Assembly (NCBI GenBank): GCA_927441425.1
Contig: CAKMKG010000034.1
Location: 1-64,000 of the forward strand
Source of the DNA: an uncultured Bacillota bacterium
GTDB lineage: Bacteria; Bacillota; Clostridia; Peptostreptococcales; Anaerovoracaceae
Reading direction: 5' to 3'
Length of the DNA: 64,000 nt
Part shown: piece by piece, positions 1 through 64,000 of the stretch
Layout of the letters: every line of letters begins with the position of its first letter
Position numbering within the stretch: position 1 is the first letter of the stretch
Program-made: the position numbers and the translations under genes
The notes under the pieces: model-generated
What the model was told of the DNA's origin: nothing
What the model saw: the letters and a program-made list of their open reading frames with translations, nothing else
Database searches by the model: none

Positions 1-2
1 CG

Positions 3-875
3 CTTGTTGAGATGCCGTCGGAAGAAATCCCTTATGAAAAAGCCCTTGATTTGATGCGGGAAGGGCTGACTCCTTTAGGTGACCATTATATCGGAAAAAT
101 GAATGAAGGTATCGATGCGGGCTGGATCGATGTTTATGAAAACGAAGGGAAAACAAGCGGCGCATATTCCTTTGGAAGCTACGATGGCATGCCGTATATT
201 TTGCTGAACTATAATGGAAAGTTGAAGGATGTATTTACCATCGTTCACGAAATGGGCCACTCTATGCATTCGTATTACACACGGAAAAATCAACCTTTTG
301 TATATGGGGGACACTCAATTTTTACTGCGGAGGTAGCATCCACGGTCAATGAGGCGCTGTTGATGCATCACCTTCTGAATACCAGCAAAGATCCGGAGGA
401 AAAGAAATATTTGCTGAATCTATATATTGAAGAGTTCAGAACCACACTGTTCCGACAGACCATGTTTGCAGAATTCGAGAAACTGACTCATGAGGCAGTA
501 GAGAACGGAGAGGTTCTTACCGCAGAGTGGCTTAGTGAAGAGTACGGAAAGCTGAACCGGAAGTACTACGGAGAGAAGGTGGCATATGATCCTCAGATCG
601 ACATGGAATGGGCGAGGATCCCGCATTTCTACAGAGCCTTTTATGTATATAAATATGCGACGGGGTATTCCGCCGCAGCAGCAATCTCCTCGAAAATTCT
701 GAAGGAAGGGCCTGCAGCAAGGGATGCATATATCGAGTTCCTCAAAACAGGAGAAAAAGATTATCCCATCGAACTGCTTAAGACTGCAGGCGTGGATATG
801 GGGAAACGGGACCCGATCATTCAGGCAATGGACGCCTTTGAAAAGCTTATTGTAGAAATTGAAAAACTGGTGTAA
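3..875 (+). CDS. pepF: M3-family metallopeptidase / oligoendopeptidase F, C-terminal part (5' truncated by window edge)
   Basis: Zn-binding HEMGH motif (IVHEMGHSMHSYYT); frame stays open to the window start. Confidence 0.85.
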   Translation, partial: LVEMPSEEIPYEKALDLMREGLTPLGDHYIGKMNEGIDAGWIDVYENEGKTSGAYSFGSYDGMPYILLNYNGKLKDVFTIVHEMGHSMHSYYTRKNQPFVYGGHSIFTAEVASTVNEALLMHHLLNTSKDPEEKKYLLNLYIEEFRTTLFRQTMFAEFEKLTHEAVENGEVLTAEWLSEEYGKLNRKYYGEKVAYDPQIDMEWARIPHFYRAFYVYKYATGYSAAAAISSKILKEGPAARDAYIEFLKTGEKDYPIELLKTAGVDMGKRDPIIQAMDAFEKLIVEIEKLV

Positions 876-963
876 ACTGTAACAAGGCTCTAACGATCTC
901 TTGTCTTAATAATCAAATGGAGAGGTGCCCGAAGCGGCACCCCGCTGCGGAGGATCATTTTTT

Positions 964-1761
964 ATGAAAATCATAAATGTATTTGCAAATGATACAGTTT
1001 TATCGAGGGATACGAAGAAGCTTTTGAAAAGGAAGCTGGAGAAAAGCGAATTTATAGTTCCCCGTGAATACGATCCGGGAGCGGAGCTTATCATTTGTAT
1101 TGGGGGAGACGGTTCGTTTCTAGAGACGCTTCGGAAATATGATTTCCCTGACATCCCATTTATCGGGATCAATACAGGGCATCTGGGGTTTTTTCAGGAG
1201 CTGCATCCGGATGGTCTGGACGAATTTATTTTTAAATACAAACAGGGGAAATATGAGATCCAGCATTTGAAGACGGTAAAAGCTGTTGTCACCGTAGGAG
1301 AAGACCGGTTCGAATACACAGGACTAAATGAAATCCTGATCAAAGGAGAGCTATCCCGGGCGATTCACTTAAATATTTCCATTGGAGACAGCTTTATCGA
1401 ACGATTCAGCGGAGACGGAATCCTGGTATCAACACCAGCTGGAAGTACTGCATATAACTATTCTTTGGGAGGAAGTATCGTAGATCCCAGGCTGAAGCTG
1501 CTACAGGTAACACCGATTGCACCGATGAATACAACGGCATACCGTTCCTTTACTTCAAGCCTGATCTTGCCCCCCAATCTATCCATCCGTATCAATCCGG
1601 AGCACTCGGGCGGGCAGGGTTTGCTGATCGTATCGGACAGTCAGGAACACCTCCATGAATCTGTGGATGAAATCTATCTGGAGTTTTCTGAATCCATCGT
1701 CAAGCTTCTTCGGTTTGAAAATTATGATTTCTGGACCAAGGTCAAGAGCAAATTCTTATAA
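964..1761 (+). CDS. nadK: NAD kinase
   Basis: GGDGSFLETLR and GINTGHLGFF motifs; start at MKIINVF chosen (SD ggagg upstream) over the GTG at 925. Confidence 0.9.
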   Translation: MKIINVFANDTVLSRDTKKLLKRKLEKSEFIVPREYDPGAELIICIGGDGSFLETLRKYDFPDIPFIGINTGHLGFFQELHPDGLDEFIFKYKQGKYEIQHLKTVKAVVTVGEDRFEYTGLNEILIKGELSRAIHLNISIGDSFIERFSGDGILVSTPAGSTAYNYSLGGSIVDPRLKLLQVTPIAPMNTTAYRSFTSSLILPPNLSIRINPEHSGGQGLLIVSDSQEHLHESVDEIYLEFSESIVKLLRFENYDFWTKVKSKFL

Positions 1762-1841
1762 ATCATTTGCCTGTTAATTCTGCGCAACTGCAGTATAAGA
1801 GGCCGCTCAGCAATTTTTATTATATGAAAGAAGAGCAATTT

Positions 1842-2753
1842 ATGAATGAGAGTAAATTTGAATATATGATTACAGAAAGTGACAAAGAGCTCCCGATAAA
1901 GGAGCTCTTAAAACGTAATTTCAGTTTTTCGTCCAGGCTTATGACGAAGCTTAAGGTGAACAATCTCGTTCAGCTCAACGGCACCTTGGTAAAAATGTAT
2001 GAGAAGGGGAAGCCGGGAGACAGGATTACTGTATTCCTTCCGAAGGAACAAAGTGAATTTGAACCGGAGAATATACCGATTTCAGTCGTGTATGAGGATG
2101 ATGATTTTCTGATCATTAACAAGCAGCCAGGGTATGTGGTGCATCCAACCAAAGGCCATCCTTGCCACACAATGGCAAACGGCATCATGAAGTATATGCT
2201 GGAGAATCACAAACATTTTAAGATCCGATTCATCAACCGTCTGGACATGGATACCTCAGGCCTTCTGGCAATTGCGAAAAATTCTCATTGCCAGGATGAT
2301 CTCTCGAAGCAGATGAGTGTGAACCGAGTCATGAAAAAATACCTGGCTGTGGTAAATGGAATCCTTTTAGAAGAGGAAGGAACTGTGGATCTTCCTATCG
2401 ATAAGGAGCACGAGGACCATGTGAAACGTGCGGTGACCAAGGACGGATATCCCTCGGTAACCCACTATAAAGTATTGGAACGGTTTAAAACAGGATATAC
2501 CTTGGTGGAGCTTGTGCTGGAGACAGGGAGGACCCATCAGATCAGGGTACATATGTCCCATATGGGGCATCCCATCGTTGGAGACGTGCTATATGGAGAG
2601 GCATCTGTATGGCTCATTGAACGACAGGCGCTCCATGCAAGATATTTATCCTTTCGCCATCCTGTCACAAATCAGTTTATGGAACTGGAAGCACCGCTGC
2701 CCGAAGATATGCAGGCTTTGCTGGATAAAATCAGAGGTGTTCAGAAAATATAA
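1842..2753 (+). CDS. RluA-family pseudouridine synthase (S4 domain + catalytic domain)
   Basis: RFINRLDMDTSGLLAIAKN (RLD motif), ETGRTHQIRVHMSHMGHPIVGD; the start may be 1842 or 1824. Confidence 0.9.
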   Translation: MNESKFEYMITESDKELPIKELLKRNFSFSSRLMTKLKVNNLVQLNGTLVKMYEKGKPGDRITVFLPKEQSEFEPENIPISVVYEDDDFLIINKQPGYVVHPTKGHPCHTMANGIMKYMLENHKHFKIRFINRLDMDTSGLLAIAKNSHCQDDLSKQMSVNRVMKKYLAVVNGILLEEEGTVDLPIDKEHEDHVKRAVTKDGYPSVTHYKVLERFKTGYTLVELVLETGRTHQIRVHMSHMGHPIVGDVLYGEASVWLIERQALHARYLSFRHPVTNQFMELEAPLPEDMQALLDKIRGVQKI

Positions 2754-2842
2754 ATTCACGATTCGTTAAAATGACACACAATGATAGATCGCCTCATATT
2801 ATATACGAATTCGTATTGAAAAATCATGGAGGTGTAAATAAG

Positions 2843-3154
2843 GTGGGCGATGAAATGAAACAATGCCTGGATAAGGATCGATTTGACAGATACGAGAAGG
2901 ATCACTGCAGAAGTGATGATTGCTCATGTCATGACCGATCAGATGATTGGGGTTTCGGAGACTGGCTACCCATCATAATCATCGTATTTCTGCTCCTGGG
3001 CGGAACGAACATATTTGGTGGCGGTGGCTTTAAAGACGATTGCTGTGATAACAATGGTTTTGGAGGCAGCTGGTTACTTATCCTTATCGTGATATTCCTC
3101 TTCCTTGGAAATCAAAGAGACGGAAAAGGATTTTTGGGCGGAATCTTCGGATAA
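2843..3154 (+). CDS. Small Gly/Cys/Asp-rich membrane protein, unknown function
   Basis: SD ggaggtg then GTG at 2843; two hydrophobic segments (WLPIIIIVFLLLGG, WLLILIVIFLFLG); followed by a strong terminator. Confidence 0.55.
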   Translation: MGDEMKQCLDKDRFDRYEKDHCRSDDCSCHDRSDDWGFGDWLPIIIIVFLLLGGTNIFGGGGFKDDCCDNNGFGGSWLLILIVIFLFLGNQRDGKGFLGGIFG

Positions 3155-3173
3155 TTGCCGGAAAGCAATGAAA

Positions 3174-3213
3174 GGGAACTGTAATTATAAACATTACAGT
3201 TCCCTTTTTTTTT
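3174..3213 (+). terminator. Rho-independent terminator
   Basis: GGGAACTGTAA-ttataaaca-TTACAGTTCCC followed by TTTTTTTTT. Confidence 0.9.
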
Positions 3214-3259
3214 CGTGGCATGCGAGTTGCGCATTAAACAACCATGTTTTTCCAATTCG

Positions 3260-3288
3260 TTGACATGCCATTTTTATGACCATATAAT
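3260..3288 (+). promoter_or_regulatory. Consensus sigma-A promoter for the sugar-catabolism cluster
   Basis: TTGACA - 17 nt - TATAAT, exact consensus and optimal spacing. Confidence 0.85.
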
Positions 3289-3314
3289 AAGGCACAGATA
3301 AAAATAAAACAGCG

Positions 3315-3330
3315 TTGCATAATACGCAAT
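3315..3330. promoter_or_regulatory. Operator-like palindrome downstream of the promoter
   Basis: TTGCaTAaTAcGCAA, a 15-bp near-perfect palindrome about 28 nt after the -10 box. Confidence 0.5.
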
Positions 3331-3337
3331 AAAGGAG

Positions 3338-5152
3338 TTGAAACGCTTGAAGATCACTGGTGGTGAACTTGTTTTAAAGCATTTAGAAAAGGAGGGAGTG
3401 CCTTATATAATCGGCATCCCCGGGCATGGCTGCTTAGGACTTTTTGATGCGATCAAAAAATCTCATGACAACGAAAAGATAAAATACATTCAGGTCAAGC
3501 ATGAACAGTCGGCAGTACATATAGCGGACGGATATTATCGTGTTTCCGGAAATCCGTTGGCGGTTTTTACGTCAATCGGACCCGGAGCTTTAAATACTGC
3601 AATCGGTATGGGAACGGCATATGTGGATTCTACGGCAGTGCTGCTTCTGACGGGAGATACCCATGTACATATGAAAGGAGTCGGGGTTTTACAGGAAATT
3701 GAACGGTATCAGGACTCCAATTTTATTCGGGCATTAGAGCCACTATCGAAGCGCTGCTGGAGGGTTGAATCCGTTTCGCAGTTGCCAAGGATCATGAGAA
3801 GGGCCTTTAGCATGATGCTGAATGGAAGAAGCGGACCTGTCACAATTGCATTACCAATGGATGTCCAATCTCAAGAAATAGAATTTGATATTTCTGATCG
3901 GGTAAGCGAAAAATTAGGAAAACCGGCCGGAGATAATATGGATATTAAACGTGCAGTCGAGCTCATGAGAAATGCTAAAAAACCCGTAATTCTAGCTGGC
4001 GGCGGTGCATTGAGATCAAGATGTGCAGAAGAACTTCAGGATCTGGCAGAACTTTGGGGTGCCGCTGTCGTTACGACAATGGCTGGTAAAAGTGCTTTCC
4101 CTGAGAATCATACTTTATATGGATGGCATACCGGCTCAAAGGGAACTACGGTAGGAATACAGTTATGCAAAGAAGCAGACTTGATTCTTGCATTAGGTAC
4201 CAGATTTGCAGATGAGACGACCTGTTCCTATAAAGAAGGAGAAAGCTTTTGTTTTCCTGAGACAAAACTCATTCATGTCGATATCGATCCGAATGAGCTT
4301 GGGAAAAATTATCAATGCGATGTTGGCATATTAGGAGACTTGAAGTTGGTACTCATGCAGTTAACTTCATGTTACAAAGAAACTGCATCAAATAGGAAAG
4401 ACTATTTAGATAAAGATTACACGAATCATATTCTGAAACTGAAAGAGGAATGGCAAGCGTATTTAACGAAAGTACGTTCCGTTCAACTCGAAAAAATTAC
4501 AATCTCTCAACTGATCGGCGAATTGAATCAGTGCCTGCCTGATCACGTAATCATTGCGTCATCATCAGGAAATACGCAAGCCCAACTATTTCAGGAATAC
4601 TGCTTTGCAGAACCTTACACTAATCTTACAACCGGAGGCTTTTCAACAATGGGTTGGGCTATGCCTGCTGCAATTGGCGCAAAGCTTGCGAAACCGGATT
4701 CGACCGTGGTCGCCATTATGGGTGATGGAGATTTTTTAATGGTCATGCAGGAATTGTCAACCATAGCACAGTATAATATTCCGGTTATCGTGATTATGGC
4801 CAATAATTGCGGATGGATGGCCATAAAGGATTTGCAGACAGATATGCTTGGATCAGAAAGAACCTTTGGGAACGATTGGGAAAAGGATGGAGAGATATAC
4901 TCACCTGATTTTTGTTCTATCGCTGAAGCATTTGGAATTTATTCACAAAAAATCTCCCAGACAAATCAAGTGGCAGATGCAGTTAAGAATGCCTTGGATC
5001 GAAATGGGCCTGCATTTATTGATGTAGAGGTTTACAGGGATCAGCCTTATTCGGGCGGAAAATCATTTGGCTGGTGGGATGTTCCAATTCCGGCATACCT
5101 GACAGAACGCAGAGCAAAGTATGTTGAAGAAATGCAAAGTGAAACAATTTGA
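3338..5152 (+). CDS. Thiamine-pyrophosphate-dependent enzyme, acetolactate-synthase-like superfamily (substrate unknown)
   Basis: KHEQSAVHIADGYYR (catalytic Glu), SIGPGALNTAIGMGTAY, TPP motif MGDGDFLMVMQELSTIAQYNIPVIVIMANN; TTG start after aaaggag. Confidence 0.85.
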   Translation: MKRLKITGGELVLKHLEKEGVPYIIGIPGHGCLGLFDAIKKSHDNEKIKYIQVKHEQSAVHIADGYYRVSGNPLAVFTSIGPGALNTAIGMGTAYVDSTAVLLLTGDTHVHMKGVGVLQEIERYQDSNFIRALEPLSKRCWRVESVSQLPRIMRRAFSMMLNGRSGPVTIALPMDVQSQEIEFDISDRVSEKLGKPAGDNMDIKRAVELMRNAKKPVILAGGGALRSRCAEELQDLAELWGAAVVTTMAGKSAFPENHTLYGWHTGSKGTTVGIQLCKEADLILALGTRFADETTCSYKEGESFCFPETKLIHVDIDPNELGKNYQCDVGILGDLKLVLMQLTSCYKETASNRKDYLDKDYTNHILKLKEEWQAYLTKVRSVQLEKITISQLIGELNQCLPDHVIIASSSGNTQAQLFQEYCFAEPYTNLTTGGFSTMGWAMPAAIGAKLAKPDSTVVAIMGDGDFLMVMQELSTIAQYNIPVIVIMANNCGWMAIKDLQTDMLGSERTFGNDWEKDGEIYSPDFCSIAEAFGIYSQKISQTNQVADAVKNALDRNGPAFIDVEVYRDQPYSGGKSFGWWDVPIPAYLTERRAKYVEEMQSETI

Positions 5153-5187
5153 ACTTCAAATAAAATACGGAAAGGCAGGAAAGATAA

Positions 5188-6267
5188 ATGAGTAAAATCA
5201 AAGTTTGTATTGTTGGAGTGGGGCGTATCGCAACGCTGAATGTACTGGGTTATAAAGATCATCCTGATGCGGAGATCTATGCGGTATGCAGTAGAAGCAA
5301 GGAAAAAGCCGAGCGTGCTGCTGAGGATTGGAAAGCACAGAAGGTCTATACCGACTATGATGAAATGCTGAAGGATTCGGAAATCGATATGATCGAGCTA
5401 CTTGTTCCCCATAACCTGCATTGCGAAATGACGATAAAAGCCTGCAAAGCAGGAAAGCATGTTTCGGTGCAAAAGCCGATGGCAATGTCTTTAGAAGAAG
5501 CGGACCGGATGATCGATGCGGCGAAAGAAGCTGGAGTCAAGCTGAAGGTCTACGAAAACTTCATGTTTTACCCGCCATATGTAAAGGCGAAGCAACTCAT
5601 CGAGGAAGGCGCCATCGGAGAGCCGATCACCATGAGATATAAAATGAACGCAGGCAAGCAGACTCTTGGTTGGAGCGTTGACGATGATACTTGGAAATGG
5701 CGGATGGAAGAAGCCACCTGCGGTGGAGGCCCGTTGGTGTTCGATGACGGATATCATAAGTTCTCCATAGCAATGTATCTTATGGGAGAAGTCGAGAAGG
5801 TCAACGCATGGATTGATACGACGGATGTGATCCCGGGAGTGTTTTATGAGGATGCGCCTTCCATGATCATGTGGAAATATAAGAATGCTAAAAAATATGG
5901 ATTTATGGATATCACCTACTCCGAAGACCTTGTGATTGATACGGATTACTACTCTTGTGATGAACGGGTAGAAGTGACAGGATCAAAGGGAGTTCTCTGG
6001 GTGACACGATGTACCGGTAAAATGCTCCAAATCCCGACACTTATTGTTTATCGGGACGGACAGCTTACGACCTATGAAGGACTGAGGGATGACTGGGCAG
6101 ACTCCTTTATCGATTCCACTTTGGATTTTATCGACGCGCTAAAAAATGACCGAGAGCCAAAGCTGACAGGCGAAGACGGGCGGGAAATTTTGAAGTTTGC
6201 ATTGGCAGCGATTCAATCCTCCAAGGAAAACAGAGAAGTATACATGGATGATTACCTGGATGAATGA
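5188..6267 (+). CDS. Gfo/Idh/MocA-family oxidoreductase
   Basis: N-terminal Rossmann VCIVGVGRIATLNV, VQKPMAMSLEEADRMI (EKP-like motif). Confidence 0.88.
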   Translation: MSKIKVCIVGVGRIATLNVLGYKDHPDAEIYAVCSRSKEKAERAAEDWKAQKVYTDYDEMLKDSEIDMIELLVPHNLHCEMTIKACKAGKHVSVQKPMAMSLEEADRMIDAAKEAGVKLKVYENFMFYPPYVKAKQLIEEGAIGEPITMRYKMNAGKQTLGWSVDDDTWKWRMEEATCGGGPLVFDDGYHKFSIAMYLMGEVEKVNAWIDTTDVIPGVFYEDAPSMIMWKYKNAKKYGFMDITYSEDLVIDTDYYSCDERVEVTGSKGVLWVTRCTGKMLQIPTLIVYRDGQLTTYEGLRDDWADSFIDSTLDFIDALKNDREPKLTGEDGREILKFALAAIQSSKENREVYMDDYLDE

Positions 6268-6302
6268 GCTAAGAATTACTGCATTCCGACAGGAGGTTAA
6301 TT

Positions 6303-7142
6303 ATGAAGGATTACATAAATACAGTAACAATGGAACGATTTGCGGCAGACATTAGGATACAGACCATCTTGATGTTTGCACATGCAGGATATGGCCACAT
6401 TGGAGGTGCGATGTCAATCTCCGATGTATTGGCAGTACTCTATGGGGGCGTCATGTCCATTGATCCAAAGAATCCGTCTTGGGAGGAAAGAGACCGATTC
6501 GTTTTATCAAAAGGCCACAGTGGTCCGTCTCTGTACGCAGCCCTTGCACTGAAAGGATATTTTCCGCTGGAGGAACTGAAAACACTGAATCGAGGCGGGA
6601 CGAGATTACCCAGTCATTGCGACAGGCTAAAGACGCCGGGCATCGATATGACAACAGGCTCTCTTGGTCAGGGAGTATCCGCTGCAATGGGTATCGCCAT
6701 GGGAGTCAGGATGAAAGGGCTGGAATGTTATACCTATTTGATCGTCGGCGACGGAGAACTGCAGGAGGGTCAGGTATGGGAAGGCGTTCAATTTGCAGCC
6801 CACCAGAAGCTTGATCATTTGATTGCCTTCGTCGATGATAATAAAAAGCAATTGGATGGAATGGTGGAAGAGATCTGTGAACCATTTGATATATGTGATA
6901 AATTTCGAAGCTTCGGCTGGAATGCTCAAATCGTGAAAGGATATGATGTAAAAGAAATTTATCAGGCGATAACCCAAGCGAAGAAAGAAGTAGGGAAACC
7001 ATCCGTAATTGTTTTGGACACAATTAAGGGGAAAGGTTGCAACTTTGCAGAAGTCGTTGATTTTAACCATTATATGGTCATATCAGATGAAATGGCTGAG
7101 GAGTCCATCAAAGAAATAGAAAAAAAACTGTTAAAGGAGTGA
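6303..7142 (+). CDS. Transketolase, N-terminal (TPP-binding) subunit
   Basis: HAGYGHIGGAMSISDVLAVLY, FVLSKGHSGPSLYAAL, VGDGELQEGQVWEG. Confidence 0.92.
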   Translation: MKDYINTVTMERFAADIRIQTILMFAHAGYGHIGGAMSISDVLAVLYGGVMSIDPKNPSWEERDRFVLSKGHSGPSLYAALALKGYFPLEELKTLNRGGTRLPSHCDRLKTPGIDMTTGSLGQGVSAAMGIAMGVRMKGLECYTYLIVGDGELQEGQVWEGVQFAAHQKLDHLIAFVDDNKKQLDGMVEEICEPFDICDKFRSFGWNAQIVKGYDVKEIYQAITQAKKEVGKPSVIVLDTIKGKGCNFAEVVDFNHYMVISDEMAEESIKEIEKKLLKE

Positions 7143-7147
7143 ATCCA

Positions 7148-8113
7148 ATGTACAGACTTGCAAAAGAACATAAGGAAGAGAAAGAAGCAATGCGTGATGT
7201 ATATTGCAACGCTCTGATGCAATTAGCAGAAAAAAACCCAGCAGTTATCTCGGTGGATGCAGACGTGATGCATTCCATGGGTACCCTGGAATTCCATAAG
7301 AACTATCCGTCTCAGGCCATCAACTGTGGAATCCAGGAAGCAAATGCGGTGGGGGTCTGCGCAGGACTATCCGTAACGGGCTTCATTCCGTTTTTCCATA
7401 CATTCAGTACATTTGCCACAAGAAGAGTCTATGACCAGGTATTTCTGTCCTGTGCCTATTCCGGAGCAAATGTGAAGATCGTAGGCGGAGATGCGGGAGT
7501 AACAACGGCAGTAAACGGCGGGACCCATATGCCCTTTGAAGATATGGGTATCATGAGAAACATTCCGGGAATGACTGTCATTGAACCGACGGATTCCACT
7601 ATGCTCAGGAGCATCGTGCCGCAGATAGCAAATAACTATGGGAACTATTATATGCGGCTATGCCGCAGAAGCACCATGAAGATATATGATGACAGTTCCG
7701 AGTTTGAGATCGGAAAAGCTGCTATCTTGAAAGAGGGAGAGGACGTGACGATCTTTGCCAACGGGATCATGGTCCACGAAGCCTTGAAAGCATATGTGAT
7801 GCTTGAAAAACAAAAGATTTCTGCTAGAGTAGTCGACATGTTCACGATCAAACCGGTGGATGCGGACTGCATCATTGAAAGTGCAAAGTTAACAGGGGCC
7901 GTGGTTGCAGTTGAAAATCACAATATTATCAACGGACTTGGTTCTGCGGTTGCAGAGGTTCTTTCTGAGAATTATCCCGTTCCGTTGGAACGTGTAGGTG
8001 TCCTAGATGAATTTGGCGAAGTCGGAGACCAGAACTATCTGATGAAGCGTTATGGTCTTACAGCAGAGGAAATCTGCAGAAAATCAATCAAGGCCATTGA
8101 AAGAAAAAAATGA
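7148..8113 (+). CDS. Transketolase, C-terminal subunit
   Basis: INCGIQEANAVGVCAGLSVTGFIPFFHTFSTFATRR; VAVENHNIINGLGSAVAEVL; partner of the preceding subunit. Confidence 0.92.
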   Translation: MYRLAKEHKEEKEAMRDVYCNALMQLAEKNPAVISVDADVMHSMGTLEFHKNYPSQAINCGIQEANAVGVCAGLSVTGFIPFFHTFSTFATRRVYDQVFLSCAYSGANVKIVGGDAGVTTAVNGGTHMPFEDMGIMRNIPGMTVIEPTDSTMLRSIVPQIANNYGNYYMRLCRRSTMKIYDDSSEFEIGKAAILKEGEDVTIFANGIMVHEALKAYVMLEKQKISARVVDMFTIKPVDADCIIESAKLTGAVVAVENHNIINGLGSAVAEVLSENYPVPLERVGVLDEFGEVGDQNYLMKRYGLTAEEICRKSIKAIERKK

Positions 8114-8128
8114 TGAATTGGGGGGTTG

Positions 8129-8761
8129 ATGATGAAAATAGCAGTGATCAATGAAGTGAGCGCTTCGCAAAGAAATACTGACATTATGGAGGCATTACAT
8201 AAATTTGACCATGAAATTTATAATTTGGGCATGACGAGCCCGGATCAAAAGCCAGAATTGACGTATATCCATACTGGGCTGATGGCTGGAATCTTATTGA
8301 ACATGAAAATTGTAGACTTTGTAATAGGAGGCTGCGGGACTGGTCAGGGATTTCTAAATTCCGCCATGCAGTATCCGGGGGTATTCTGTGGTCTTATCTC
8401 TGACCCTTTAGATGCCTGGCTATTTTCTCAGATAAATGGGGGAAACTGTATTTCACTTCCTTTAAACAAAGGGTATGGCTGGGCGGCAGATATGAATCTA
8501 CAGTTTGTTTTTGAAAAGCTGTTTGATAATGAAATGGCAGCCGGATATCCGGAACAAAGAAAAGAGAGTCAAAAGTTGAGCAGAGATAAACTTAAAAAAA
8601 TATCTCAATGTACCCACAAAAGTATTAATGAGATTCTTGAATCAACGGATAAAGAAATGTTGAAGCAGATAGCTCAATCGGATCATTTCTTTGAGGCGAT
8701 TGCAAATCATAAAGACAACAGAATTGATTTATTAAAATATTTTGACCTGTGCTTGGGTTAA
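8129..8761 (+). CDS. RpiB/LacA/LacB-family sugar-phosphate isomerase-like protein
   Basis: VIGGCGTGQGFLNSAMQYPGVFCGLISDPLDAWLFSQINGGNCISLP; alternative starts at 8126 (TTG) and 8132. Confidence 0.8.
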   Translation: MMKIAVINEVSASQRNTDIMEALHKFDHEIYNLGMTSPDQKPELTYIHTGLMAGILLNMKIVDFVIGGCGTGQGFLNSAMQYPGVFCGLISDPLDAWLFSQINGGNCISLPLNKGYGWAADMNLQFVFEKLFDNEMAAGYPEQRKESQKLSRDKLKKISQCTHKSINEILESTDKEMLKQIAQSDHFFEAIANHKDNRIDLLKYFDLCLG

Positions 8762-8801
8762 ATTTAGTATAAAACTTTAATTGAAGAGGGAGTTGTAAAC
8801 G

Positions 8802-9557
8802 ATGATACAATCACTTGACCGAGGGTTGGAAATATTATTTATCCTTGCAGAACATAAAAGCAGGGGTGTGACGGAACTTGCTGAGGATTTAAAGGTTAAT
8901 AAAAGTACTGTTTTTCGGTTGCTGGATACGATGAAAGAACGTGATTTGGTTCAGCAGGATGAAGTCACTGCCAAGTATAGATTGGGAATCGGGCTTTTAC
9001 ATATCAGCGAAGGTCTCGTGAAAAATCTTGATGCAATCAATATCTCCAAACCGACCTTAAAACAGCTTATGGACAGCACGAAAGAAAGTGCCCACCTATG
9101 TACTTTTACAAATGATAAAGTCTACGTGGTGGATCAGGTGAAAAGTAATTATCCCATGAAAGTTTCTGCAGCGATCGGTCATGAAGAGCCAATCCACTGC
9201 TCTTCCGTAGGGAAATGCATCCTGGCTTATCTGCCGGAAGAAAAAAGGAACAAAATTTTAGATGGGGTTCGATTTGTCGCTTATACCGAGAAAACGAAAA
9301 CTTCCAAAGAGGCGCTGGTCGAAGAATTGAAACAAATACGGAAAAATGGTTACGCTTTGGATGATGAAGAATTGAGTGTAGGTGTATGCTGTATTGCAGC
9401 TCCCATCTATAACCATAAAGGAGAAGTAAAGAATTGTATTGGGATTTCAGGACCATCCGCGCGGATACACATGGAAAATATAGATTCCTATATCAATAAA
9501 CTAAAAATTGCGGCGAACAACATCTCCCATAACATGGGATATCGATATACAAAATGA
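8802..9557 (+). CDS. IclR-family transcriptional regulator
   Basis: N-terminal wHTH (GVTELAEDLKVNKSTVFRLLDTMKERDLVQQD) and IclR effector domain (SVGKCILAYLP). Confidence 0.93.
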   Translation: MIQSLDRGLEILFILAEHKSRGVTELAEDLKVNKSTVFRLLDTMKERDLVQQDEVTAKYRLGIGLLHISEGLVKNLDAINISKPTLKQLMDSTKESAHLCTFTNDKVYVVDQVKSNYPMKVSAAIGHEEPIHCSSVGKCILAYLPEEKRNKILDGVRFVAYTEKTKTSKEALVEELKQIRKNGYALDDEELSVGVCCIAAPIYNHKGEVKNCIGISGPSARIHMENIDSYINKLKIAANNISHNMGYRYTK

Positions 9558-9594
9558 TTCCTATTTTAAGTTTAATGAAAAGGAGATTGGATCA

Positions 9595-10725
9595 ATGAGA
9601 AAAGCGTTTATCTGCCCTTCAAAATATGTGCAGGGCGAAAATGAATTGTTGAACCTTGGCTATTTTGTCAGCACATTTGGGAAATCGGCCCTTCTGATCG
9701 CTCATGCGGACGATGTTGCTCGAGTGAAGGTAGAGCTGGATGCCACTTCGAAAAAATTTGGTATTTCATTTATTGAAAGTAATTTTGTCGGTGAATGTTC
9801 TCGTCAGGAAGTAGCTAGACTGCAGGAAGTTGCTTCAAAAAATAACTGCGACTGCACGATCGGACTAGGAGGAGGGAAGGCAATCGATACTGCGAAATGC
9901 GTTGCGCAGGGTGATGCACTGATTATCGTACCAACCATAGCCGCAACGGATGCTCCCACCAGTCATTCGGCCGTTCTCTATACAACGGATGGTGCCTTTG
10001 ATGATTATGCTTATTTCAAACAGAATCCAAGTGTTGTCCTCATTGACACGACCGTCATTGCAAAAGCACCAACCCGTTTCTTGATTTCCGGCATGGGCGA
10101 TGCACTTTCTACCTATTTCGAGGCCAGAGCCACCAGTAAAGCCTTTTCCAACGTGAACGCCGGATTACCCTGCGGTAATCGTGAGGGTTTCACTGAACCG
10201 GCAAAGTCAACGAAAACAGCCTTGGCCCTTGCGACGCTCTGTTATAGAACCTTGATGGAGGATGGAGTAAAGGCAAAACAATCCTGTGAATGCAATGCAG
10301 TGACTCCTGCTTTGGAAAATATCATTGAAGCGAACATTCTCCTTTCTGGTTTGGGCTTTGAAAGCGGCGGACTTGCTGCAGCACATGCAATTCACGATGG
10401 TTTGACCATTCTGGAAGGGACACATAAATATTTTCATGGCGAAAAGGTGGCATTCGGAACCTTGGCACAATTGATTTTAGAAAATGCACCGACGGAAGAA
10501 ATTGAAGAAGTATTGAATTTCTGTATTGAGGTAGGCCTGCCAGTATGTCTTGCAGACATAGGGGTTGATGAAATCTCAGAGGAGGAACTCATGCAGGTTG
10601 CCAATAAAGCCTGTATACCCGAGGAATCAATTCACTCCATGCCATTTCCCGTAACGGCGGAATCCGTAGCAGCCGCTATCATTGCAGCAGATAAAATTGG
10701 AAGTTTGTGGCGGAGGGAAAAATGA
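9595..10725 (+). CDS. gldA: Glycerol dehydrogenase-like iron-containing alcohol dehydrogenase
   Basis: MRKAFICPSKYVQGENEL, GLGGGKAIDTAKCVA, IVPTIAATDAPTSHSAVLYT; ATG at 9595 with SD aaggag. Confidence 0.88.
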   Translation: MRKAFICPSKYVQGENELLNLGYFVSTFGKSALLIAHADDVARVKVELDATSKKFGISFIESNFVGECSRQEVARLQEVASKNNCDCTIGLGGGKAIDTAKCVAQGDALIIVPTIAATDAPTSHSAVLYTTDGAFDDYAYFKQNPSVVLIDTTVIAKAPTRFLISGMGDALSTYFEARATSKAFSNVNAGLPCGNREGFTEPAKSTKTALALATLCYRTLMEDGVKAKQSCECNAVTPALENIIEANILLSGLGFESGGLAAAHAIHDGLTILEGTHKYFHGEKVAFGTLAQLILENAPTEEIEEVLNFCIEVGLPVCLADIGVDEISEEELMQVANKACIPEESIHSMPFPVTAESVAAAIIAADKIGSLWRREK

Positions 10726-11711
10726 AAAAAATTATAAATCAAGTTGACCAAGCCGTCAGCGAGATGTGTAAAGGAATCGTAGCGGCAAATCCAGATCTAA
10801 TCATGGATGAACGATATAAGATCATAAAACGTAAGATGATCGATTCGAACAAGGTTGCGCTTATTTCAGGAGGAGGCAGTGGACATGAACCGGCACATGC
10901 GGGTTTTGTCGGTGAGGGAATGCTAACTGCAGCGGTCTGCGGAGATGTATTTGCTTCTCCGTCAACGATGCAGGTATTCAATGCGATAAAGCAGACGCGT
11001 ACCTCAAAAGGTACTCTGCTGATTATAAAAAACTATTCTGGTGATTGTATGAATTTTGATGCAGCGGCCGAGATGGCAGAGGAAGACGATATACGTGTTG
11101 AGCGAGTTTATGTCAACGACGATATTGCAGTGGAAGATAGTCTCTATACAGTCGGACGCCGTGGAGTAGCAGGAACACTGTTTGTTCACAAGATCGCAGG
11201 AGCAGCCGCAGCAGCGGGTAAAGATCTCAATGAAGTGAAGCGTATAGCTCTTAAAACCATAGAATCGGTAAAATCAATCGGTGTTGCCTTGACATCCTGT
11301 ACCGTACCTGCAAAAGGGACTCCCACTTTCGATTTGGGAGAAAATGAACTTGAATTTGGTGTCGGCATCCATGGTGAGCCTGGTATCCGGCGTGGAACGA
11401 TGTGTAGCTCAACAGAGCTGGCAAAAGAAATGCTTAGCAAGCTTCTCTCGGAAACGGGACTGGCCGAAGGAGATACTTGTGCGGTGATGGTGAATGGATT
11501 GGGTGCTACTCCGTTGATGGAGTTATATATTCAGTATCATGATGTCGAAGAGATATTGACCAAAGTAAAGATATCCATACATAAAGCTTTTGTTGGCAAT
11601 TACATGACTTCACTTGATATGAGTGGTTTTTCCATCACGATCCTGCGTCTTGACGATGAACTCAAAGCATTACTGGATGCACCGGCTGATACTGAGGCCA
11701 TGAAGGTATAG
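10722..11711 (+). CDS. dhaK: Dihydroxyacetone kinase subunit DhaK-like
   Basis: ISGGGSGHEPAHAGFVGEGMLTAAVCGDVFASP; VGIHGEPGIRRG. Confidence 0.92.
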   Translation: MKKIINQVDQAVSEMCKGIVAANPDLIMDERYKIIKRKMIDSNKVALISGGGSGHEPAHAGFVGEGMLTAAVCGDVFASPSTMQVFNAIKQTRTSKGTLLIIKNYSGDCMNFDAAAEMAEEDDIRVERVYVNDDIAVEDSLYTVGRRGVAGTLFVHKIAGAAAAAGKDLNEVKRIALKTIESVKSIGVALTSCTVPAKGTPTFDLGENELEFGVGIHGEPGIRRGTMCSSTELAKEMLSKLLSETGLAEGDTCAVMVNGLGATPLMELYIQYHDVEEILTKVKISIHKAFVGNYMTSLDMSGFSITILRLDDELKALLDAPADTEAMKV

Positions 11712-11734
11712 CGAAAAATAAAGAGGTAGTTAAA

Positions 11735-12355
11735 ATGAGCATCAAAACAGAAAATGTAAAAAATGCAATCGATCGGCTTTCCGATATTGTAATACAGAAT
11801 GAAGTCCATTTTTGTCAGCTTGATTCTGCTGCAGGTGACGGTGACTTTGGAATGTCGCTTGCAAAGGGATTTCGGGAGGTGCATAGGCAAATTGAAGAGA
11901 TCGACAGCAGCTCGATTCAAAGTTTCCTGCGAGAATGTTCCCTGATTATCTCGGAATTCTGTGGCGGAGCATCAGGACCGATTTGGGGTTCTGCTTTTGC
12001 AGCAGCGGCAAACTCCACAAAAGGGAAGGATGGTCTGGAGCTGCGGGAAATTGCTTCAATGTTTGAAGATGCAGTCGCTGCTATCCAAAAGCGTGGTGGC
12101 GCAAAGCTGGGCGATAAAACCTTGCTTGATGCATTGATTCCTGCAACAATTGCATTAAAGGAAGCTGACCAAGTCGGGAAATCAATGAGAGAGGCCTTTG
12201 AAGAGGCATCGAAAAAAGCAGAAGAGGGGGCGGAAGCGACGAAAAGTATGATCGCCTCAAAGGGCCGCGCCTCATACGTTGGGGATCGTAGCTTGAACAT
12301 TCCTGATGCGGGAGCGGAAGCAATCAGTATTATACTAAAGACAATGTTGTTGTAA
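11735..12355 (+). CDS. dhaL: Dihydroxyacetone kinase subunit DhaL-like
   Basis: LDSAAGDGDFGMSLAKGF nucleotide-site motif; GASGPIWGSAF; GDKTLLDALIPA; GRASYVGDRSLNIPDAGA. Confidence 0.9.
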   Translation: MSIKTENVKNAIDRLSDIVIQNEVHFCQLDSAAGDGDFGMSLAKGFREVHRQIEEIDSSSIQSFLRECSLIISEFCGGASGPIWGSAFAAAANSTKGKDGLELREIASMFEDAVAAIQKRGGAKLGDKTLLDALIPATIALKEADQVGKSMREAFEEASKKAEEGAEATKSMIASKGRASYVGDRSLNIPDAGAEAISIILKTMLL

Positions 12356-12388
12356 GACCTAATACCTGAAAGAATACGCGGAAGCCAG

Positions 12389-12443
12389 CCGAAAACAGCG
12401 TGAAACATGCACACTCCTCCCTGTTTAACACGCTGCCTTTCGG
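12389..12443. ncRNA. Putative structured RNA / long hairpin element, function unknown
   Basis: Nested complementary arms CCGAAA/TTTCGG, CAGCGTG/CACGCTG, AAACA/TGTTT. Confidence 0.4.
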
Positions 12444-12602
12444 AGGGCCCGCCCATACAGAGTCTGCATGAATCTATACGACATTTCAAGGACAGTACGG
12501 ATCTATTTTTGAACGGCACTTGTCTGATATCAAGACAAGTTTAAAATAAACCGTTTAGGCCGAATAAATGGTAAAATTAAAAGATTGAGAAGGAGAAAAT
12601 CA

Positions 12603-13613
12603 ATGAGAAAAAGGAAGATAATGCCACAACTTTTAGCGGTGCTCCTGATCTTATGCATGGTCTTTATGACTGCATGCTCTGGAGGAAGCGAAGAGGTCGC
12701 TACTGAAGATGCGGCTGCAGATGACCAGATTGTAATCGGAGCATGCATGCAGGGAAATCAAAGTGGATTTATTCGTTACATAACCAGCGGAATGTACGAA
12801 TATCAGATGGCTTCGGCGCCTGACGTTGATCTTCAGGTCGCATTCGCGGACGACGATGCGGCAAAACAGCAGGGGCAGATCGAAAATTTTGTTGCGCAGG
12901 GAGTCGATGCGATTATACTGAACCCGGTTGACAAGGTTCAGAGCGCTGCCGCTGTTGATTTTGCAATAGAGGCAGGTATACCAGTCATCACAGTCAACAC
13001 CACATCGGATAGTGAAAATGTTACAGCACATGTCGGTTCCGATGATATTGAGGCAGGTCGTATGCAGATGGAACAGCTGCTTTCGTCAGCTGGGAAAAAT
13101 CCACGAGTAGCGTACGTCAATGCGGTTTTGGGTCATTCGGCTCAGGTTGCCCGTGAGCAAGCGTATCTGGAAGTATTGAAAGAGCATCCTGAAGCAACAC
13201 TCGTAGTGCAGAACACTGCTGATTGGTCAGGCGATAAGGCCTTGCAGCTTGTTGAAAACTGGATTCAGACGTATCCAAACGGTATCGACATCATCGCTTG
13301 TCAAGCTGATTGTCAATTGGTTGGAGTAATCACAGCGGTTGAAGATGCAGGATTACAGGGTAAAATTCTATTGGGCGGTATGGATTGTGATATGCCAGTT
13401 ATGGAAAAGATCAAGGCAGGTGTAGTCAACTGTTCCATTTGGCAGGATGGTCTCGGCCAGGGAGAAAATGCCCTTCGTGTTGCCATAGATGCAGCACAGG
13501 GGAAAGAAGTATCCGATTTCATGATTCCATTTGAAACCTGTACAGCGGATAACGTAGATGCTTACATCGAAAAAGCAAAAGCACGTGATGCAATATCAAG
13601 CAAGTATTTTTAA
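12603..13613 (+). CDS. Sugar ABC transporter substrate-binding lipoprotein (ribose/RbsB-like)
   Basis: Lipobox LILCMVFMTACSGG; periplasmic-binding fold features (NPVDKVQSAAAVDFAIEAGIPVITVN). Confidence 0.9.
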   Translation: MRKRKIMPQLLAVLLILCMVFMTACSGGSEEVATEDAAADDQIVIGACMQGNQSGFIRYITSGMYEYQMASAPDVDLQVAFADDDAAKQQGQIENFVAQGVDAIILNPVDKVQSAAAVDFAIEAGIPVITVNTTSDSENVTAHVGSDDIEAGRMQMEQLLSSAGKNPRVAYVNAVLGHSAQVAREQAYLEVLKEHPEATLVVQNTADWSGDKALQLVENWIQTYPNGIDIIACQADCQLVGVITAVEDAGLQGKILLGGMDCDMPVMEKIKAGVVNCSIWQDGLGQGENALRVAIDAAQGKEVSDFMIPFETCTADNVDAYIEKAKARDAISSKYF

Positions 13614-13640
13614 ATTAATCAGACTTAAATAAGAATGCAA

Positions 13641-13679
13641 GGTATAATTGCAGGGAAATCAATCCCCTGCAATTATACC
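13641..13679 (+). promoter_or_regulatory. Intercistronic stem-loop between the binding-protein and ATPase genes
   Basis: GGTATAATTGCAGGG / CCCTGCAATTATACC, perfect 15-bp stem, no T-tract. Confidence 0.65.
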
Positions 13680-13744
13680 GAATTGCACCGTATGATCTAG
13701 AAATAAAAGTAAGTGAAATATACTTTTATGAAAGGAGACTCCTT

Positions 13745-15247
13745 GTGGGCAATAATATTATTCTTGAAATGAAAAACATCGATAAGCGTTTTGGCGGAGT
13801 TCATGCGTTAGATCATGTGAATTTTACTCTGAAACGTGGCGAAGTGCACGCACTTGTTGGTGAAAACGGTGCCGGAAAATCAACGCTGATGAAGCTATTG
13901 ATTGGGTTATATAAACCAGATTCAGGAGAAATCTTTTTCGATGGAGAAAAAATTGATTTTAAATCGGTTAAGGATGCCCAAGATATTGGTATTAGTATGA
14001 TATTTCAAGAGTTCAACCAAGTAAAAGTAATGTCTGTGATGGAAAATATTTTTCTTGGCAGGGAACCGAAAACAAGAAGTGGCGCTGTTGATTTTAAGAA
14101 AATGTATCATGAATCAAAAGCTTTGCTTGGGGAACTGGGACTCGACCTTGATCCGAAGACTCGTATTTTAGATTTGACCGTGGCAAAACATCAATTGGTG
14201 GAAATTGTGAAGGCGATTTCTTTAAATGCTAAGATAATAATCATGGATGAGCCCACATCGGCTCTGAGCCAGAATGAGATAGAGTACCTGCTGACAATGG
14301 TGCGCGCGCTGCGAGAGCAAGGCAAAGCGATCGTCTATATTTCTCATAAAATGGAAGAAATTTTTAATATATGCGATTCAGTTACAGTGCTGAGAGATGG
14401 AAAATTCATTTATACTGGGAAAGTTTCTGAGGTAACAGAAAAGGATTTGATCCGTATGATGGTGGATCGTGAGGTAAGTGAGCTTTTCCCTAAGCAGAAA
14501 AGCCAGATAGGGGAGGTTTTGCTTCAGGTTAAGAATCTATCAGTAGCAGGGAAGTTTGAGAATGTAAGCTTTGACTTGCGAAAAGGTGAAATTCTGGGAG
14601 TTGCAGGCCTGATGGGCGCCGGGCGCACCGAACTGATGGAGACGATAGTTGGTGCACGCCGGCCCGATAAGGGGGAAATCTATTTACACGGTGAAAAAAT
14701 CATCAACCGTATGCCCGGTGATGCGATTCGCAGGGGTATTGCAATGGTTTCAGAGGACAGAAAGAAGAACGGCGTGTTTCTGAAATTAAATGTTAAGGAT
14801 AATATCCTCATGTCTTCGCTGAATAAATGCTTAATAGGACCTTCCATCAGCAGAAAAATGGAAATAGAGTGTTTCGATGAGTATAGAGAGAAGCTGGAAA
14901 TAAAATGCAGCTCTGCAACTCAGATTTGTCAAAATTTATCCGGCGGCAATCAACAAAAGGTAGCCGTATCCCGGGTGCTGAATTCAGATCCCGAGATCAT
15001 TATCCTTGATGAACCAACAAGAGGCATTGATGTGAAAACAAAATCAGAGATTCATCGCCTCATGTCTACGCTTGCAAGCACAGGAAAAGCTGTTCTTATG
15101 GTTTCATCGGAGCTTCCGGAAATATTAGGTATGAGTGATCGTATTTTGGTACTGCATGAAGGAATCATGACCGGAATTTTAAGCCGTGAAGAAGCAACTG
15201 CCGACAAGATTATGGAGCTGGCGGTAGCAACCAATAAGGAGGAGTAA
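13745..15247 (+). CDS. Sugar ABC transporter ATP-binding protein (RbsA-like, two NBDs)
   Basis: GENGAGKSTLMK; LSGGNQQKVAVSRVLNSDPEIIILDEPTRGIDV; GTG start. Confidence 0.95.
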   Translation: MGNNIILEMKNIDKRFGGVHALDHVNFTLKRGEVHALVGENGAGKSTLMKLLIGLYKPDSGEIFFDGEKIDFKSVKDAQDIGISMIFQEFNQVKVMSVMENIFLGREPKTRSGAVDFKKMYHESKALLGELGLDLDPKTRILDLTVAKHQLVEIVKAISLNAKIIIMDEPTSALSQNEIEYLLTMVRALREQGKAIVYISHKMEEIFNICDSVTVLRDGKFIYTGKVSEVTEKDLIRMMVDREVSELFPKQKSQIGEVLLQVKNLSVAGKFENVSFDLRKGEILGVAGLMGAGRTELMETIVGARRPDKGEIYLHGEKIINRMPGDAIRRGIAMVSEDRKKNGVFLKLNVKDNILMSSLNKCLIGPSISRKMEIECFDEYREKLEIKCSSATQICQNLSGGNQQKVAVSRVLNSDPEIIILDEPTRGIDVKTKSEIHRLMSTLASTGKAVLMVSSELPEILGMSDRILVLHEGIMTGILSREEATADKIMELAVATNKEE

Positions 15248-15249
15248 AC

Positions 15250-16242
15250 ATGTTTGACTTTAAGCGTTTCAATGTTGCATTGCACTTAAAAAATTTTAAC
15301 AGTATACAATTCATTAACAATAATGGGATGGCCATAGCCTTTATAATAATTGTGATTTTTCTTTCTTTTGCGTCTCCAAATTTTCTTAAGACAGCGAATA
15401 TCATTAATATTCTAAGACAAGTGTCCTGCATCGGCATTGCAACTTTAGGGGTCGGTATCTTGATCATTATGAATCAGATAGACCTAGCCATTGGTTCAAC
15501 CTTTGCTTTGACCGGCATTATTGCAGGGCTGACTGTTTCAACTAGTGCTGGCGGCATGGGGCTACATCCGATTCTTGGCTACGCAGCCGGCATCGCAACT
15601 GCTCTGGCAATCGCTTATCTTAGCGGACTTGTAGTCGCAAAAGCCCGAATCCCAGCTTTTATTGTAACGATGGGAACCATGTCCATCGGGCGAGGCTTGG
15701 CTTTAATCTTTGCACACGGTATGCCAATCGGCAATTTCCCTGAAGGCTTTACATATTTGGGAACGAAGTCCTTAGGACCGGTACCTTGGACGATTGTTAT
15801 TTTTATCTTAATGATTGCCATCGTGTGGTATATTATGGAAAAGCGTCCGCTTGGCAGGTATATCTATGCAATCGGCAGCAATGAAGACGCGGCACGAGCC
15901 GCGGGGATCAATGTTGATCAGGTAAAATTGAAGGCATATCTAATTGAAGGCGCGTTAGTCGGACTGGCCGGTACGGTTCTGGCTGCTCGTATAAAGTCCG
16001 CTGCTCCAACGATGGGAATCGGTTACGAGCTTGATGCCATAGCCGGAGCTATCATTGGCGGTGTCAGCTTCAATGGCGGCATCGGAAAAGTCGGAGGTAT
16101 GGTTCTTGGAGCGCTCTTGATCGGTGTGATCAACAACGGAATGGATTTGCTTGGAGTCGAGGCATTTTATAAACAAGTGGTTAAGGGCAGTATTATTATC
16201 ATAGCAGTACTCATAGACCGTAAACGTTCAGGCCGTGCATAG
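15250..16242 (+). CDS. Sugar ABC transporter permease (RbsC-like)
   Basis: Hydrophobic; IDLAIGSTFALTGIIAGL; AIGSNEDAARAAGINVDQVK. Confidence 0.93.
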   Translation: MFDFKRFNVALHLKNFNSIQFINNNGMAIAFIIIVIFLSFASPNFLKTANIINILRQVSCIGIATLGVGILIIMNQIDLAIGSTFALTGIIAGLTVSTSAGGMGLHPILGYAAGIATALAIAYLSGLVVAKARIPAFIVTMGTMSIGRGLALIFAHGMPIGNFPEGFTYLGTKSLGPVPWTIVIFILMIAIVWYIMEKRPLGRYIYAIGSNEDAARAAGINVDQVKLKAYLIEGALVGLAGTVLAARIKSAAPTMGIGYELDAIAGAIIGGVSFNGGIGKVGGMVLGALLIGVINNGMDLLGVEAFYKQVVKGSIIIIAVLIDRKRSGRA

Positions 16243-16381
16243 TCTGTCTATCATAAAATTCATCGCAATTTAAGTTTTGTAGAATCCCTACTTCGACGGT
16301 ATTATGAATTCCAATGGATTCTGCCATGCCTAAAAGCGGGGATTTTACTATATATTTAGGAAGATTTTTATTTAGATTGCC

Positions 16382-16410
16382 TTGACTGAAGGAATACCGA
16401 GTAGTACAAT
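16382..16410 (+). promoter_or_regulatory. Sigma-A promoter for ilvC-ilvB
   Basis: TTGACT - 17 nt - TACAAT. Confidence 0.65.
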
Positions 16411-16498
16411 GTATTAATATATAATTTTTCACACATAGATTTGTGTTAAATGAACAAATAAAATCGCTACAAATTATCTTGAATATACAAAGGAGTGA

Positions 16499-17500
<1,002 letters not shown>

Positions 17501-17514
17501 AAATAGGTGATAAT

Positions 17515-19182
17515 ATGCAGATAAAGGGATCAAAAATCATAATGGAATGTCTGATTGAGCATAAGGTGGATACCATATTCGGATATCCGGGCGGACAGAT
17601 TATGCCGCTTTATGATGCTCTGTACGACTATCAGGACAGAATCAAACATATACTAACCAGTCATGAGCAGGGTGCTACCCATGCTGCGGATGGGTATGCC
17701 CGTTCCACAGGAAAGGTAGGTGTTTGTTTTGCGACCAGCGGACCTGGGGCAACAAACACGGTCACAGGCATTGCAACGGCTTATATGGATTCCAGCCCCA
17801 TGGTGATCATTACAGGTCAGGTCCCTGTCAGCCTGATTGGAAAGGATTCTTTTCAGGAGGTTGATATCGTTGGCATCACGTTACCGATCACAAAGCATAG
17901 CTTCTTCTGCAGTACAGTAGAAGAATTGGCACCAAACATCAGAGCTGCATTCCGAATCGCCGCTAGCGGTAGACCGGGACCTGTTCTGGTTGATGTTCCC
18001 AAAAACTTGATGGTAGAGCTTGGTGAATATGAACCATACAAGCCGATGGACGTTGACTGCTTTTGTCCTCCAGCCAATTTGGATCTCATAAAGACCGTCG
18101 CGGAAGAAATCAATGCTGCTGAAAAACCGGTCATCTATGCCGGCGGCGGAGTGATCATCGGGAATGCAGCCGAAGAGTTGACCGCTCTTGCAGAAAAGGC
18201 GGGGATACCGGTTATCACAACTTTGATGAGCATGGGTTCTTTTGACAGGAGAAATCCCCTGTCTCTTGGTATGGTTGGCATGCACGGGCAGAAGGAAGCC
18301 AATTTGGCAGTTCACCACAGCGATCTGATTATAGCCATCGGAGCCAGATTCAGCGATCGTGTAACTGGAGATACCACCCGATTTGCAAAAGGGGCCAAGA
18401 TCATACATATCGATATCGATCCGGCGGAATTCGGAAAAAACATGCGGTACGATTATTGTGTGAAATGTGATGTGAAAAGCGGTTTAAATGCTCTAATTTC
18501 TCTGGTAAACCCAGAGGAGCACATTGAATGGAATCAAAGGATTACAGCTTGGAAAAAGAAGAAAAAGGACAGCGGGGACATTCTGAATTCTGACAATTTA
18601 TATGAAATCATCAATGGAGTTCTGGGAGATGATGTAATAGTGGCTACCGATGTTGGTCAGCATCAAATGTGGACTGCTCAGAAATGGCCCTTCAGAAAAC
18701 CGAGAACCTTTATTACATCTGGCGGGTTGGGCACCATGGGATTTGGACTTGGAGCGGCAATCGGCGCGCAGATAGGAAATCCGCATAAAAGGGTCATTCA
18801 TATCAGTGGTGACGGCAGCTTCCGGATGAATCTAAACGAGCTTGCAACCGTATCAGCGTTTAAACTTCCGATCATCAGCCTAGTTGTCAAGAATCATACG
18901 CTCGGCATGGTAAGGCAGTGGCAAAAGCTGTTTTTCAATCAAAGATATTCTGCAACAGATTTGCCGGATGTCATAGAATATGATAAACTGGCAGCAGCAT
19001 TCGGGCTTTCCGGATGCTTAGTAAAGGATCGGGCCGGTTTAATAAAGGCTTTAGAGGATGCTAAGAACTCTGAAATGGGAACGGTAATCGCATGTGAAAT
19101 TTTCATTGATGAAAATGTAGCACCGATCGTTCCGCCGGGTGAAGCGATCAATAATCAGCTGCTAACAGATGCATTGGTGTAA
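17515..19182 (+). CDS. ilvB: Acetolactate synthase large subunit
   Basis: FGYPGGQIMPLYDALY; SHEQGATHAADGYAR; ISGDGSFRMNLNELATVSAFKLPI. Confidence 0.95.
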   Translation: MQIKGSKIIMECLIEHKVDTIFGYPGGQIMPLYDALYDYQDRIKHILTSHEQGATHAADGYARSTGKVGVCFATSGPGATNTVTGIATAYMDSSPMVIITGQVPVSLIGKDSFQEVDIVGITLPITKHSFFCSTVEELAPNIRAAFRIAASGRPGPVLVDVPKNLMVELGEYEPYKPMDVDCFCPPANLDLIKTVAEEINAAEKPVIYAGGGVIIGNAAEELTALAEKAGIPVITTLMSMGSFDRRNPLSLGMVGMHGQKEANLAVHHSDLIIAIGARFSDRVTGDTTRFAKGAKIIHIDIDPAEFGKNMRYDYCVKCDVKSGLNALISLVNPEEHIEWNQRITAWKKKKKDSGDILNSDNLYEIINGVLGDDVIVATDVGQHQMWTAQKWPFRKPRTFITSGGLGTMGFGLGAAIGAQIGNPHKRVIHISGDGSFRMNLNELATVSAFKLPIISLVVKNHTLGMVRQWQKLFFNQRYSATDLPDVIEYDKLAAAFGLSGCLVKDRAGLIKALEDAKNSEMGTVIACEIFIDENVAPIVPPGEAINNQLLTDALV

Positions 19183-19185
19183 TCA

Positions 19186-20097
19186 TTGAGTCAGAACAAT
19201 AATAAAAAAGAATATAAGCAAGGGATTGCATGTGCAATCCTTTGCGCTGTGTTGTGGGGGTTTTTGCCGATCTACTGGAAAGCATTGGAACCGATCGATC
19301 CCCTGCTTATTTTAATGTATAGAATTGTGCAAGCCGGTGTATTTGCTTTTCTTCTGGCACTCTATTTTTATAAATGGGAAGGAATCATCAAGCCTTTGAA
19401 AGAAAAAGGCATCCTGCGGAACTTTTTCCTTGCAGGTGTTCTGATCTCCTTCAACTGGGGTATTTATATCTGGGCGATCAGCAATGATTTTGTCATTCAG
19501 ACCAGTATCGGGTATTATATAGAGCCCCTGTTTGTTTGCATTTTCGGTATCCTTCTTTTTAAGGAAAAACTGGACAAATTTAAACTGACAGCTTTTCTTT
19601 TGGCATGTGGGGGGGTAGCAGTAATCCTGATATATTACCGTGAGGTTCCGGTAGTTGCGCTAACACTTGCGATCAGCTTCGCGTCATATTCAGCGATTAA
19701 GAAAAAATTCAAGCTGGATGCAGTTCTTGCGCTTCTTTATGAAACCATGCTCCTGATTCCGATTGCATTGGCGGTTGTTCTATATTTTGAACTTACCGGA
19801 AGAGGTGCAGCTGCGCATGCGGAACCGATTCAGTGGGGCCTGCTCATGCTGGCAGGGATCTTTACCGGTACACCGCTGATGCTGTTTGCCATGGCTGCCA
19901 ATCGGATCAGCCTGATTACCCTCGGCATAACGGAATACATTTCTCCGTCCATTACATTATTGATCGGTATTTTTTTATTCAAAGAACCCTTTGAGACGAT
20001 ACAGCTGATTACCTTTGGTGTAATCTGGATCGGACTTGTCATATTTACTTTAGGAGAAATTAAAGAAAGCAGGTCGAGGATAGGTGAGCAAGAGTAG
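19186..20097 (+). CDS. rarD: RarD-type EamA-family transporter
   Basis: GIACAILCAVLWGFLPIYWKAL; multi-TM; TTG start directly after the ilvB stop. Confidence 0.88.
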   Translation: MSQNNNKKEYKQGIACAILCAVLWGFLPIYWKALEPIDPLLILMYRIVQAGVFAFLLALYFYKWEGIIKPLKEKGILRNFFLAGVLISFNWGIYIWAISNDFVIQTSIGYYIEPLFVCIFGILLFKEKLDKFKLTAFLLACGGVAVILIYYREVPVVALTLAISFASYSAIKKKFKLDAVLALLYETMLLIPIALAVVLYFELTGRGAAAHAEPIQWGLLMLAGIFTGTPLMLFAMAANRISLITLGITEYISPSITLLIGIFLFKEPFETIQLITFGVIWIGLVIFTLGEIKESRSRIGEQE

Positions 20098-22066
20098 AAT
20101 TTCAGCGATCAATATTGCATTTCTATATGTCGGCACCTTGATGGGTGCCGGTTTTGCTTCGGGCAGAGAAATTTGGCAATTCTTCGGTGTGTTTGATGCA
20201 AAGAGCTATCTGGCGATACTACTGATCACCTTGTTGTTTATGCTATTCGGAACAATGACGGTAAAAATCAGCGAAGCAATCCATACCACCGACCTGGGCA
20301 AAATTATTCTGCCCTTCAAAAATTCGCGTCTGGAGAATTTTTTCGGCTATGTCTTTGCGGTGATGTTGTTTATTGCTTATATTGTAATGACGGCTGCCGG
20401 CGGAGCTTTATTTCAGGAACAGTTTGGTTTGCATAGGGTCTTTGGAGGTCTCCTGCTGATGCTAATGGTTATCGCAACAACACTGGGTGGCTTTGAACGG
20501 ATATCAAAGAATTTTAAGTATATAATCCCGGTTTTACTGGGGATCGTTTTTTTGGTTTGCTTTGCTATCCTATTTCGGGAGCTGCCACCATCGGGGCTTT
20601 TTCCAGTGAGGATGGTAAGCCCCTTGACGCCAACTTGGTATGTATCGGCGGCGATTTATATCTCCTATAATATGCTGGCCGGTATCCCGATTCTGGCAAA
20701 CTGTACATACAACGCAAAAACATTCAAAGCCGCATTGACCGGTGCTGTTCTGGGAGGATTGATTCTAGGATTGGCGGCATTTGTCATGAATCTTGCCATG
20801 CTGACGGATGCGGGATTAACTTCAGCTAGCGTATTGCCTATACTGGCGCTCTCAGGGAAGCTGTCGGGCGGGGTTCGATGGATTTATGCGGTGTTGCTGC
20901 TGTTTGCCGTCTATGCGTCGGCTACCAGCAATTTTTATGGGGCTACAACAAAGATAAAGGAAGGAAAGCGTAAAAAGGGACTCATCCTTCTCGCTTGTGT
21001 GACTGGCTTTCTCTTAAGCCTGTTCGGCTTTGCAGACATTATAGCATTTGTTCTGCCCTTTCAAGGGTACTGCGGCCTTCTATTCCTTGTCGCCATGACA
21101 ATTCATTTTATCCGGATTATGATTGATGAAAGGAAGAATAAGGCGAAAACAATTGAAAAAGAGGAAAGAGACATGGAGACTAAGGAAAGATTTCAATTCT
21201 CAGGTGGAATCAAACGGATGACTGCCGGCAGTGGTGGAGAAGCATTGCTGATTTCCGGTACGGATAAGACTGCTCTTATCGACGCTGGTATGGCCTATTG
21301 CGGAGAAGCTTTGGTAAAAAATATAAAAAAGGAATTGGGGGAACGACCGCTTGATTATGTAATATTGACGCATACACACTATGATCACGTAGGTGGTCTG
21401 CCTTATTTAAGGAGAGCCTGGCCGGATTTGGTCTCTTTCGGTGCGTACCATGGGAAAAGAATTTTAGAGAAGGATTCTGCATTAAAACAGATTAAAATCC
21501 TCTCAGAGGTTGCATGGGGAAAATATCTTACACTTGAGAAAGCGCCTGAAGTGCTATTGGATGGATTAAAAATAGATCACGCCATTTGTGAAAAGGATGT
21601 TATTTCATTGGGAGACAAGGAGTTACATGTTTTTGAAACCCCTGGACATACCTCCTGTTCATTGACCTATTTACTTGAACCCGAAAAAATACTATTCCCA
21701 AGCGAAACATCAGGTGTTTATACCGGAAGCGGCCGGATGATACCAGGAATGCTGAAGAGCTATCGTGAAACAGTAAACGCCATTGAAAAATGCAGAAAAA
21801 TCAACGCAGAGCATATCATTGGAGCTCACTACGGACAGGTTTGGGAACTTGACACGGAAGCATACTGGGATTTGGCTGAGGCAACGGTTACTGATAACAT
21901 GAAATTTATATTAGAAAAGAAGAAAGACGGTGCATCATTTGAAGAAATACTGGAAGAATATACTAACGAGTTCTGGATAGATATGGTGGCGAATGAACAG
22001 CCGAAAGAAGCTTTCTTATTAAATGCTCAGCTTATGATTCACAATATTCTGAAGGAATTTCAGTAA
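20084..22066 (+). CDS. YkvI-like membrane protein fused to a metallo-beta-lactamase-fold hydrolase
   Basis: N-term FLYVGTLMGAGFASGREIWQFF (YkvI-like, multi-TM); C-term THTHYDHVGGLPYL and ETPGHTSCSLTYL (MBL); one uninterrupted ORF. Confidence 0.8.
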   Translation: MSKSRISAINIAFLYVGTLMGAGFASGREIWQFFGVFDAKSYLAILLITLLFMLFGTMTVKISEAIHTTDLGKIILPFKNSRLENFFGYVFAVMLFIAYIVMTAAGGALFQEQFGLHRVFGGLLLMLMVIATTLGGFERISKNFKYIIPVLLGIVFLVCFAILFRELPPSGLFPVRMVSPLTPTWYVSAAIYISYNMLAGIPILANCTYNAKTFKAALTGAVLGGLILGLAAFVMNLAMLTDAGLTSASVLPILALSGKLSGGVRWIYAVLLLFAVYASATSNFYGATTKIKEGKRKKGLILLACVTGFLLSLFGFADIIAFVLPFQGYCGLLFLVAMTIHFIRIMIDERKNKAKTIEKEERDMETKERFQFSGGIKRMTAGSGGEALLISGTDKTALIDAGMAYCGEALVKNIKKELGERPLDYVILTHTHYDHVGGLPYLRRAWPDLVSFGAYHGKRILEKDSALKQIKILSEVAWGKYLTLEKAPEVLLDGLKIDHAICEKDVISLGDKELHVFETPGHTSCSLTYLLEPEKILFPSETSGVYTGSGRMIPGMLKSYRETVNAIEKCRKINAEHIIGAHYGQVWELDTEAYWDLAEATVTDNMKFILEKKKDGASFEEILEEYTNEFWIDMVANEQPKEAFLLNAQLMIHNILKEFQ

Positions 22067-22190
22067 AGGATCATATTGATTTCACGTCATCAATATTATC
22101 TGAAAATTCATTGTATTTCAGCAATCTTATCTCTCATTGGTACGCTAAAAAAGTATACAAAATACAGCTGGCATTTTGCTGAAATACTAT

Positions 22191-22219
22191 TTGACAATAT
22201 ATTAACAATAAGTTAAAGT
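22191..22219 (+). promoter_or_regulatory. bcd-etfBA promoter overlapped by a Rex-like operator (22191-22208)
   Basis: TTGACA-17-TAAAGT; TTGACAA-tata-TTAACAA matches Rex consensus TTGTTAA-N4-TTAACAA at 12 of 14 fixed positions. Confidence 0.6.
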
Positions 22220-22368
22220 GTAAATTGTAGAATAAGACCAGTCTAATCCCTCGCCAAATATTTGAAACAAATTGTTGGCGAACTGATGCAACAAAATCGC
22301 GATTTGCAGATTTTGACTGCGAAATATGATGAAGACGAAAGCAATACAAAGTAGGAGGAGAATGAAAA

Positions 22369-23511
22369 ATGGATTTTAAACTATCAAAAACACATTTACT
22401 TCAGCAGGAATTATTCCGTAGATTTGCGGAAACTGAAATAAAACCAATTGCGGAAGAGATGGACGAATCAGAAGTGTTCGATTTGGAGCTTGTAAAGAAG
22501 CTTCTAAAATATGGACTCATGGGAATTCCATATTCAAGAGATTACGGCGGGGTAGGCGGCGATTATCTTGGTTATGCTCTTTGCATGGAAGAGATTTCTA
22601 AAGTTGACGCCAGCACAGGAATTACGATTTCCGTACACACTTCTCTTGCTTGTTCCTGCATCGACGGCTTTGGAACCGAAGAACAGAAGCAGAAATTCCT
22701 AAGACCGCTTGTTGACGGCTCCAAGGTAGGATGCTTTGGCTTGACTGAGCCGAATGCAGGTACAGATGCTGCGGGACAGCAGACGAAGGCTGTTTTAGAC
22801 GGAGATCATTACATCATCAATGGAACGAAAATATTCACAACCAATTCAGGATTTGCAGATACATTTGTAGTATTCGCTATGACTGATAAGTCGCTGGGAA
22901 CAAAAGGGATCTCCGCATTTGTAATCGACCGGGATATGCCTGGCGTTAAAGTCGGACAACAAATCAAAAGAATGGGTATCAGAGCTGCTTCCAACTGCGA
23001 AGTCAGTTATGAAAATGTTAAAGTTCCGGTAGCAAACCGTCTTGGAAAAGAAGGTGCTGGCTTTAAAATTGCGATGAAGGCGCTTGATGGCGGAAGAATT
23101 GGTATCGCTGCGCAATCAGTCGGTATCGCTCAGGGCGCATTAAACGAAGCAATCAAATATGTAAAAGAAAGAAAGCAGTTTGGAAAGAGAATTTCTTCCT
23201 TCCAGAACACACAGTTCAAGGTTGCTGAACTTCAGACAATGATTGATGCTGCAAGACTTATGACCTGGAGAGCTGCTGTTACAAAAGACGAAGGCGGAAA
23301 CTATGGGCCTGAAGCAGCAATGGCAAAATTGTTTGCCTCCGAAATGGTGAACGATGTAACAAGAGCTTGCGTGCAGCTCATGGGTGGCTATGGCTATTGC
23401 AGAGAATATCCAGTAGAGCGAATGATGAGAGACGCGAAGATTACCGAGATTTACGAAGGTACATCCGAAGCGATGAAGATGGTTATTGCCGGCTCGATGA
23501 AGATCAGCTAA
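22369..23511 (+). CDS. bcd: Butyryl-CoA/short-chain acyl-CoA dehydrogenase
   Basis: GCFGLTEPNAGTDAAGQQT; MGGYGYCREYPVERMMRDAKITEIYEGTSE; next to etfBA. Confidence 0.93.
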   Translation: MDFKLSKTHLLQQELFRRFAETEIKPIAEEMDESEVFDLELVKKLLKYGLMGIPYSRDYGGVGGDYLGYALCMEEISKVDASTGITISVHTSLACSCIDGFGTEEQKQKFLRPLVDGSKVGCFGLTEPNAGTDAAGQQTKAVLDGDHYIINGTKIFTTNSGFADTFVVFAMTDKSLGTKGISAFVIDRDMPGVKVGQQIKRMGIRAASNCEVSYENVKVPVANRLGKEGAGFKIAMKALDGGRIGIAAQSVGIAQGALNEAIKYVKERKQFGKRISSFQNTQFKVAELQTMIDAARLMTWRAAVTKDEGGNYGPEAAMAKLFASEMVNDVTRACVQLMGGYGYCREYPVERMMRDAKITEIYEGTSEAMKMVIAGSMKIS

Positions 23512-23535
23512 ACAGAATTCGAAAGGAGAAATAAG

Positions 23536-24324
23536 ATGAAAATCGTTGTATGTATAAAACAAGTACCAGATACCAATGAAGTGAAGCTCGATCCGGTTAC
23601 AAATACACTGATCCGAGAAGGAGTACCGAGCATCATTAATCACGATGACAAATCGGGAATCGAGGCCGCACTGCAGCTGAAAGAGAAAGTGGGCGGAACC
23701 GTTACCGTAGTTTGTATGGGACCTCCTCAGGCAGACGTAGCACTCCGAGAAGCACTTGCTATGGGCTGCGATGAAGCAGTACTGGTATCCGCAAGAGAAT
23801 TCGGCGGATCCGATACATGGGCAACCGCAGTGATCATTGCTGCAGCTCTGAATAAGATCGGATACGATCTGGTTATCACCGGCCGTCAGGCCATCGATGG
23901 AGATACCGCACAGGTTGGACCGCAGATTGCAGAAAACCTTCAGATTCCGCAGGTATCCTATGCAGAAGAAATCGACGTTGAAGGCGACAGCATTATCGTC
24001 AAGAGACAGTTTGAGGATCGATATCATATCATTGAAGTAAAGACTCCTTGTCTGTTAACTGCACTTCAGGAATTGGCAGCTCCAAGGTACATGCATGCCA
24101 GAGGTGTTGTGGAAGCATATGAAAAAGAAATCAAAGTATTTGGATATGAAGATCTGAAGGATTCCCTCAAGCTGGAAGATATCGGCTTAAAGGGTTCCCC
24201 AACCAATGTATTCAAGTCCTTTACGAAACAAGCAAAGGGCGTGGGAACGCTGCATGCAGACTTAAGTGTGGATGAAGCTGTTAAAGTTATCATCGATAAA
24301 ATGGAAGAAAGACATATCATCTAA
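23536..24324 (+). CDS. etfB: Electron transfer flavoprotein beta subunit
   Basis: MKIVVCIKQVPDTNEVKLDP; ITGRQAIDGDTAQVGPQIAE. Confidence 0.96.
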   Translation: MKIVVCIKQVPDTNEVKLDPVTNTLIREGVPSIINHDDKSGIEAALQLKEKVGGTVTVVCMGPPQADVALREALAMGCDEAVLVSAREFGGSDTWATAVIIAAALNKIGYDLVITGRQAIDGDTAQVGPQIAENLQIPQVSYAEEIDVEGDSIIVKRQFEDRYHIIEVKTPCLLTALQELAAPRYMHARGVVEAYEKEIKVFGYEDLKDSLKLEDIGLKGSPTNVFKSFTKQAKGVGTLHADLSVDEAVKVIIDKMEERHII

Positions 24325-24345
24325 TAGATTGGAGGAAACCTTAAA

Positions 24346-25371
24346 ATGAGTAAAGATATTTATGTAATCGTTGAGCAGAGAGACGGCCATATTGCCAAGG
24401 TTGGTCTGGAACTGATCGGAGAAGCTACAAAGCTAGCTGCTGATTTAGGCCAGAAGGTAGTTGGTGTCCTGCTGGGAGATAATATCAAAGACAAGGCACA
24501 AAACCTCATCGCGTACGGTGCAGATGCGGTTGTATATGTAGAGGACCCAATCCTTGCTGAATATGTTACAGAGCCTTATGCAAAAGCGCTGACCGCTGTG
24601 TTCAAGGAATGTGACCCGGAAATCGTGCTGTTCGGAGCTACTTCCATCGGAAGAGACCTTGCTCCAAGAGTAGCATCCAGAATTCATACTGGACTTACCG
24701 CTGACTGTACTAAGCTCGACATCGACGTATTCAAGGCAAATGAAGAGGATCCCGGTCAAAAGTTGTTGTTCATGACGCGTCCTGCATTTGGAGGAAACAT
24801 CATGGCTACCATCCTGTGCAAAAACCACAGACCTCAGATGGCAACGGTAAGACCAGGGGTTATGAAGAGACTGGACAAGGATACATCTAGAAAAGGTGAA
24901 ATCAAAGAAATCAAGGTTGCCTTTGTACCTTCTGATATGAACGTTAAAATCAGAGAAGTTGTGAAGGAAACCCATAAGAAGTCAGATATCACCGAAGCCA
25001 AAGTTCTGGTATCCGGCGGACGAGGGATCGGAGGTCCTGATTTCTTCGGTACATTGAAAGAGCTTGCAGAGGTTCTGGGCGGAGATATCTCCTCCTCAAG
25101 AGCCAACGTAGATGCCGGTTGGGCAGCAAAAGACAGACAGGTTGGACAGACAGGAAAAACGGTAAGACCTGACCTGTATCTTGCCTGTGGTATCTCCGGT
25201 GCGATCCAGCACGTTGCCGGTATGGAAGGATCCGAGTGCGTTATCGCGATCAATAAGAACGATACGGCACCGATCTTTGATGTAGCTGACATTGGTATCA
25301 TTGGAGACGTAAAGGTAATCATTCCAAAGCTGACGGATGCATTGAAGAAATATAAAGCTGCAAACGAATAG
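24346..25371 (+). CDS. etfA: Electron transfer flavoprotein alpha subunit
   Basis: LVSGGRGIGGPDFFGTLKELAEVLGG; YLACGISGAIQHVAGMEGSECVIAIN. Confidence 0.96.
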   Translation: MSKDIYVIVEQRDGHIAKVGLELIGEATKLAADLGQKVVGVLLGDNIKDKAQNLIAYGADAVVYVEDPILAEYVTEPYAKALTAVFKECDPEIVLFGATSIGRDLAPRVASRIHTGLTADCTKLDIDVFKANEEDPGQKLLFMTRPAFGGNIMATILCKNHRPQMATVRPGVMKRLDKDTSRKGEIKEIKVAFVPSDMNVKIREVVKETHKKSDITEAKVLVSGGRGIGGPDFFGTLKELAEVLGGDISSSRANVDAGWAAKDRQVGQTGKTVRPDLYLACGISGAIQHVAGMEGSECVIAINKNDTAPIFDVADIGIIGDVKVIIPKLTDALKKYKAANE

Positions 25372-25395
25372 TCGTTGAAAAACTAATGGATTAAG

Positions 25396-25433
25396 TAAAA
25401 AAAATAGTGTCGCGTACGACACTATTTTTTTTA
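25396..25433. terminator. Bidirectional intrinsic terminator
   Basis: AAAAAAATAGTGTCG-cg-(T)ACGACACTATTTTTTTT. Confidence 0.9.
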
Positions 25434-25679
25434 TCGTCTTCTTGGTCTGTGCGGTTTGTCATCATCGAAGATTTCACAGATCTCATCACAAACATCGCCG
25501 GTATCACTTGTCACTTCCCCGCAGTTTTCCAATGTATCACATTCCCTGATCTGATTGGGGAAGAGTGATGGGAAGGTGCCGCAGATAGCGGATACCTGAG
25601 GAGTCAATTGAACGAAGCCTGTTGATAAAACGCAAAGCTGGACCGGAACGACAATCTTCTTTTCACAGGAAACACATTG
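25431..25679 (-). pseudogene. 5'-truncated Cys-rich (putative spore-coat-type) gene fragment
   Basis: Open frame without ATG: CVSCEKKIVVPVQLCVLSTGFVQLTPQVSAICGTFPSLFPNQIRECDTLENCGEVTSDTGDVCDEICEIFDDDKPHRPRRR*; in-frame stops immediately upstream; abuts the recombinase gene. Confidence 0.6.
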
Positions 25680-25729
25680 TTATCATAGTTTGGTGAGGGG
25701 GTGCGAAGCTAACATATTCGAATTAGCGC

Positions 25730-27322
25730 TTAAAAATTCCAATTAATCGTGATCTGCTGAGGTTCGCCTTTATTACGTTTATAGATATAAATGGATTCTA
25801 CCAACTGATTTATCATGTCTTGCGTCAAAATGGATATGATTTTGAAATGGTTCAGAATGTCAGATAAGCAAGTAGGGTTCACTTCCTGATCTTCCATTAT
25901 TGAGATTTCCGCTGTGATATCAAACATTCGCTGATACAGGAATTCTGATTCCATTTCCACCTTTTTCAGAAGTGCGAAATATTTTGCATGGGGTATGATT
26001 CCCTCCAGTTTGTCAGAATAAAGAATCTCTTTTTTTCTACCCAATGAGACTGACCGTTCCTGCAGGGAGTTCAATTCTGACTGCAAACGCGCCGCCCTTG
26101 CACGAGGATTCCTAGGATTGAAATCGATATGATCGAATAGGTATTTTTCATCGAAAAAGAGACTGGCCAGAGAATTGATTTGATTGAGCAAAACCTCTTC
26201 CAGCTTTGAAACTTCAATTCTTGCGCCTGCACAGGCGTCTTTTGATAAGTTGTGTTTGGAGCAGCATAGATAGGTGGTCTTCCTATGTCCTGATCTTCCT
26301 CCAGAGGAGACAAGCTTCGATCCACATTCACCGCAATAGACCTTTCCCGCAGTTAAATGATGATTCTGTCTGGCAGCAGGAACCCGACATCTTGAAAGAA
26401 GTATTTTTTGAACGGCATCCCAGGTTTCAGCATCGATGATGGGATCATGACAATCAGGAATTATGATCCAATCCGATTTCGGTATGCGGAGCAGCTTTTT
26501 GCTTTTATAGCTTGCTTTTTTATATTTACCCTGGATCAAATAACCCATATAGGTTTGATTATGTAAGATGGCAGATATCGTGGATGGTGTCCACAAATAC
26601 CGTTTGGAAGTATGATTAACCGGATTAGGATTGATTTTTTCACCCCGTAGCTGCTTATAGGAAAGGGGATTCGGGATAAGTCTGGCATTCAATTCCTTGG
26701 CGATTTTAATAATTCCACAGCCATTCCGATACCATCTGAAAATTTCTTTTACAATTTCTGAAGCCTCTGGATCAATCACGAGCGCATTTTTGTTATTCGG
26801 ATCCTTGCAATAACCGTATGGGGCCCAGGAGCCTATGAATTCAGCATTTCGTCTTTTCGTATTCAGGGCCGAGATGATGTTTTCCGATAGATCTGAAAGG
26901 TACCATTCATCCACCAGAGAATTAATCTGGGATGCCTTTCGTGCTGAACGGCTAACGACCCCTGTGTCTATATTGTCTAATACTGCAACAAATCGAATCT
27001 GTTTCTCGGCAAAAAGGCCATGGATATATTTTTCCACATATTCGATATCCCGGGCAAAACGAGCTTGCTTTTTACATAGTACAATGTTGAAACGGCCAAG
27101 GAAAGAATCGGTGATCAGCCGATTGAACGCGGGGCGATCCCGGTCTGAGCCACTGTAGTCCTCGTCAATATAAAAATCATAAATGGACCAATTCCTTTCC
27201 AAGGCATAGGTCTCCAGCAAGGATTTTTGATTTTTTATACTTTCGCTTTCCGTTTTATCAAAAGCCTTGTCCAAGTCTTCCTTACTCAGGCGGCAGTATA
27301 CTGCAACAAGATTTGCCTTCAA
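25730..27322 (-). CDS. Large serine recombinase (resolvase + recombinase domain + Zn ribbon)
   Basis: AVYCRLSKEDLDKAF, DEDYSGSDRDRPAFNRLI, YCGECGSKLVSSGGRSGHRKTTYLCCSKH; TTG start with SD aaaggtgg. Confidence 0.95.
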   Translation of the reverse strand: MKANLVAVYCRLSKEDLDKAFDKTESESIKNQKSLLETYALERNWSIYDFYIDEDYSGSDRDRPAFNRLITDSFLGRFNIVLCKKQARFARDIEYVEKYIHGLFAEKQIRFVAVLDNIDTGVVSRSARKASQINSLVDEWYLSDLSENIISALNTKRRNAEFIGSWAPYGYCKDPNNKNALVIDPEASEIVKEIFRWYRNGCGIIKIAKELNARLIPNPLSYKQLRGEKINPNPVNHTSKRYLWTPSTISAILHNQTYMGYLIQGKYKKASYKSKKLLRIPKSDWIIIPDCHDPIIDAETWDAVQKILLSRCRVPAARQNHHLTAGKVYCGECGSKLVSSGGRSGHRKTTYLCCSKHNLSKDACAGARIEVSKLEEVLLNQINSLASLFFDEKYLFDHIDFNPRNPRARAARLQSELNSLQERSVSLGRKKEILYSDKLEGIIPHAKYFALLKKVEMESEFLYQRMFDITAEISIMEDQEVNPTCLSDILNHFKIISILTQDMINQLVESIYIYKRNKGEPQQITINWNF

Positions 27323-27346
27323 AATTAGATTCCACCTTTCTCGTAC

Positions 27347-27463
27347 TTAGCTGGAGCGTTTCAAGTCCACCTTGATGATTTTGATTATTTGATTCAAGTA
27401 GTTGGTTTTCCGTTCTGTTTCTGTACTTTTAAAGAATTCGGTGATTGTATACCTAATTTTCAT
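27347..27463 (-). CDS. Small 38-aa ORF upstream of the serine recombinase
   Basis: MKIRYTITEFFKSTETERKTNYLNQIIKIIKVDLKRSS, SD ggaagg 5' of the ATG; below the ORF-track length cutoff. Confidence 0.45.
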   Translation of the reverse strand: MKIRYTITEFFKSTETERKTNYLNQIIKIIKVDLKRSS

Positions 27464-27585
27464 AGTTCGTATCCTTCCTAAAAAATTACAAAGCTACGCT
27501 TTTAATTCTTATTACTAAACTAAATTAATAAATTCTATGCTATAATGAATCGAATCATAACAATGGAAAAGAATAGGGAGTAGCA

Positions 27586-28044
27586 ATGCGTAAAGTTTTA
27601 ATCGACGCAGACGGATGTCCGGTGGTAGACAGCACCATAAAAATTGCAGGGGAGTATCAGTGGAAATGTATCATCCTGTGCGACACTTCTCATTTTTTTG
27701 AAAGAGAGGGGGCTGAGACCATCACAGTCTCTAAAGGCCCTGACAGCGTGGATTTTGTTCTAGTAAATATGCTGGAAGAGGGAGATGTGGTCGTTACACA
27801 AGATTATGGCCTAGCTGCTATGTGTATGGCCAGAAGAGCGATACCCATCAATCAGGACGGACGGATATATGACCATAACAACATTGAGGGCTTACTGATG
27901 GCCCGTCATGAGGCAAAGAAAATAAGAAATGCCGGGGGACGACTGAAGGGTAATAAAAAAAGATCAGCCTTTATGAACGATGCTTTTGAAGAGAAATTCA
28001 GAATGATGATGGATGAGCTTTCTGTAAAAAACAATGATTGGTAA
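27586..28044 (+). CDS. YaiI/YqxD family protein (UPF0178, DUF188)
   Basis: MRKVLIDADGCPVVD; VVTQDYGLAAMCMARRAIPINQDGRIYD; extended -10 TGcTATAAT at 27538-27546. Confidence 0.92.
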   Translation: MRKVLIDADGCPVVDSTIKIAGEYQWKCIILCDTSHFFEREGAETITVSKGPDSVDFVLVNMLEEGDVVVTQDYGLAAMCMARRAIPINQDGRIYDHNNIEGLLMARHEAKKIRNAGGRLKGNKKRSAFMNDAFEEKFRMMMDELSVKNNDW

Positions 28045-28090
28045 TGATTGTCTTTTCAGACCATGGGTATCAACAATTTGAGGTGATTAT

Positions 28091-29359
28091 ATGCTAAAAG
28101 AGAGAATAGCCAATACTGCAAAAATGCTAAAGTATTATTTGAAACATATTAATTGGACGAAAAGGAAACAGATTGCTTTGATCATTTTGATCATATCAGT
28201 TTTTTTCTTCATTTTTTTATTAAGCAGAGGTAATAGTGGCGATGCGGCAACTTTTACCGTACAGTCACAGAAGTATGAGGAGAAAATCGTAGCAGTGGGA
28301 CAGCTTCAGCTGGCCAAGGAGACAACACTGATCTCAGAGGTGAGCGGTGAGATTTTAACGATTGGAGCCGAAGAAGGAGATATTATTTCGGCAGATTCCA
28401 TTATCATATCCATCAATGATTCTGATCAGAATTTCCAACTGGAGCAAAAAAAAGCCTCATACGTGAATGCAGAAGCTTCCTATCAGTATCTGGTAGACTT
28501 TGACTATGCATCGGCTAAGCAAGAGCTGGTCAGTCAGACTTCAAAAAAAGAACAAACCCAAAAGTCCTATGAGTCTGCAGGCAGTCTGTATCAAGAAGGA
28601 GCGTTGTCCCAGATAGATTTCTTGGAGTATAAATCGGATTATGAGGCAGCATTGGCAGCTTGGAACACCGCCAGGCTCAAGGTCCAGTCACTTGAGGAAG
28701 GCGGCTCCCTGAGAAGTTCCGCCGGTGCACAACTTCAAAGTGCGAAGACTTCCTACGAAGGTGCCCTAAATGATCAAAAAAAATATCAAATCACAGTGCC
28801 ATGGAACTCCGTATTATTGAAAACCTATGTGAGCGAGCATGATTATATTCAACCCGGTGAACCGCTTGCAGAAATTGGGCAAGCGGGAAGCTACCATGTA
28901 ATCACGGAATTAGACGAAAAGTATTTCCCGTACCTAGAAAAAGGTATGAAGGCAATGATTTCTTTGGGTGATTCCGGAAATAGGAATGGAGCAGAGGGCA
29001 TCGTTGATGTGATATCTCCAAAAATCAATAATGAAACCGGAACCTTCGAGGTAACGATCGCAATACCGGCCGAATTCCGCTATCAGGCTTCCGATTTGAC
29101 TGTGAATGTAGAAATTATGGTAATTGAAAAAAAGAATGCCATTGTAATTCCTGAGGATTATCTTATTGAGGGAGATTCCTATGTATACCTATATCAAAAC
29201 GGAAAGGCTGTTAAGGCTGAAGTCAAATATGAAAACGGATTATCATCCAAGCTTCTAATTACAGAAGGCTTAAAAGATGGAGATATCATCATAATGCCCG
29301 ATGCCCCGATTCAGGACGGCAACACGGTGAAAATCAATAAAGGAGATGGGGCTTCTTGA
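28091..29359 (+). CDS. Efflux periplasmic-adaptor-type (HlyD/MacA-like) protein
   Basis: Single N-terminal TM, coiled-coil region, LLKTYVSEHDYIQPGEPLAEIG barrel-sandwich motif. Confidence 0.85.
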   Translation: MLKERIANTAKMLKYYLKHINWTKRKQIALIILIISVFFFIFLLSRGNSGDAATFTVQSQKYEEKIVAVGQLQLAKETTLISEVSGEILTIGAEEGDIISADSIIISINDSDQNFQLEQKKASYVNAEASYQYLVDFDYASAKQELVSQTSKKEQTQKSYESAGSLYQEGALSQIDFLEYKSDYEAALAAWNTARLKVQSLEEGGSLRSSAGAQLQSAKTSYEGALNDQKKYQITVPWNSVLLKTYVSEHDYIQPGEPLAEIGQAGSYHVITELDEKYFPYLEKGMKAMISLGDSGNRNGAEGIVDVISPKINNETGTFEVTIAIPAEFRYQASDLTVNVEIMVIEKKNAIVIPEDYLIEGDSYVYLYQNGKAVKAEVKYENGLSSKLLITEGLKDGDIIIMPDAPIQDGNTVKINKGDGAS

Positions 29360-30570
29360 GCTATGAACTGAAAATCGCATTACGCTTTCTGAAAAGCGGA
29401 AAGACACAAACACTCTTTATTCTTATGGGTATTGCCGTAGGAGTTGCTGTTCAGATTTTTTTGGGATCATTGATCACAAGCCTTCAGGAAAGTCTTGTGG
29501 ATCGGACCATCGGTAATAGTTCCCAAATCACAATAAAAGCGGAAGATGATGAGATCAGCAGGGCTTTGACCGAGAACAATCAGGAAGAGGAAACTTTGCT
29601 AAGAGGAAACTTTTCAGTGATTGAAAAAAGCTTGAACAACTGGTCCTTGATCGTGGGTCAGTTGCAGGGAGATGAAAGGATAACAGCCATATCTCCTGCC
29701 ATCCAAGGAACTGCATTGATCCGCAGCGCCGGAAAAAATCAGTCCATTCAGGTAAAAGGAATTGAACTGGAAAATGCAGATAAAATTTATGATATCTCGC
29801 AAAGATTGACGGGTGGAGAACCCCTTGTTGAAGGAAACAGTATTCTGATCGGGAGCAAGCTTTCTGAGAATCTGGGAATCGGCACAGGCGGCGTTGTCAG
29901 CCTCTTAACGCCGAAAGGTGAGACGGTCCGATTTATTGTGGGGGGTGTTTTCGATCTGCAAAACGAAAGCGTCAACGAGTCTTTGGTGTTCATGGATTTA
30001 AAAAGGGCGCAAAAACTGTTTCAACTAGGAAGCGGAATTACAGCGATAGAGATCCAGATTAGCGATCCTTTTCAAGCCGATGTTGTCGCTGAGGAATGGA
30101 AAAGCCAGCTAAGCGAAGTCAAAATCGATCAATGGAAGGCGCAGAATGAGCAATTGTTAAGTGCTTTGGCGAGCCAGAGCAGTTCCTCCTATACGATTCA
30201 ATTTTTTGTGATATTAGCGGTAACCCTTGGTATTTCAAGTGTACTAGCTGTTTCTGTCGTACAGAAGTCAAAGGAAATCGGCATTTTGAAGGCAATGGGG
30301 TCCACGAAGACCAGCGCCAGCCGCATCTTTCTGCTGCAGGGTCTGATCCTGGGAATTCTGGGCTCTATTGTGGGAAGCGGTCTGGGAATTCTGCTACTTT
30401 CCGTATATCAGTTCTTTAATCAGGGAAGCGGCAGCCTAGTTATAAATTATACGTGGAGTGGTATTCTAATCATAGGGATGATCGCTACAGCAGCGGCCAC
30501 TTTTGCATCTCTGATCCCTGCACGAAGGTCCGCAAATCTCAATCCTATGGAGGCGATCAAAAATGGATAA
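29356..30570 (+). CDS. FtsX/MacB/DevC-like ABC transporter permease
   Basis: 4-TM FtsX topology; VVQKSKEIGILKAMGSTKTSASRIFLLQG. Confidence 0.9.
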   Translation: MSYELKIALRFLKSGKTQTLFILMGIAVGVAVQIFLGSLITSLQESLVDRTIGNSSQITIKAEDDEISRALTENNQEEETLLRGNFSVIEKSLNNWSLIVGQLQGDERITAISPAIQGTALIRSAGKNQSIQVKGIELENADKIYDISQRLTGGEPLVEGNSILIGSKLSENLGIGTGGVVSLLTPKGETVRFIVGGVFDLQNESVNESLVFMDLKRAQKLFQLGSGITAIEIQISDPFQADVVAEEWKSQLSEVKIDQWKAQNEQLLSALASQSSSSYTIQFFVILAVTLGISSVLAVSVVQKSKEIGILKAMGSTKTSASRIFLLQGLILGILGSIVGSGLGILLLSVYQFFNQGSGSLVINYTWSGILIIGMIATAAATFASLIPARRSANLNPMEAIKNG

Positions 30571-31381
30571 GGTCTTGATTCATGGAGAAAATTTAGTAAA
30601 GGAATACGGTACGGCCATCAAGACACGAGCCCTAGATGGAGTAGATCTTCAACTCAATGAAGGAGAATTTGCAAGCATCATCGGTGCTTCCGGATGTGGA
30701 AAAAGTACGTTGCTAAACCTTTTAGGCGCATTGGATCGACCGACGGCAGGAAAACTATATTTTAAAGATAAAGAGTTTTCTAGTATGAACGAGTTCGAGC
30801 TAGCCCAATTTCGGAATCGGAGGATTGGCTTTATTTTTCAGTTCCATCATTTGCTGCCTGAGTTCACAGCGCTTGAAAATGTTTTGATCCCGAGCTGGAT
30901 TGAAAGTGGAGTTGTGAATCAAAAAAAACAAGAAAGAGCCATCGAATTACTTGAAACGGTTGGGCTAAAGGATAAGATAAGAAATCCCTCCAATAATCTG
31001 TCCGGAGGTCAGCAGCAGCGGGTTTCCATTGCACGGGCCTTGATCAACGATCCGGACTTGGTTTTGGCGGATGAACCGACGGGAAATCTGGATTCCGAGT
31101 CAACGGAGCAGGTCTATGATTTGTTGAGGAAAATCAATCGAGATCTGGGAATGGCCTTCCTCATCGTTACTCATGACCGTCACATCGCAGAAAAGTCTGA
31201 TCGCATCATTGAAATGAAGGATGGGAAGATTATCAGCGACTATCTGACTAGGAGCGAAACACCGGAAGCCATTTGGAAGAATATCGCCCCGATCAATTGT
31301 AAATATCGAATCCAATTTGGTGATGGAGAACAGGATGAACATAGGGTATGCATGCCTGACACTGGGTATTCGGGAAGCTGA
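30563..31381 (+). CDS. LolD/MacB/DevA-like ABC transporter ATP-binding protein
   Basis: GASGCGKSTLLNLLGALDRP; LSGGQQQRVSIARALINDPDLVLADEPTGNLD; C-terminus overlaps the uvsE start. Confidence 0.93.
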   Translation: MDKVLIHGENLVKEYGTAIKTRALDGVDLQLNEGEFASIIGASGCGKSTLLNLLGALDRPTAGKLYFKDKEFSSMNEFELAQFRNRRIGFIFQFHHLLPEFTALENVLIPSWIESGVVNQKKQERAIELLETVGLKDKIRNPSNNLSGGQQQRVSIARALINDPDLVLADEPTGNLDSESTEQVYDLLRKINRDLGMAFLIVTHDRHIAEKSDRIIEMKDGKIISDYLTRSETPEAIWKNIAPINCKYRIQFGDGEQDEHRVCMPDTGYSGS

Positions 31382-32621
31382 TTTTAGGAGCTGTATGAAG
31401 AAAAATGCAAACGATGAAAAACTCATAGAGCTCATTGCGTATAATTTGAATTCTCTGGAAAATATCATAGAATATAATATCAGGAATCAGATCATACTGT
31501 TTCGCATCAGCTCTGATTTGATTCCTTTTGGTTCGAGCCCGGTAAACAGACTTCCGTGGTGGGATCTTTTCGAGGATCAGTTTATTCGCATCGGAAAGAA
31601 ATTGAAGACGGGTGGCATAAGAGTTTCTATGCATCCGGGACAGTATACGGTATTAAATTCGCCGGATGAATTTGTCGTTGCAAAAGCCATAGATGATTTG
31701 GTTTACCATGGAAGGGTTCTGGATTCCCTCTGCACAAATACAGAAAACAAGATCATATTGCATATCGGCGGAGTCTACGGTGATAAAGAGCAGGCAATAC
31801 GACGGTTTGAAGTAAATTATAGGAAGCTCGATCTTTCCATAAAGCGACGGCTCGTGATCGAAAACGATGACAAGTCCTATACCACCTCAGATGCACTTCG
31901 AATCGGCACAAAGCTTGGGATTCCGGTGGTGTTCGATCATCTGCATCACTGGGTAAATCCCTGCGAAGGGGTACGGGCCAACACTTCAAGTGGGAAACTC
32001 GTAACGGACGACGGATACTGGATCGAGGAAAGTGGAAAAACGTGGAGAAATGAGGATGGCCGCCAAAAAATCCACTATTCACAGCAGGATACCGGGAAAC
32101 GGCCGGGTTCCCATTCCAGTACGATCTATACTGATGAATTTCTTTCGTTTTTTCAGAAGGTGAAGACAAAGGATATTGATATTATGCTGGAGGTGAAGGA
32201 CAAGAACTTGTCGGCTGTCAAATGCAGAAACCTGATTTCCACCCAAAAAGAGATCAAAGATTTGGAACTGGAATGGAGCAGGTATAAATATGCCGTTTTG
32301 GAGCATTCGCCAAGTCGATATAAAGAGATTAGAACGCTGCTTCGCCAGAAGTCAGGTTATCCTGCCACTGAATTTTATCAGATTTTAGAGGAATCGATGA
32401 AGCAGGAACCGAATACCGGAAATTCTATCAACGCTGGGCAGCATGTCTGGGGGTACTTCCGGGATATCGCCACGGAACAGGAAAAAATAAACTTTCTGAA
32501 CAGTGTAGAGGAATGCCAGCTAGGCAAATCAGATGGGAAGAAGATGAAAAGGCTGCTGTGGAAGCTGACGCAAAAATACAGAGAACCTTACCTCTTAAAT
32601 TCTTACTATTTCATGATGTAA
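31335..32621 (+). CDS. uvsE: UV damage endonuclease UvsE with C-terminal extension
   Basis: MNIGYACLTLGIREADFRS; RVSMHPGQYTVLNSP; ENDDKSYT; PVVFDHLHHWVNP. Confidence 0.93.
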   Translation: MNIGYACLTLGIREADFRSCMKKNANDEKLIELIAYNLNSLENIIEYNIRNQIILFRISSDLIPFGSSPVNRLPWWDLFEDQFIRIGKKLKTGGIRVSMHPGQYTVLNSPDEFVVAKAIDDLVYHGRVLDSLCTNTENKIILHIGGVYGDKEQAIRRFEVNYRKLDLSIKRRLVIENDDKSYTTSDALRIGTKLGIPVVFDHLHHWVNPCEGVRANTSSGKLVTDDGYWIEESGKTWRNEDGRQKIHYSQQDTGKRPGSHSSTIYTDEFLSFFQKVKTKDIDIMLEVKDKNLSAVKCRNLISTQKEIKDLELEWSRYKYAVLEHSPSRYKEIRTLLRQKSGYPATEFYQILEESMKQEPNTGNSINAGQHVWGYFRDIATEQEKINFLNSVEECQLGKSDGKKMKRLLWKLTQKYREPYLLNSYYFMM

Positions 32622-32672
32622 TAAAATAAGCGCAACGAAAAACAGAAAGTATAATTAAAAACCGAAAGATGG

Positions 32673-32701
32673 TTGACAAGATAAAATAATGTGAGTATAC
32701 T
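32673..32701 (+). promoter_or_regulatory. trp operon promoter
   Basis: TTGACA - 17 nt - TATACT. Confidence 0.85.
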
Positions 32702-32759
32702 AAACGAAATTAATAACGAATAAACCGTTGATGTGGAGATAAAAACAAATCGTGCCTTT

Positions 32760-33007
32760 ACAGAGAGCCGGGGTAGCTGAGATCCGGTAAGACGCAGATT
32801 GTTAAATGGACCACGGAGGGCGCAGTCAAAGGAATTTCTGATTCCGAGTATTCTGCGACGCGATGGCATGCGTCAGTTGCCGGGGATATGTTGGTATCCT
32901 GTTAAGCGTGTGGATTCATTTATTTCTCCACAAAGCAAGGTGGCACCGCGGGTTTATGAAATTGAACTCGTCCTTGACAGTATTTCTGTTGAGGACGGGT
33001 TTTTTGT
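32760..33007 (+). promoter_or_regulatory. T-box leader (Trp) with intrinsic terminator
   Basis: Stem I motif AGAGAGCCGGGGTAGCTGAGATCCGG; UGG specifier candidate 32807-32809; AAGGTGGCACCGCGG at 32937-32951; terminator CTCGTCCTTGACAG/CTGTTGAGGACGGG+T-tract. Confidence 0.93.
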
Positions 33008-33055
33008 TTATTCAAAAGTGCCTTGACAGACAGTTGATAACAGGAGGGAGAAAGT

Positions 33056-34525
33056 ATGTTGAGACCAAGTTTAGAAGAAGCGGTAAAATATCTGGATGCT
33101 TACAAGGTGATACCTTTAAGATGTGAAATCTATTCCGATGTGAAGACACCAATTGAGGTGTTAAAAACTTTAAAGAGCATGAGCCAGCATTGTTATATGC
33201 TGGAGAGCCTTGAAAACCCCGAGCAGTGGGGCAGATACACTTTTTTGGGCTATAATCCCAAGCTGGAGCTGACCTGCACGGATGGACATTTACAGATCAG
33301 CGCCGGAACTGAATCTCATTTTGAGACGGTAACACCTGGTCAGTATATCAAACAGATCATAGAAGAAAATAAAAGCCCGAGGTTGGATTATCTTCCGCCC
33401 TTTACCGGTGGATTGGTGGGGTACTTTTCCTATGATTACATCAAATACAGCGAGCCTACATTAAAATTGGATGCTGAAGATCAAGAAGGTTTTCAGGATG
33501 TGGATCTGATGCTCTTTGACAAGGTTATCGCCTTTGACAATCTGAAGCAAAAAATCATTCTGATTGTGAATATCAGTACAGATCAACTGGAAACCAACTA
33601 CAACAATGGGATTCTGGAGCTGGAAGAAATGACAAGACTGATCTGCGAGAGTGTTGGAGCGAACGACTTCTCCGCAGAAATAAAATCAGAATTCAGATCG
33701 TTGTTCAGTAAAGAAGAATACTGCAACATGGTAAGCAGAGCAAAGGATTATATCAGGGAAGGAGACATCTTCCAAGTTGTGCTCTCCAATCGTTTTGAAG
33801 CTGACTTTGAAGGCAGCTTGCTGAATACCTATCGGATATTGCGAACGACAAACCCTTCCCCTTACATGTTTTACTTTTCCGGAGATGATATTGAGATCGC
33901 CGGAGCATCCCCTGAGACTCTGGTAAAGCTTCAGGATGGCGTACTTTATACATTTCCATTGGCTGGTACGAGAGGGAGAGGCAAAACCGAAGAGGAAGAT
34001 CTCAAACTTGAAAAGGAGCTCCTTTCTGATCCGAAGGAACTTGCAGAGCATAATATGCTGGTTGATCTGGGCAGAAACGATATCGGTAAAATCAGCAGAT
34101 TTGGGACTGTTGAGGTAGAAAAATATTTAACCATTGAACGATTTTCCCATGTCATGCACATTGGGTCCACAGTAAAGGGCTTGATTCGGGATGACAGGGA
34201 TGCATTAAGTGCAATTGACGCAATATTGCCGGCGGGAACATTGTCGGGAGCGCCAAAACTCAGGGCATGTGAGATCATCAATGAACTGGAGAACAATAAA
34301 CGCGGTATATACGGCGGTGCCATCGGTTATTTGGATTTTACTGGCAATTTGGATACCTGTATTGGGATACGCATTGCTTACAAGAAAAACGGTAAGGTGT
34401 TTATCCGCTCCGGCGCTGGTATTGTGGCTGACAGCGATCCGGAAACGGAATATCAGGAATGCCAAAACAAAGCACAAGCCGTGATGAATGCGCTGAATCG
34501 ATCCAAGGAGGTGTTTGACCGATGA
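33056..34525 (+). CDS. trpE: Anthranilate synthase component I
   Basis: SPYMFYFSGDDIEIAGASPETLVKLQDGVLYTFPLAGTRGRG; operon context. Confidence 0.97.
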   Translation: MLRPSLEEAVKYLDAYKVIPLRCEIYSDVKTPIEVLKTLKSMSQHCYMLESLENPEQWGRYTFLGYNPKLELTCTDGHLQISAGTESHFETVTPGQYIKQIIEENKSPRLDYLPPFTGGLVGYFSYDYIKYSEPTLKLDAEDQEGFQDVDLMLFDKVIAFDNLKQKIILIVNISTDQLETNYNNGILELEEMTRLICESVGANDFSAEIKSEFRSLFSKEEYCNMVSRAKDYIREGDIFQVVLSNRFEADFEGSLLNTYRILRTTNPSPYMFYFSGDDIEIAGASPETLVKLQDGVLYTFPLAGTRGRGKTEEEDLKLEKELLSDPKELAEHNMLVDLGRNDIGKISRFGTVEVEKYLTIERFSHVMHIGSTVKGLIRDDRDALSAIDAILPAGTLSGAPKLRACEIINELENNKRGIYGGAIGYLDFTGNLDTCIGIRIAYKKNGKVFIRSGAGIVADSDPETEYQECQNKAQAVMNALNRSKEVFDR

Positions 34526-35097
34526 TACTGTTAATCGATAACTATGACAGCTTTTCCTATAACCTCTATCAATTGATTGGATCCATCAATCCGGATATCC
34601 GCGTGATAAGGAATGATGAAAAGACAATTAAGGAAATTGCAGCACTGGGGCCGGATGTGATCATACTATCCCCGGGACCCGGGAAACCATGTGATGCAGG
34701 TATCTGTACCGAAGCTGTAAAATATTTCACCGGAAAAATTCCGATTTTGGGAGTCTGTCTGGGGCATCAGGGCATCTGTGAAGCGTTTGGTGCAACGGTA
34801 TCCTATGCAAAGACACTGATGCATGGGAAACAGTCAAAATTAGAAATTAATAATCATATCCCAATTTTCCGGGGATTGCCGGATGAAATCGACGGAGCAC
34901 GTTATCATTCTCTGGCAGCCTTGGAAGCTACATTACCGTCAGAATTGATCATCATCGCAAGAGCCGATGATGGTGAGGTCATGGCGGTAAAGCATCGGGA
35001 CTATGATGTATACGGACTTCAGTTCCATCCGGAATCCATATTGACCCCTGAAGGGAGAACAATTTTAGAAAACTTTTTAGGAGGTAAAACATCATGA
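34522..35097 (+). CDS. trpG: Anthranilate synthase component II (glutamine amidotransferase)
   Basis: LIDNYDSFSYNLYQL; GVCLGHQGICEAFG; LQFHPESILT. Confidence 0.97.
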   Translation: MILLIDNYDSFSYNLYQLIGSINPDIRVIRNDEKTIKEIAALGPDVIILSPGPGKPCDAGICTEAVKYFTGKIPILGVCLGHQGICEAFGATVSYAKTLMHGKQSKLEINNHIPIFRGLPDEIDGARYHSLAALEATLPSELIIIARADDGEVMAVKHRDYDVYGLQFHPESILTPEGRTILENFLGGKTS

Positions 35098-36113
35098 TAC
35101 AAGAAGCAATCTATAAAGCGATATCCAGAGAGGACTTAGAATATGACACCGCCAGAATGGCGATGGAAGAAATCATGGATGGAACAGCGACCCAGGCTCA
35201 AATTGCAGCATTTCTCACTGCACTGAGGATGAAAGGGGAAAGTATCAGTGAAATTACTGCCTGTGCTTCCGTGATGAGAGAGAAAGCAATTCATATTCAA
35301 GCATCGGCTGAAGTTATGGATATCGTTGGTACAGGGGGAGATGTATCCGGCACCTTCAATATTTCCACGACGACGGCATTTGTTGTGGCAGCGGGAGGTG
35401 TACCCGTGGCAAAGCACGGCAACCGCAGTGTATCCAGCAAAAGCGGCGCTGCTGATGTGCTCGAAAAGTTAGGGATCAACATACTGCTGCCTTCTGAAAA
35501 GAGCCGAAGGATTCTGGAACGAATCGATCTTTGCTTTATGTTTGCTCAGATTTATCACAATTCCATGAAGCATGCCGCACCGGTGAGAAAGGAACTCGGT
35601 GTGCGAACGATTTTCAATATTTTAGGACCCTTGTCCAATCCGGCAGGAGCTAGCATGCAGCTTATGGGCGTTTTTGATGAAACACTGACGGAACCGTTGG
35701 CGCAGGTATTGGCAAATCTTGGTGTCAAGCGCGGGATGGTGATTCACGGCTGCGATGGTATGGATGAAGCAACCTTAACAACTCAGACAAAAGTTGTCGA
35801 AATAAAAGACGGAACGTTGGAAAGCTATTATATCGCGCCGGAGGATTTCGGCTTTGAGAGATGTTCAAAGGAAGCGCTACAGGGCGGTGATGCAGAGGAA
35901 AACGCAGGTATTACAAGAGATATATTGAATGGGATTGAAAAGGGAGCCAAAAGAGATGTGGTTGTGCTCAATTCTGCGCTGGCGCTGTATTTGGCCGGAA
36001 AAGCGGAGTCTATTCAAGCCTGTATTCCTATGGCTCAGATGCTGATCGATAACGGATTAGCAAGCAACAAATTGGAACAATTCGTGAAATTATCCAATGA
36101 GGTACTGTCATGA
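35094..36113 (+). CDS. trpD: Anthranilate phosphoribosyltransferase
   Basis: DIVGTGGDVSGTFNISTTTAFVVAAGGVPVAKHGNRSVSSKSGAADVLE. Confidence 0.97.
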   Translation: MIQEAIYKAISREDLEYDTARMAMEEIMDGTATQAQIAAFLTALRMKGESISEITACASVMREKAIHIQASAEVMDIVGTGGDVSGTFNISTTTAFVVAAGGVPVAKHGNRSVSSKSGAADVLEKLGINILLPSEKSRRILERIDLCFMFAQIYHNSMKHAAPVRKELGVRTIFNILGPLSNPAGASMQLMGVFDETLTEPLAQVLANLGVKRGMVIHGCDGMDEATLTTQTKVVEIKDGTLESYYIAPEDFGFERCSKEALQGGDAEENAGITRDILNGIEKGAKRDVVVLNSALALYLAGKAESIQACIPMAQMLIDNGLASNKLEQFVKLSNEVLS

Positions 36114-36907
36114 CCGACATATTGCATGCAATCGCTGCCCGTTCCCTTGAAAGGGTAGAAAGCAAGAAAATACAAAAATCCCTGATGGAAATTTCAAAGG
36201 AGGCCGTGAGCCTTTGCACTGAAAATCCAGAATTCCCATTTGAAAAGGCATTAAGATCAAAGGGTATGGCATTTATCTGTGAAGTAAAGAAAGCATCTCC
36301 CTCAAAAGGAATTCTGGATGATCATTTTCCCTATCTTGAAATCGCAAGAGAATATGAGGATGCAGGAGCCGCTGCAATCTCCGTACTGACAGAACCGGAT
36401 TGGTTTCTTGGCAGGGATTATTATTTGAAGGAAATCAGGGAAACAGTTGATATTCCGCTCCTGAGAAAGGATTTTACTGTAGACAGCTATCAAATCTACG
36501 AATCGAAGCTGCTTGGAGCCGATGCGATCCTGCTGATCTGTGCCTTGCTGGATGTGGTGAAGCTGAAAGAGTTTATCAAAATGGCCAATGGACTTGGCCT
36601 TTCCGCTTTGGTAGAGGCCCATACCGAGGAGGAGATAAATGTTGCACTGGATGCCGGTGCGAGAATCATCGGAGTGAATAACCGTGATTTGAAAACCTTT
36701 GAAGTGGATATCACGACGAGTATAAGACTACGGAAGCTTGTGCCGGAGACCATTCTCTTTATTTCCGAAAGCGGGATCCGGACTCCTGAGGATATTGGAA
36801 ATCTTGAAGATCATGCTGTTGACGGAGTTCTTATCGGCGAAATACTCATGAAAAGCAAGGATAAAAAGAAAAAACTTACGGAATTGAAAGGGGCGCAGTC
36901 GTTGTGA
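36110..36907 (+). CDS. trpC: Indole-3-glycerol phosphate synthase
   Basis: CEVKKASPSKGIL; IGVNNRDLKTFEVD; ISESGIRTPEDI. Confidence 0.97.
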   Translation: MTDILHAIAARSLERVESKKIQKSLMEISKEAVSLCTENPEFPFEKALRSKGMAFICEVKKASPSKGILDDHFPYLEIAREYEDAGAAAISVLTEPDWFLGRDYYLKEIRETVDIPLLRKDFTVDSYQIYESKLLGADAILLICALLDVVKLKEFIKMANGLGLSALVEAHTEEEINVALDAGARIIGVNNRDLKTFEVDITTSIRLRKLVPETILFISESGIRTPEDIGNLEDHAVDGVLIGEILMKSKDKKKKLTELKGAQSL

Positions 36908-37500
36908 AAATTAAGATATGCGGACTGTTTCGACAACAAGACATTGAATATGTGAATGTAGCGCTTCCAGACTATATCGGATTTGTTTTTGCAAAGAGCA
37001 AGCGTCAAGTAACTGCCGAACAGGCAGCGCAACTGAGAAAAAATCTGAAGACAGGTATTCAGACAGTTGGAGTCTTTGTAAACGCACCGATTGATTATGC
37101 AGCAGGCCTGTTGAAAAGCGGAGTGATCGATCTCGTACAGCTTCACGGCAGCGAAGATGAAGCATACATGGAACGTTTGAGATCCAATACCGGATGTCAA
37201 ATTATAAAAGCGATTCGGGTTGATACCATAGCGGATATTGCTACTGCCCAAAAAAGCTCTGCTGACTATTTGCTCCTGGATCACGGTTCAGGTGGAACCG
37301 GAGAAACGTTCAATTGGGAACTGGTTCGGGGCTGTAAAAAACCTTTATTTTTAGCAGGAGGTATTCATGCCGGAAATATCAATCAGGCAATGGAGACAGG
37401 AAATCCATTTGCCATCGATTTGAGCAGCGGCGTGGAGACAGACGGTATGAAGGATAAGACTAAAATAATTGAAATTGTAAGGAGCGTACGAAATGGCTAA
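36904..37500 (+). CDS. trpF: Phosphoribosylanthranilate isomerase
   Basis: [54 protein letters not shown]. Confidence 0.96.
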
Positions 37501-38677
37501 AGGAAGATATGGGATTCATGGTGGACAATACGTCCCCGAAACGCTGATGAATGAATTGATCCATCTGGAAACGTGCTACGAACATTACAAAAATGATGCA
37601 GACTTTCATCATGCGTTACAAAAGCTATTAAACGAATATGCCGGAAGACCATCCCTGTTATATTTTGCAGAAAAGATGACAAAGGAGCTGGGAGGCGCAA
37701 AAATTTATCTGAAGAGGGAGGATTTAAACCATACCGGTTCCCACAAAATCAATAATGTGTTAGGACAGGCACTTCTAGCAAAGAGGATGGGGAAAACAAG
37801 ACTGATTGCTGAGACCGGTGCAGGCCAGCATGGAGTCGCAACCGCTACAGCCGCCGCATTGCTGGGAATGGAATGTGAAATCTTTATGGGAAAAGAGGAT
37901 ACGGAGCGGCAAGCACTAAACGTCTATCGAATGGAGCTGCTCGGAGCGGCTGTGCACCCGGTAACAAGCGGAACGATGACATTGAAGGATGCAGTCAATG
38001 AAGCAATGAGGGAATGGACGACCAGAGTCCAGGATACCCATTATGTTTTTGGCTCTGTTATGGGACCCCATCCATTTCCCATGATGGTTCGTGATTTTCA
38101 AAGTGTGATCAGCAGGGAAGCAAGAGCACAGATCCTAGATGTGGAATTAAAGCTGCCCGATGCGGTAGTTGCCTGTGTCGGCGGAGGGAGCAATGCAATG
38201 GGTATGTTTTATCACTTCCTAGAAGACACGCAGGTAAAGCTCATTGGATGTGAAGCGGCAGGACGGGGGACTGAAACGGATCAGCATGCTGCAACCATTG
38301 CAAAAGGAAGCCTCGGAATTTTCCACGGAATGAAATCCTATTTCTGCCAGGACGAATACGGGCAGATCGCACCGGTCTATTCTATCTCAGCAGGCCTTGA
38401 CTATCCGGGAATCGGCCCGGAACATGCTTATCTGCATGATATTGAAAGAGCGCAGTATATTCCGGTTACAGACGCAGAGGCAGTGGACGCATTTGAATAT
38501 CTGGCCAGAACCGAGGGGATCATTTGTGCCATAGAAAGTGCACATGCGATAGCCCATGTGATAAAGCTGGCTCCGAAAATGGCCAAAAATCAAATCATTT
38601 TGATATGCCTCTCCGGCAGAGGAGATAAGGATGTAGCAGCGATTGCAAGGTATAAGGGGGTAAACTTACATGAGTAA
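37493..38677 (+). CDS. trpB: Tryptophan synthase beta chain
   Basis: [59 protein letters not shown]. Confidence 0.98.
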
Positions 38678-39446
38678 GATCGAAAAAGCATTTCAGAACG
38701 GGAAAGCCTTTGTAGCTTTTCTGACGGGAGGAGACCCTTCCATAGCCAAGAGTGAAGAATTCATCCTCCAAATGGTGGACGCAGGTGCCGACCTTATTGA
38801 AATAGGGATTCCATTCTCCGACCCCGTGGCGGAGGGACCTGTGATTCAGCAGGCAAATATGAGAGCCTTATCTGCCGGGGTCACAACGGATTCAATTTTT
38901 GAATTGGTAGAATCTGTGAGAAAAAAAACGGAGGTGCCGTTGGTTTTCCTCACTTACCTCAATCCGGTCTTTAACTACGGCTATGATCGTTTTTTTAACA
39001 GATGCCACGCATTGGGTGTCGATGGAATGATTATTCCCGACCTGCCTTTTGAAGAGAAAGATGAACTGGCCGAGGTTGCAGATCATTATCGTGTTGATTT
39101 GATTTCCCTCATCGCTCCGACTTCGGCGCAGCGAATCAAGCAGATCGCAAAGGTGGCAAAAGGATTCCTTTATGTGGTTTCTTCCATGGGAGTTACTGGC
39201 ATGCGAAGTGAGTTCAAAGTAGATCTGAAAAACATCATAGCAACTGCAAAAGAGAGCAGTAATCTTCCTGTTGCCGTCGGATTTGGGATTAATACGCCGG
39301 AGCAGGCAAAAGAAATCGCAAGCATCGCTGACGGTGTGATCGTTGGAAGTGCAATCGTAAAGCTGATTGAAAAACATGGCGATGCCGCCGGCATTTATAT
39401 CTTTGAATATGTGAAGAATATGAAGGAAGCTATGACGGGTGATTGA
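38670..39446 (+). CDS. trpA: Tryptophan synthase alpha chain
   Basis: [49 protein letters not shown]. Confidence 0.98.
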
Positions 39447-39484
39447 ATGATGGGAGTAACAAAACAATGATAACAATGTGTTTC

Positions 39485-40246
39485 TCATGTAACACATAAA
39501 GCGATGATTAGATTTGCCTTGATTGTTCCGTCAGGGCACAAGGTAATATCTCTTCCTATGTTGTTTGTAGCCAGCCTTGTTTCACAGGCCGGGTTACAGA
39601 ATTCACTGAATCGTGGCAGGAATGCACTGTTTTGAGTAGAAGGCATACATAACTCGAAGAAATTTGTCAGTACTAACGGGGAATGGCAATCTGCAATATT
39701 TACATTTGCGACAACGCTGAATACGACGTCGCGGTCGTTCCTGTCGCTGAGTAACAAGTCGAGAGTTACCAGTACATCTCCGGTAATCGCAATGTTTTGA
39801 GTTCCGAAAATTGGAGTGCCTTTGCACTTCTCATCACATTCTTCGGTATCTGCATAAAGTACTCTTTCAGAAAATGTTCCATCTGGACCAACCACTCGAA
39901 TTGGATCACAATGTGCATCCTGAATAAATGTTGCACCTGAAATTGTAGTGTCTACATCCAGAGTGAGGTTTGATGGGTCTTCCACGTTCAGCGGGTTAAA
40001 GAACCTCTTACAGCGAATGTCTATGACTCTTCTTAATCTGTGTCCTCTGGGAATTGCAGGTGAAAAGCATTGGTTCGTCACAGTTTTCAGCCCTTGGAGA
40101 TTAAAAAGAACAGCATCGTATACTTTTTGAACAAAAATCGGTTCTGATACCACATCTCTTAAATTTCCGCTGAATTCGCAGAGCTGATTAGCATTGCAGC
40201 ATTTTTGAAAGAGGTCCGGCGATATGTTGCCACCGAAACAACTCAT
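39485..40246 (-). CDS. Cys-rich protein of putative spore-coat/CotE-exosporium type, unknown family
   Basis: Start MSCFGGNISPDLFQKCCNANQLCEF with SD aaaggaggg; scattered Cys pairs; convergent with the trp operon. Confidence 0.6.
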   Translation of the reverse strand: MSCFGGNISPDLFQKCCNANQLCEFSGNLRDVVSEPIFVQKVYDAVLFNLQGLKTVTNQCFSPAIPRGHRLRRVIDIRCKRFFNPLNVEDPSNLTLDVDTTISGATFIQDAHCDPIRVVGPDGTFSERVLYADTEECDEKCKGTPIFGTQNIAITGDVLVTLDLLLSDRNDRDVVFSVVANVNIADCHSPLVLTNFFELCMPSTQNSAFLPRFSEFCNPACETRLATNNIGRDITLCPDGTIKANLIIALCVT

Positions 40247-40433
40247 ATATTTCCCTCCTTTAACCGGTCTTTCATTATTTCTTTTCAAGGTCAGTATATT
40301 CACAGTTAAATGTATGTGTTACTTCGCAATCAAAAATATCACAGTATGAAGAAAGGTATATTTGAAAGGGGTAACACTAGGATTCATTTCCCTGATTCAG
40401 GGTATAGTATGACTGAATAGATAAAAAAGAAAG

Positions 40434-40457
40434 TCATAATTTCTGCGTAAATTATGA
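40434..40457. promoter_or_regulatory. Operator-like palindrome upstream of msrAB
   Basis: TCATAATTT-ctgcgt-AAATTATGA, perfect 9-bp arms. Confidence 0.5.
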
Positions 40458-40495
40458 TAGGCAGGATTGGCCGACAAGAAAGAGAGGTTGAAAAA

Positions 40496-41455
40496 ATGAA
40501 AAGTACAGAAAAGGAAATATATCTTGCGGGGGGCTGCTTTTGGGGACTGGAGAAATATCTGAGCAATATCCCCGGGGTAACGGCGACGGAAACGGGTTAT
40601 GCAAACGGGAAGACCGAGAAACCTACCTATGAGGAGGTTTGCCGTCATGGTTCCGGTCATGCAGAGGCGGTCCGTCTCTCTTATGATGCATCCCAGATCA
40701 GCTTGGCGAGATTGTTATCACTTTTTTATAGGGTAATCGATCCGACTTCACTCAACCGCCAGGGGAACGATGTGGGCAGCCAGTACCGTACAGGGATTTA
40801 TTATATGGATCAGGAGGATTATTCTGTCATACGGAAGTCCATCGATGAATTAAAGAACAATTATCAAAAGCCCATCGCCATCGAGACGCTGCCTTTAAAA
40901 AATTACTATCCTGCTGAGGAGTATCACCAGAAATACCTTGATAAAAATCCCGGGGGTTACTGCCATATCAATCCAAGTCATTTTGAATTGGCAAAGGAGG
41001 CACTGGTAGATCCACTTGAATATCGAGTTCCAGAAAAGGAGGAACTGAAGGAGAAGCTGAGCCCGATTCAGTATGAAGTTACAATAAAGAACGGAACAGA
41101 ACCTCCCTATCAGAACGAATATTGGGATAACGACAGGGAAGGAATCTATGTTGATATCACTACGGGTGAACCGCTGTTTTTCTCGAAGGATAAGTTTGAA
41201 GCGTGCGGATGGCCAAGCTTTACCAGATCCATTGATCCGGAAGGAATAAAAATAAAAACGGACTTAACCCATGGTATGATCCGGAAAGAAGTGCGCAGTC
41301 GGGTAGGAGACATCCACTTAGGCCATGTTTTTTCCGACGGACCAAAAGAATCGGGTGGTCAGCGGTATTGTATCAACAGTGCGGCTTTGCGCTTTATACC
41401 AAAAGAGAAAATGAAAGAGGCGGGATATGAAAAATATCTTTTCCATCTGAAATAA
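40496..41455 (+). CDS. msrAB: Bifunctional peptide-methionine (S)-/(R)-S-oxide reductase MsrA-MsrB
   Basis: [19 protein letters not shown] (MsrA); [11 protein letters not shown] and [11 protein letters not shown] (MsrB). Confidence 0.96.
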
Positions 41456-41605
41456 CATTTAAATATAGGTGTCAGTATTCTCTTTTCAGGATTTTCAGGA
41501 AGTCAGTATTCTGTTTGAAAGAAACGGTTTCACAAAGTAGTATTTTTTGATATAATAAATAAGGTTTACTGTAGCATAACGTGTTTTTAACTGATAACAA
41601 CGGCA

Positions 41606-41644
41606 GGCAGGTACATTGGACATATTGTTGGACTTGCCTTTTTT
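41606..41644 (+). terminator. Leader terminator / attenuator upstream of the 41672 gene
   Basis: GGCAGGT...ACTTGCC (one G-U) followed by TTTTTT; TATAAT -10-like box at 41551-41556. Confidence 0.5.
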
Positions 41645-41671
41645 GATTCAAATTAGAGATGGAGAAAGAAG

Positions 41672-42760
41672 ATGCAGTTGAATTCGGATTATTATGATAC
41701 GGACTTCAAATTGACCTACAAAGGAAATGAGATTCTAATACGGAATGACGGTCCGGAGGGAGAGAGTCTTTTTGTCAACGGTGAGTTACAGGATCAGAAT
41801 TTCAGCCCGCATAATGGTCATCTCATCGGACATATCTTTAATGAGGAAAACATAAAAGAAGTAATCGAAGTTATTATGGGCGGCCGGGAAACACGAGACT
41901 GCATGATCTATGCTGATGGGAGTCTGATACACACCCATGTTCCACCTGCGGAATTGATTGAAAAACCGAAAAAGGAAAATGAGAAAAAAAGAACGAGGAG
42001 TGGTCTCATATTTCCATTTATCGTAATTATTCTAATGGCAGTTATGATGCTGTTTATGCTACCGTATCTCGATGGAGATCAACCTTCAGAGGAACCTGCT
42101 GATACGGTTTTTCAGGAAGAAAACGATCCGGTAGAAGGCAAAACAGATGGGCAGGACACTGGGACTGATGTAGGGGAAGAGATTGAAGTAAACTACGCAT
42201 GGAAGTATGGTAAAAGCAGCTGGACATACACGCTGACGATACCGAAATCAGCCTATGATCAGTACAAAACTGTGGATAGGGGAAAAATCAAAAATTATAG
42301 CTACTATGTTACCGATCCGACCGATGATGATACCTTGGCCGAATTGGCAGGGAAATTTAAAGAGGCTGCAGAAAAGGAAGGCTTTTCGGATCTTGATATG
42401 GTGAGAAATATCATATTTTTCGTCCAGAATTTAAATTATGTTGATGACAAGGTCGGAACAGGGTATGATGAATATCCGAAATTTCCCTTGGAGACATTGG
42501 CTGATGAAGGAGGAGACTGCGAGGACAGCGCGATCTTGCTGGCATCTCTGTTGAGAGAGCTTGGTTATGGTACCGTCTTGATCCAGTTTCCGGATCATAT
42601 GGCAGTCGGTGTAAAGGGCAAAGAGTCCATGCCGGGCAGCTACTATGAGGTAGATGGAATCCGGTATTATTATGTGGAAACCACATCCGTAGGTTGGAGC
42701 ATCGGCGAAGTGCCGGAACAGATGAAGAATCAGGCGGCTAAAATATTGATTCTGAATTAA
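41672..42760 (+). CDS. Membrane-anchored transglutaminase-like cysteine-protease-fold protein
   Basis: GGDCEDSAILLASLLRELGYGTVLIQFPDHMAVGV (Cys-His-Asp context); TM LIFPFIVIILMAVMMLFMLPYL. Confidence 0.75.
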   Translation: MQLNSDYYDTDFKLTYKGNEILIRNDGPEGESLFVNGELQDQNFSPHNGHLIGHIFNEENIKEVIEVIMGGRETRDCMIYADGSLIHTHVPPAELIEKPKKENEKKRTRSGLIFPFIVIILMAVMMLFMLPYLDGDQPSEEPADTVFQEENDPVEGKTDGQDTGTDVGEEIEVNYAWKYGKSSWTYTLTIPKSAYDQYKTVDRGKIKNYSYYVTDPTDDDTLAELAGKFKEAAEKEGFSDLDMVRNIIFFVQNLNYVDDKVGTGYDEYPKFPLETLADEGGDCEDSAILLASLLRELGYGTVLIQFPDHMAVGVKGKESMPGSYYEVDGIRYYYVETTSVGWSIGEVPEQMKNQAAKILILN

Positions 42761-42813
42761 TGCTTATTGGTATATTCAGAAGTCTATGGAAGAGATTTAA
42801 CGTAAGGAATGAA

Positions 42814-43152
42814 ATGACAAAGATCAAAGAAATCAATCTGGAATATGGAAGCCCCACGGTGGATACGGCAGTCAGGAACATGGTCAGCCAGCTTGGAACC
42901 TGTAAAGGACAGGGATACAAGGCTGTCATACTGGTTCACGGCTATGGCTCCTCCGGAGTTGGAGGCGGAATCAGAACCGCTGTAAGAAACAAGCTTAGGG
43001 AATCCAGCCTGAGCGGAATCGTGCGTTCCTGCTGCGGCGGAGAGCAATGGTATGAAAAGAAAAAGGAGCTTCTTTCCATCTGTGGACAGCTTACCGAATA
43101 CCAGAGAAAAATCGACGGGAATCAGGGCGTAACCGTGGTCATCCTAAAATGA
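42814..43152 (+). CDS. Smr/MutS2-C-like domain protein
   Basis: [46 protein letters not shown]. Confidence 0.75.
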
Positions 43153-43658
43153 AGGGGGACAAGGAAGTGAGTATCAGTATCCTACGAGGTGATATCACAA
43201 AGCTAGCAGTGGATGCCATCGTGAATGCAGCGAATGAGACGCTGCTTGGCGGAGGAGGAGTGGATGGAGCAATTCATCGGGCTGCAGGAAAAGAACTGCT
43301 TGCGGAATGTAAGACTCTTCATGGCTGCAAAACAGGGCAAGCGAAAATAACAAAGGGATATCAGCTGCAGGCACAACATGTGATCCATACCGTTGGACCT
43401 GTTTGGCACGGAGGCAGCCAAGGAGAGCCTGAGCTGCTGGCAGACTGCTACAGAAACAGCCTCCGACTCGCTTTTGAAAACCGGCTGAAATCCATCGCAT
43501 TTCCGGCTATATCCACTGGAGTATATGGCTATCCGAAGGATGAGGCTGCGCTCATTGCCGTCGAAACGATAAACGAGTTTCTGACGCATACTGATATGGA
43601 AGTCGTTTTGGTCGCTTTCGGAGAAACCGATGAGCGATTGTATCAGAAATTAATCTGA
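43149..43658 (+). CDS. Macro domain protein (O-acetyl-ADP-ribose deacetylase / YmdB-like)
   Basis: [52 protein letters not shown]. Confidence 0.93.
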
Positions 43659-43723
43659 ACGTTACGACTCGATTTACAAATCGTTTTCGGACAGAACATA
43701 ACCAAAGGAGGAAGAAGCGAAAA

Positions 43724-44173
43724 ATGGAAGATCGTCAAAGCATAATTGATGCAGTGGAATCGTTTTACGTGGAAATCATTGAGCGGTACAAGGATCTGGA
43801 AAGACAGGTGGCCGGCGAGTCGAGGCTTCGTACCATGTTCAAAAAAGTGGATTACAAAGCCAGAATTGCAAAATTTAAAGAACTGAAGAAAAAAGCCCAA
43901 AGCATCAACGTAAAAAAGATAAAGGTACGAGATGACGATGAGCTTTCCATCGATGTAAGGGACAAGCTTGGAATTTCACTTTCACTTTTTGTTAAGGTCA
44001 TCGATGCACAGGTATCTTGTCAAACCTTCTTGCATAAAAAAAGTGAAGGACAAAAACTGAATACCGTTGATTACAAGAATATGGTTTATAATGTGCAAAG
44101 AGCAACAGAAGAATTGCAAAATGGTCTGCGCAGTATGGATGCAGCCTATGCAAATTTAGAGGAGTATGAATGA
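43724..44173 (+). CDS. Hypothetical protein, Lys-rich helical, translationally coupled to an ABC-F gene
   Basis: SD aaaggaggaag; ATGA overlap with the next gene. Confidence 0.7.
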   Translation: MEDRQSIIDAVESFYVEIIERYKDLERQVAGESRLRTMFKKVDYKARIAKFKELKKKAQSINVKKIKVRDDDELSIDVRDKLGISLSLFVKVIDAQVSCQTFLHKKSEGQKLNTVDYKNMVYNVQRATEELQNGLRSMDAAYANLEEYE

Positions 44174-45762
44174 TAACAGTAACGAATGTAAGCTTAAATT
44201 TTAGCGGAACAACACTTTTTAAAGATGTAAATTTAAAATTTACACGAGAAAATTGCTACGGAATCATTGGAGCGAACGGAGCAGGGAAATCAACATTTTT
44301 AAGGATCCTGTCAGGAGATCTGGAGCCATCGTCCGGAGATGTAAGCATACCGAAGCACATGAGAATGTCAGTATTGAAGCAGGATCATTTTGTTTTTGAT
44401 GAATTCTCTGTGTTAGATACGATCATAATGGGAAACCAAAGACTATATGACATTATGAAAGAAAAGGACAGCTTATATGCCAAAGAGGATTTCTCCGATG
44501 AGGACGGAATCAGGGCTTCCGTGCTGGAAGGTGAATTTGCAGAATTGAACGGCTGGGAGTCGGAATCCGATGCAAGCAGACTAGTACAGGGGCTCGGTTT
44601 GGGAATCGATATTCTATATCGAGAGATGAATACACTGAATGGAAAAGAAAAAGTGAAAATCCTGCTGGCCCAGGCGCTGTTCGGCAAGCCGGATATCATC
44701 CTTCTGGACGAGCCGACCAATCACCTTGACATATTAGCCATCAACTGGCTGGAAGATTTTCTGCTGGATTATGAGGGAACCGTCATTGTGGTTTCCCACG
44801 ATAGACATTTTTTGAACACGGTATGTACGAGTATCGTAGATGTTGATTACGGGAAAATCAGAATGTTCGTTGGGAACTATGAGTTTTGGTACGAATCCAG
44901 TCAAATGATCCAAAAGATGCTGAAAGATCAGAGTAAGAAGAGCGAGGACAAAATTAAAGAGCTACAGAGCTTTATTCAGCGATTCTCCGCGAACAAATCC
45001 AAATCAAAACAGGCGACCTCAAGGAAAAAGCTTTTGGATAAGCTTACGGTTGATGAATTGCCGACTTCCTCGAGAAGATATCCCTTCGTTGGCTTTACTA
45101 TAGATCGGGAGCCCGGCAAGGAGATCCTTACAGTTGATGGAATCAGCAAGACGTTGGATGGAGTGCAGGTGTTGAAGGATATTTCCTTCCGTATGAACAA
45201 AGGAGACAAGATTGCCTTTGTCGGAGAAAATGAAATCGCAAATACCACATTGTTTAAAATATTGATGGAAGAAATGGAGCCCGATGAAGGTTCTTTCAAA
45301 TGGGGAGTCAGCACGTCCCAATCCTATTTCCCAATGGATCATTCTTCATTTTTCAAAGACAATGACCTGAATCTGGTTAAATGGCTCAGTCAGTTTACGG
45401 AGGAGACGACAGAATCCTTTATGAGAGGTTTTCTGGGGAGAATGCTCTTTTCCGGTGATGACGTATTCAAAGCGGTGAAGGTATTGTCCGGGGGAGAAAA
45501 GGTTCGCTGCATGCTTTCCAGAATGATGCTCTTTGGATCCAATGCCCTGGTACTGGATCAGCCCACCAACCATCTTGACCTAGAATCCATTACAGCGGTA
45601 AACAATGGTCTGATTGATTTTAAGGGCGTTTTATTATTTTCCTCCCACGATCATCAGTTCATTCAGACTGTCGCCAATCGTATCATTGAAATCAAAGAGG
45701 ACGGCACAATAAATGATAAAGCGTGTACCTACGATGAATACATTGAAAGCGCGTATTCTTAA
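44170..45762 (+). CDS. ABC-F family ATPase (YkpA/YbiT-like), with altered nucleotide-site residues
   Basis: GANGAGKSTFLRIL; LLDEPTNHLD; FSSHDHQFIQTVANRIIEI; no TM segments. Confidence 0.9.
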   Translation: MITVTNVSLNFSGTTLFKDVNLKFTRENCYGIIGANGAGKSTFLRILSGDLEPSSGDVSIPKHMRMSVLKQDHFVFDEFSVLDTIIMGNQRLYDIMKEKDSLYAKEDFSDEDGIRASVLEGEFAELNGWESESDASRLVQGLGLGIDILYREMNTLNGKEKVKILLAQALFGKPDIILLDEPTNHLDILAINWLEDFLLDYEGTVIVVSHDRHFLNTVCTSIVDVDYGKIRMFVGNYEFWYESSQMIQKMLKDQSKKSEDKIKELQSFIQRFSANKSKSKQATSRKKLLDKLTVDELPTSSRRYPFVGFTIDREPGKEILTVDGISKTLDGVQVLKDISFRMNKGDKIAFVGENEIANTTLFKILMEEMEPDEGSFKWGVSTSQSYFPMDHSSFFKDNDLNLVKWLSQFTEETTESFMRGFLGRMLFSGDDVFKAVKVLSGGEKVRCMLSRMMLFGSNALVLDQPTNHLDLESITAVNNGLIDFKGVLLFSSHDHQFIQTVANRIIEIKEDGTINDKACTYDEYIESAYS

Positions 45763-45795
45763 TTCAGGACAGCCTTTCAGGAGGTGGATGAACAA

Positions 45796-46554
45796 ATGAG
45801 CAGAATACTGATTACCGGAGGTCCGACAAACGAATATATTGATGAGGTGATGAAGATCACCAATATGTCCACAGGCACTCTTTCAGTTACATTAGGTGAG
45901 TACTTTCTCAACCATGGAGATGAGGTTTGCCTGATTCTCAACCATCGCGTCAATGCTGATCACATCATTTCAAAGTTTCATTCCGGTGAAAAGCTTACAT
46001 TTCACTGGGTTGAAACAACGGATGAAATGATGAAGGCGCTGGAAATAGAAAGCAGAAATTCCTACGACGCCGTAATTCATGCGGCGGCAGTTGGTGACTA
46101 TAAGGCCGACTTTTCCTTCCTGATGGAGGATTTGGCGGAAGAATTGTATGAGACGAGCAGGAAAACCGGCGGCTTTCATTCGGCAGAGGATATACTAAAT
46201 CTTCTGACAAACCCCAAATGCAGGCTTGACGACAGCTCAAAAATCAGCAGTTATCAGGCTAATCTCACAGTAAAATTGGGACTTACGCCTAAAATTATTG
46301 CCCGTCTCAGGGAATGGTATCCCGAGGCAAAGCTGATCGGCTGTAAGCTGCTTGAGAATGTCCCCAAAGAGGAATTGTTTGACGTGGCAGCAAAGTTGTG
46401 CAAAAAGAATCAAATGGATTATATTCTTGCCAATGACCTGGCAGACCTTCGCAGCGGACAGCCTGCAAGATATCTGGTAGGCAAGGGGGGATATACCGGT
46501 GTAACGCTTGAAACTCCAAAGAATATCTACGATTTCATAATTGAATTAATATGA
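45796..46554 (+). CDS. coaB: Phosphopantothenate-cysteine ligase (CoaB-like, stand-alone DFP domain)
   Basis: RILITGGPTNEYIDEVMKITNMSTGTLSVTLGEYFL; VIHAAAVGDYKADF; NDL near the C-terminus. Confidence 0.8.
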   Translation: MSRILITGGPTNEYIDEVMKITNMSTGTLSVTLGEYFLNHGDEVCLILNHRVNADHIISKFHSGEKLTFHWVETTDEMMKALEIESRNSYDAVIHAAAVGDYKADFSFLMEDLAEELYETSRKTGGFHSAEDILNLLTNPKCRLDDSSKISSYQANLTVKLGLTPKIIARLREWYPEAKLIGCKLLENVPKEELFDVAAKLCKKNQMDYILANDLADLRSGQPARYLVGKGGYTGVTLETPKNIYDFIIELI

Positions 46555-46574
46555 TACATAATTAAATACTTAAC

Positions 46575-46607
46575 AAAGGGACGGAATGATCTGTCCTTTT
46601 TTTATTT
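46575..46607 (+). terminator. Intrinsic terminator
   Basis: AAAGGGAC-ggaatgatct-GTCCTTTTTTT. Confidence 0.75.
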
Positions 46608-46687
46608 TTTATTCGTATTTTATGAATGAATCACTATTTTTTCAAGATATCTATTTACATGAGTGGAGAGATTTGATATAAATATTC

Positions 46688-46713
46688 CATATTTAGATAA
46701 TTAACTAAATATG
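46688..46713. promoter_or_regulatory. Operator-like palindrome upstream of sdpR
   Basis: CATATTTAG-ataattaa-CTAAATATG, perfect 9-bp arms; 38 bp before the start codon. Confidence 0.55.
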
Positions 46714-46750
46714 TAATTAAAAACAGAAATAAAAGCCGGAGGTGAGAAAA

Positions 46751-47047
46751 ATGTCCAATCAAAACAACGCTTTTAAGGCACTTTCCGATCCGACTCGAAG
46801 AAAGATCCTTCAAATGCTCAAAGAGAAGGACTTGACTGCTGGTGAGATTGCGGATGCCTTTCATATATCGAAGCCCAGTATCAGCCATCACTTGAATTTG
46901 CTGAAACGTGCAAATCTGGTAATAGATGAAAGGCAAGGACAAAATATTATCTATTCGCTGAATACGACTGTGTTTCAGGAGTTGTTGGGTTTTTTTCTGA
47001 ATTTCATTGACAAAGAGGAGGTTGATGATAATGAATTTAAATTTTAA
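46751..47047 (+). CDS. sdpR: ArsR-family autorepressor, SdpR-like
   Basis: FKALSDPTRRKILQMLKEKDLTAGEIADAFHISKPSISHHLNLLKRANLV. Confidence 0.9.
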   Translation: MSNQNNAFKALSDPTRRKILQMLKEKDLTAGEIADAFHISKPSISHHLNLLKRANLVIDERQGQNIIYSLNTTVFQELLGFFLNFIDKEEVDDNEFKF

Positions 47048-47681
47048 AAGAGAATGGCCGTTACTGCTGATTCTTTCCTGTACGCTCATTGCGGCAATCA
47101 TAATGTATCCACATATGCCCGAACAGGTTCCCATTCATTGGAACGCGCAGGGTGAGGTCGATGACTACGGATCCAGGCTTTTCGGAACCTTTTTCTTGCC
47201 GACGCTGAACATTTTAATGTATATTTTACTTATCATATTGCCGAAGCTTGATCCCAAGCGGGCAAACTACAGCAAATTTGACAGTGCCTATTTGACGATA
47301 CGATATTCGATGCATCTCTTTTTTACCCTTATATTTGGAGTGACAGTGATCGCTTCTCTCGGTTATCCGGTTCAAATTGACAAATGGATCCCTGCCGGTG
47401 TTGCCATTTTGTTTATTGTATTGGGAAATGTCATGGGCAGAGTACGGCATAATTACTTCGTGGGCTTTAAATATCCATGGACACTGGCAAACGAGGAAGT
47501 ATGGAAAAGGACACACCAGTTTGGTGCCAAGTTAATGGTGATCGGCGGCTTCGCCGCATTGATTGGTGTGATTTTCACCAGTGGTTCCGTAGGCTTTATG
47601 GTTTTAATGGCAGGCGTGCTGGTTCCAACGATCATAACTACAATTTACTCGTATGTTATTTATAAGCAAATCACCAGATAA
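47031..47681 (+). CDS. sdpI: SdpI/DUF1648-family membrane protein
   Basis: MYPHMPEQVPIHWNAQGEVDDYGSR (DUF1648); VGFKYPWTLANEEVWKRTHQFGAKLMV (SdpI). Confidence 0.9.
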   Translation: MNLNFKREWPLLLILSCTLIAAIIMYPHMPEQVPIHWNAQGEVDDYGSRLFGTFFLPTLNILMYILLIILPKLDPKRANYSKFDSAYLTIRYSMHLFFTLIFGVTVIASLGYPVQIDKWIPAGVAILFIVLGNVMGRVRHNYFVGFKYPWTLANEEVWKRTHQFGAKLMVIGGFAALIGVIFTSGSVGFMVLMAGVLVPTIITTIYSYVIYKQITR

Positions 47682-47745
47682 ATTATGCTAGTAATATAAA
47701 TTATAGAAAAGTACTGGACAAGAAAATATCGGAGTAGCTTTGCTC

Positions 47746-47866
47746 AAATAATCCTCTTGAAAGAATAAGGTCTTTGGCAAATGACGAAGTCATTTTAGGA
47801 AAACACCGTTGTACGGACTGCGTTTGTTTTCCGTTCCAAAGACCATGATTGAAAGAGAGATTATTT
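47746..47866. ncRNA. Putative multi-branched structured RNA or small palindromic mobile element, strand and function unknown
   Basis: AAATAATCCTCTT/AAGAGaGATTATTT; GGTCTTTGG/CCAAAGACC; AAATGAC/GTCATTT; GGAAAACA/TGTTTTCC; CCGT/ACGG, all properly nested. Confidence 0.5.
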
Positions 47867-47903
47867 CAAAACTGCGACTATTTTCTGTACAGTACGTTCT
47901 ATT

Positions 47904-49586
47904 TTAATATGAGTTCTCATAATTACTCATCGGTTCATTTTTCTTCAGCATGCCGTCGAAGACATCCCAGATTCGATCCTCTCCCTGGCCGAACTGCCAG
48001 CAGGCAGAGCCTGCCAAATTATATTGAGAGACCAAATTCAGCCGATTGGAAATGGAACGAGTATCTTCAATCCAAATCTTACTCATATTGGCACCGCTGG
48101 CGTATTCCACATAATATTGCTTCTCCTTGTCCCGCCAAACGGGAGTCAGGTTTTTCGATGCAACGGTACTTCGGACCGCCGGCATTTTCGCGGAAGGATT
48201 CGAAATAACTTTCCCGGTACTATCTACGGTCCAAACTCTGGTATAGAGCGGAATACCCATTAACAGCTTAGAAGCAGGAACATCCTTAAGCGTAGCTTTT
48301 ATCGCATCCTCAACCCATGGCAAAGAAGCGATGGAACCTGCGGCAGGACTTCCCCCATAATGCTCGTCATAGGTCATTACCACCAGATAGTCGACATATT
48401 TTGAAAGGGAGGCCCGGTCATATTCTATCGTCCAAGGCCTTGGGATCAAGGTATCGATGGACAAAACAAGACCTTGCTTTTCCGTATAATTTCTCATCAA
48501 TGCGGTAAATGAGACAAGACCGGCTGCATCGCCGTCAGCCACATCCTCATAATCGATATTGATCCCATCCACATCATAAAGACAGGAATAAAAGATATAT
48601 TGAGCGACGGACTTGTTCAATAGTCCACTGTTGTTAAAGGTTTTTGTAGTGAAAGCAGTGGAACCTTTTGTTGACATATTATTTGTTATGGTAGCCCAAA
48701 CCATATATCCTTTGGAATGAGCAGAAGTAGTATAACCCTTGTCTCCATTGTTTTCAACGCTTCCATCACCATCAGTAATCAGATCGAACCAAGTAGGAGA
48801 TAAAATGTCAAGGCCGTTATGCTTGATTGCCGGCGCACTGGGTGTAACGGAGCCCACATACTCCCAAGCAAGATTGATTTTCTCACTGCCTCTTTTGAAT
48901 TTTGATTTCTTTGGAGCATAAAAATCAATCTTAGCCAGATCGATTTCCGATATGGTGACGTAATCTTTCATGACATAGACGGTGCCTCCGTCTTCCGATG
49001 ATAGCTTATAATAATTATCTGTTTCACCTGTGATAAATACTGTATCGTTTAAACTCATATTCACCGTGGCGCCTTGCCCATCCAGAAGGGAAGAAATCCC
49101 TTGCACATTGCTTTCGTTGATCTTCGCGATCTTATCAGTCCCTGAATACGCGCGCATCTTAATGCTATCGTCGGATACGGTGTAGCTAAGCTTGAAAAAC
49201 TGTTCCGTTGTGTTTAACGGAAAATAAAGCTCTTTCTCGATTTCTCTTAAAGGGATGTAGACGTTCCCTGCATAGGTTTTTACAAAATTGGTGGTTGCGT
49301 CGTCTGCCATCATGATGTTTTGAGATGAAAGGTTGATGACAAGCCGTTTCTTCCCTTGATCAACTATGATTCCTGGGTTGTTGGCATAAGTGCCGAGCAA
49401 GGAAATGGGCAAATATGGTGTATTGTTTATATAATAACCTCTCTGGCTTATCCTCTTACTATTATAATACAAGGAATAGGAGCCGTCATCTGCTCCGAAC
49501 GCCGGAAGATAAAGCAGAAGCCCGCTGTTGATTCCTGTAATAATCAGACAAAAAATGATGAATACTGAAATTACTCTTTTCTTCAT
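47904..49586 (-). CDS. GH18-family glycosyl hydrolase with N-terminal stalk (CuAO_N-like) and SH3-like regions
   Basis: DGINIDYEDV (DxxDxDxE); signal peptide MKKRVISVFIIFCLIITGINS; SACWQFGQGEDRIW. Confidence 0.87.
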   Translation of the reverse strand: MKKRVISVFIIFCLIITGINSGLLLYLPAFGADDGSYSLYYNSKRISQRGYYINNTPYLPISLLGTYANNPGIIVDQGKKRLVINLSSQNIMMADDATTNFVKTYAGNVYIPLREIEKELYFPLNTTEQFFKLSYTVSDDSIKMRAYSGTDKIAKINESNVQGISSLLDGQGATVNMSLNDTVFITGETDNYYKLSSEDGGTVYVMKDYVTISEIDLAKIDFYAPKKSKFKRGSEKINLAWEYVGSVTPSAPAIKHNGLDILSPTWFDLITDGDGSVENNGDKGYTTSAHSKGYMVWATITNNMSTKGSTAFTTKTFNNSGLLNKSVAQYIFYSCLYDVDGINIDYEDVADGDAAGLVSFTALMRNYTEKQGLVLSIDTLIPRPWTIEYDRASLSKYVDYLVVMTYDEHYGGSPAAGSIASLPWVEDAIKATLKDVPASKLLMGIPLYTRVWTVDSTGKVISNPSAKMPAVRSTVASKNLTPVWRDKEKQYYVEYASGANMSKIWIEDTRSISNRLNLVSQYNLAGSACWQFGQGEDRIWDVFDGMLKKNEPMSNYENSY

Positions 49587-49770
49587 AAAAATACCCCTTA
49601 AAATGGCTGTAAAGCTTATCATAAGATCTCATTTTTTAAACATTATATACTATACAGGAACGGTTTTCTATGCTTTAATAGGAAAGATATCATTAAGACT
49701 GTGTTACAAAATGATGTACCTATGTACCATTGAAAACAGGATTTGAATTTACAAAAGGAGCAAACATCCA

Positions 49771-51453
49771 ATGAGGGGCACATTACGAAGAGGATTCAAT
49801 GCAGTGATTGTGATTGCATTGGTTATTACAGTCATTTTAACTGTTAACTATGGCCAGAAGTTGATAGGAGAAGATGCGAAAAAAAAAGCGGAAAGACTGC
49901 AGGCAGAGCCACCTACGGCAATTGAAGCTGATCAAAAGAAACGAATCCAAGAGGAACATGAGAAATCTGTGAAAAGTCAGCTTGAAGAAGAGCAGCAGAA
50001 GGAAACTTATCTCCTTGAAGCGATTAATCATGGGACTGTTCTCTTTACAAATAAAGTAGACGGCTATACGATACAAATTCCCGGAGATATGAAGGCTGAT
50101 ATGAGATTTTCTAATATCAGGGCGGTTCTGGAGAACGAGAACCTCAAGATAGAAATCTACCGTCAGGAAATAGAGAATTCGACGGAAGCCAGTATCGAAA
50201 GCTATGTCAACTATTCCAATCAATTTATCGATAACAAAATAGATCATTATTATAAAATGGAAGGGGAGACCAAAATCGGCGGCAGAACGGTCTCCTTTCT
50301 GGAATGGTCCAGAAGAGCGTTGGCAAAGGTAGAGAATGATAAATTTCATTACGCGACCGTTGAAGTACCGCTTTCGGAGCAGGAAGTGATCTCTTTCCTT
50401 TTCAAAAGCAGCCAAAGATTTGAAAACAATCACTATCTGGATATCGTCCGAACCTTAGAACTCATTGAAAAAACAGCAGAACCGTATGTTCAAAAGATTC
50501 ATAAAACGGAAAACACAAGCTGGGATGAGAAAACGACAAGGGTTTATGATCAATATTTTAATGATCAAGCAAGACTAGAATGGGGTATCTTCGAAACAGA
50601 TGCCCCGGTTAAATATACAGAGCTGAAGAACATAGAGAATAAGCTTGATTTCACCTTCCCGATCCTTTTGTACTATACTGGGATCCTTGAAAATAGAGAG
50701 ATGCATCCAAATCTATCCGAAGCTCTTGCGAATGCTAAAAAAGAGGGCCGCATCCTTGAACTTACGCTGCAGACTGTAGAACAGACTCCGGGGAAAGGGA
50801 ACATGGTCTATGATGTTCTCGATGGAAAATATGATCGCTATTTAAAGAATTATGTTAGGGAAGTAGTCGATTCGGGAGCACCGGTTTTATTTCGCCTTGG
50901 AAATGAAATGAACGGGGACTGGTGTGTCTATTCTTCTCATCATACATCAAAGGATACGGACATCTTCAAGGCCTTCTATTATTATATCTATCGGCTCTTC
51001 GAGGAAGCGGAAGCAGATAATGTGATCTGGATCTGGAATCCAAATGGAAAATCATTTCCGGATTTCAAATGGAATGACGCATTATGCTACTATCCGGGTG
51101 ATGAATTTGTGGATGTAATCGGTATGACCAGCTATAATACAGGAACCTATTACGAAAGCGAAACCTGGATGGAATTTGACCAGATGTACGATTCCCTCTA
51201 CAGGAAATATATCGAGCTTTATGAAAAGCCCCTCATGATCACCGAATTTTCATCCAGCAGCGTGGGTGGCAGCAAGGAAGCCTGGGTTGCGAACATGTTC
51301 CGGAGTATTGATAAATACGATAGAATCAAAGTAGCGATATGGTGGGACGGCTGTGATTGGGACGCAGAAGGGAATGTGGCAAGGTCCTACTTCATCGATG
51401 AAACAGAGGAGTTGGTCCGACTGTTCCGGGAAAACCTTACACGCTTTAAATAA
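49771..51453 (+). CDS. GH26-like (beta-mannanase-type) secreted/membrane glycosyl hydrolase
   Basis: PVLFRLGNEMNGDWCVYSS; VIWIWNPNGKSFPDF; PLMITEFSSSSVGGSKEAW; N-terminal TM. Confidence 0.82.
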   Translation: MRGTLRRGFNAVIVIALVITVILTVNYGQKLIGEDAKKKAERLQAEPPTAIEADQKKRIQEEHEKSVKSQLEEEQQKETYLLEAINHGTVLFTNKVDGYTIQIPGDMKADMRFSNIRAVLENENLKIEIYRQEIENSTEASIESYVNYSNQFIDNKIDHYYKMEGETKIGGRTVSFLEWSRRALAKVENDKFHYATVEVPLSEQEVISFLFKSSQRFENNHYLDIVRTLELIEKTAEPYVQKIHKTENTSWDEKTTRVYDQYFNDQARLEWGIFETDAPVKYTELKNIENKLDFTFPILLYYTGILENREMHPNLSEALANAKKEGRILELTLQTVEQTPGKGNMVYDVLDGKYDRYLKNYVREVVDSGAPVLFRLGNEMNGDWCVYSSHHTSKDTDIFKAFYYYIYRLFEEAEADNVIWIWNPNGKSFPDFKWNDALCYYPGDEFVDVIGMTSYNTGTYYESETWMEFDQMYDSLYRKYIELYEKPLMITEFSSSSVGGSKEAWVANMFRSIDKYDRIKVAIWWDGCDWDAEGNVARSYFIDETEELVRLFRENLTRFK

Positions 51454-51550
51454 AATGAACGCATTATTCCATTTGAATTGTGAAATTTCGATGAATTTCC
51501 ACCATAGATTCTTGTCTAATCATTGAAAATATACTATAATAATCGCTATG

Positions 51551-51576
51551 GATCGGCCGTGCCGATGCCTTTTTTT
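51551..51576 (+). terminator. Intrinsic terminator 38 nt before an LtaS-like gene
   Basis: ATCGGC-cgt-GCCGAT gcc TTTTTTT. Confidence 0.75.
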
Positions 51577-51614
51577 CGCAGTTTAAGAGTTATATCTAAA
51601 ACAGGAGTAATGAA

Positions 51615-54374
51615 ATGTTTGAACAAACGATAAAACCGATGCTAAATAAAATTTTATATACATTGACAGGAAAGTGGGCAGATATTCGGATCGAATATGG
51701 CATTCTGGCATTAGCGGCTTCCGTTGCGGTTCCTTTGAAGCTTTTGTTCTTCTATCACCTCATCGGTGTAGCATCAAATTTCTTTTTTGTCTGGCTTATC
51801 ACCTGTATATTAACCTATATTTTATTTGCATCCTTTCGTAATAAATGGATTCCGGCTGTCATTTTTCTGCTGCTTTCCATTCTTATGTTTTGTGATGTTA
51901 CATACAGCAGCTTTTTCAACCGGTATTTATCGGTCAACATGCTTGGCGCAGCTGGATTTCTGGGAGATATCCTTGAAAGCATAAAAGAAGTCCTGAAACC
52001 ATGGTTCTTCCTGATTCTGGCAGATGCAGTACTGATACTTGCTGCATTAACGGTGAGGCAAAACAAGCTACGGAAAGGAACGGATAAAACCGATCCTCCG
52101 GGGATTAACGAGAATGTGGAAACCGAGGAAGTGCCGGATCCATGGATCGAGGAGCTGACGGAAACAGAAGCAGAAATAGAAATAGATGCAGAAGCAGCAT
52201 CAGTAGCAGGAATTGGCTTAACCGGTGCAAATAGAGCTGACAGAAAAGCCCGCAGGAAAAGGAAAAAAAAATTCCTGGAGTGGGTATCGGATCATAAAAA
52301 GCCTGTAACTGCATTATTGATCATCTCACTATTGGTCTTCAATTTCTCTGGTAGTTTTATGATTACATCCTTATCCAATCAGGAGATTTACAGCTATCAC
52401 ATCAAAGATATTTTGATGAAGCTCACCGGAAATAAAATGGACAATACGGGTTCCGAGGTCATGTATTCTATAACAGACAGCTATGAAACGGAGAAAAACG
52501 GTCCCCTCTTCGGCGTGGCAAAGGGCCGGAATCTCATTGTGATTCAGATCGAGTCCATGCAAAATTTTGTCATCAACAAGACCTATCATGGACAGGAAAT
52601 CACACCGAATCTAAACCAGATGATCAAGGGAGATACGGTATATTTTGATCAGTATTATCAGCAAGTGGGGAGCGGTAATACCTCCGATGCAGAATTTGCA
52701 ACAAACAATTCTATTTATGGAAGCCTGTCAAGCTATACCTATAAATTATTTGAAGATAACTACTTCAGAGGACTGCCGATTCTCCTGAAAGAGCAGGGCT
52801 ATGAAACCGCAGTGTTTCACGCCCACGAAGACCGGAGCTTTTGGAATAGGGAAAGGGCGTATCAAAGTCTTGGATTTGACACCTTCTATGGCGGTATTGG
52901 CGGTGTCGACAAGGGTCAGTACGATATGACGGAATGGATGGGATGGGGCTTAACGGATACGGAATTCTTCCAGCAGTCGATGCCGTATCTGAAGGAGATG
53001 ACCCAGCCGTTCTACAGCTTTATTATAACCTTATCACACCATCATCCCTATCTCATGCTGGATAAATATCGATTTATCGATCTTCTACCAGAAGACGAGG
53101 GAACCATATTCGGCAATTATCTCAACAGTGCCGCATATACGGACTATGCCATCGGGCAGCTGATTCAGCAGCTCAAGGATGAGGGGCTCTACGACAATTC
53201 GATTATCGCCCTGTATGGTGACCACTTAGGCCTTACCAAAACAGACGAAGAAATAAAAGAATCCGTTTCAAACTTTCTGGGCAAAGAATACGATTATGAT
53301 ACAATGATGAATATCCCGTTGATCATAACGGTACCGGGAGCGGATCGCGCGGTGAATCAAACCGTAAGCATTTCCGGCGGGCAGCTTGACTTTTTGCCAA
53401 CCATTGCATATCTGATGGGCTTTGAATCGCTGGATACGGTTTACCTCGGACACAATCTACTCACGATAGATGCTGGGTTTGTGGCAGAGCAGACCTATAT
53501 GACGAAAGGTTCCTTTTTTCAGGATGATATCGTATATGAAATGTCTCGGGATGGTGTCTTTGAAAATGGCAGGGCGTGGAATCAAAGGACTGGAGAAAAG
53601 ATTCCCATTCAGGATTGCTACGAGGGATACATGAAATCCATGGGTATTATCAATACCTCCGAATATATATTAAAAAATGATGTACTCCGGAAAATTTATG
53701 AGGAGAATCTGGATACAGTAAGCGCTTTTTCCAATACCGCAGCTACAGCAATGCAATATCCAAATGAAATTGCAGTCGCCGGGGCGCCGGACATGAATCT
53801 CATCGGTACAAATTCTCTTGAGGCATTGAATGCTACTTACGATGCAGGATATCGGAATATCGAAATCAACATTTGCTGGACGGAGGATAAGGAAGCAATT
53901 CTCTTAAGCTCCTGGAAGGAGCTCAGTAAATACTTCGATACATATAAAAGCCAGGAAATTACCATGGACGCATTCCATAACCTGAATATGAAAAACGATC
54001 TGACCTCTATGGATTTTCTTGACCTCATCGCATGGATCAAGGCACATCCCGATGTGAAGATTTATGCACAGGCGGAGCGGAGTCAGGACTACTTCATGAG
54101 ATGCATGGAAAGCTATGCCGGCAGCATGATGGACCAGTTTGTTGCCGTGGTCCCGGGTATGGTGGAATATTCAGGCTTGTATCCGTCCATTTTAAATGTT
54201 GACGTCGGCGGGAACACCGTTGATCAGCTTCTCGAATTTATTGAACTTAACAATGTTACTGCGGTCTCTTTGTCCAAGGAGGCTGCGGCCGGATCTTATA
54301 AAAAAATATTGGACGCAGATTGTGTCAGTTATGTAAGAGATGGTGAAAGTGGGCTCATTACCAAAAGAAATTAA
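51615..54374 (+). CDS. LtaS-like sulfatase (lipoteichoic acid synthase family) with C-terminal degenerate GDPD-like domain
   Basis: N-terminal multi-TM; IQIESMQNF; GSGNTSDAEF (catalytic Thr); LYGDHLGL; C-term TNSLEALNATYDAGYRNIEINICWTEDKEAILLSSW. Confidence 0.87.
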   Translation: MFEQTIKPMLNKILYTLTGKWADIRIEYGILALAASVAVPLKLLFFYHLIGVASNFFFVWLITCILTYILFASFRNKWIPAVIFLLLSILMFCDVTYSSFFNRYLSVNMLGAAGFLGDILESIKEVLKPWFFLILADAVLILAALTVRQNKLRKGTDKTDPPGINENVETEEVPDPWIEELTETEAEIEIDAEAASVAGIGLTGANRADRKARRKRKKKFLEWVSDHKKPVTALLIISLLVFNFSGSFMITSLSNQEIYSYHIKDILMKLTGNKMDNTGSEVMYSITDSYETEKNGPLFGVAKGRNLIVIQIESMQNFVINKTYHGQEITPNLNQMIKGDTVYFDQYYQQVGSGNTSDAEFATNNSIYGSLSSYTYKLFEDNYFRGLPILLKEQGYETAVFHAHEDRSFWNRERAYQSLGFDTFYGGIGGVDKGQYDMTEWMGWGLTDTEFFQQSMPYLKEMTQPFYSFIITLSHHHPYLMLDKYRFIDLLPEDEGTIFGNYLNSAAYTDYAIGQLIQQLKDEGLYDNSIIALYGDHLGLTKTDEEIKESVSNFLGKEYDYDTMMNIPLIITVPGADRAVNQTVSISGGQLDFLPTIAYLMGFESLDTVYLGHNLLTIDAGFVAEQTYMTKGSFFQDDIVYEMSRDGVFENGRAWNQRTGEKIPIQDCYEGYMKSMGIINTSEYILKNDVLRKIYEENLDTVSAFSNTAATAMQYPNEIAVAGAPDMNLIGTNSLEALNATYDAGYRNIEINICWTEDKEAILLSSWKELSKYFDTYKSQEITMDAFHNLNMKNDLTSMDFLDLIAWIKAHPDVKIYAQAERSQDYFMRCMESYAGSMMDQFVAVVPGMVEYSGLYPSILNVDVGGNTVDQLLEFIELNNVTAVSLSKEAAAGSYKKILDADCVSYVRDGESGLITKRN

Positions 54375-56418
54375 ACAAGGAATCAAAATAGCTGTTATCT
54401 GGATATTCGTTCTTTTACTCGTACTGAATCCATTTAACAGTTCTTTTGTGATGTCTTTAAACAGTCAGGAATTCATAACCTATCATATCAGAGATATCAT
54501 CGAAAATCTGGCAGCCGAAAAAGAATATAATGCACAGGATTATTATCTGGTAACGGGTACCTACGAAGAGCAAAAGAACGGAGACCTGTTCGGTATTGCG
54601 AAAGGCAAAAATCTCATCGTGATTCAAATGGAATCCATACAGAACATGCTGATAGACAAGGTATACAACGGCCGGGAGATTACCCCCAATCTGAACCAGC
54701 TGATCGAAGAACAGGGCTCCATTTACTTCGATAACTTCTATCAGCAGATCGGGAGCGGCAACACCTCCGATGCAGAATTTGCCATTAACAATTCCTTGAT
54801 GGGATCTATAGAAAGCTTTACATATCAACTTTATCAGGAAAACTATCTAAAAGGACTGCCATGGATCCTCAAGGAGGAAGGATATCAGACTGCCGTTTTC
54901 CATGGCTATGACAAGACCTTTTGGAACAGGGAGAATATGTATCCGGTTCTCGGCTTCGATACCTATATCAATAATGATCATCTCGTAAATGACCAAATAG
55001 AAGGGATCGGTGGCGGCAATATCGTCGGCATCAGTGATCATGCCTTTTTCCGGCAGTCCGTTACCTATTTGGAGGAAATGGCTGAAAAGTCTGATCCCTT
55101 TTATAGTTTTTTGATCACCTTGTCAAGCCACAATCCGTTTTATCTGCCCGAAGCACTGCAAGGACTGGAGCTCCTGCCTCAGGACAAGGACAACATCGTA
55201 GGCAATTATCTCAATGCTGTACATTACGCGGATCGGTGCCTGGGCGAGTTTCTGGATACACTGAAAGAGAAGGGGCTGTATCAAGATTCAGTCATCGCAA
55301 TCTACGGCGATCATTTTGGTCTCACAAAATCCGATGAACGAATTGCTGAGAAGGTAACGGATTTTCTTGGACAGGAATATGACTACGACATCATGCTGAA
55401 CATCCCACTGATCATGCATATCCCCGGATACAGCCAGAACAGGGTTGTAAGCATTTCCGGCGGTCAGCTTGACTTCATGCCAACGATCTGTTACTTGATG
55501 GGGATCGAGGAGCTGAATACCCTATATCTCGGGCAAAATTTGCTCACTGCCAATAGCGGCTTCGTTGCCGGACAAACCCACATGCTGAAGGGCTCCTTCA
55601 TCAAGGATGACCTTGTGTTTGAAATCTCAAGAGACGGCGTTTTTGATAATAGCAGAGCGTATCACCGGGTTACCCGGGAAGAGGTTGCGATAACAGGACT
55701 GAAGAAGGATTACCTCAAGGCAAAGAACATCGTAGAGCTTTCCGATTTTTATCTTAGAAATGACATTTTAAAAGCAGCATTGCTGGAAGGTAAAAACATG
55801 GAGCAGATCATCGCGGAACTAAATCCGCAAAAAACCATGCCTTCTGCATTAAAGCTGCTGCAGGTGGGTTCCGTCGTTCCTGCATTTCAGGAGTATGGTA
55901 CGGAGGCTTCTCAGCAGGATGAATTGAGTTTTAACGCTCTCATCCAATGGATGAAAGAGAATAACCGAGAAAAGGCGGCAGTCTCCATGGATAACACACT
56001 CAATGGACTGAAACAGCTTGAGGATCGCTTCAAGGGTTCCTCCGTAAGGCCGGGTCTCATTCGTTCTGTTAGCACGGAGATGAGTGCGGCACTTCAGGAT
56101 CTGAAAGGCAGAATGATTCCGGTGATTCGAACCATGGAGGATTATACCAAGATTGAGTATATGGGATATGGAACGATTCTATTTATGCCGGATTTTTCAC
56201 AGTATACGCGAAAACAGATTGTGGATTTCATCGAGCTGAACCATCCCTGCGCTGTTGCAATACCCGCGGATGAAGCGGCTGCAGAATTTCAGTCATTATT
56301 ATCCGGTGACATCTTTGTCTACGTCTATGACATCTCCGGACCGGTTCAAAAGGCATTCTTGTCCGCCATCGGGGTAGATGGCTTTCTCGAAACTGTTGAT
56401 TTGGAGAGCCTTCAGTAA
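54340..56418 (+). CDS. LtaS-like sulfatase paralog, single N-terminal TM, diverged C-terminal domain
   Basis: IQMESIQNMLIDK; GSGNTSDAEF; IYGDHFGLTKSDE; 35-nt overlap with the preceding gene. Confidence 0.85.
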   Translation: MVKVGSLPKEIKQGIKIAVIWIFVLLLVLNPFNSSFVMSLNSQEFITYHIRDIIENLAAEKEYNAQDYYLVTGTYEEQKNGDLFGIAKGKNLIVIQMESIQNMLIDKVYNGREITPNLNQLIEEQGSIYFDNFYQQIGSGNTSDAEFAINNSLMGSIESFTYQLYQENYLKGLPWILKEEGYQTAVFHGYDKTFWNRENMYPVLGFDTYINNDHLVNDQIEGIGGGNIVGISDHAFFRQSVTYLEEMAEKSDPFYSFLITLSSHNPFYLPEALQGLELLPQDKDNIVGNYLNAVHYADRCLGEFLDTLKEKGLYQDSVIAIYGDHFGLTKSDERIAEKVTDFLGQEYDYDIMLNIPLIMHIPGYSQNRVVSISGGQLDFMPTICYLMGIEELNTLYLGQNLLTANSGFVAGQTHMLKGSFIKDDLVFEISRDGVFDNSRAYHRVTREEVAITGLKKDYLKAKNIVELSDFYLRNDILKAALLEGKNMEQIIAELNPQKTMPSALKLLQVGSVVPAFQEYGTEASQQDELSFNALIQWMKENNREKAAVSMDNTLNGLKQLEDRFKGSSVRPGLIRSVSTEMSAALQDLKGRMIPVIRTMEDYTKIEYMGYGTILFMPDFSQYTRKQIVDFIELNHPCAVAIPADEAAAEFQSLLSGDIFVYVYDISGPVQKAFLSAIGVDGFLETVDLESLQ

Positions 56419-57404
56419 AGAAGCCAACTGACGAGACCTCCCACCGAGAAAGCAATGACAAAACTGCCGATCCATATGAGCGTAGCGGTCAAGGCCTTTC
56501 CTTGCTTGAATAAAATCATCTGCGAAGCGAAACAGGGCACAAATAATGTTAGTACGATCAGTGTGATCAGAATTTCCTTTTGTGTGAAGCTACCGTTGGA
56601 TACCATGGAATAGAAACCGGCAGCGCCGAGATCCCTTTTGATTATACTCATGACGAAAAGGTTCGTGGCGTTTTCCGGTATTCTTAAAAATGAAACGGTG
56701 ATGGGGGCACACCATTCCCGCAGCCTCATAAAGCCATTATAATAATCAAGGATTGAAACGGCCATTCCTCCGAAAACAAAGGCAGGTACCGTATCCCTCA
56801 AAAAGCTTACCGCTTCCCCAGCGGTATTTTTTGTAATCTTTTTCAGATCGGGAAAACGGAGAGGCGGAGTCGGTAAAACCGCAGGCTGTAATGTTCCGGG
56901 TAAAAGCAGGTTCAGCAAGCAACCCAGAAGGAGAAAGACGCAGATGATCACAAGGATATAAAGCAGAAAATAGTTCCGATTGAGCAGGAATGCAAAGGAG
57001 AAGATGATTGCAACTTGCGCCGAGCAGGGAACCGCAATGCAAAGAAGTGCAGAAGCAATCAGCCGTTCTCTTTTGGAACCCAATATGGTGGTGGATACCA
57101 AAGCGACGGTCACACAGCCTAAGCCTAAAACAAATGGAACAATGGCATTCCCGTTTAAGCCAAGCAGGTGGAAGGGCTTGTTTAAATACTTCGCGATTCT
57201 GGGGAAAAGATAGGATTCATCCAATAGGTGTTGCAAAAAATAAAATCCTGTAACCAAAGGAAGAAGAAGCGCGAACAAATATGCGGGAGTCATGGTCAAG
57301 ATGCCGTATTGACCGATGAGCAGATTGCCCCAAAAACTGTCCTCGCTGAAAAAAGGTGTTACAATGCCTTTGATTAGGGAAATATAGTAATTTCCAAGCT
57401 CCAT
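56412..57404 (-). CDS. FeoB-core/Gate-domain-like membrane protein lacking a GTPase domain
   Basis: NGNAIVPFVLGLGCVTVALVSTTILGSKRERLIASALLCIAVPCSAQ resembles the FeoB core; no G1-G5 motifs; ATG at 57404 with SD aaaggagc. Confidence 0.7.
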   Translation of the reverse strand: MELGNYYISLIKGIVTPFFSEDSFWGNLLIGQYGILTMTPAYLFALLLPLVTGFYFLQHLLDESYLFPRIAKYLNKPFHLLGLNGNAIVPFVLGLGCVTVALVSTTILGSKRERLIASALLCIAVPCSAQVAIIFSFAFLLNRNYFLLYILVIICVFLLLGCLLNLLLPGTLQPAVLPTPPLRFPDLKKITKNTAGEAVSFLRDTVPAFVFGGMAVSILDYYNGFMRLREWCAPITVSFLRIPENATNLFVMSIIKRDLGAAGFYSMVSNGSFTQKEILITLIVLTLFVPCFASQMILFKQGKALTATLIWIGSFVIAFSVGGLVSWLLY

Positions 57405-57559
57405 CACAGGGGTAGCTCCTTTGCTGGAATTTGCTTTTGAAAAATGGGATATTATGATACAATATATGTATCTATCCCATCGATTAGGTCTCAAAGGATT
57501 CCATCTGGGACGATTTATGAATAAAGTGGAACGATAGAGGGAAGAAAAGAGGGAACGAT

Positions 57560-58891
57560 ATGACGGAAAACATACAAATGATACTACTGATCATCGGTTT
57601 AATGATACTTGCGATATCCTGTTTGGGTCTTGCAATCCTCCTCAACATCCGAAAAAAGGTTGGAGAGGATCAAAGCATGAAGAATTTACAATACATACAG
57701 AACAGCTTTACCAGTCTTGGAGATCTCCTTACGGGTAATCAGAGGCAGACCACAGATATTCAGGACAAGCGTCTGCAGGAGTTGAATCTCCAGCTTACCC
57801 AGAGGAACGATACCCTTCAGAAGACGGTGAATGATACACTGACTCAGATCGAAGGACGATTAAAGACCAATGCCGTGGAAAATGAACAAAAGCTGGAGCA
57901 GATCCGCGGAACCATGGAAAAAAGAATTTCCGCGATGCAGGAGGAAAACAGCAAAAAGCTGGAGGAAATGCGTGCGACAGTAGATGAGAAGCTTCAGAAA
58001 ACACTGGAGGATCGAATCAGCAAATCATTCCAGCTTGTCAGTGAACGACTGGAACAGGTGTATAAAGGGTTGGGTGAAATGCAGACTCTGGCTTCCGGTG
58101 TGGGCGACCTCAAAAAAGTGCTTTCCAACGTGAAAACCAGAGGAATCCTGGGCGAAATCCAATTGGGGGCCATATTGGAACAGATGCTTTCTCCGGAGCA
58201 ATACGAAGAAAACATTGCAACGAAAAAGGGAAGCTCAGAGCGGGTTGAATATGCCATCAAGCTGCCCGGAGATGAAGAAGGGGTGGTTTACCTCCCCATC
58301 GATGCGAAATTCCCTGCTGATACCTATACAAAGCTTGTAGATGCCTATGAAAAAGGGAATCCGGAGGAAATCGACCTGGCGGTAAAAATGCTGGAACGAT
58401 CCATTAAAACCTTTGCGAAAAGCATTCACGATAAATATATCGAACCGCCGCAGACAACCGATTTTGGCATTATGTTCCTGCCTTTTGAAGGACTCTATGC
58501 GGAAGTCGTGAGACGCGGTATGGTTGAAACCCTACAGAGAGAGTATAAGATTAATATCGCAGGGCCAACCACCATGGCTGCCTTATTGAACGCCCTTCAA
58601 ATGGGATTTAAAACACTGGCGATCCAAAAACATTCCAGCGAAGTATGGAATGTCCTGGGGGCTGTGAAAACAGAATTTGATAAATTCGGGGATGTCCTTT
58701 CCGCTACCCAGCAGCGAATCAATCAGGCCAATGCGGAACTGGATAAGCTGATCGGAACGAGAACCCGCAAGATACAAAGTAAGCTGAGAAATGTTGTGAG
58801 TCTTTCTGAGCCGATCAGTAAAGAGATTCTTGGAATCGAACTTCAGGATGAGGACGACATAGAAGAGATTGAATTAAGTGAGGAAGAATAA
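57560..58891 (+). CDS. rmuC: DNA recombination protein RmuC
   Basis: TM + coiled coil; TRGILGEIQLGAILEQMLSPEQYEEN; LPIDAKFPADTYTKL. Confidence 0.94.
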   Translation: MTENIQMILLIIGLMILAISCLGLAILLNIRKKVGEDQSMKNLQYIQNSFTSLGDLLTGNQRQTTDIQDKRLQELNLQLTQRNDTLQKTVNDTLTQIEGRLKTNAVENEQKLEQIRGTMEKRISAMQEENSKKLEEMRATVDEKLQKTLEDRISKSFQLVSERLEQVYKGLGEMQTLASGVGDLKKVLSNVKTRGILGEIQLGAILEQMLSPEQYEENIATKKGSSERVEYAIKLPGDEEGVVYLPIDAKFPADTYTKLVDAYEKGNPEEIDLAVKMLERSIKTFAKSIHDKYIEPPQTTDFGIMFLPFEGLYAEVVRRGMVETLQREYKINIAGPTTMAALLNALQMGFKTLAIQKHSSEVWNVLGAVKTEFDKFGDVLSATQQRINQANAELDKLIGTRTRKIQSKLRNVVSLSEPISKEILGIELQDEDDIEEIELSEEE

Positions 58892-58894
58892 TAA

Positions 58895-59617
58895 ATGAGC
58901 ATATACGCTATAGCTGACCTGCATCTTTCCTTTTCTGCTGACAAGCCGATGGATATTTACGGAGGAGAGTGGGTCAATCATACAGAAAAGGTGAAGAAAA
59001 ACTGGGAAGCTATGATTTTAGAGAAGGATACTGTGATCATCCCCGGCGATACTTCCTGGGCGCTGCGTTTTGAAGATGCTCTTGTTGATCTGAAGTGGAT
59101 CAGCGAATTGCCAGGAAAGAAAGTTTTCATAAAAGGGAACCATGATCTCTGGTGGAATTCTGTGAATAGGTTGAACGCATTGTTTGAAAATATGTTTTTC
59201 CTGCAAAACAGCTTTTATGAGGCGGAAGGGTATGCAATCTGCGGCTCAAGAGGCTGGATCTGTCCGGGAGATGACGATTTCACCGGACATGACGACAAGA
59301 TATACAAACGGGAGCTTGGAAGATTGCGGTTGTCTCTAGAGGCCGCCGCCCAAGCGGGATATGGAAAGAAAGCCGTTAGGAGCGATGAAAGCCGCGGTAA
59401 TATTTTGGGTGTGCTTCATTTTCCTGCGGCCAGCGAAAATATAAGGCGTTCGGGCTTCACCGAAATTTTTGAGGAATACGGTGCAGAAAAAGTGGTATAC
59501 GGACATTTACATGGAAAAGATGCATATGGCAACGGGTTAAGGGGTATCAAGAATAAAATAGAATACATTCTGACTTCAGTGGATTATATCAAATGTATGC
59601 CATTGAAAATCGTTTAA
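58895..59617 (+). CDS. Calcineurin-like metallophosphoesterase
   Basis: YAIADLHLS; IPGDTSWAL; KGNHDLWWNS; VYGHLHG. Confidence 0.9.
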   Translation: MSIYAIADLHLSFSADKPMDIYGGEWVNHTEKVKKNWEAMILEKDTVIIPGDTSWALRFEDALVDLKWISELPGKKVFIKGNHDLWWNSVNRLNALFENMFFLQNSFYEAEGYAICGSRGWICPGDDDFTGHDDKIYKRELGRLRLSLEAAAQAGYGKKAVRSDESRGNILGVLHFPAASENIRRSGFTEIFEEYGAEKVVYGHLHGKDAYGNGLRGIKNKIEYILTSVDYIKCMPLKIV

Positions 59618-59657
59618 CCAGTGCAGAAGCGGCGAAGCCGCTAAGGGGGATAAAACT

Positions 59658-60824
59658 ATGAAAAGAGCTATATTGATCGTTTTAGACAGCTTAGGGATTG
59701 GAGCATTGCCGGACGCAGCGAAATACGGAGATGACGGAGCCCATACCCTGGATCATATCGCGGCTGCCATGCCGGAATTCAAAATACCCAATTTAGTAAA
59801 GCTGGGATTGGGGAGGATCGACGGCGTAACTAGGATCGAGAAGGAAACCAATCCCATCGGAGCCTTCGGCAGACTGTCTGAATTGTCAACAGGAAAAGAT
59901 ACCATTACAGGACACTGGGAAATTGCGGGATTATATACGGAGGTCCCCTTTAAAACATTTCCTGTATTTCCTGATGAATTCATGAAGGCCTATGAGCAGG
60001 CCATCGGAATGGAAACACTGGGAAATTATGCTGCATCGGGTACAGAAATTATTGAAACACTTGGCCCTGACCATGAGAAAACAGGGAAACCAATCATCTA
60101 TACCTCAGCAGACAGCGTATTCCAGATCGCAGCCAATACCGCTGTGATTCCATTGGAAAAGCTGTATCATCTCTGTGAAGTGGCAAGAGAGATGCTGGTC
60201 GGTGACATGCAGGTGGGAAGAGTCATTGCAAGACCGTATGTTTTGGAAAATGGGAAGCGGACAAGAACCTCCGATCGGAAGGATTATGCCGTGTCTCCAA
60301 GCGGTAAGACGATTCTCGACCAGATAAAGGATGCAGGTAAGACCGTCTATGCCATCGGAAAAATCAGTGACATTTTCAACGGGCAAGGCGTTAATATCTC
60401 CGTGCATACGGAAAGCAATCTGGACGGGATCGAGAAGACCATCGAAGCGATGCATGGGGATTTTGAAGGATTTCTGTTTACCAATCTGGTGGATTTTGAT
60501 TCAAAATATGGACACCGGCGGGAACCGGTAGGGTATGGAAAGGCAATTGAAGAATTTGACGAAAAACTTCCGGAAATTATGACTGCCATGAAGCAGGATG
60601 ACATTCTCATCCTATGTGCAGATCATGGCAATGACCCGGTACATACCGGCTGGGACCATACCCGGGAGCATGTGCCTGTCCTACTTTACGGAAAAGGGGT
60701 TAAGCCGGGCGTTGATCTGGGAACGCGCAAGAGCTTTGCAGATATCAGTGCAACCATTGCCGAGTATCTAACGGTACCAAAGTCGGAAATCGGGGAGAGC
60801 TTCTTGAAGGAGATACTGAAATAA
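59658..60824 (+). CDS. deoB: Phosphopentomutase
   Basis: LIVLDSLGIGALPDAAKYGDDGAHTLDHI; KDTITGHWEIAGL; CADHGNDPVHTGWDHTREHVPVL. Confidence 0.97.
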   Translation: MKRAILIVLDSLGIGALPDAAKYGDDGAHTLDHIAAAMPEFKIPNLVKLGLGRIDGVTRIEKETNPIGAFGRLSELSTGKDTITGHWEIAGLYTEVPFKTFPVFPDEFMKAYEQAIGMETLGNYAASGTEIIETLGPDHEKTGKPIIYTSADSVFQIAANTAVIPLEKLYHLCEVAREMLVGDMQVGRVIARPYVLENGKRTRTSDRKDYAVSPSGKTILDQIKDAGKTVYAIGKISDIFNGQGVNISVHTESNLDGIEKTIEAMHGDFEGFLFTNLVDFDSKYGHRREPVGYGKAIEEFDEKLPEIMTAMKQDDILILCADHGNDPVHTGWDHTREHVPVLLYGKGVKPGVDLGTRKSFADISATIAEYLTVPKSEIGESFLKEILK

Positions 60825-60906
60825 GTATTTGCACGAAAACCGCCGCCTTTATGATGCTACGCATCCAAGTCGGTTACAGGTTTCACGGTTTTCTAAGTAA
60901 ATACTT
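60823..60906. ncRNA. Putative structured intergenic RNA between deoB and pdp
   Basis: AAGTATTT/AAATACTT, GAAAACCG/CGGTTTTC, inner GATGC-tac-GCATC; no T-tract. Confidence 0.4.
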
Positions 60907-60944
60907 CTTTCAGTTAGATAATCAACAAAGAGGAGATGTGAGAT

Positions 60945-62249
60945 ATGAATATGTACGATATTATATATAAAAAACGAGAGGGTGGTGCTCTGGATAAAGA
61001 GGAAATTGAGTTCTTTATCGATGGGTATACCAACGGCAGTATTCCAGATTATCAGGCCTCGGCACTTTTAATGACAATCTTCTTCCAAAAGATGAGCAGG
61101 GAAGAGACCTATGCCCTGACGACATCCATGAAGAATTCAGGAGATATTGTTGATCTTTCGGAGATTGAAGGAATCAAGGTAGATAAGCACAGTACGGGAG
61201 GAGTCGGTGACAAAACCACTCTGGTGGTCGGACCTTTGGCAGCGGCCTGTGGCGTACCCATTGCAAAAATGTCCGGAAGAGGACTTGGCTTCACCGGTGG
61301 TACCGTTGACAAGATGGAGTCGATCCCCGGATTCAAAACCACATTGGAAGCAAATGAATTTATATCCCTTGTGAATAGAGTCGGACTGTCTGTCATCGGC
61401 CAGACAGCCCATATCGCACCTGCAGATAAAAAACTGTACGCCTTGAGAGACGTAACAGCAACCGTAGACAATCTCAGCCTGATCACCTCTAGTATTATGA
61501 GCAAAAAGCTCGCATCGGGCAGCGACGCCATCGTCCTTGATGTAAAATGTGGCAACGGCGCTTTCATGGAACGATTGGAAGACGCCTGCGAGTTGGGTGA
61601 ACTCATGGTGGAAATCGGAAAGGCCGACGGAAAAAAGACAATTGCTGTGATTACGGATATGAATCAGCCTTTGGGTCTGGCAGTGGGCAACAGTCTTGAG
61701 GTCATTGAGGCCATAGAAACCCTGAAAGGTAAGGGTCCAAAGGATATCACGGAGCTTTCACTCATTCTGGCCTCCCATATGATCTACGCAGGTGAAAAGG
61801 CAGATTCTCCGGAAGAAGGCTACCAAATGGCACAGCAGGCATTGGAGAGCGGTGCAGCGTTGAAAAAGTTTGCTGAATTCATCGTCGGTCAAGGTGGTGA
61901 TCCTAAGGTGATCGACGATCACACCTTATTCCCGAGACCATCCTGTTTTTCTGAAATACATTCGGAAGTCGACGGCTTCGTTGGAGCCATCGAAGCCCGG
62001 GCAATCGGTCTCGCTTCCCAGCATTCCGGTGCAGGCAGAGCAACGAAGGAGGACCTCATCGATCTTTCCGCAGGAATTATGCTATACAAGAAAGTTGGTG
62101 ATTCTGTGCAAAGGGGAGATCTCCTGGCAACCGTCTATGGTAATGATCAAGCGCGTGTTGATAGAGGAGCACAGGAGGCAGCGGCTGCCTTTCTTATACA
62201 GGACAGCCAGCCGAAGGAGAACGCTCTTGTGAAAAGGGTAATCCAGTAA
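60945..62249 (+). CDS. pdp: Pyrimidine-nucleoside phosphorylase
   Basis: KVDKHSTGGVGDKTTLVVGPLAAACGVPIAKMSGRGLGFTGGTVDKMESIPGF. Confidence 0.97.
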   Translation: MNMYDIIYKKREGGALDKEEIEFFIDGYTNGSIPDYQASALLMTIFFQKMSREETYALTTSMKNSGDIVDLSEIEGIKVDKHSTGGVGDKTTLVVGPLAAACGVPIAKMSGRGLGFTGGTVDKMESIPGFKTTLEANEFISLVNRVGLSVIGQTAHIAPADKKLYALRDVTATVDNLSLITSSIMSKKLASGSDAIVLDVKCGNGAFMERLEDACELGELMVEIGKADGKKTIAVITDMNQPLGLAVGNSLEVIEAIETLKGKGPKDITELSLILASHMIYAGEKADSPEEGYQMAQQALESGAALKKFAEFIVGQGGDPKVIDDHTLFPRPSCFSEIHSEVDGFVGAIEARAIGLASQHSGAGRATKEDLIDLSAGIMLYKKVGDSVQRGDLLATVYGNDQARVDRGAQEAAAAFLIQDSQPKENALVKRVIQ

Positions 62250-62296
62250 AGGAATATCAGATCAATGCATGTTAAGCGTTGAAATGAGTCATAAAA

Positions 62297-62352
62297 CCCC
62301 CAAAACATCCATATGTTATAACAGAGGATAGATTGATGTGAGGGGGTTTTTA
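62297..62352 (+). terminator. Intrinsic terminator after pdp
   Basis: AAACCCCCaaaACATC...GATGTgaGGGGGTTTTT. Confidence 0.75.
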
Positions 62353-62408
62353 TGTTGCATAAATATAACGAGGCGAAAAAAATTTCTACATCCGAACGTT
62401 TTCTACGG

Positions 62409-63647
62409 ATGCGCTATAGAAAAATAGTGTTCCTGCTTGTGGTCAACCTGATCATTACGATGGTGCCATGTGCAGTAAGTGCAGAAGATGAAGTTTTAAC
62501 CGAAGTGATTTCAAGCGCAGAAGAAGTAATGGGAACAGTTCTCCCCACCTCCATTACCGGTGGTGCAATTGGGATGATCGTGGATGCAAAATCTGCGATC
62601 CTTATTGATGCAGCAACCGGAACGGTATTGTTTGAACAAAATTCACATGATCGATTGCCTCCTGCCAGTGTGACAAAGGTTATGACCATGCTCCTGATCA
62701 TGGAAGCCATTGATAGGGGACAGATGACGCTGGAGGACGAGATTACGATCAGCGAAAAAGCTGCCAGCATGGGGGGCAGCCAGATGTATATGGAGCCGGG
62801 AGAACAGCAGAAGCTGGAAACTTTGATGATGGGTATCGCCATCGCGAGTGCAAATGATGCCTGCGTTGCAGCGGCGGAATATCACTCGGGTACGGTAGAA
62901 ATCTTTGTTGAAAACATGAATAAGAGAGCAGCTGAGCTTGGAATGGTTGATACCAATTTTGTAAATACCAATGGGCTTCCGGTAGCCAATCACTACTCCA
63001 GCGCATATGATATAGCATTGATGTCAAAAGAATTGGTGAAACACAATAAGATTCAGGATTGGTTCAGTATCTGGATGACTAACATAACGGTAGGCCTTCC
63101 GGGGAAAAAGCAGACGGAGCTTGGTTTGACCAATACCAATCGACTGATTAAAACATATCCGGGCGCAACGGGGATTAAAACTGGATTTACGCAGGAAGCC
63201 GGATATTGTCTCTCTGCCGCCGCACAAAAGGGTGATTTGAATTTGATTGCCGTTATTATGGGAAGCACTACATCGAAACTGAGATTTTCTGAGGCATCAA
63301 AGCTGCTGGATTATGGGTTTGCAAATTATGATTCGGTAAAGCTGGCGGAAAAAGGGGAACCGATGGGACTGGTGGTCATTGAGAAAGGCTCTCCCAACCT
63401 TGTGAATGCGGTGGCGCCTGAAAACATCAGCGTTCTGGTGAAAAAAGGTCAGAAGGATACCATCCGGGGAGAACTTGTATTTGATGATACCATCTCCGCT
63501 CCAATTGCCAGGGGAGATCAGCTTGGAGAATTGGTTGTTTTTCAAAAAGACAACGAAATATCAAGATATCCTGTTGTGGCAGAAGAAAATGTTGAGAAAG
63601 CCAGTTTGATGCAGATTTATTTGAGGATGATAAAAACCTTGGCATAA
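62409..63647 (+). CDS. D-alanyl-D-alanine carboxypeptidase (DacF/DacB-like PBP)
   Basis: PPASVTKVMTMLL (SxxK), SANDACVAA (SxN), TGIKTGFT (KTG); start uncertain (62352 or 62409). Confidence 0.93.
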   Translation: MRYRKIVFLLVVNLIITMVPCAVSAEDEVLTEVISSAEEVMGTVLPTSITGGAIGMIVDAKSAILIDAATGTVLFEQNSHDRLPPASVTKVMTMLLIMEAIDRGQMTLEDEITISEKAASMGGSQMYMEPGEQQKLETLMMGIAIASANDACVAAAEYHSGTVEIFVENMNKRAAELGMVDTNFVNTNGLPVANHYSSAYDIALMSKELVKHNKIQDWFSIWMTNITVGLPGKKQTELGLTNTNRLIKTYPGATGIKTGFTQEAGYCLSAAAQKGDLNLIAVIMGSTTSKLRFSEASKLLDYGFANYDSVKLAEKGEPMGLVVIEKGSPNLVNAVAPENISVLVKKGQKDTIRGELVFDDTISAPIARGDQLGELVVFQKDNEISRYPVVAEENVEKASLMQIYLRMIKTLA

Positions 63648-63676
63648 AAAACCATTAAGAGGAGGTTAAGTAAAGA

Positions 63677-63934
63677 ATGAATGAATACGTGATCGCTTTT
63701 TCTTCCTACTACAGGGCAGTCTATGCACAGGAAAAGCTACAAGAATCCGGAATTCAATCAACCCTGAAAAAAATACCGCCCAATCTCTTAAAAACCTGTG
63801 GATATGCGGTCCATTTAAAAACAAATACCATCTATGGGACCTTAGATATCTTGAAAAAGAATCAGATCATAGACAGAGGCGTCTATTTGATTGAATATGA
63901 AAATGGAGTAATTAATTATAAGCTATTCGCTTAA
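63677..63934 (+). CDS. DUF3343 family protein (putative Se/S carrier-like)
   Basis: YVIAFSSYYRAVYAQEKLQESGIQSTLKKIPPNLLKTCGYAV. Confidence 0.8.
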   Translation: MNEYVIAFSSYYRAVYAQEKLQESGIQSTLKKIPPNLLKTCGYAVHLKTNTIYGTLDILKKNQIIDRGVYLIEYENGVINYKLFA

Positions 63935-63936
63935 TC

Positions 63937-63976
63937 AAAAAGGCTGTATCACGCTAGGTGAATACAGCCTTTTTGA
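63937..63976 (+). terminator. Intrinsic terminator
   Basis: AAAAAGGCTGTAT...ATACAGCCTTTTT. Confidence 0.88.
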
Positions 63977-64000
63977 TGGGCAGAACGCCCATACTGCCAA

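What the first reader, a model, noticed from the sequence alone, without database searches (positions are those of the whole stretch)
47746..47866. Highly structured 121-nt intergenic element with five nested helices
Outer 13-bp helix AAATAATC-CTCTT / AAGAG-a-GATTATTT; then a 9-bp helix GGTCTTTGG/CCAAAGACC; then a branch with AAATGAC-gaa-GTCATTT and GGAAAACA/TGTTTTCC capped by CCGT-tgt-ACGG. All helices are perfect or nearly so and properly nested, in a gap between convergent sdpI and GH18 genes. I recognise no Rfam class. Options are an independent sRNA, a 3'-UTR element on either strand, or a MITE/REP-like palindromic element.
Basis: seen in the sequence. Interest (0 to 1): 0.66.

Follow-up and report, generated by a model that had tools for sequence, protein, structure and literature searches.

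The report
Dispersed gene-end hairpin repeat family
The 121-nt hairpin is the core of a roughly 200-nt folded repeat that sits beside the stop codons of many genes in one group of Clostridia; evolution has kept its shape while its sequence changed, so it is a real but uncatalogued structured element whose way of spreading and role are still unknown.

Summary
The helices are real (z = -5.6 and -6.6 on the two strands). The full hairpin spans about 47703-47902, from just after sdpI to 1 nt short of the GH18 stop codon.

It is not single-copy. A covariance model finds 10 copies in this genome, 1-10 in all nine genomes of the genus, and copies in six other genera of the family. None was found outside the family in the genomes sampled. 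No Rfam, phage, plasmid or viral-contig match was found.

Covariation is strong. On 82 distinct copies, 57 of 58 pairs change on both sides and 91% of cells pair. Tandem G-A mismatches are kept while flanking pairs change. Wobbles favour the + strand (G-U 189, A-C 78).

Copies lie between genes. Of 56 sites, 26 are antisense to a gene pair, 7 sense, 16 between convergent genes and 1 divergent. One other genus has near-identical 560-810 bp copies.

Best reading: a non-autonomous mobile repeat, bcr/MITE-like, whose folded + strand is under selection. The mobilising enzyme and any host function are unknown.

The parts
47703..47902 (+). whole hairpin element (window copy)
   Evidence: outermost enclosing pairs in the fold of the extended region; model match 47719-47886, 153.5 bits
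47719..47886 (+). conserved module matched by models R1 and R2
47703..47718 (+). 5' outer arm, locus-specific sequence, pairs with 47887-47902
   Evidence: differs between loci but stays complementary
47887..47902 (+). 3' outer arm, ends 1 nt before the GH18 stop codon (47904-47906)
47732..47733 (+). tandem G-A step 1, 5' side (partner 47876-47877)
   Evidence: G 77/82 and A 81/82 of copies; partner G 68/83, A 77/83
47759..47764 (+). GA-AA-GA: tandem G-A steps 2 and 3, 5' side (partners 47847-47852, GA-UU-GA)
   Evidence: sequence; one of the two steps is conserved in many copies, the other was read by eye
47769..47777 (+). helix P3 GGTCTTTGG, pairs with 47836-47844
   Evidence: 96% of cells paired
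47779..47795 (+). hairpin P4 AAATGAC-GAA-GTCATTT, one arm of the three-way junction
   Evidence: 94% of cells paired
47798..47832 (+). hairpin P5 GGAAAACA...TGTTTTCC with the conserved CAC/GTTTG tip, second arm of the junction
   Evidence: 99% of cells paired in the stem

Best explanation
It is one copy of a dispersed, non-autonomous repeat family of the general bcr/MITE kind, found here only in one clostridial family. The unit is a ~200-nt rod-like hairpin: a long stem with tandem G-A internal loops and a three-way junction at the tip. SHOWN: it is multi-copy and intergenic; it sits mostly at stop codons with a preferred orientation; at one locus it is present in some species and absent or deleted in others; its fold is conserved through compensatory change, with a + strand bias. 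INFERRED: copies arose by mobility, since one genus has near-identical 560-810 bp copies with inverted terminal repeats at many loci. INFERRED: after insertion many copies stay put and are inherited with the neighbouring gene while the folded + strand, as RNA or single-stranded DNA, stays under selection. The most likely reason is that the folded strand is what an unidentified enzyme or binding protein recognises. NOT SHOWN: the mobilising enzyme, a transcript, any host function.
For: Copies. Covariation on a structure-free alignment of ten copies: 33 of 58 pairs changed on both sides, score 0.431 against 0.196 shuffled and at most 0.116 slid; on 82 distinct copies 57 of 58 and 0.669 against 0.202 and at most 0.113. 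Within orthologous loci 143 changed pairs keep pairing, 77 do not. G-U over A-C on the + strand: 22 to 6 on pairs predicted from both strands, 189 to 78 overall, in every context. Placement and orientation. Mobility signs: near-identical repeats with TATTTATTAGTTWG ends in G098; element-free purE-purC in G001 (31 nt) against 209-236 nt in G008 and G002, and a scar in G004.
Against: No transposase was found between the terminal repeats, and no target-site duplication was established. Outer arms are not shared between loci, unlike the fixed terminal repeats of ordinary MITEs. Many loci are shared between species and purH, ricT and smc even between genera, which fits long-standing residents or host function as well as mobility.
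Confidence: 0.62

Rival explanations
1. A host RNA element. The hairpin works in transcripts at gene ends or between genes of an operon, or as an antisense RNA, for example by blocking exonucleases or being cut by RNase III. Its spread is incidental.
For: Compensatory evolution at fixed orthologous loci, + strand wobble bias, conserved G-A steps, intercistronic position between purH and purD, purE and purC, and others.
Against: Most copies place the favoured strand antisense to the operon (26 to 7 sites), and no conserved promoter was recognised on that strand. Host genes next to copies are unrelated in function, and species of the genus lack or delete copies.
Confidence: 0.25
2. A DNA palindrome kept perfect by template switching between its own arms during replication, with no function and no selection on a folded strand.
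For: Outer arms are unique to each locus yet complementary, and at purE (G008, G002) and smpB (G000) the stem runs into the last codons of the gene.
Against: Arm-to-arm copying would erase the G-A mismatches, which are instead kept while neighbouring pairs change. It also predicts equal G-U and A-C counts, which is not seen. It may still contribute to the outer arms.
Confidence: 0.08
3. A REP/BIME-type element mobilised by a REP-associated Y1 (IS200-like) transposase.
For: Intergenic hairpins, strand asymmetry, head-to-head pairs, comparable to REP doublets (PMC2817692).
Against: No Y1 transposase domain in G008, G001, G007 or G098, all of which carry copies. The unit is 200 nt, not 20-40, and copy number is about ten, not above a hundred.
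Confidence: 0.03

Closest known systems
bcr1-bcr3 repeats of the Bacillus cereus group
   Same: Intergenic, 100-400 bp, MITE-like, with a predicted common stem-loop structure, found in UTRs and inside operons (PMC3446304, PMC6542083, PMC2267715).
   Different: Different bacteria. Here the fold has a three-way junction and tandem G-A steps, far deeper covariation, outer arms unique to each locus, and a stop-codon and antisense bias. Sequence relation was not tested directly.
Non-autonomous MITEs of DNA transposons
   Same: Small, multi-copy, intergenic; the G098 copies have inverted terminal repeats and TA at their ends.
   Different: In the window's own genus no shared terminal repeat is recognisable; no partner transposase found; the conserved part is the tip of the hairpin, not its ends.
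REP/BIME elements with RAYT
   Same: Extragenic palindromes, often downstream of genes, sometimes in inverted pairs (PMC2817692).
   Different: Much longer, far fewer copies, no Y1 transposase in several carriers.
Stem-loop sequence families catalogued in bacterial genomes
   Same: Intergenic repeat families with a predicted common fold (PMC2267715).
   Different: Rfam 15 holds no matching family; the catalogued families were not compared by sequence here.

Membership tests
MITE | Small, non-coding, multi-copy, intergenic | tested here: met
   ~200 nt unit, 1-13 copies per carrier genome, between genes
MITE | Terminal inverted repeats shared between copies | tested here: inconclusive
   Shared ends TATTTATTAGTTWG in G098; arms unique to each locus in the window's genus
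MITE | Target-site duplication | tested here: inconclusive
   TA at both ends of several G098 copies, but AT-rich and not proven against an empty site
MITE | Partner autonomous transposon with the same ends | tested here: inconclusive
   All G098 end matches listed; no pair was seen framing a transposase-sized gap, but several lie at contig ends
REP/BIME (RAYT-linked) | Y1 transposase in the genome | tested here: not met
   Absent in G008, G001, G007, G098
REP/BIME (RAYT-linked) | 20-40 nt palindrome in high copy number | tested here: not met
   200 nt, about ten copies
Known Rfam family | Match above gathering score | tested here: not met
   permissive searches also empty or chance
Structured RNA | Covariation beyond shuffled and slid controls | tested here: met
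Structured RNA | Made as a transcript | not testable with these tools
   no expression data
Standard kink-turn | 3-nt bulge directly followed by tandem G-A pairs | tested here: not met
   motif 1 has a 2-nt bulge and one covarying pair before the G-A step
Group II intron or RT-dependent element | Reverse transcriptase in the carrier genome | tested here: not met
   RVT_1 absent in carriers G001 and G160

The most novel reading that the evidence does not exclude
A new class of structured genetic element, RNA or single-stranded DNA: a ~200-nt rod with serial tandem G-A steps that colonises the ends of housekeeping genes in a preferred orientation and is copied by a mechanism that reads its fold rather than fixed terminal sequences.
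Probability: 0.2. Interest if true: 0.8.

Novelty: new variant of a known kind. Interest (0 to 1): 0.55.

Why it matters
Bacterial dispersed repeats are mostly known by sequence. Here the stem sequence turns over almost completely while a specific fold, with non-Watson-Crick steps, is kept across several genera. That gives a well-supported covariance model, a defined list of loci and a clear question: which protein or process reads the folded strand. It also adds an uncatalogued structured family for annotation.

Tried and rejected
Permissive Rfam search gave only a plant-type snoRNA at E = 4.8, taken as chance. Plasmid, phage and viral-contig searches found nothing. The sixth own-genome BLAST hit (L006, G000 C13) looks like part of a T-box-like leader and does not fold as the element. 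A 31-nt match in another family of the order (L019) covers one arm only and was set aside. A standard kink-turn was considered and does not fit motif 1. Integron attC, IS110 bridge RNA and TnpB-type guide RNA were considered on anatomy only and not tested. Orientation set by replication rather than by genes cannot be separated in G008 (5 against 2 either way), and the window copy has the opposite relation to its GC skew. Reverse transcriptase and Y1 transposase partners are missing from some carriers. Literature searches by sequence words and by topic found no description; the library is open-access only. Contigs of named relatives around the neighbouring ABC gene hold no copy. The palindrome makes the model also match the opposite strand of two copies weakly; these were left out.

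Full report
1. Observation. The stem continues outward to about 47703-47902. It begins about 20 nt after the sdpI stop and ends 1 nt before the GH18 stop codon. The apparent gaps in the stem read as tandem G-A/G-A steps: GGAG/GCGAC near the base, and CUCUU-GA-AA-GA-AU/AU-GA-UU-GA-AAGAG higher up.

2. Copies. BLAST finds four further convincing copies in this genome and copies in five other genomes of the genus. Model R1, built from ten copies, and R2, built from its 56 matches, find copies in all nine genomes of the genus. They also find copies in six other genera of the family: G098 with 13, G160 with up to 8, G033, G105, G080 and G141. No genome outside the family matched in samples of its order and class; those samples also held some genomes of the family. 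The nearest named contigs by a neighbouring gene include Emergencia, of Anaerovoracaceae, so a clostridial host near that family is an inference.

3. Selection on the fold. On ten copies aligned without a structural model, 33 of 58 pairs change on both sides, with score 0.431 against 0.196 shuffled and at most 0.116 slid. That structure was derived from the same alignment, which favours it on the percentage paired. On 82 distinct copies the figures are 57 of 58, and 0.669 against 0.202 and at most 0.113. That alignment is fitted to the model, which inflates the pairing percentage, but a slide of one base collapses every measure. Between copies at the same locus in different species, 143 changed pairs keep pairing and 77 do not (some comparisons share a sequence). 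At motif 1, G and A on the 5' side are present in 77/82 and 81/82 copies and their partners in 68/83 and 77/83, while the adjacent pair switches among GC, UA and CG.

4. Which strand. On pairs predicted from both strands, G-U outnumbers A-C on + by 22 to 6. On all copies it is 189 to 78, and the excess appears in antisense, sense and convergent settings alike. Copies are related, so these are not independent counts. The G-A steps also belong to this strand; on the other they would be U-C mismatches. RNA and single-stranded DNA cannot be told apart here.

5. Placement. On the 3' side of the + strand, the neighbouring gene has its stop codon facing the element in 60 of 72 copies, many within about 60 nt of the core. 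Counting each locus once, by neighbour-protein clustering, there are 26 antisense, 7 sense, 16 convergent and 1 divergent. The 26 to 7 split has a two-sided binomial probability of about 0.001 if sites are independent (my arithmetic). Neighbours were called as longest ORFs, so some may be wrong. Loci shared by species include purH, purE, ricT, smpB, mnmE, secA, hypA and the sdpI/GH18 gap; purH, ricT and smc are shared with the other genus G098. Gene names other than SdpI and GH18 rest on recognising the protein sequence, not on a database search.

6. Mobility. In G098 the module lies in near-identical 560-810 bp repeats at many loci, several holding two modules head to head. Their ends read TATTTATTAGTTWG and its complement. 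In at least five of them the unique sequence begins at a TTA that is the stop codon of the neighbouring gene. At purE-purC, G001 has 31 nt and no element, G008 and G002 have 209-236 nt with it, G004 keeps only its outer ends, and G000, G003 and G005 keep what looks like a shortened hairpin. So copies come and go, but the mechanism is not shown. Y1 transposases and reverse transcriptases are each absent from some carriers.

7. Interpretation. Intergenic repeats that fold, such as bcr1 of Bacillus cereus, are described as MITE-like and found in UTRs and operons (PMC3446304, PMC6542083, PMC2267715). This family resembles them in distribution. It differs in its fold, its tandem G-A steps, its stop-codon and orientation bias and the depth of its covariation. 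I did not test sequence relation to those families beyond Rfam. Formal MITE membership is only partly met, and REP/RAYT membership fails. The orientation bias has at least three possible causes that I could not separate: polarity of insertion, loss of sense copies through effects on the operon, or instability of the stronger hairpin on one replication strand.

8. Limits. No expression data, no strain-level comparison, fragmented relatives, and short calibration of the models. E-values are rough; bit scores and covariation carry the argument.

Noticed in passing
window 32719-32978 (+): T-box leader, just at Rfam's gathering score (93.1 against 93).
   Followed up: no
L284, L283, L109 (purE of G002 and G008, smpB of G000): The hairpin stem runs into the last codons of the adjacent gene, and the non-coding arm is complementary to them.
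   Followed up: partly
G007 contigs C175 and C130 (L110, L111): Beyond the purE copy lies a direct repeat of about 45 nt made of the purE end plus the element end, as if a duplication had partly collapsed.
   Followed up: partly
L286, L287, L290 (purE-purC of G000, G003, G005): A shorter hairpin lacking the conserved tip sits where other species have the full element; it looks like a deletion derivative.
   Followed up: partly
L117, L112 against L179, L118, L169 (purH-purD): The same locus carries different sequence subfamilies of the element in different species, suggesting replacement by gene conversion or re-insertion.
   Followed up: partly
L176 and L162 (smc-ftsY of G000 and G098), L245 (G008): Head-to-head pairs of the module, with 3' ends pointing outward.
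   Followed up: partly
L158 618-749 and L161 1180-1255 (G098): An FMN riboswitch and an S10-Clostridia leader near two copies; unrelated to the element.
   Followed up: no
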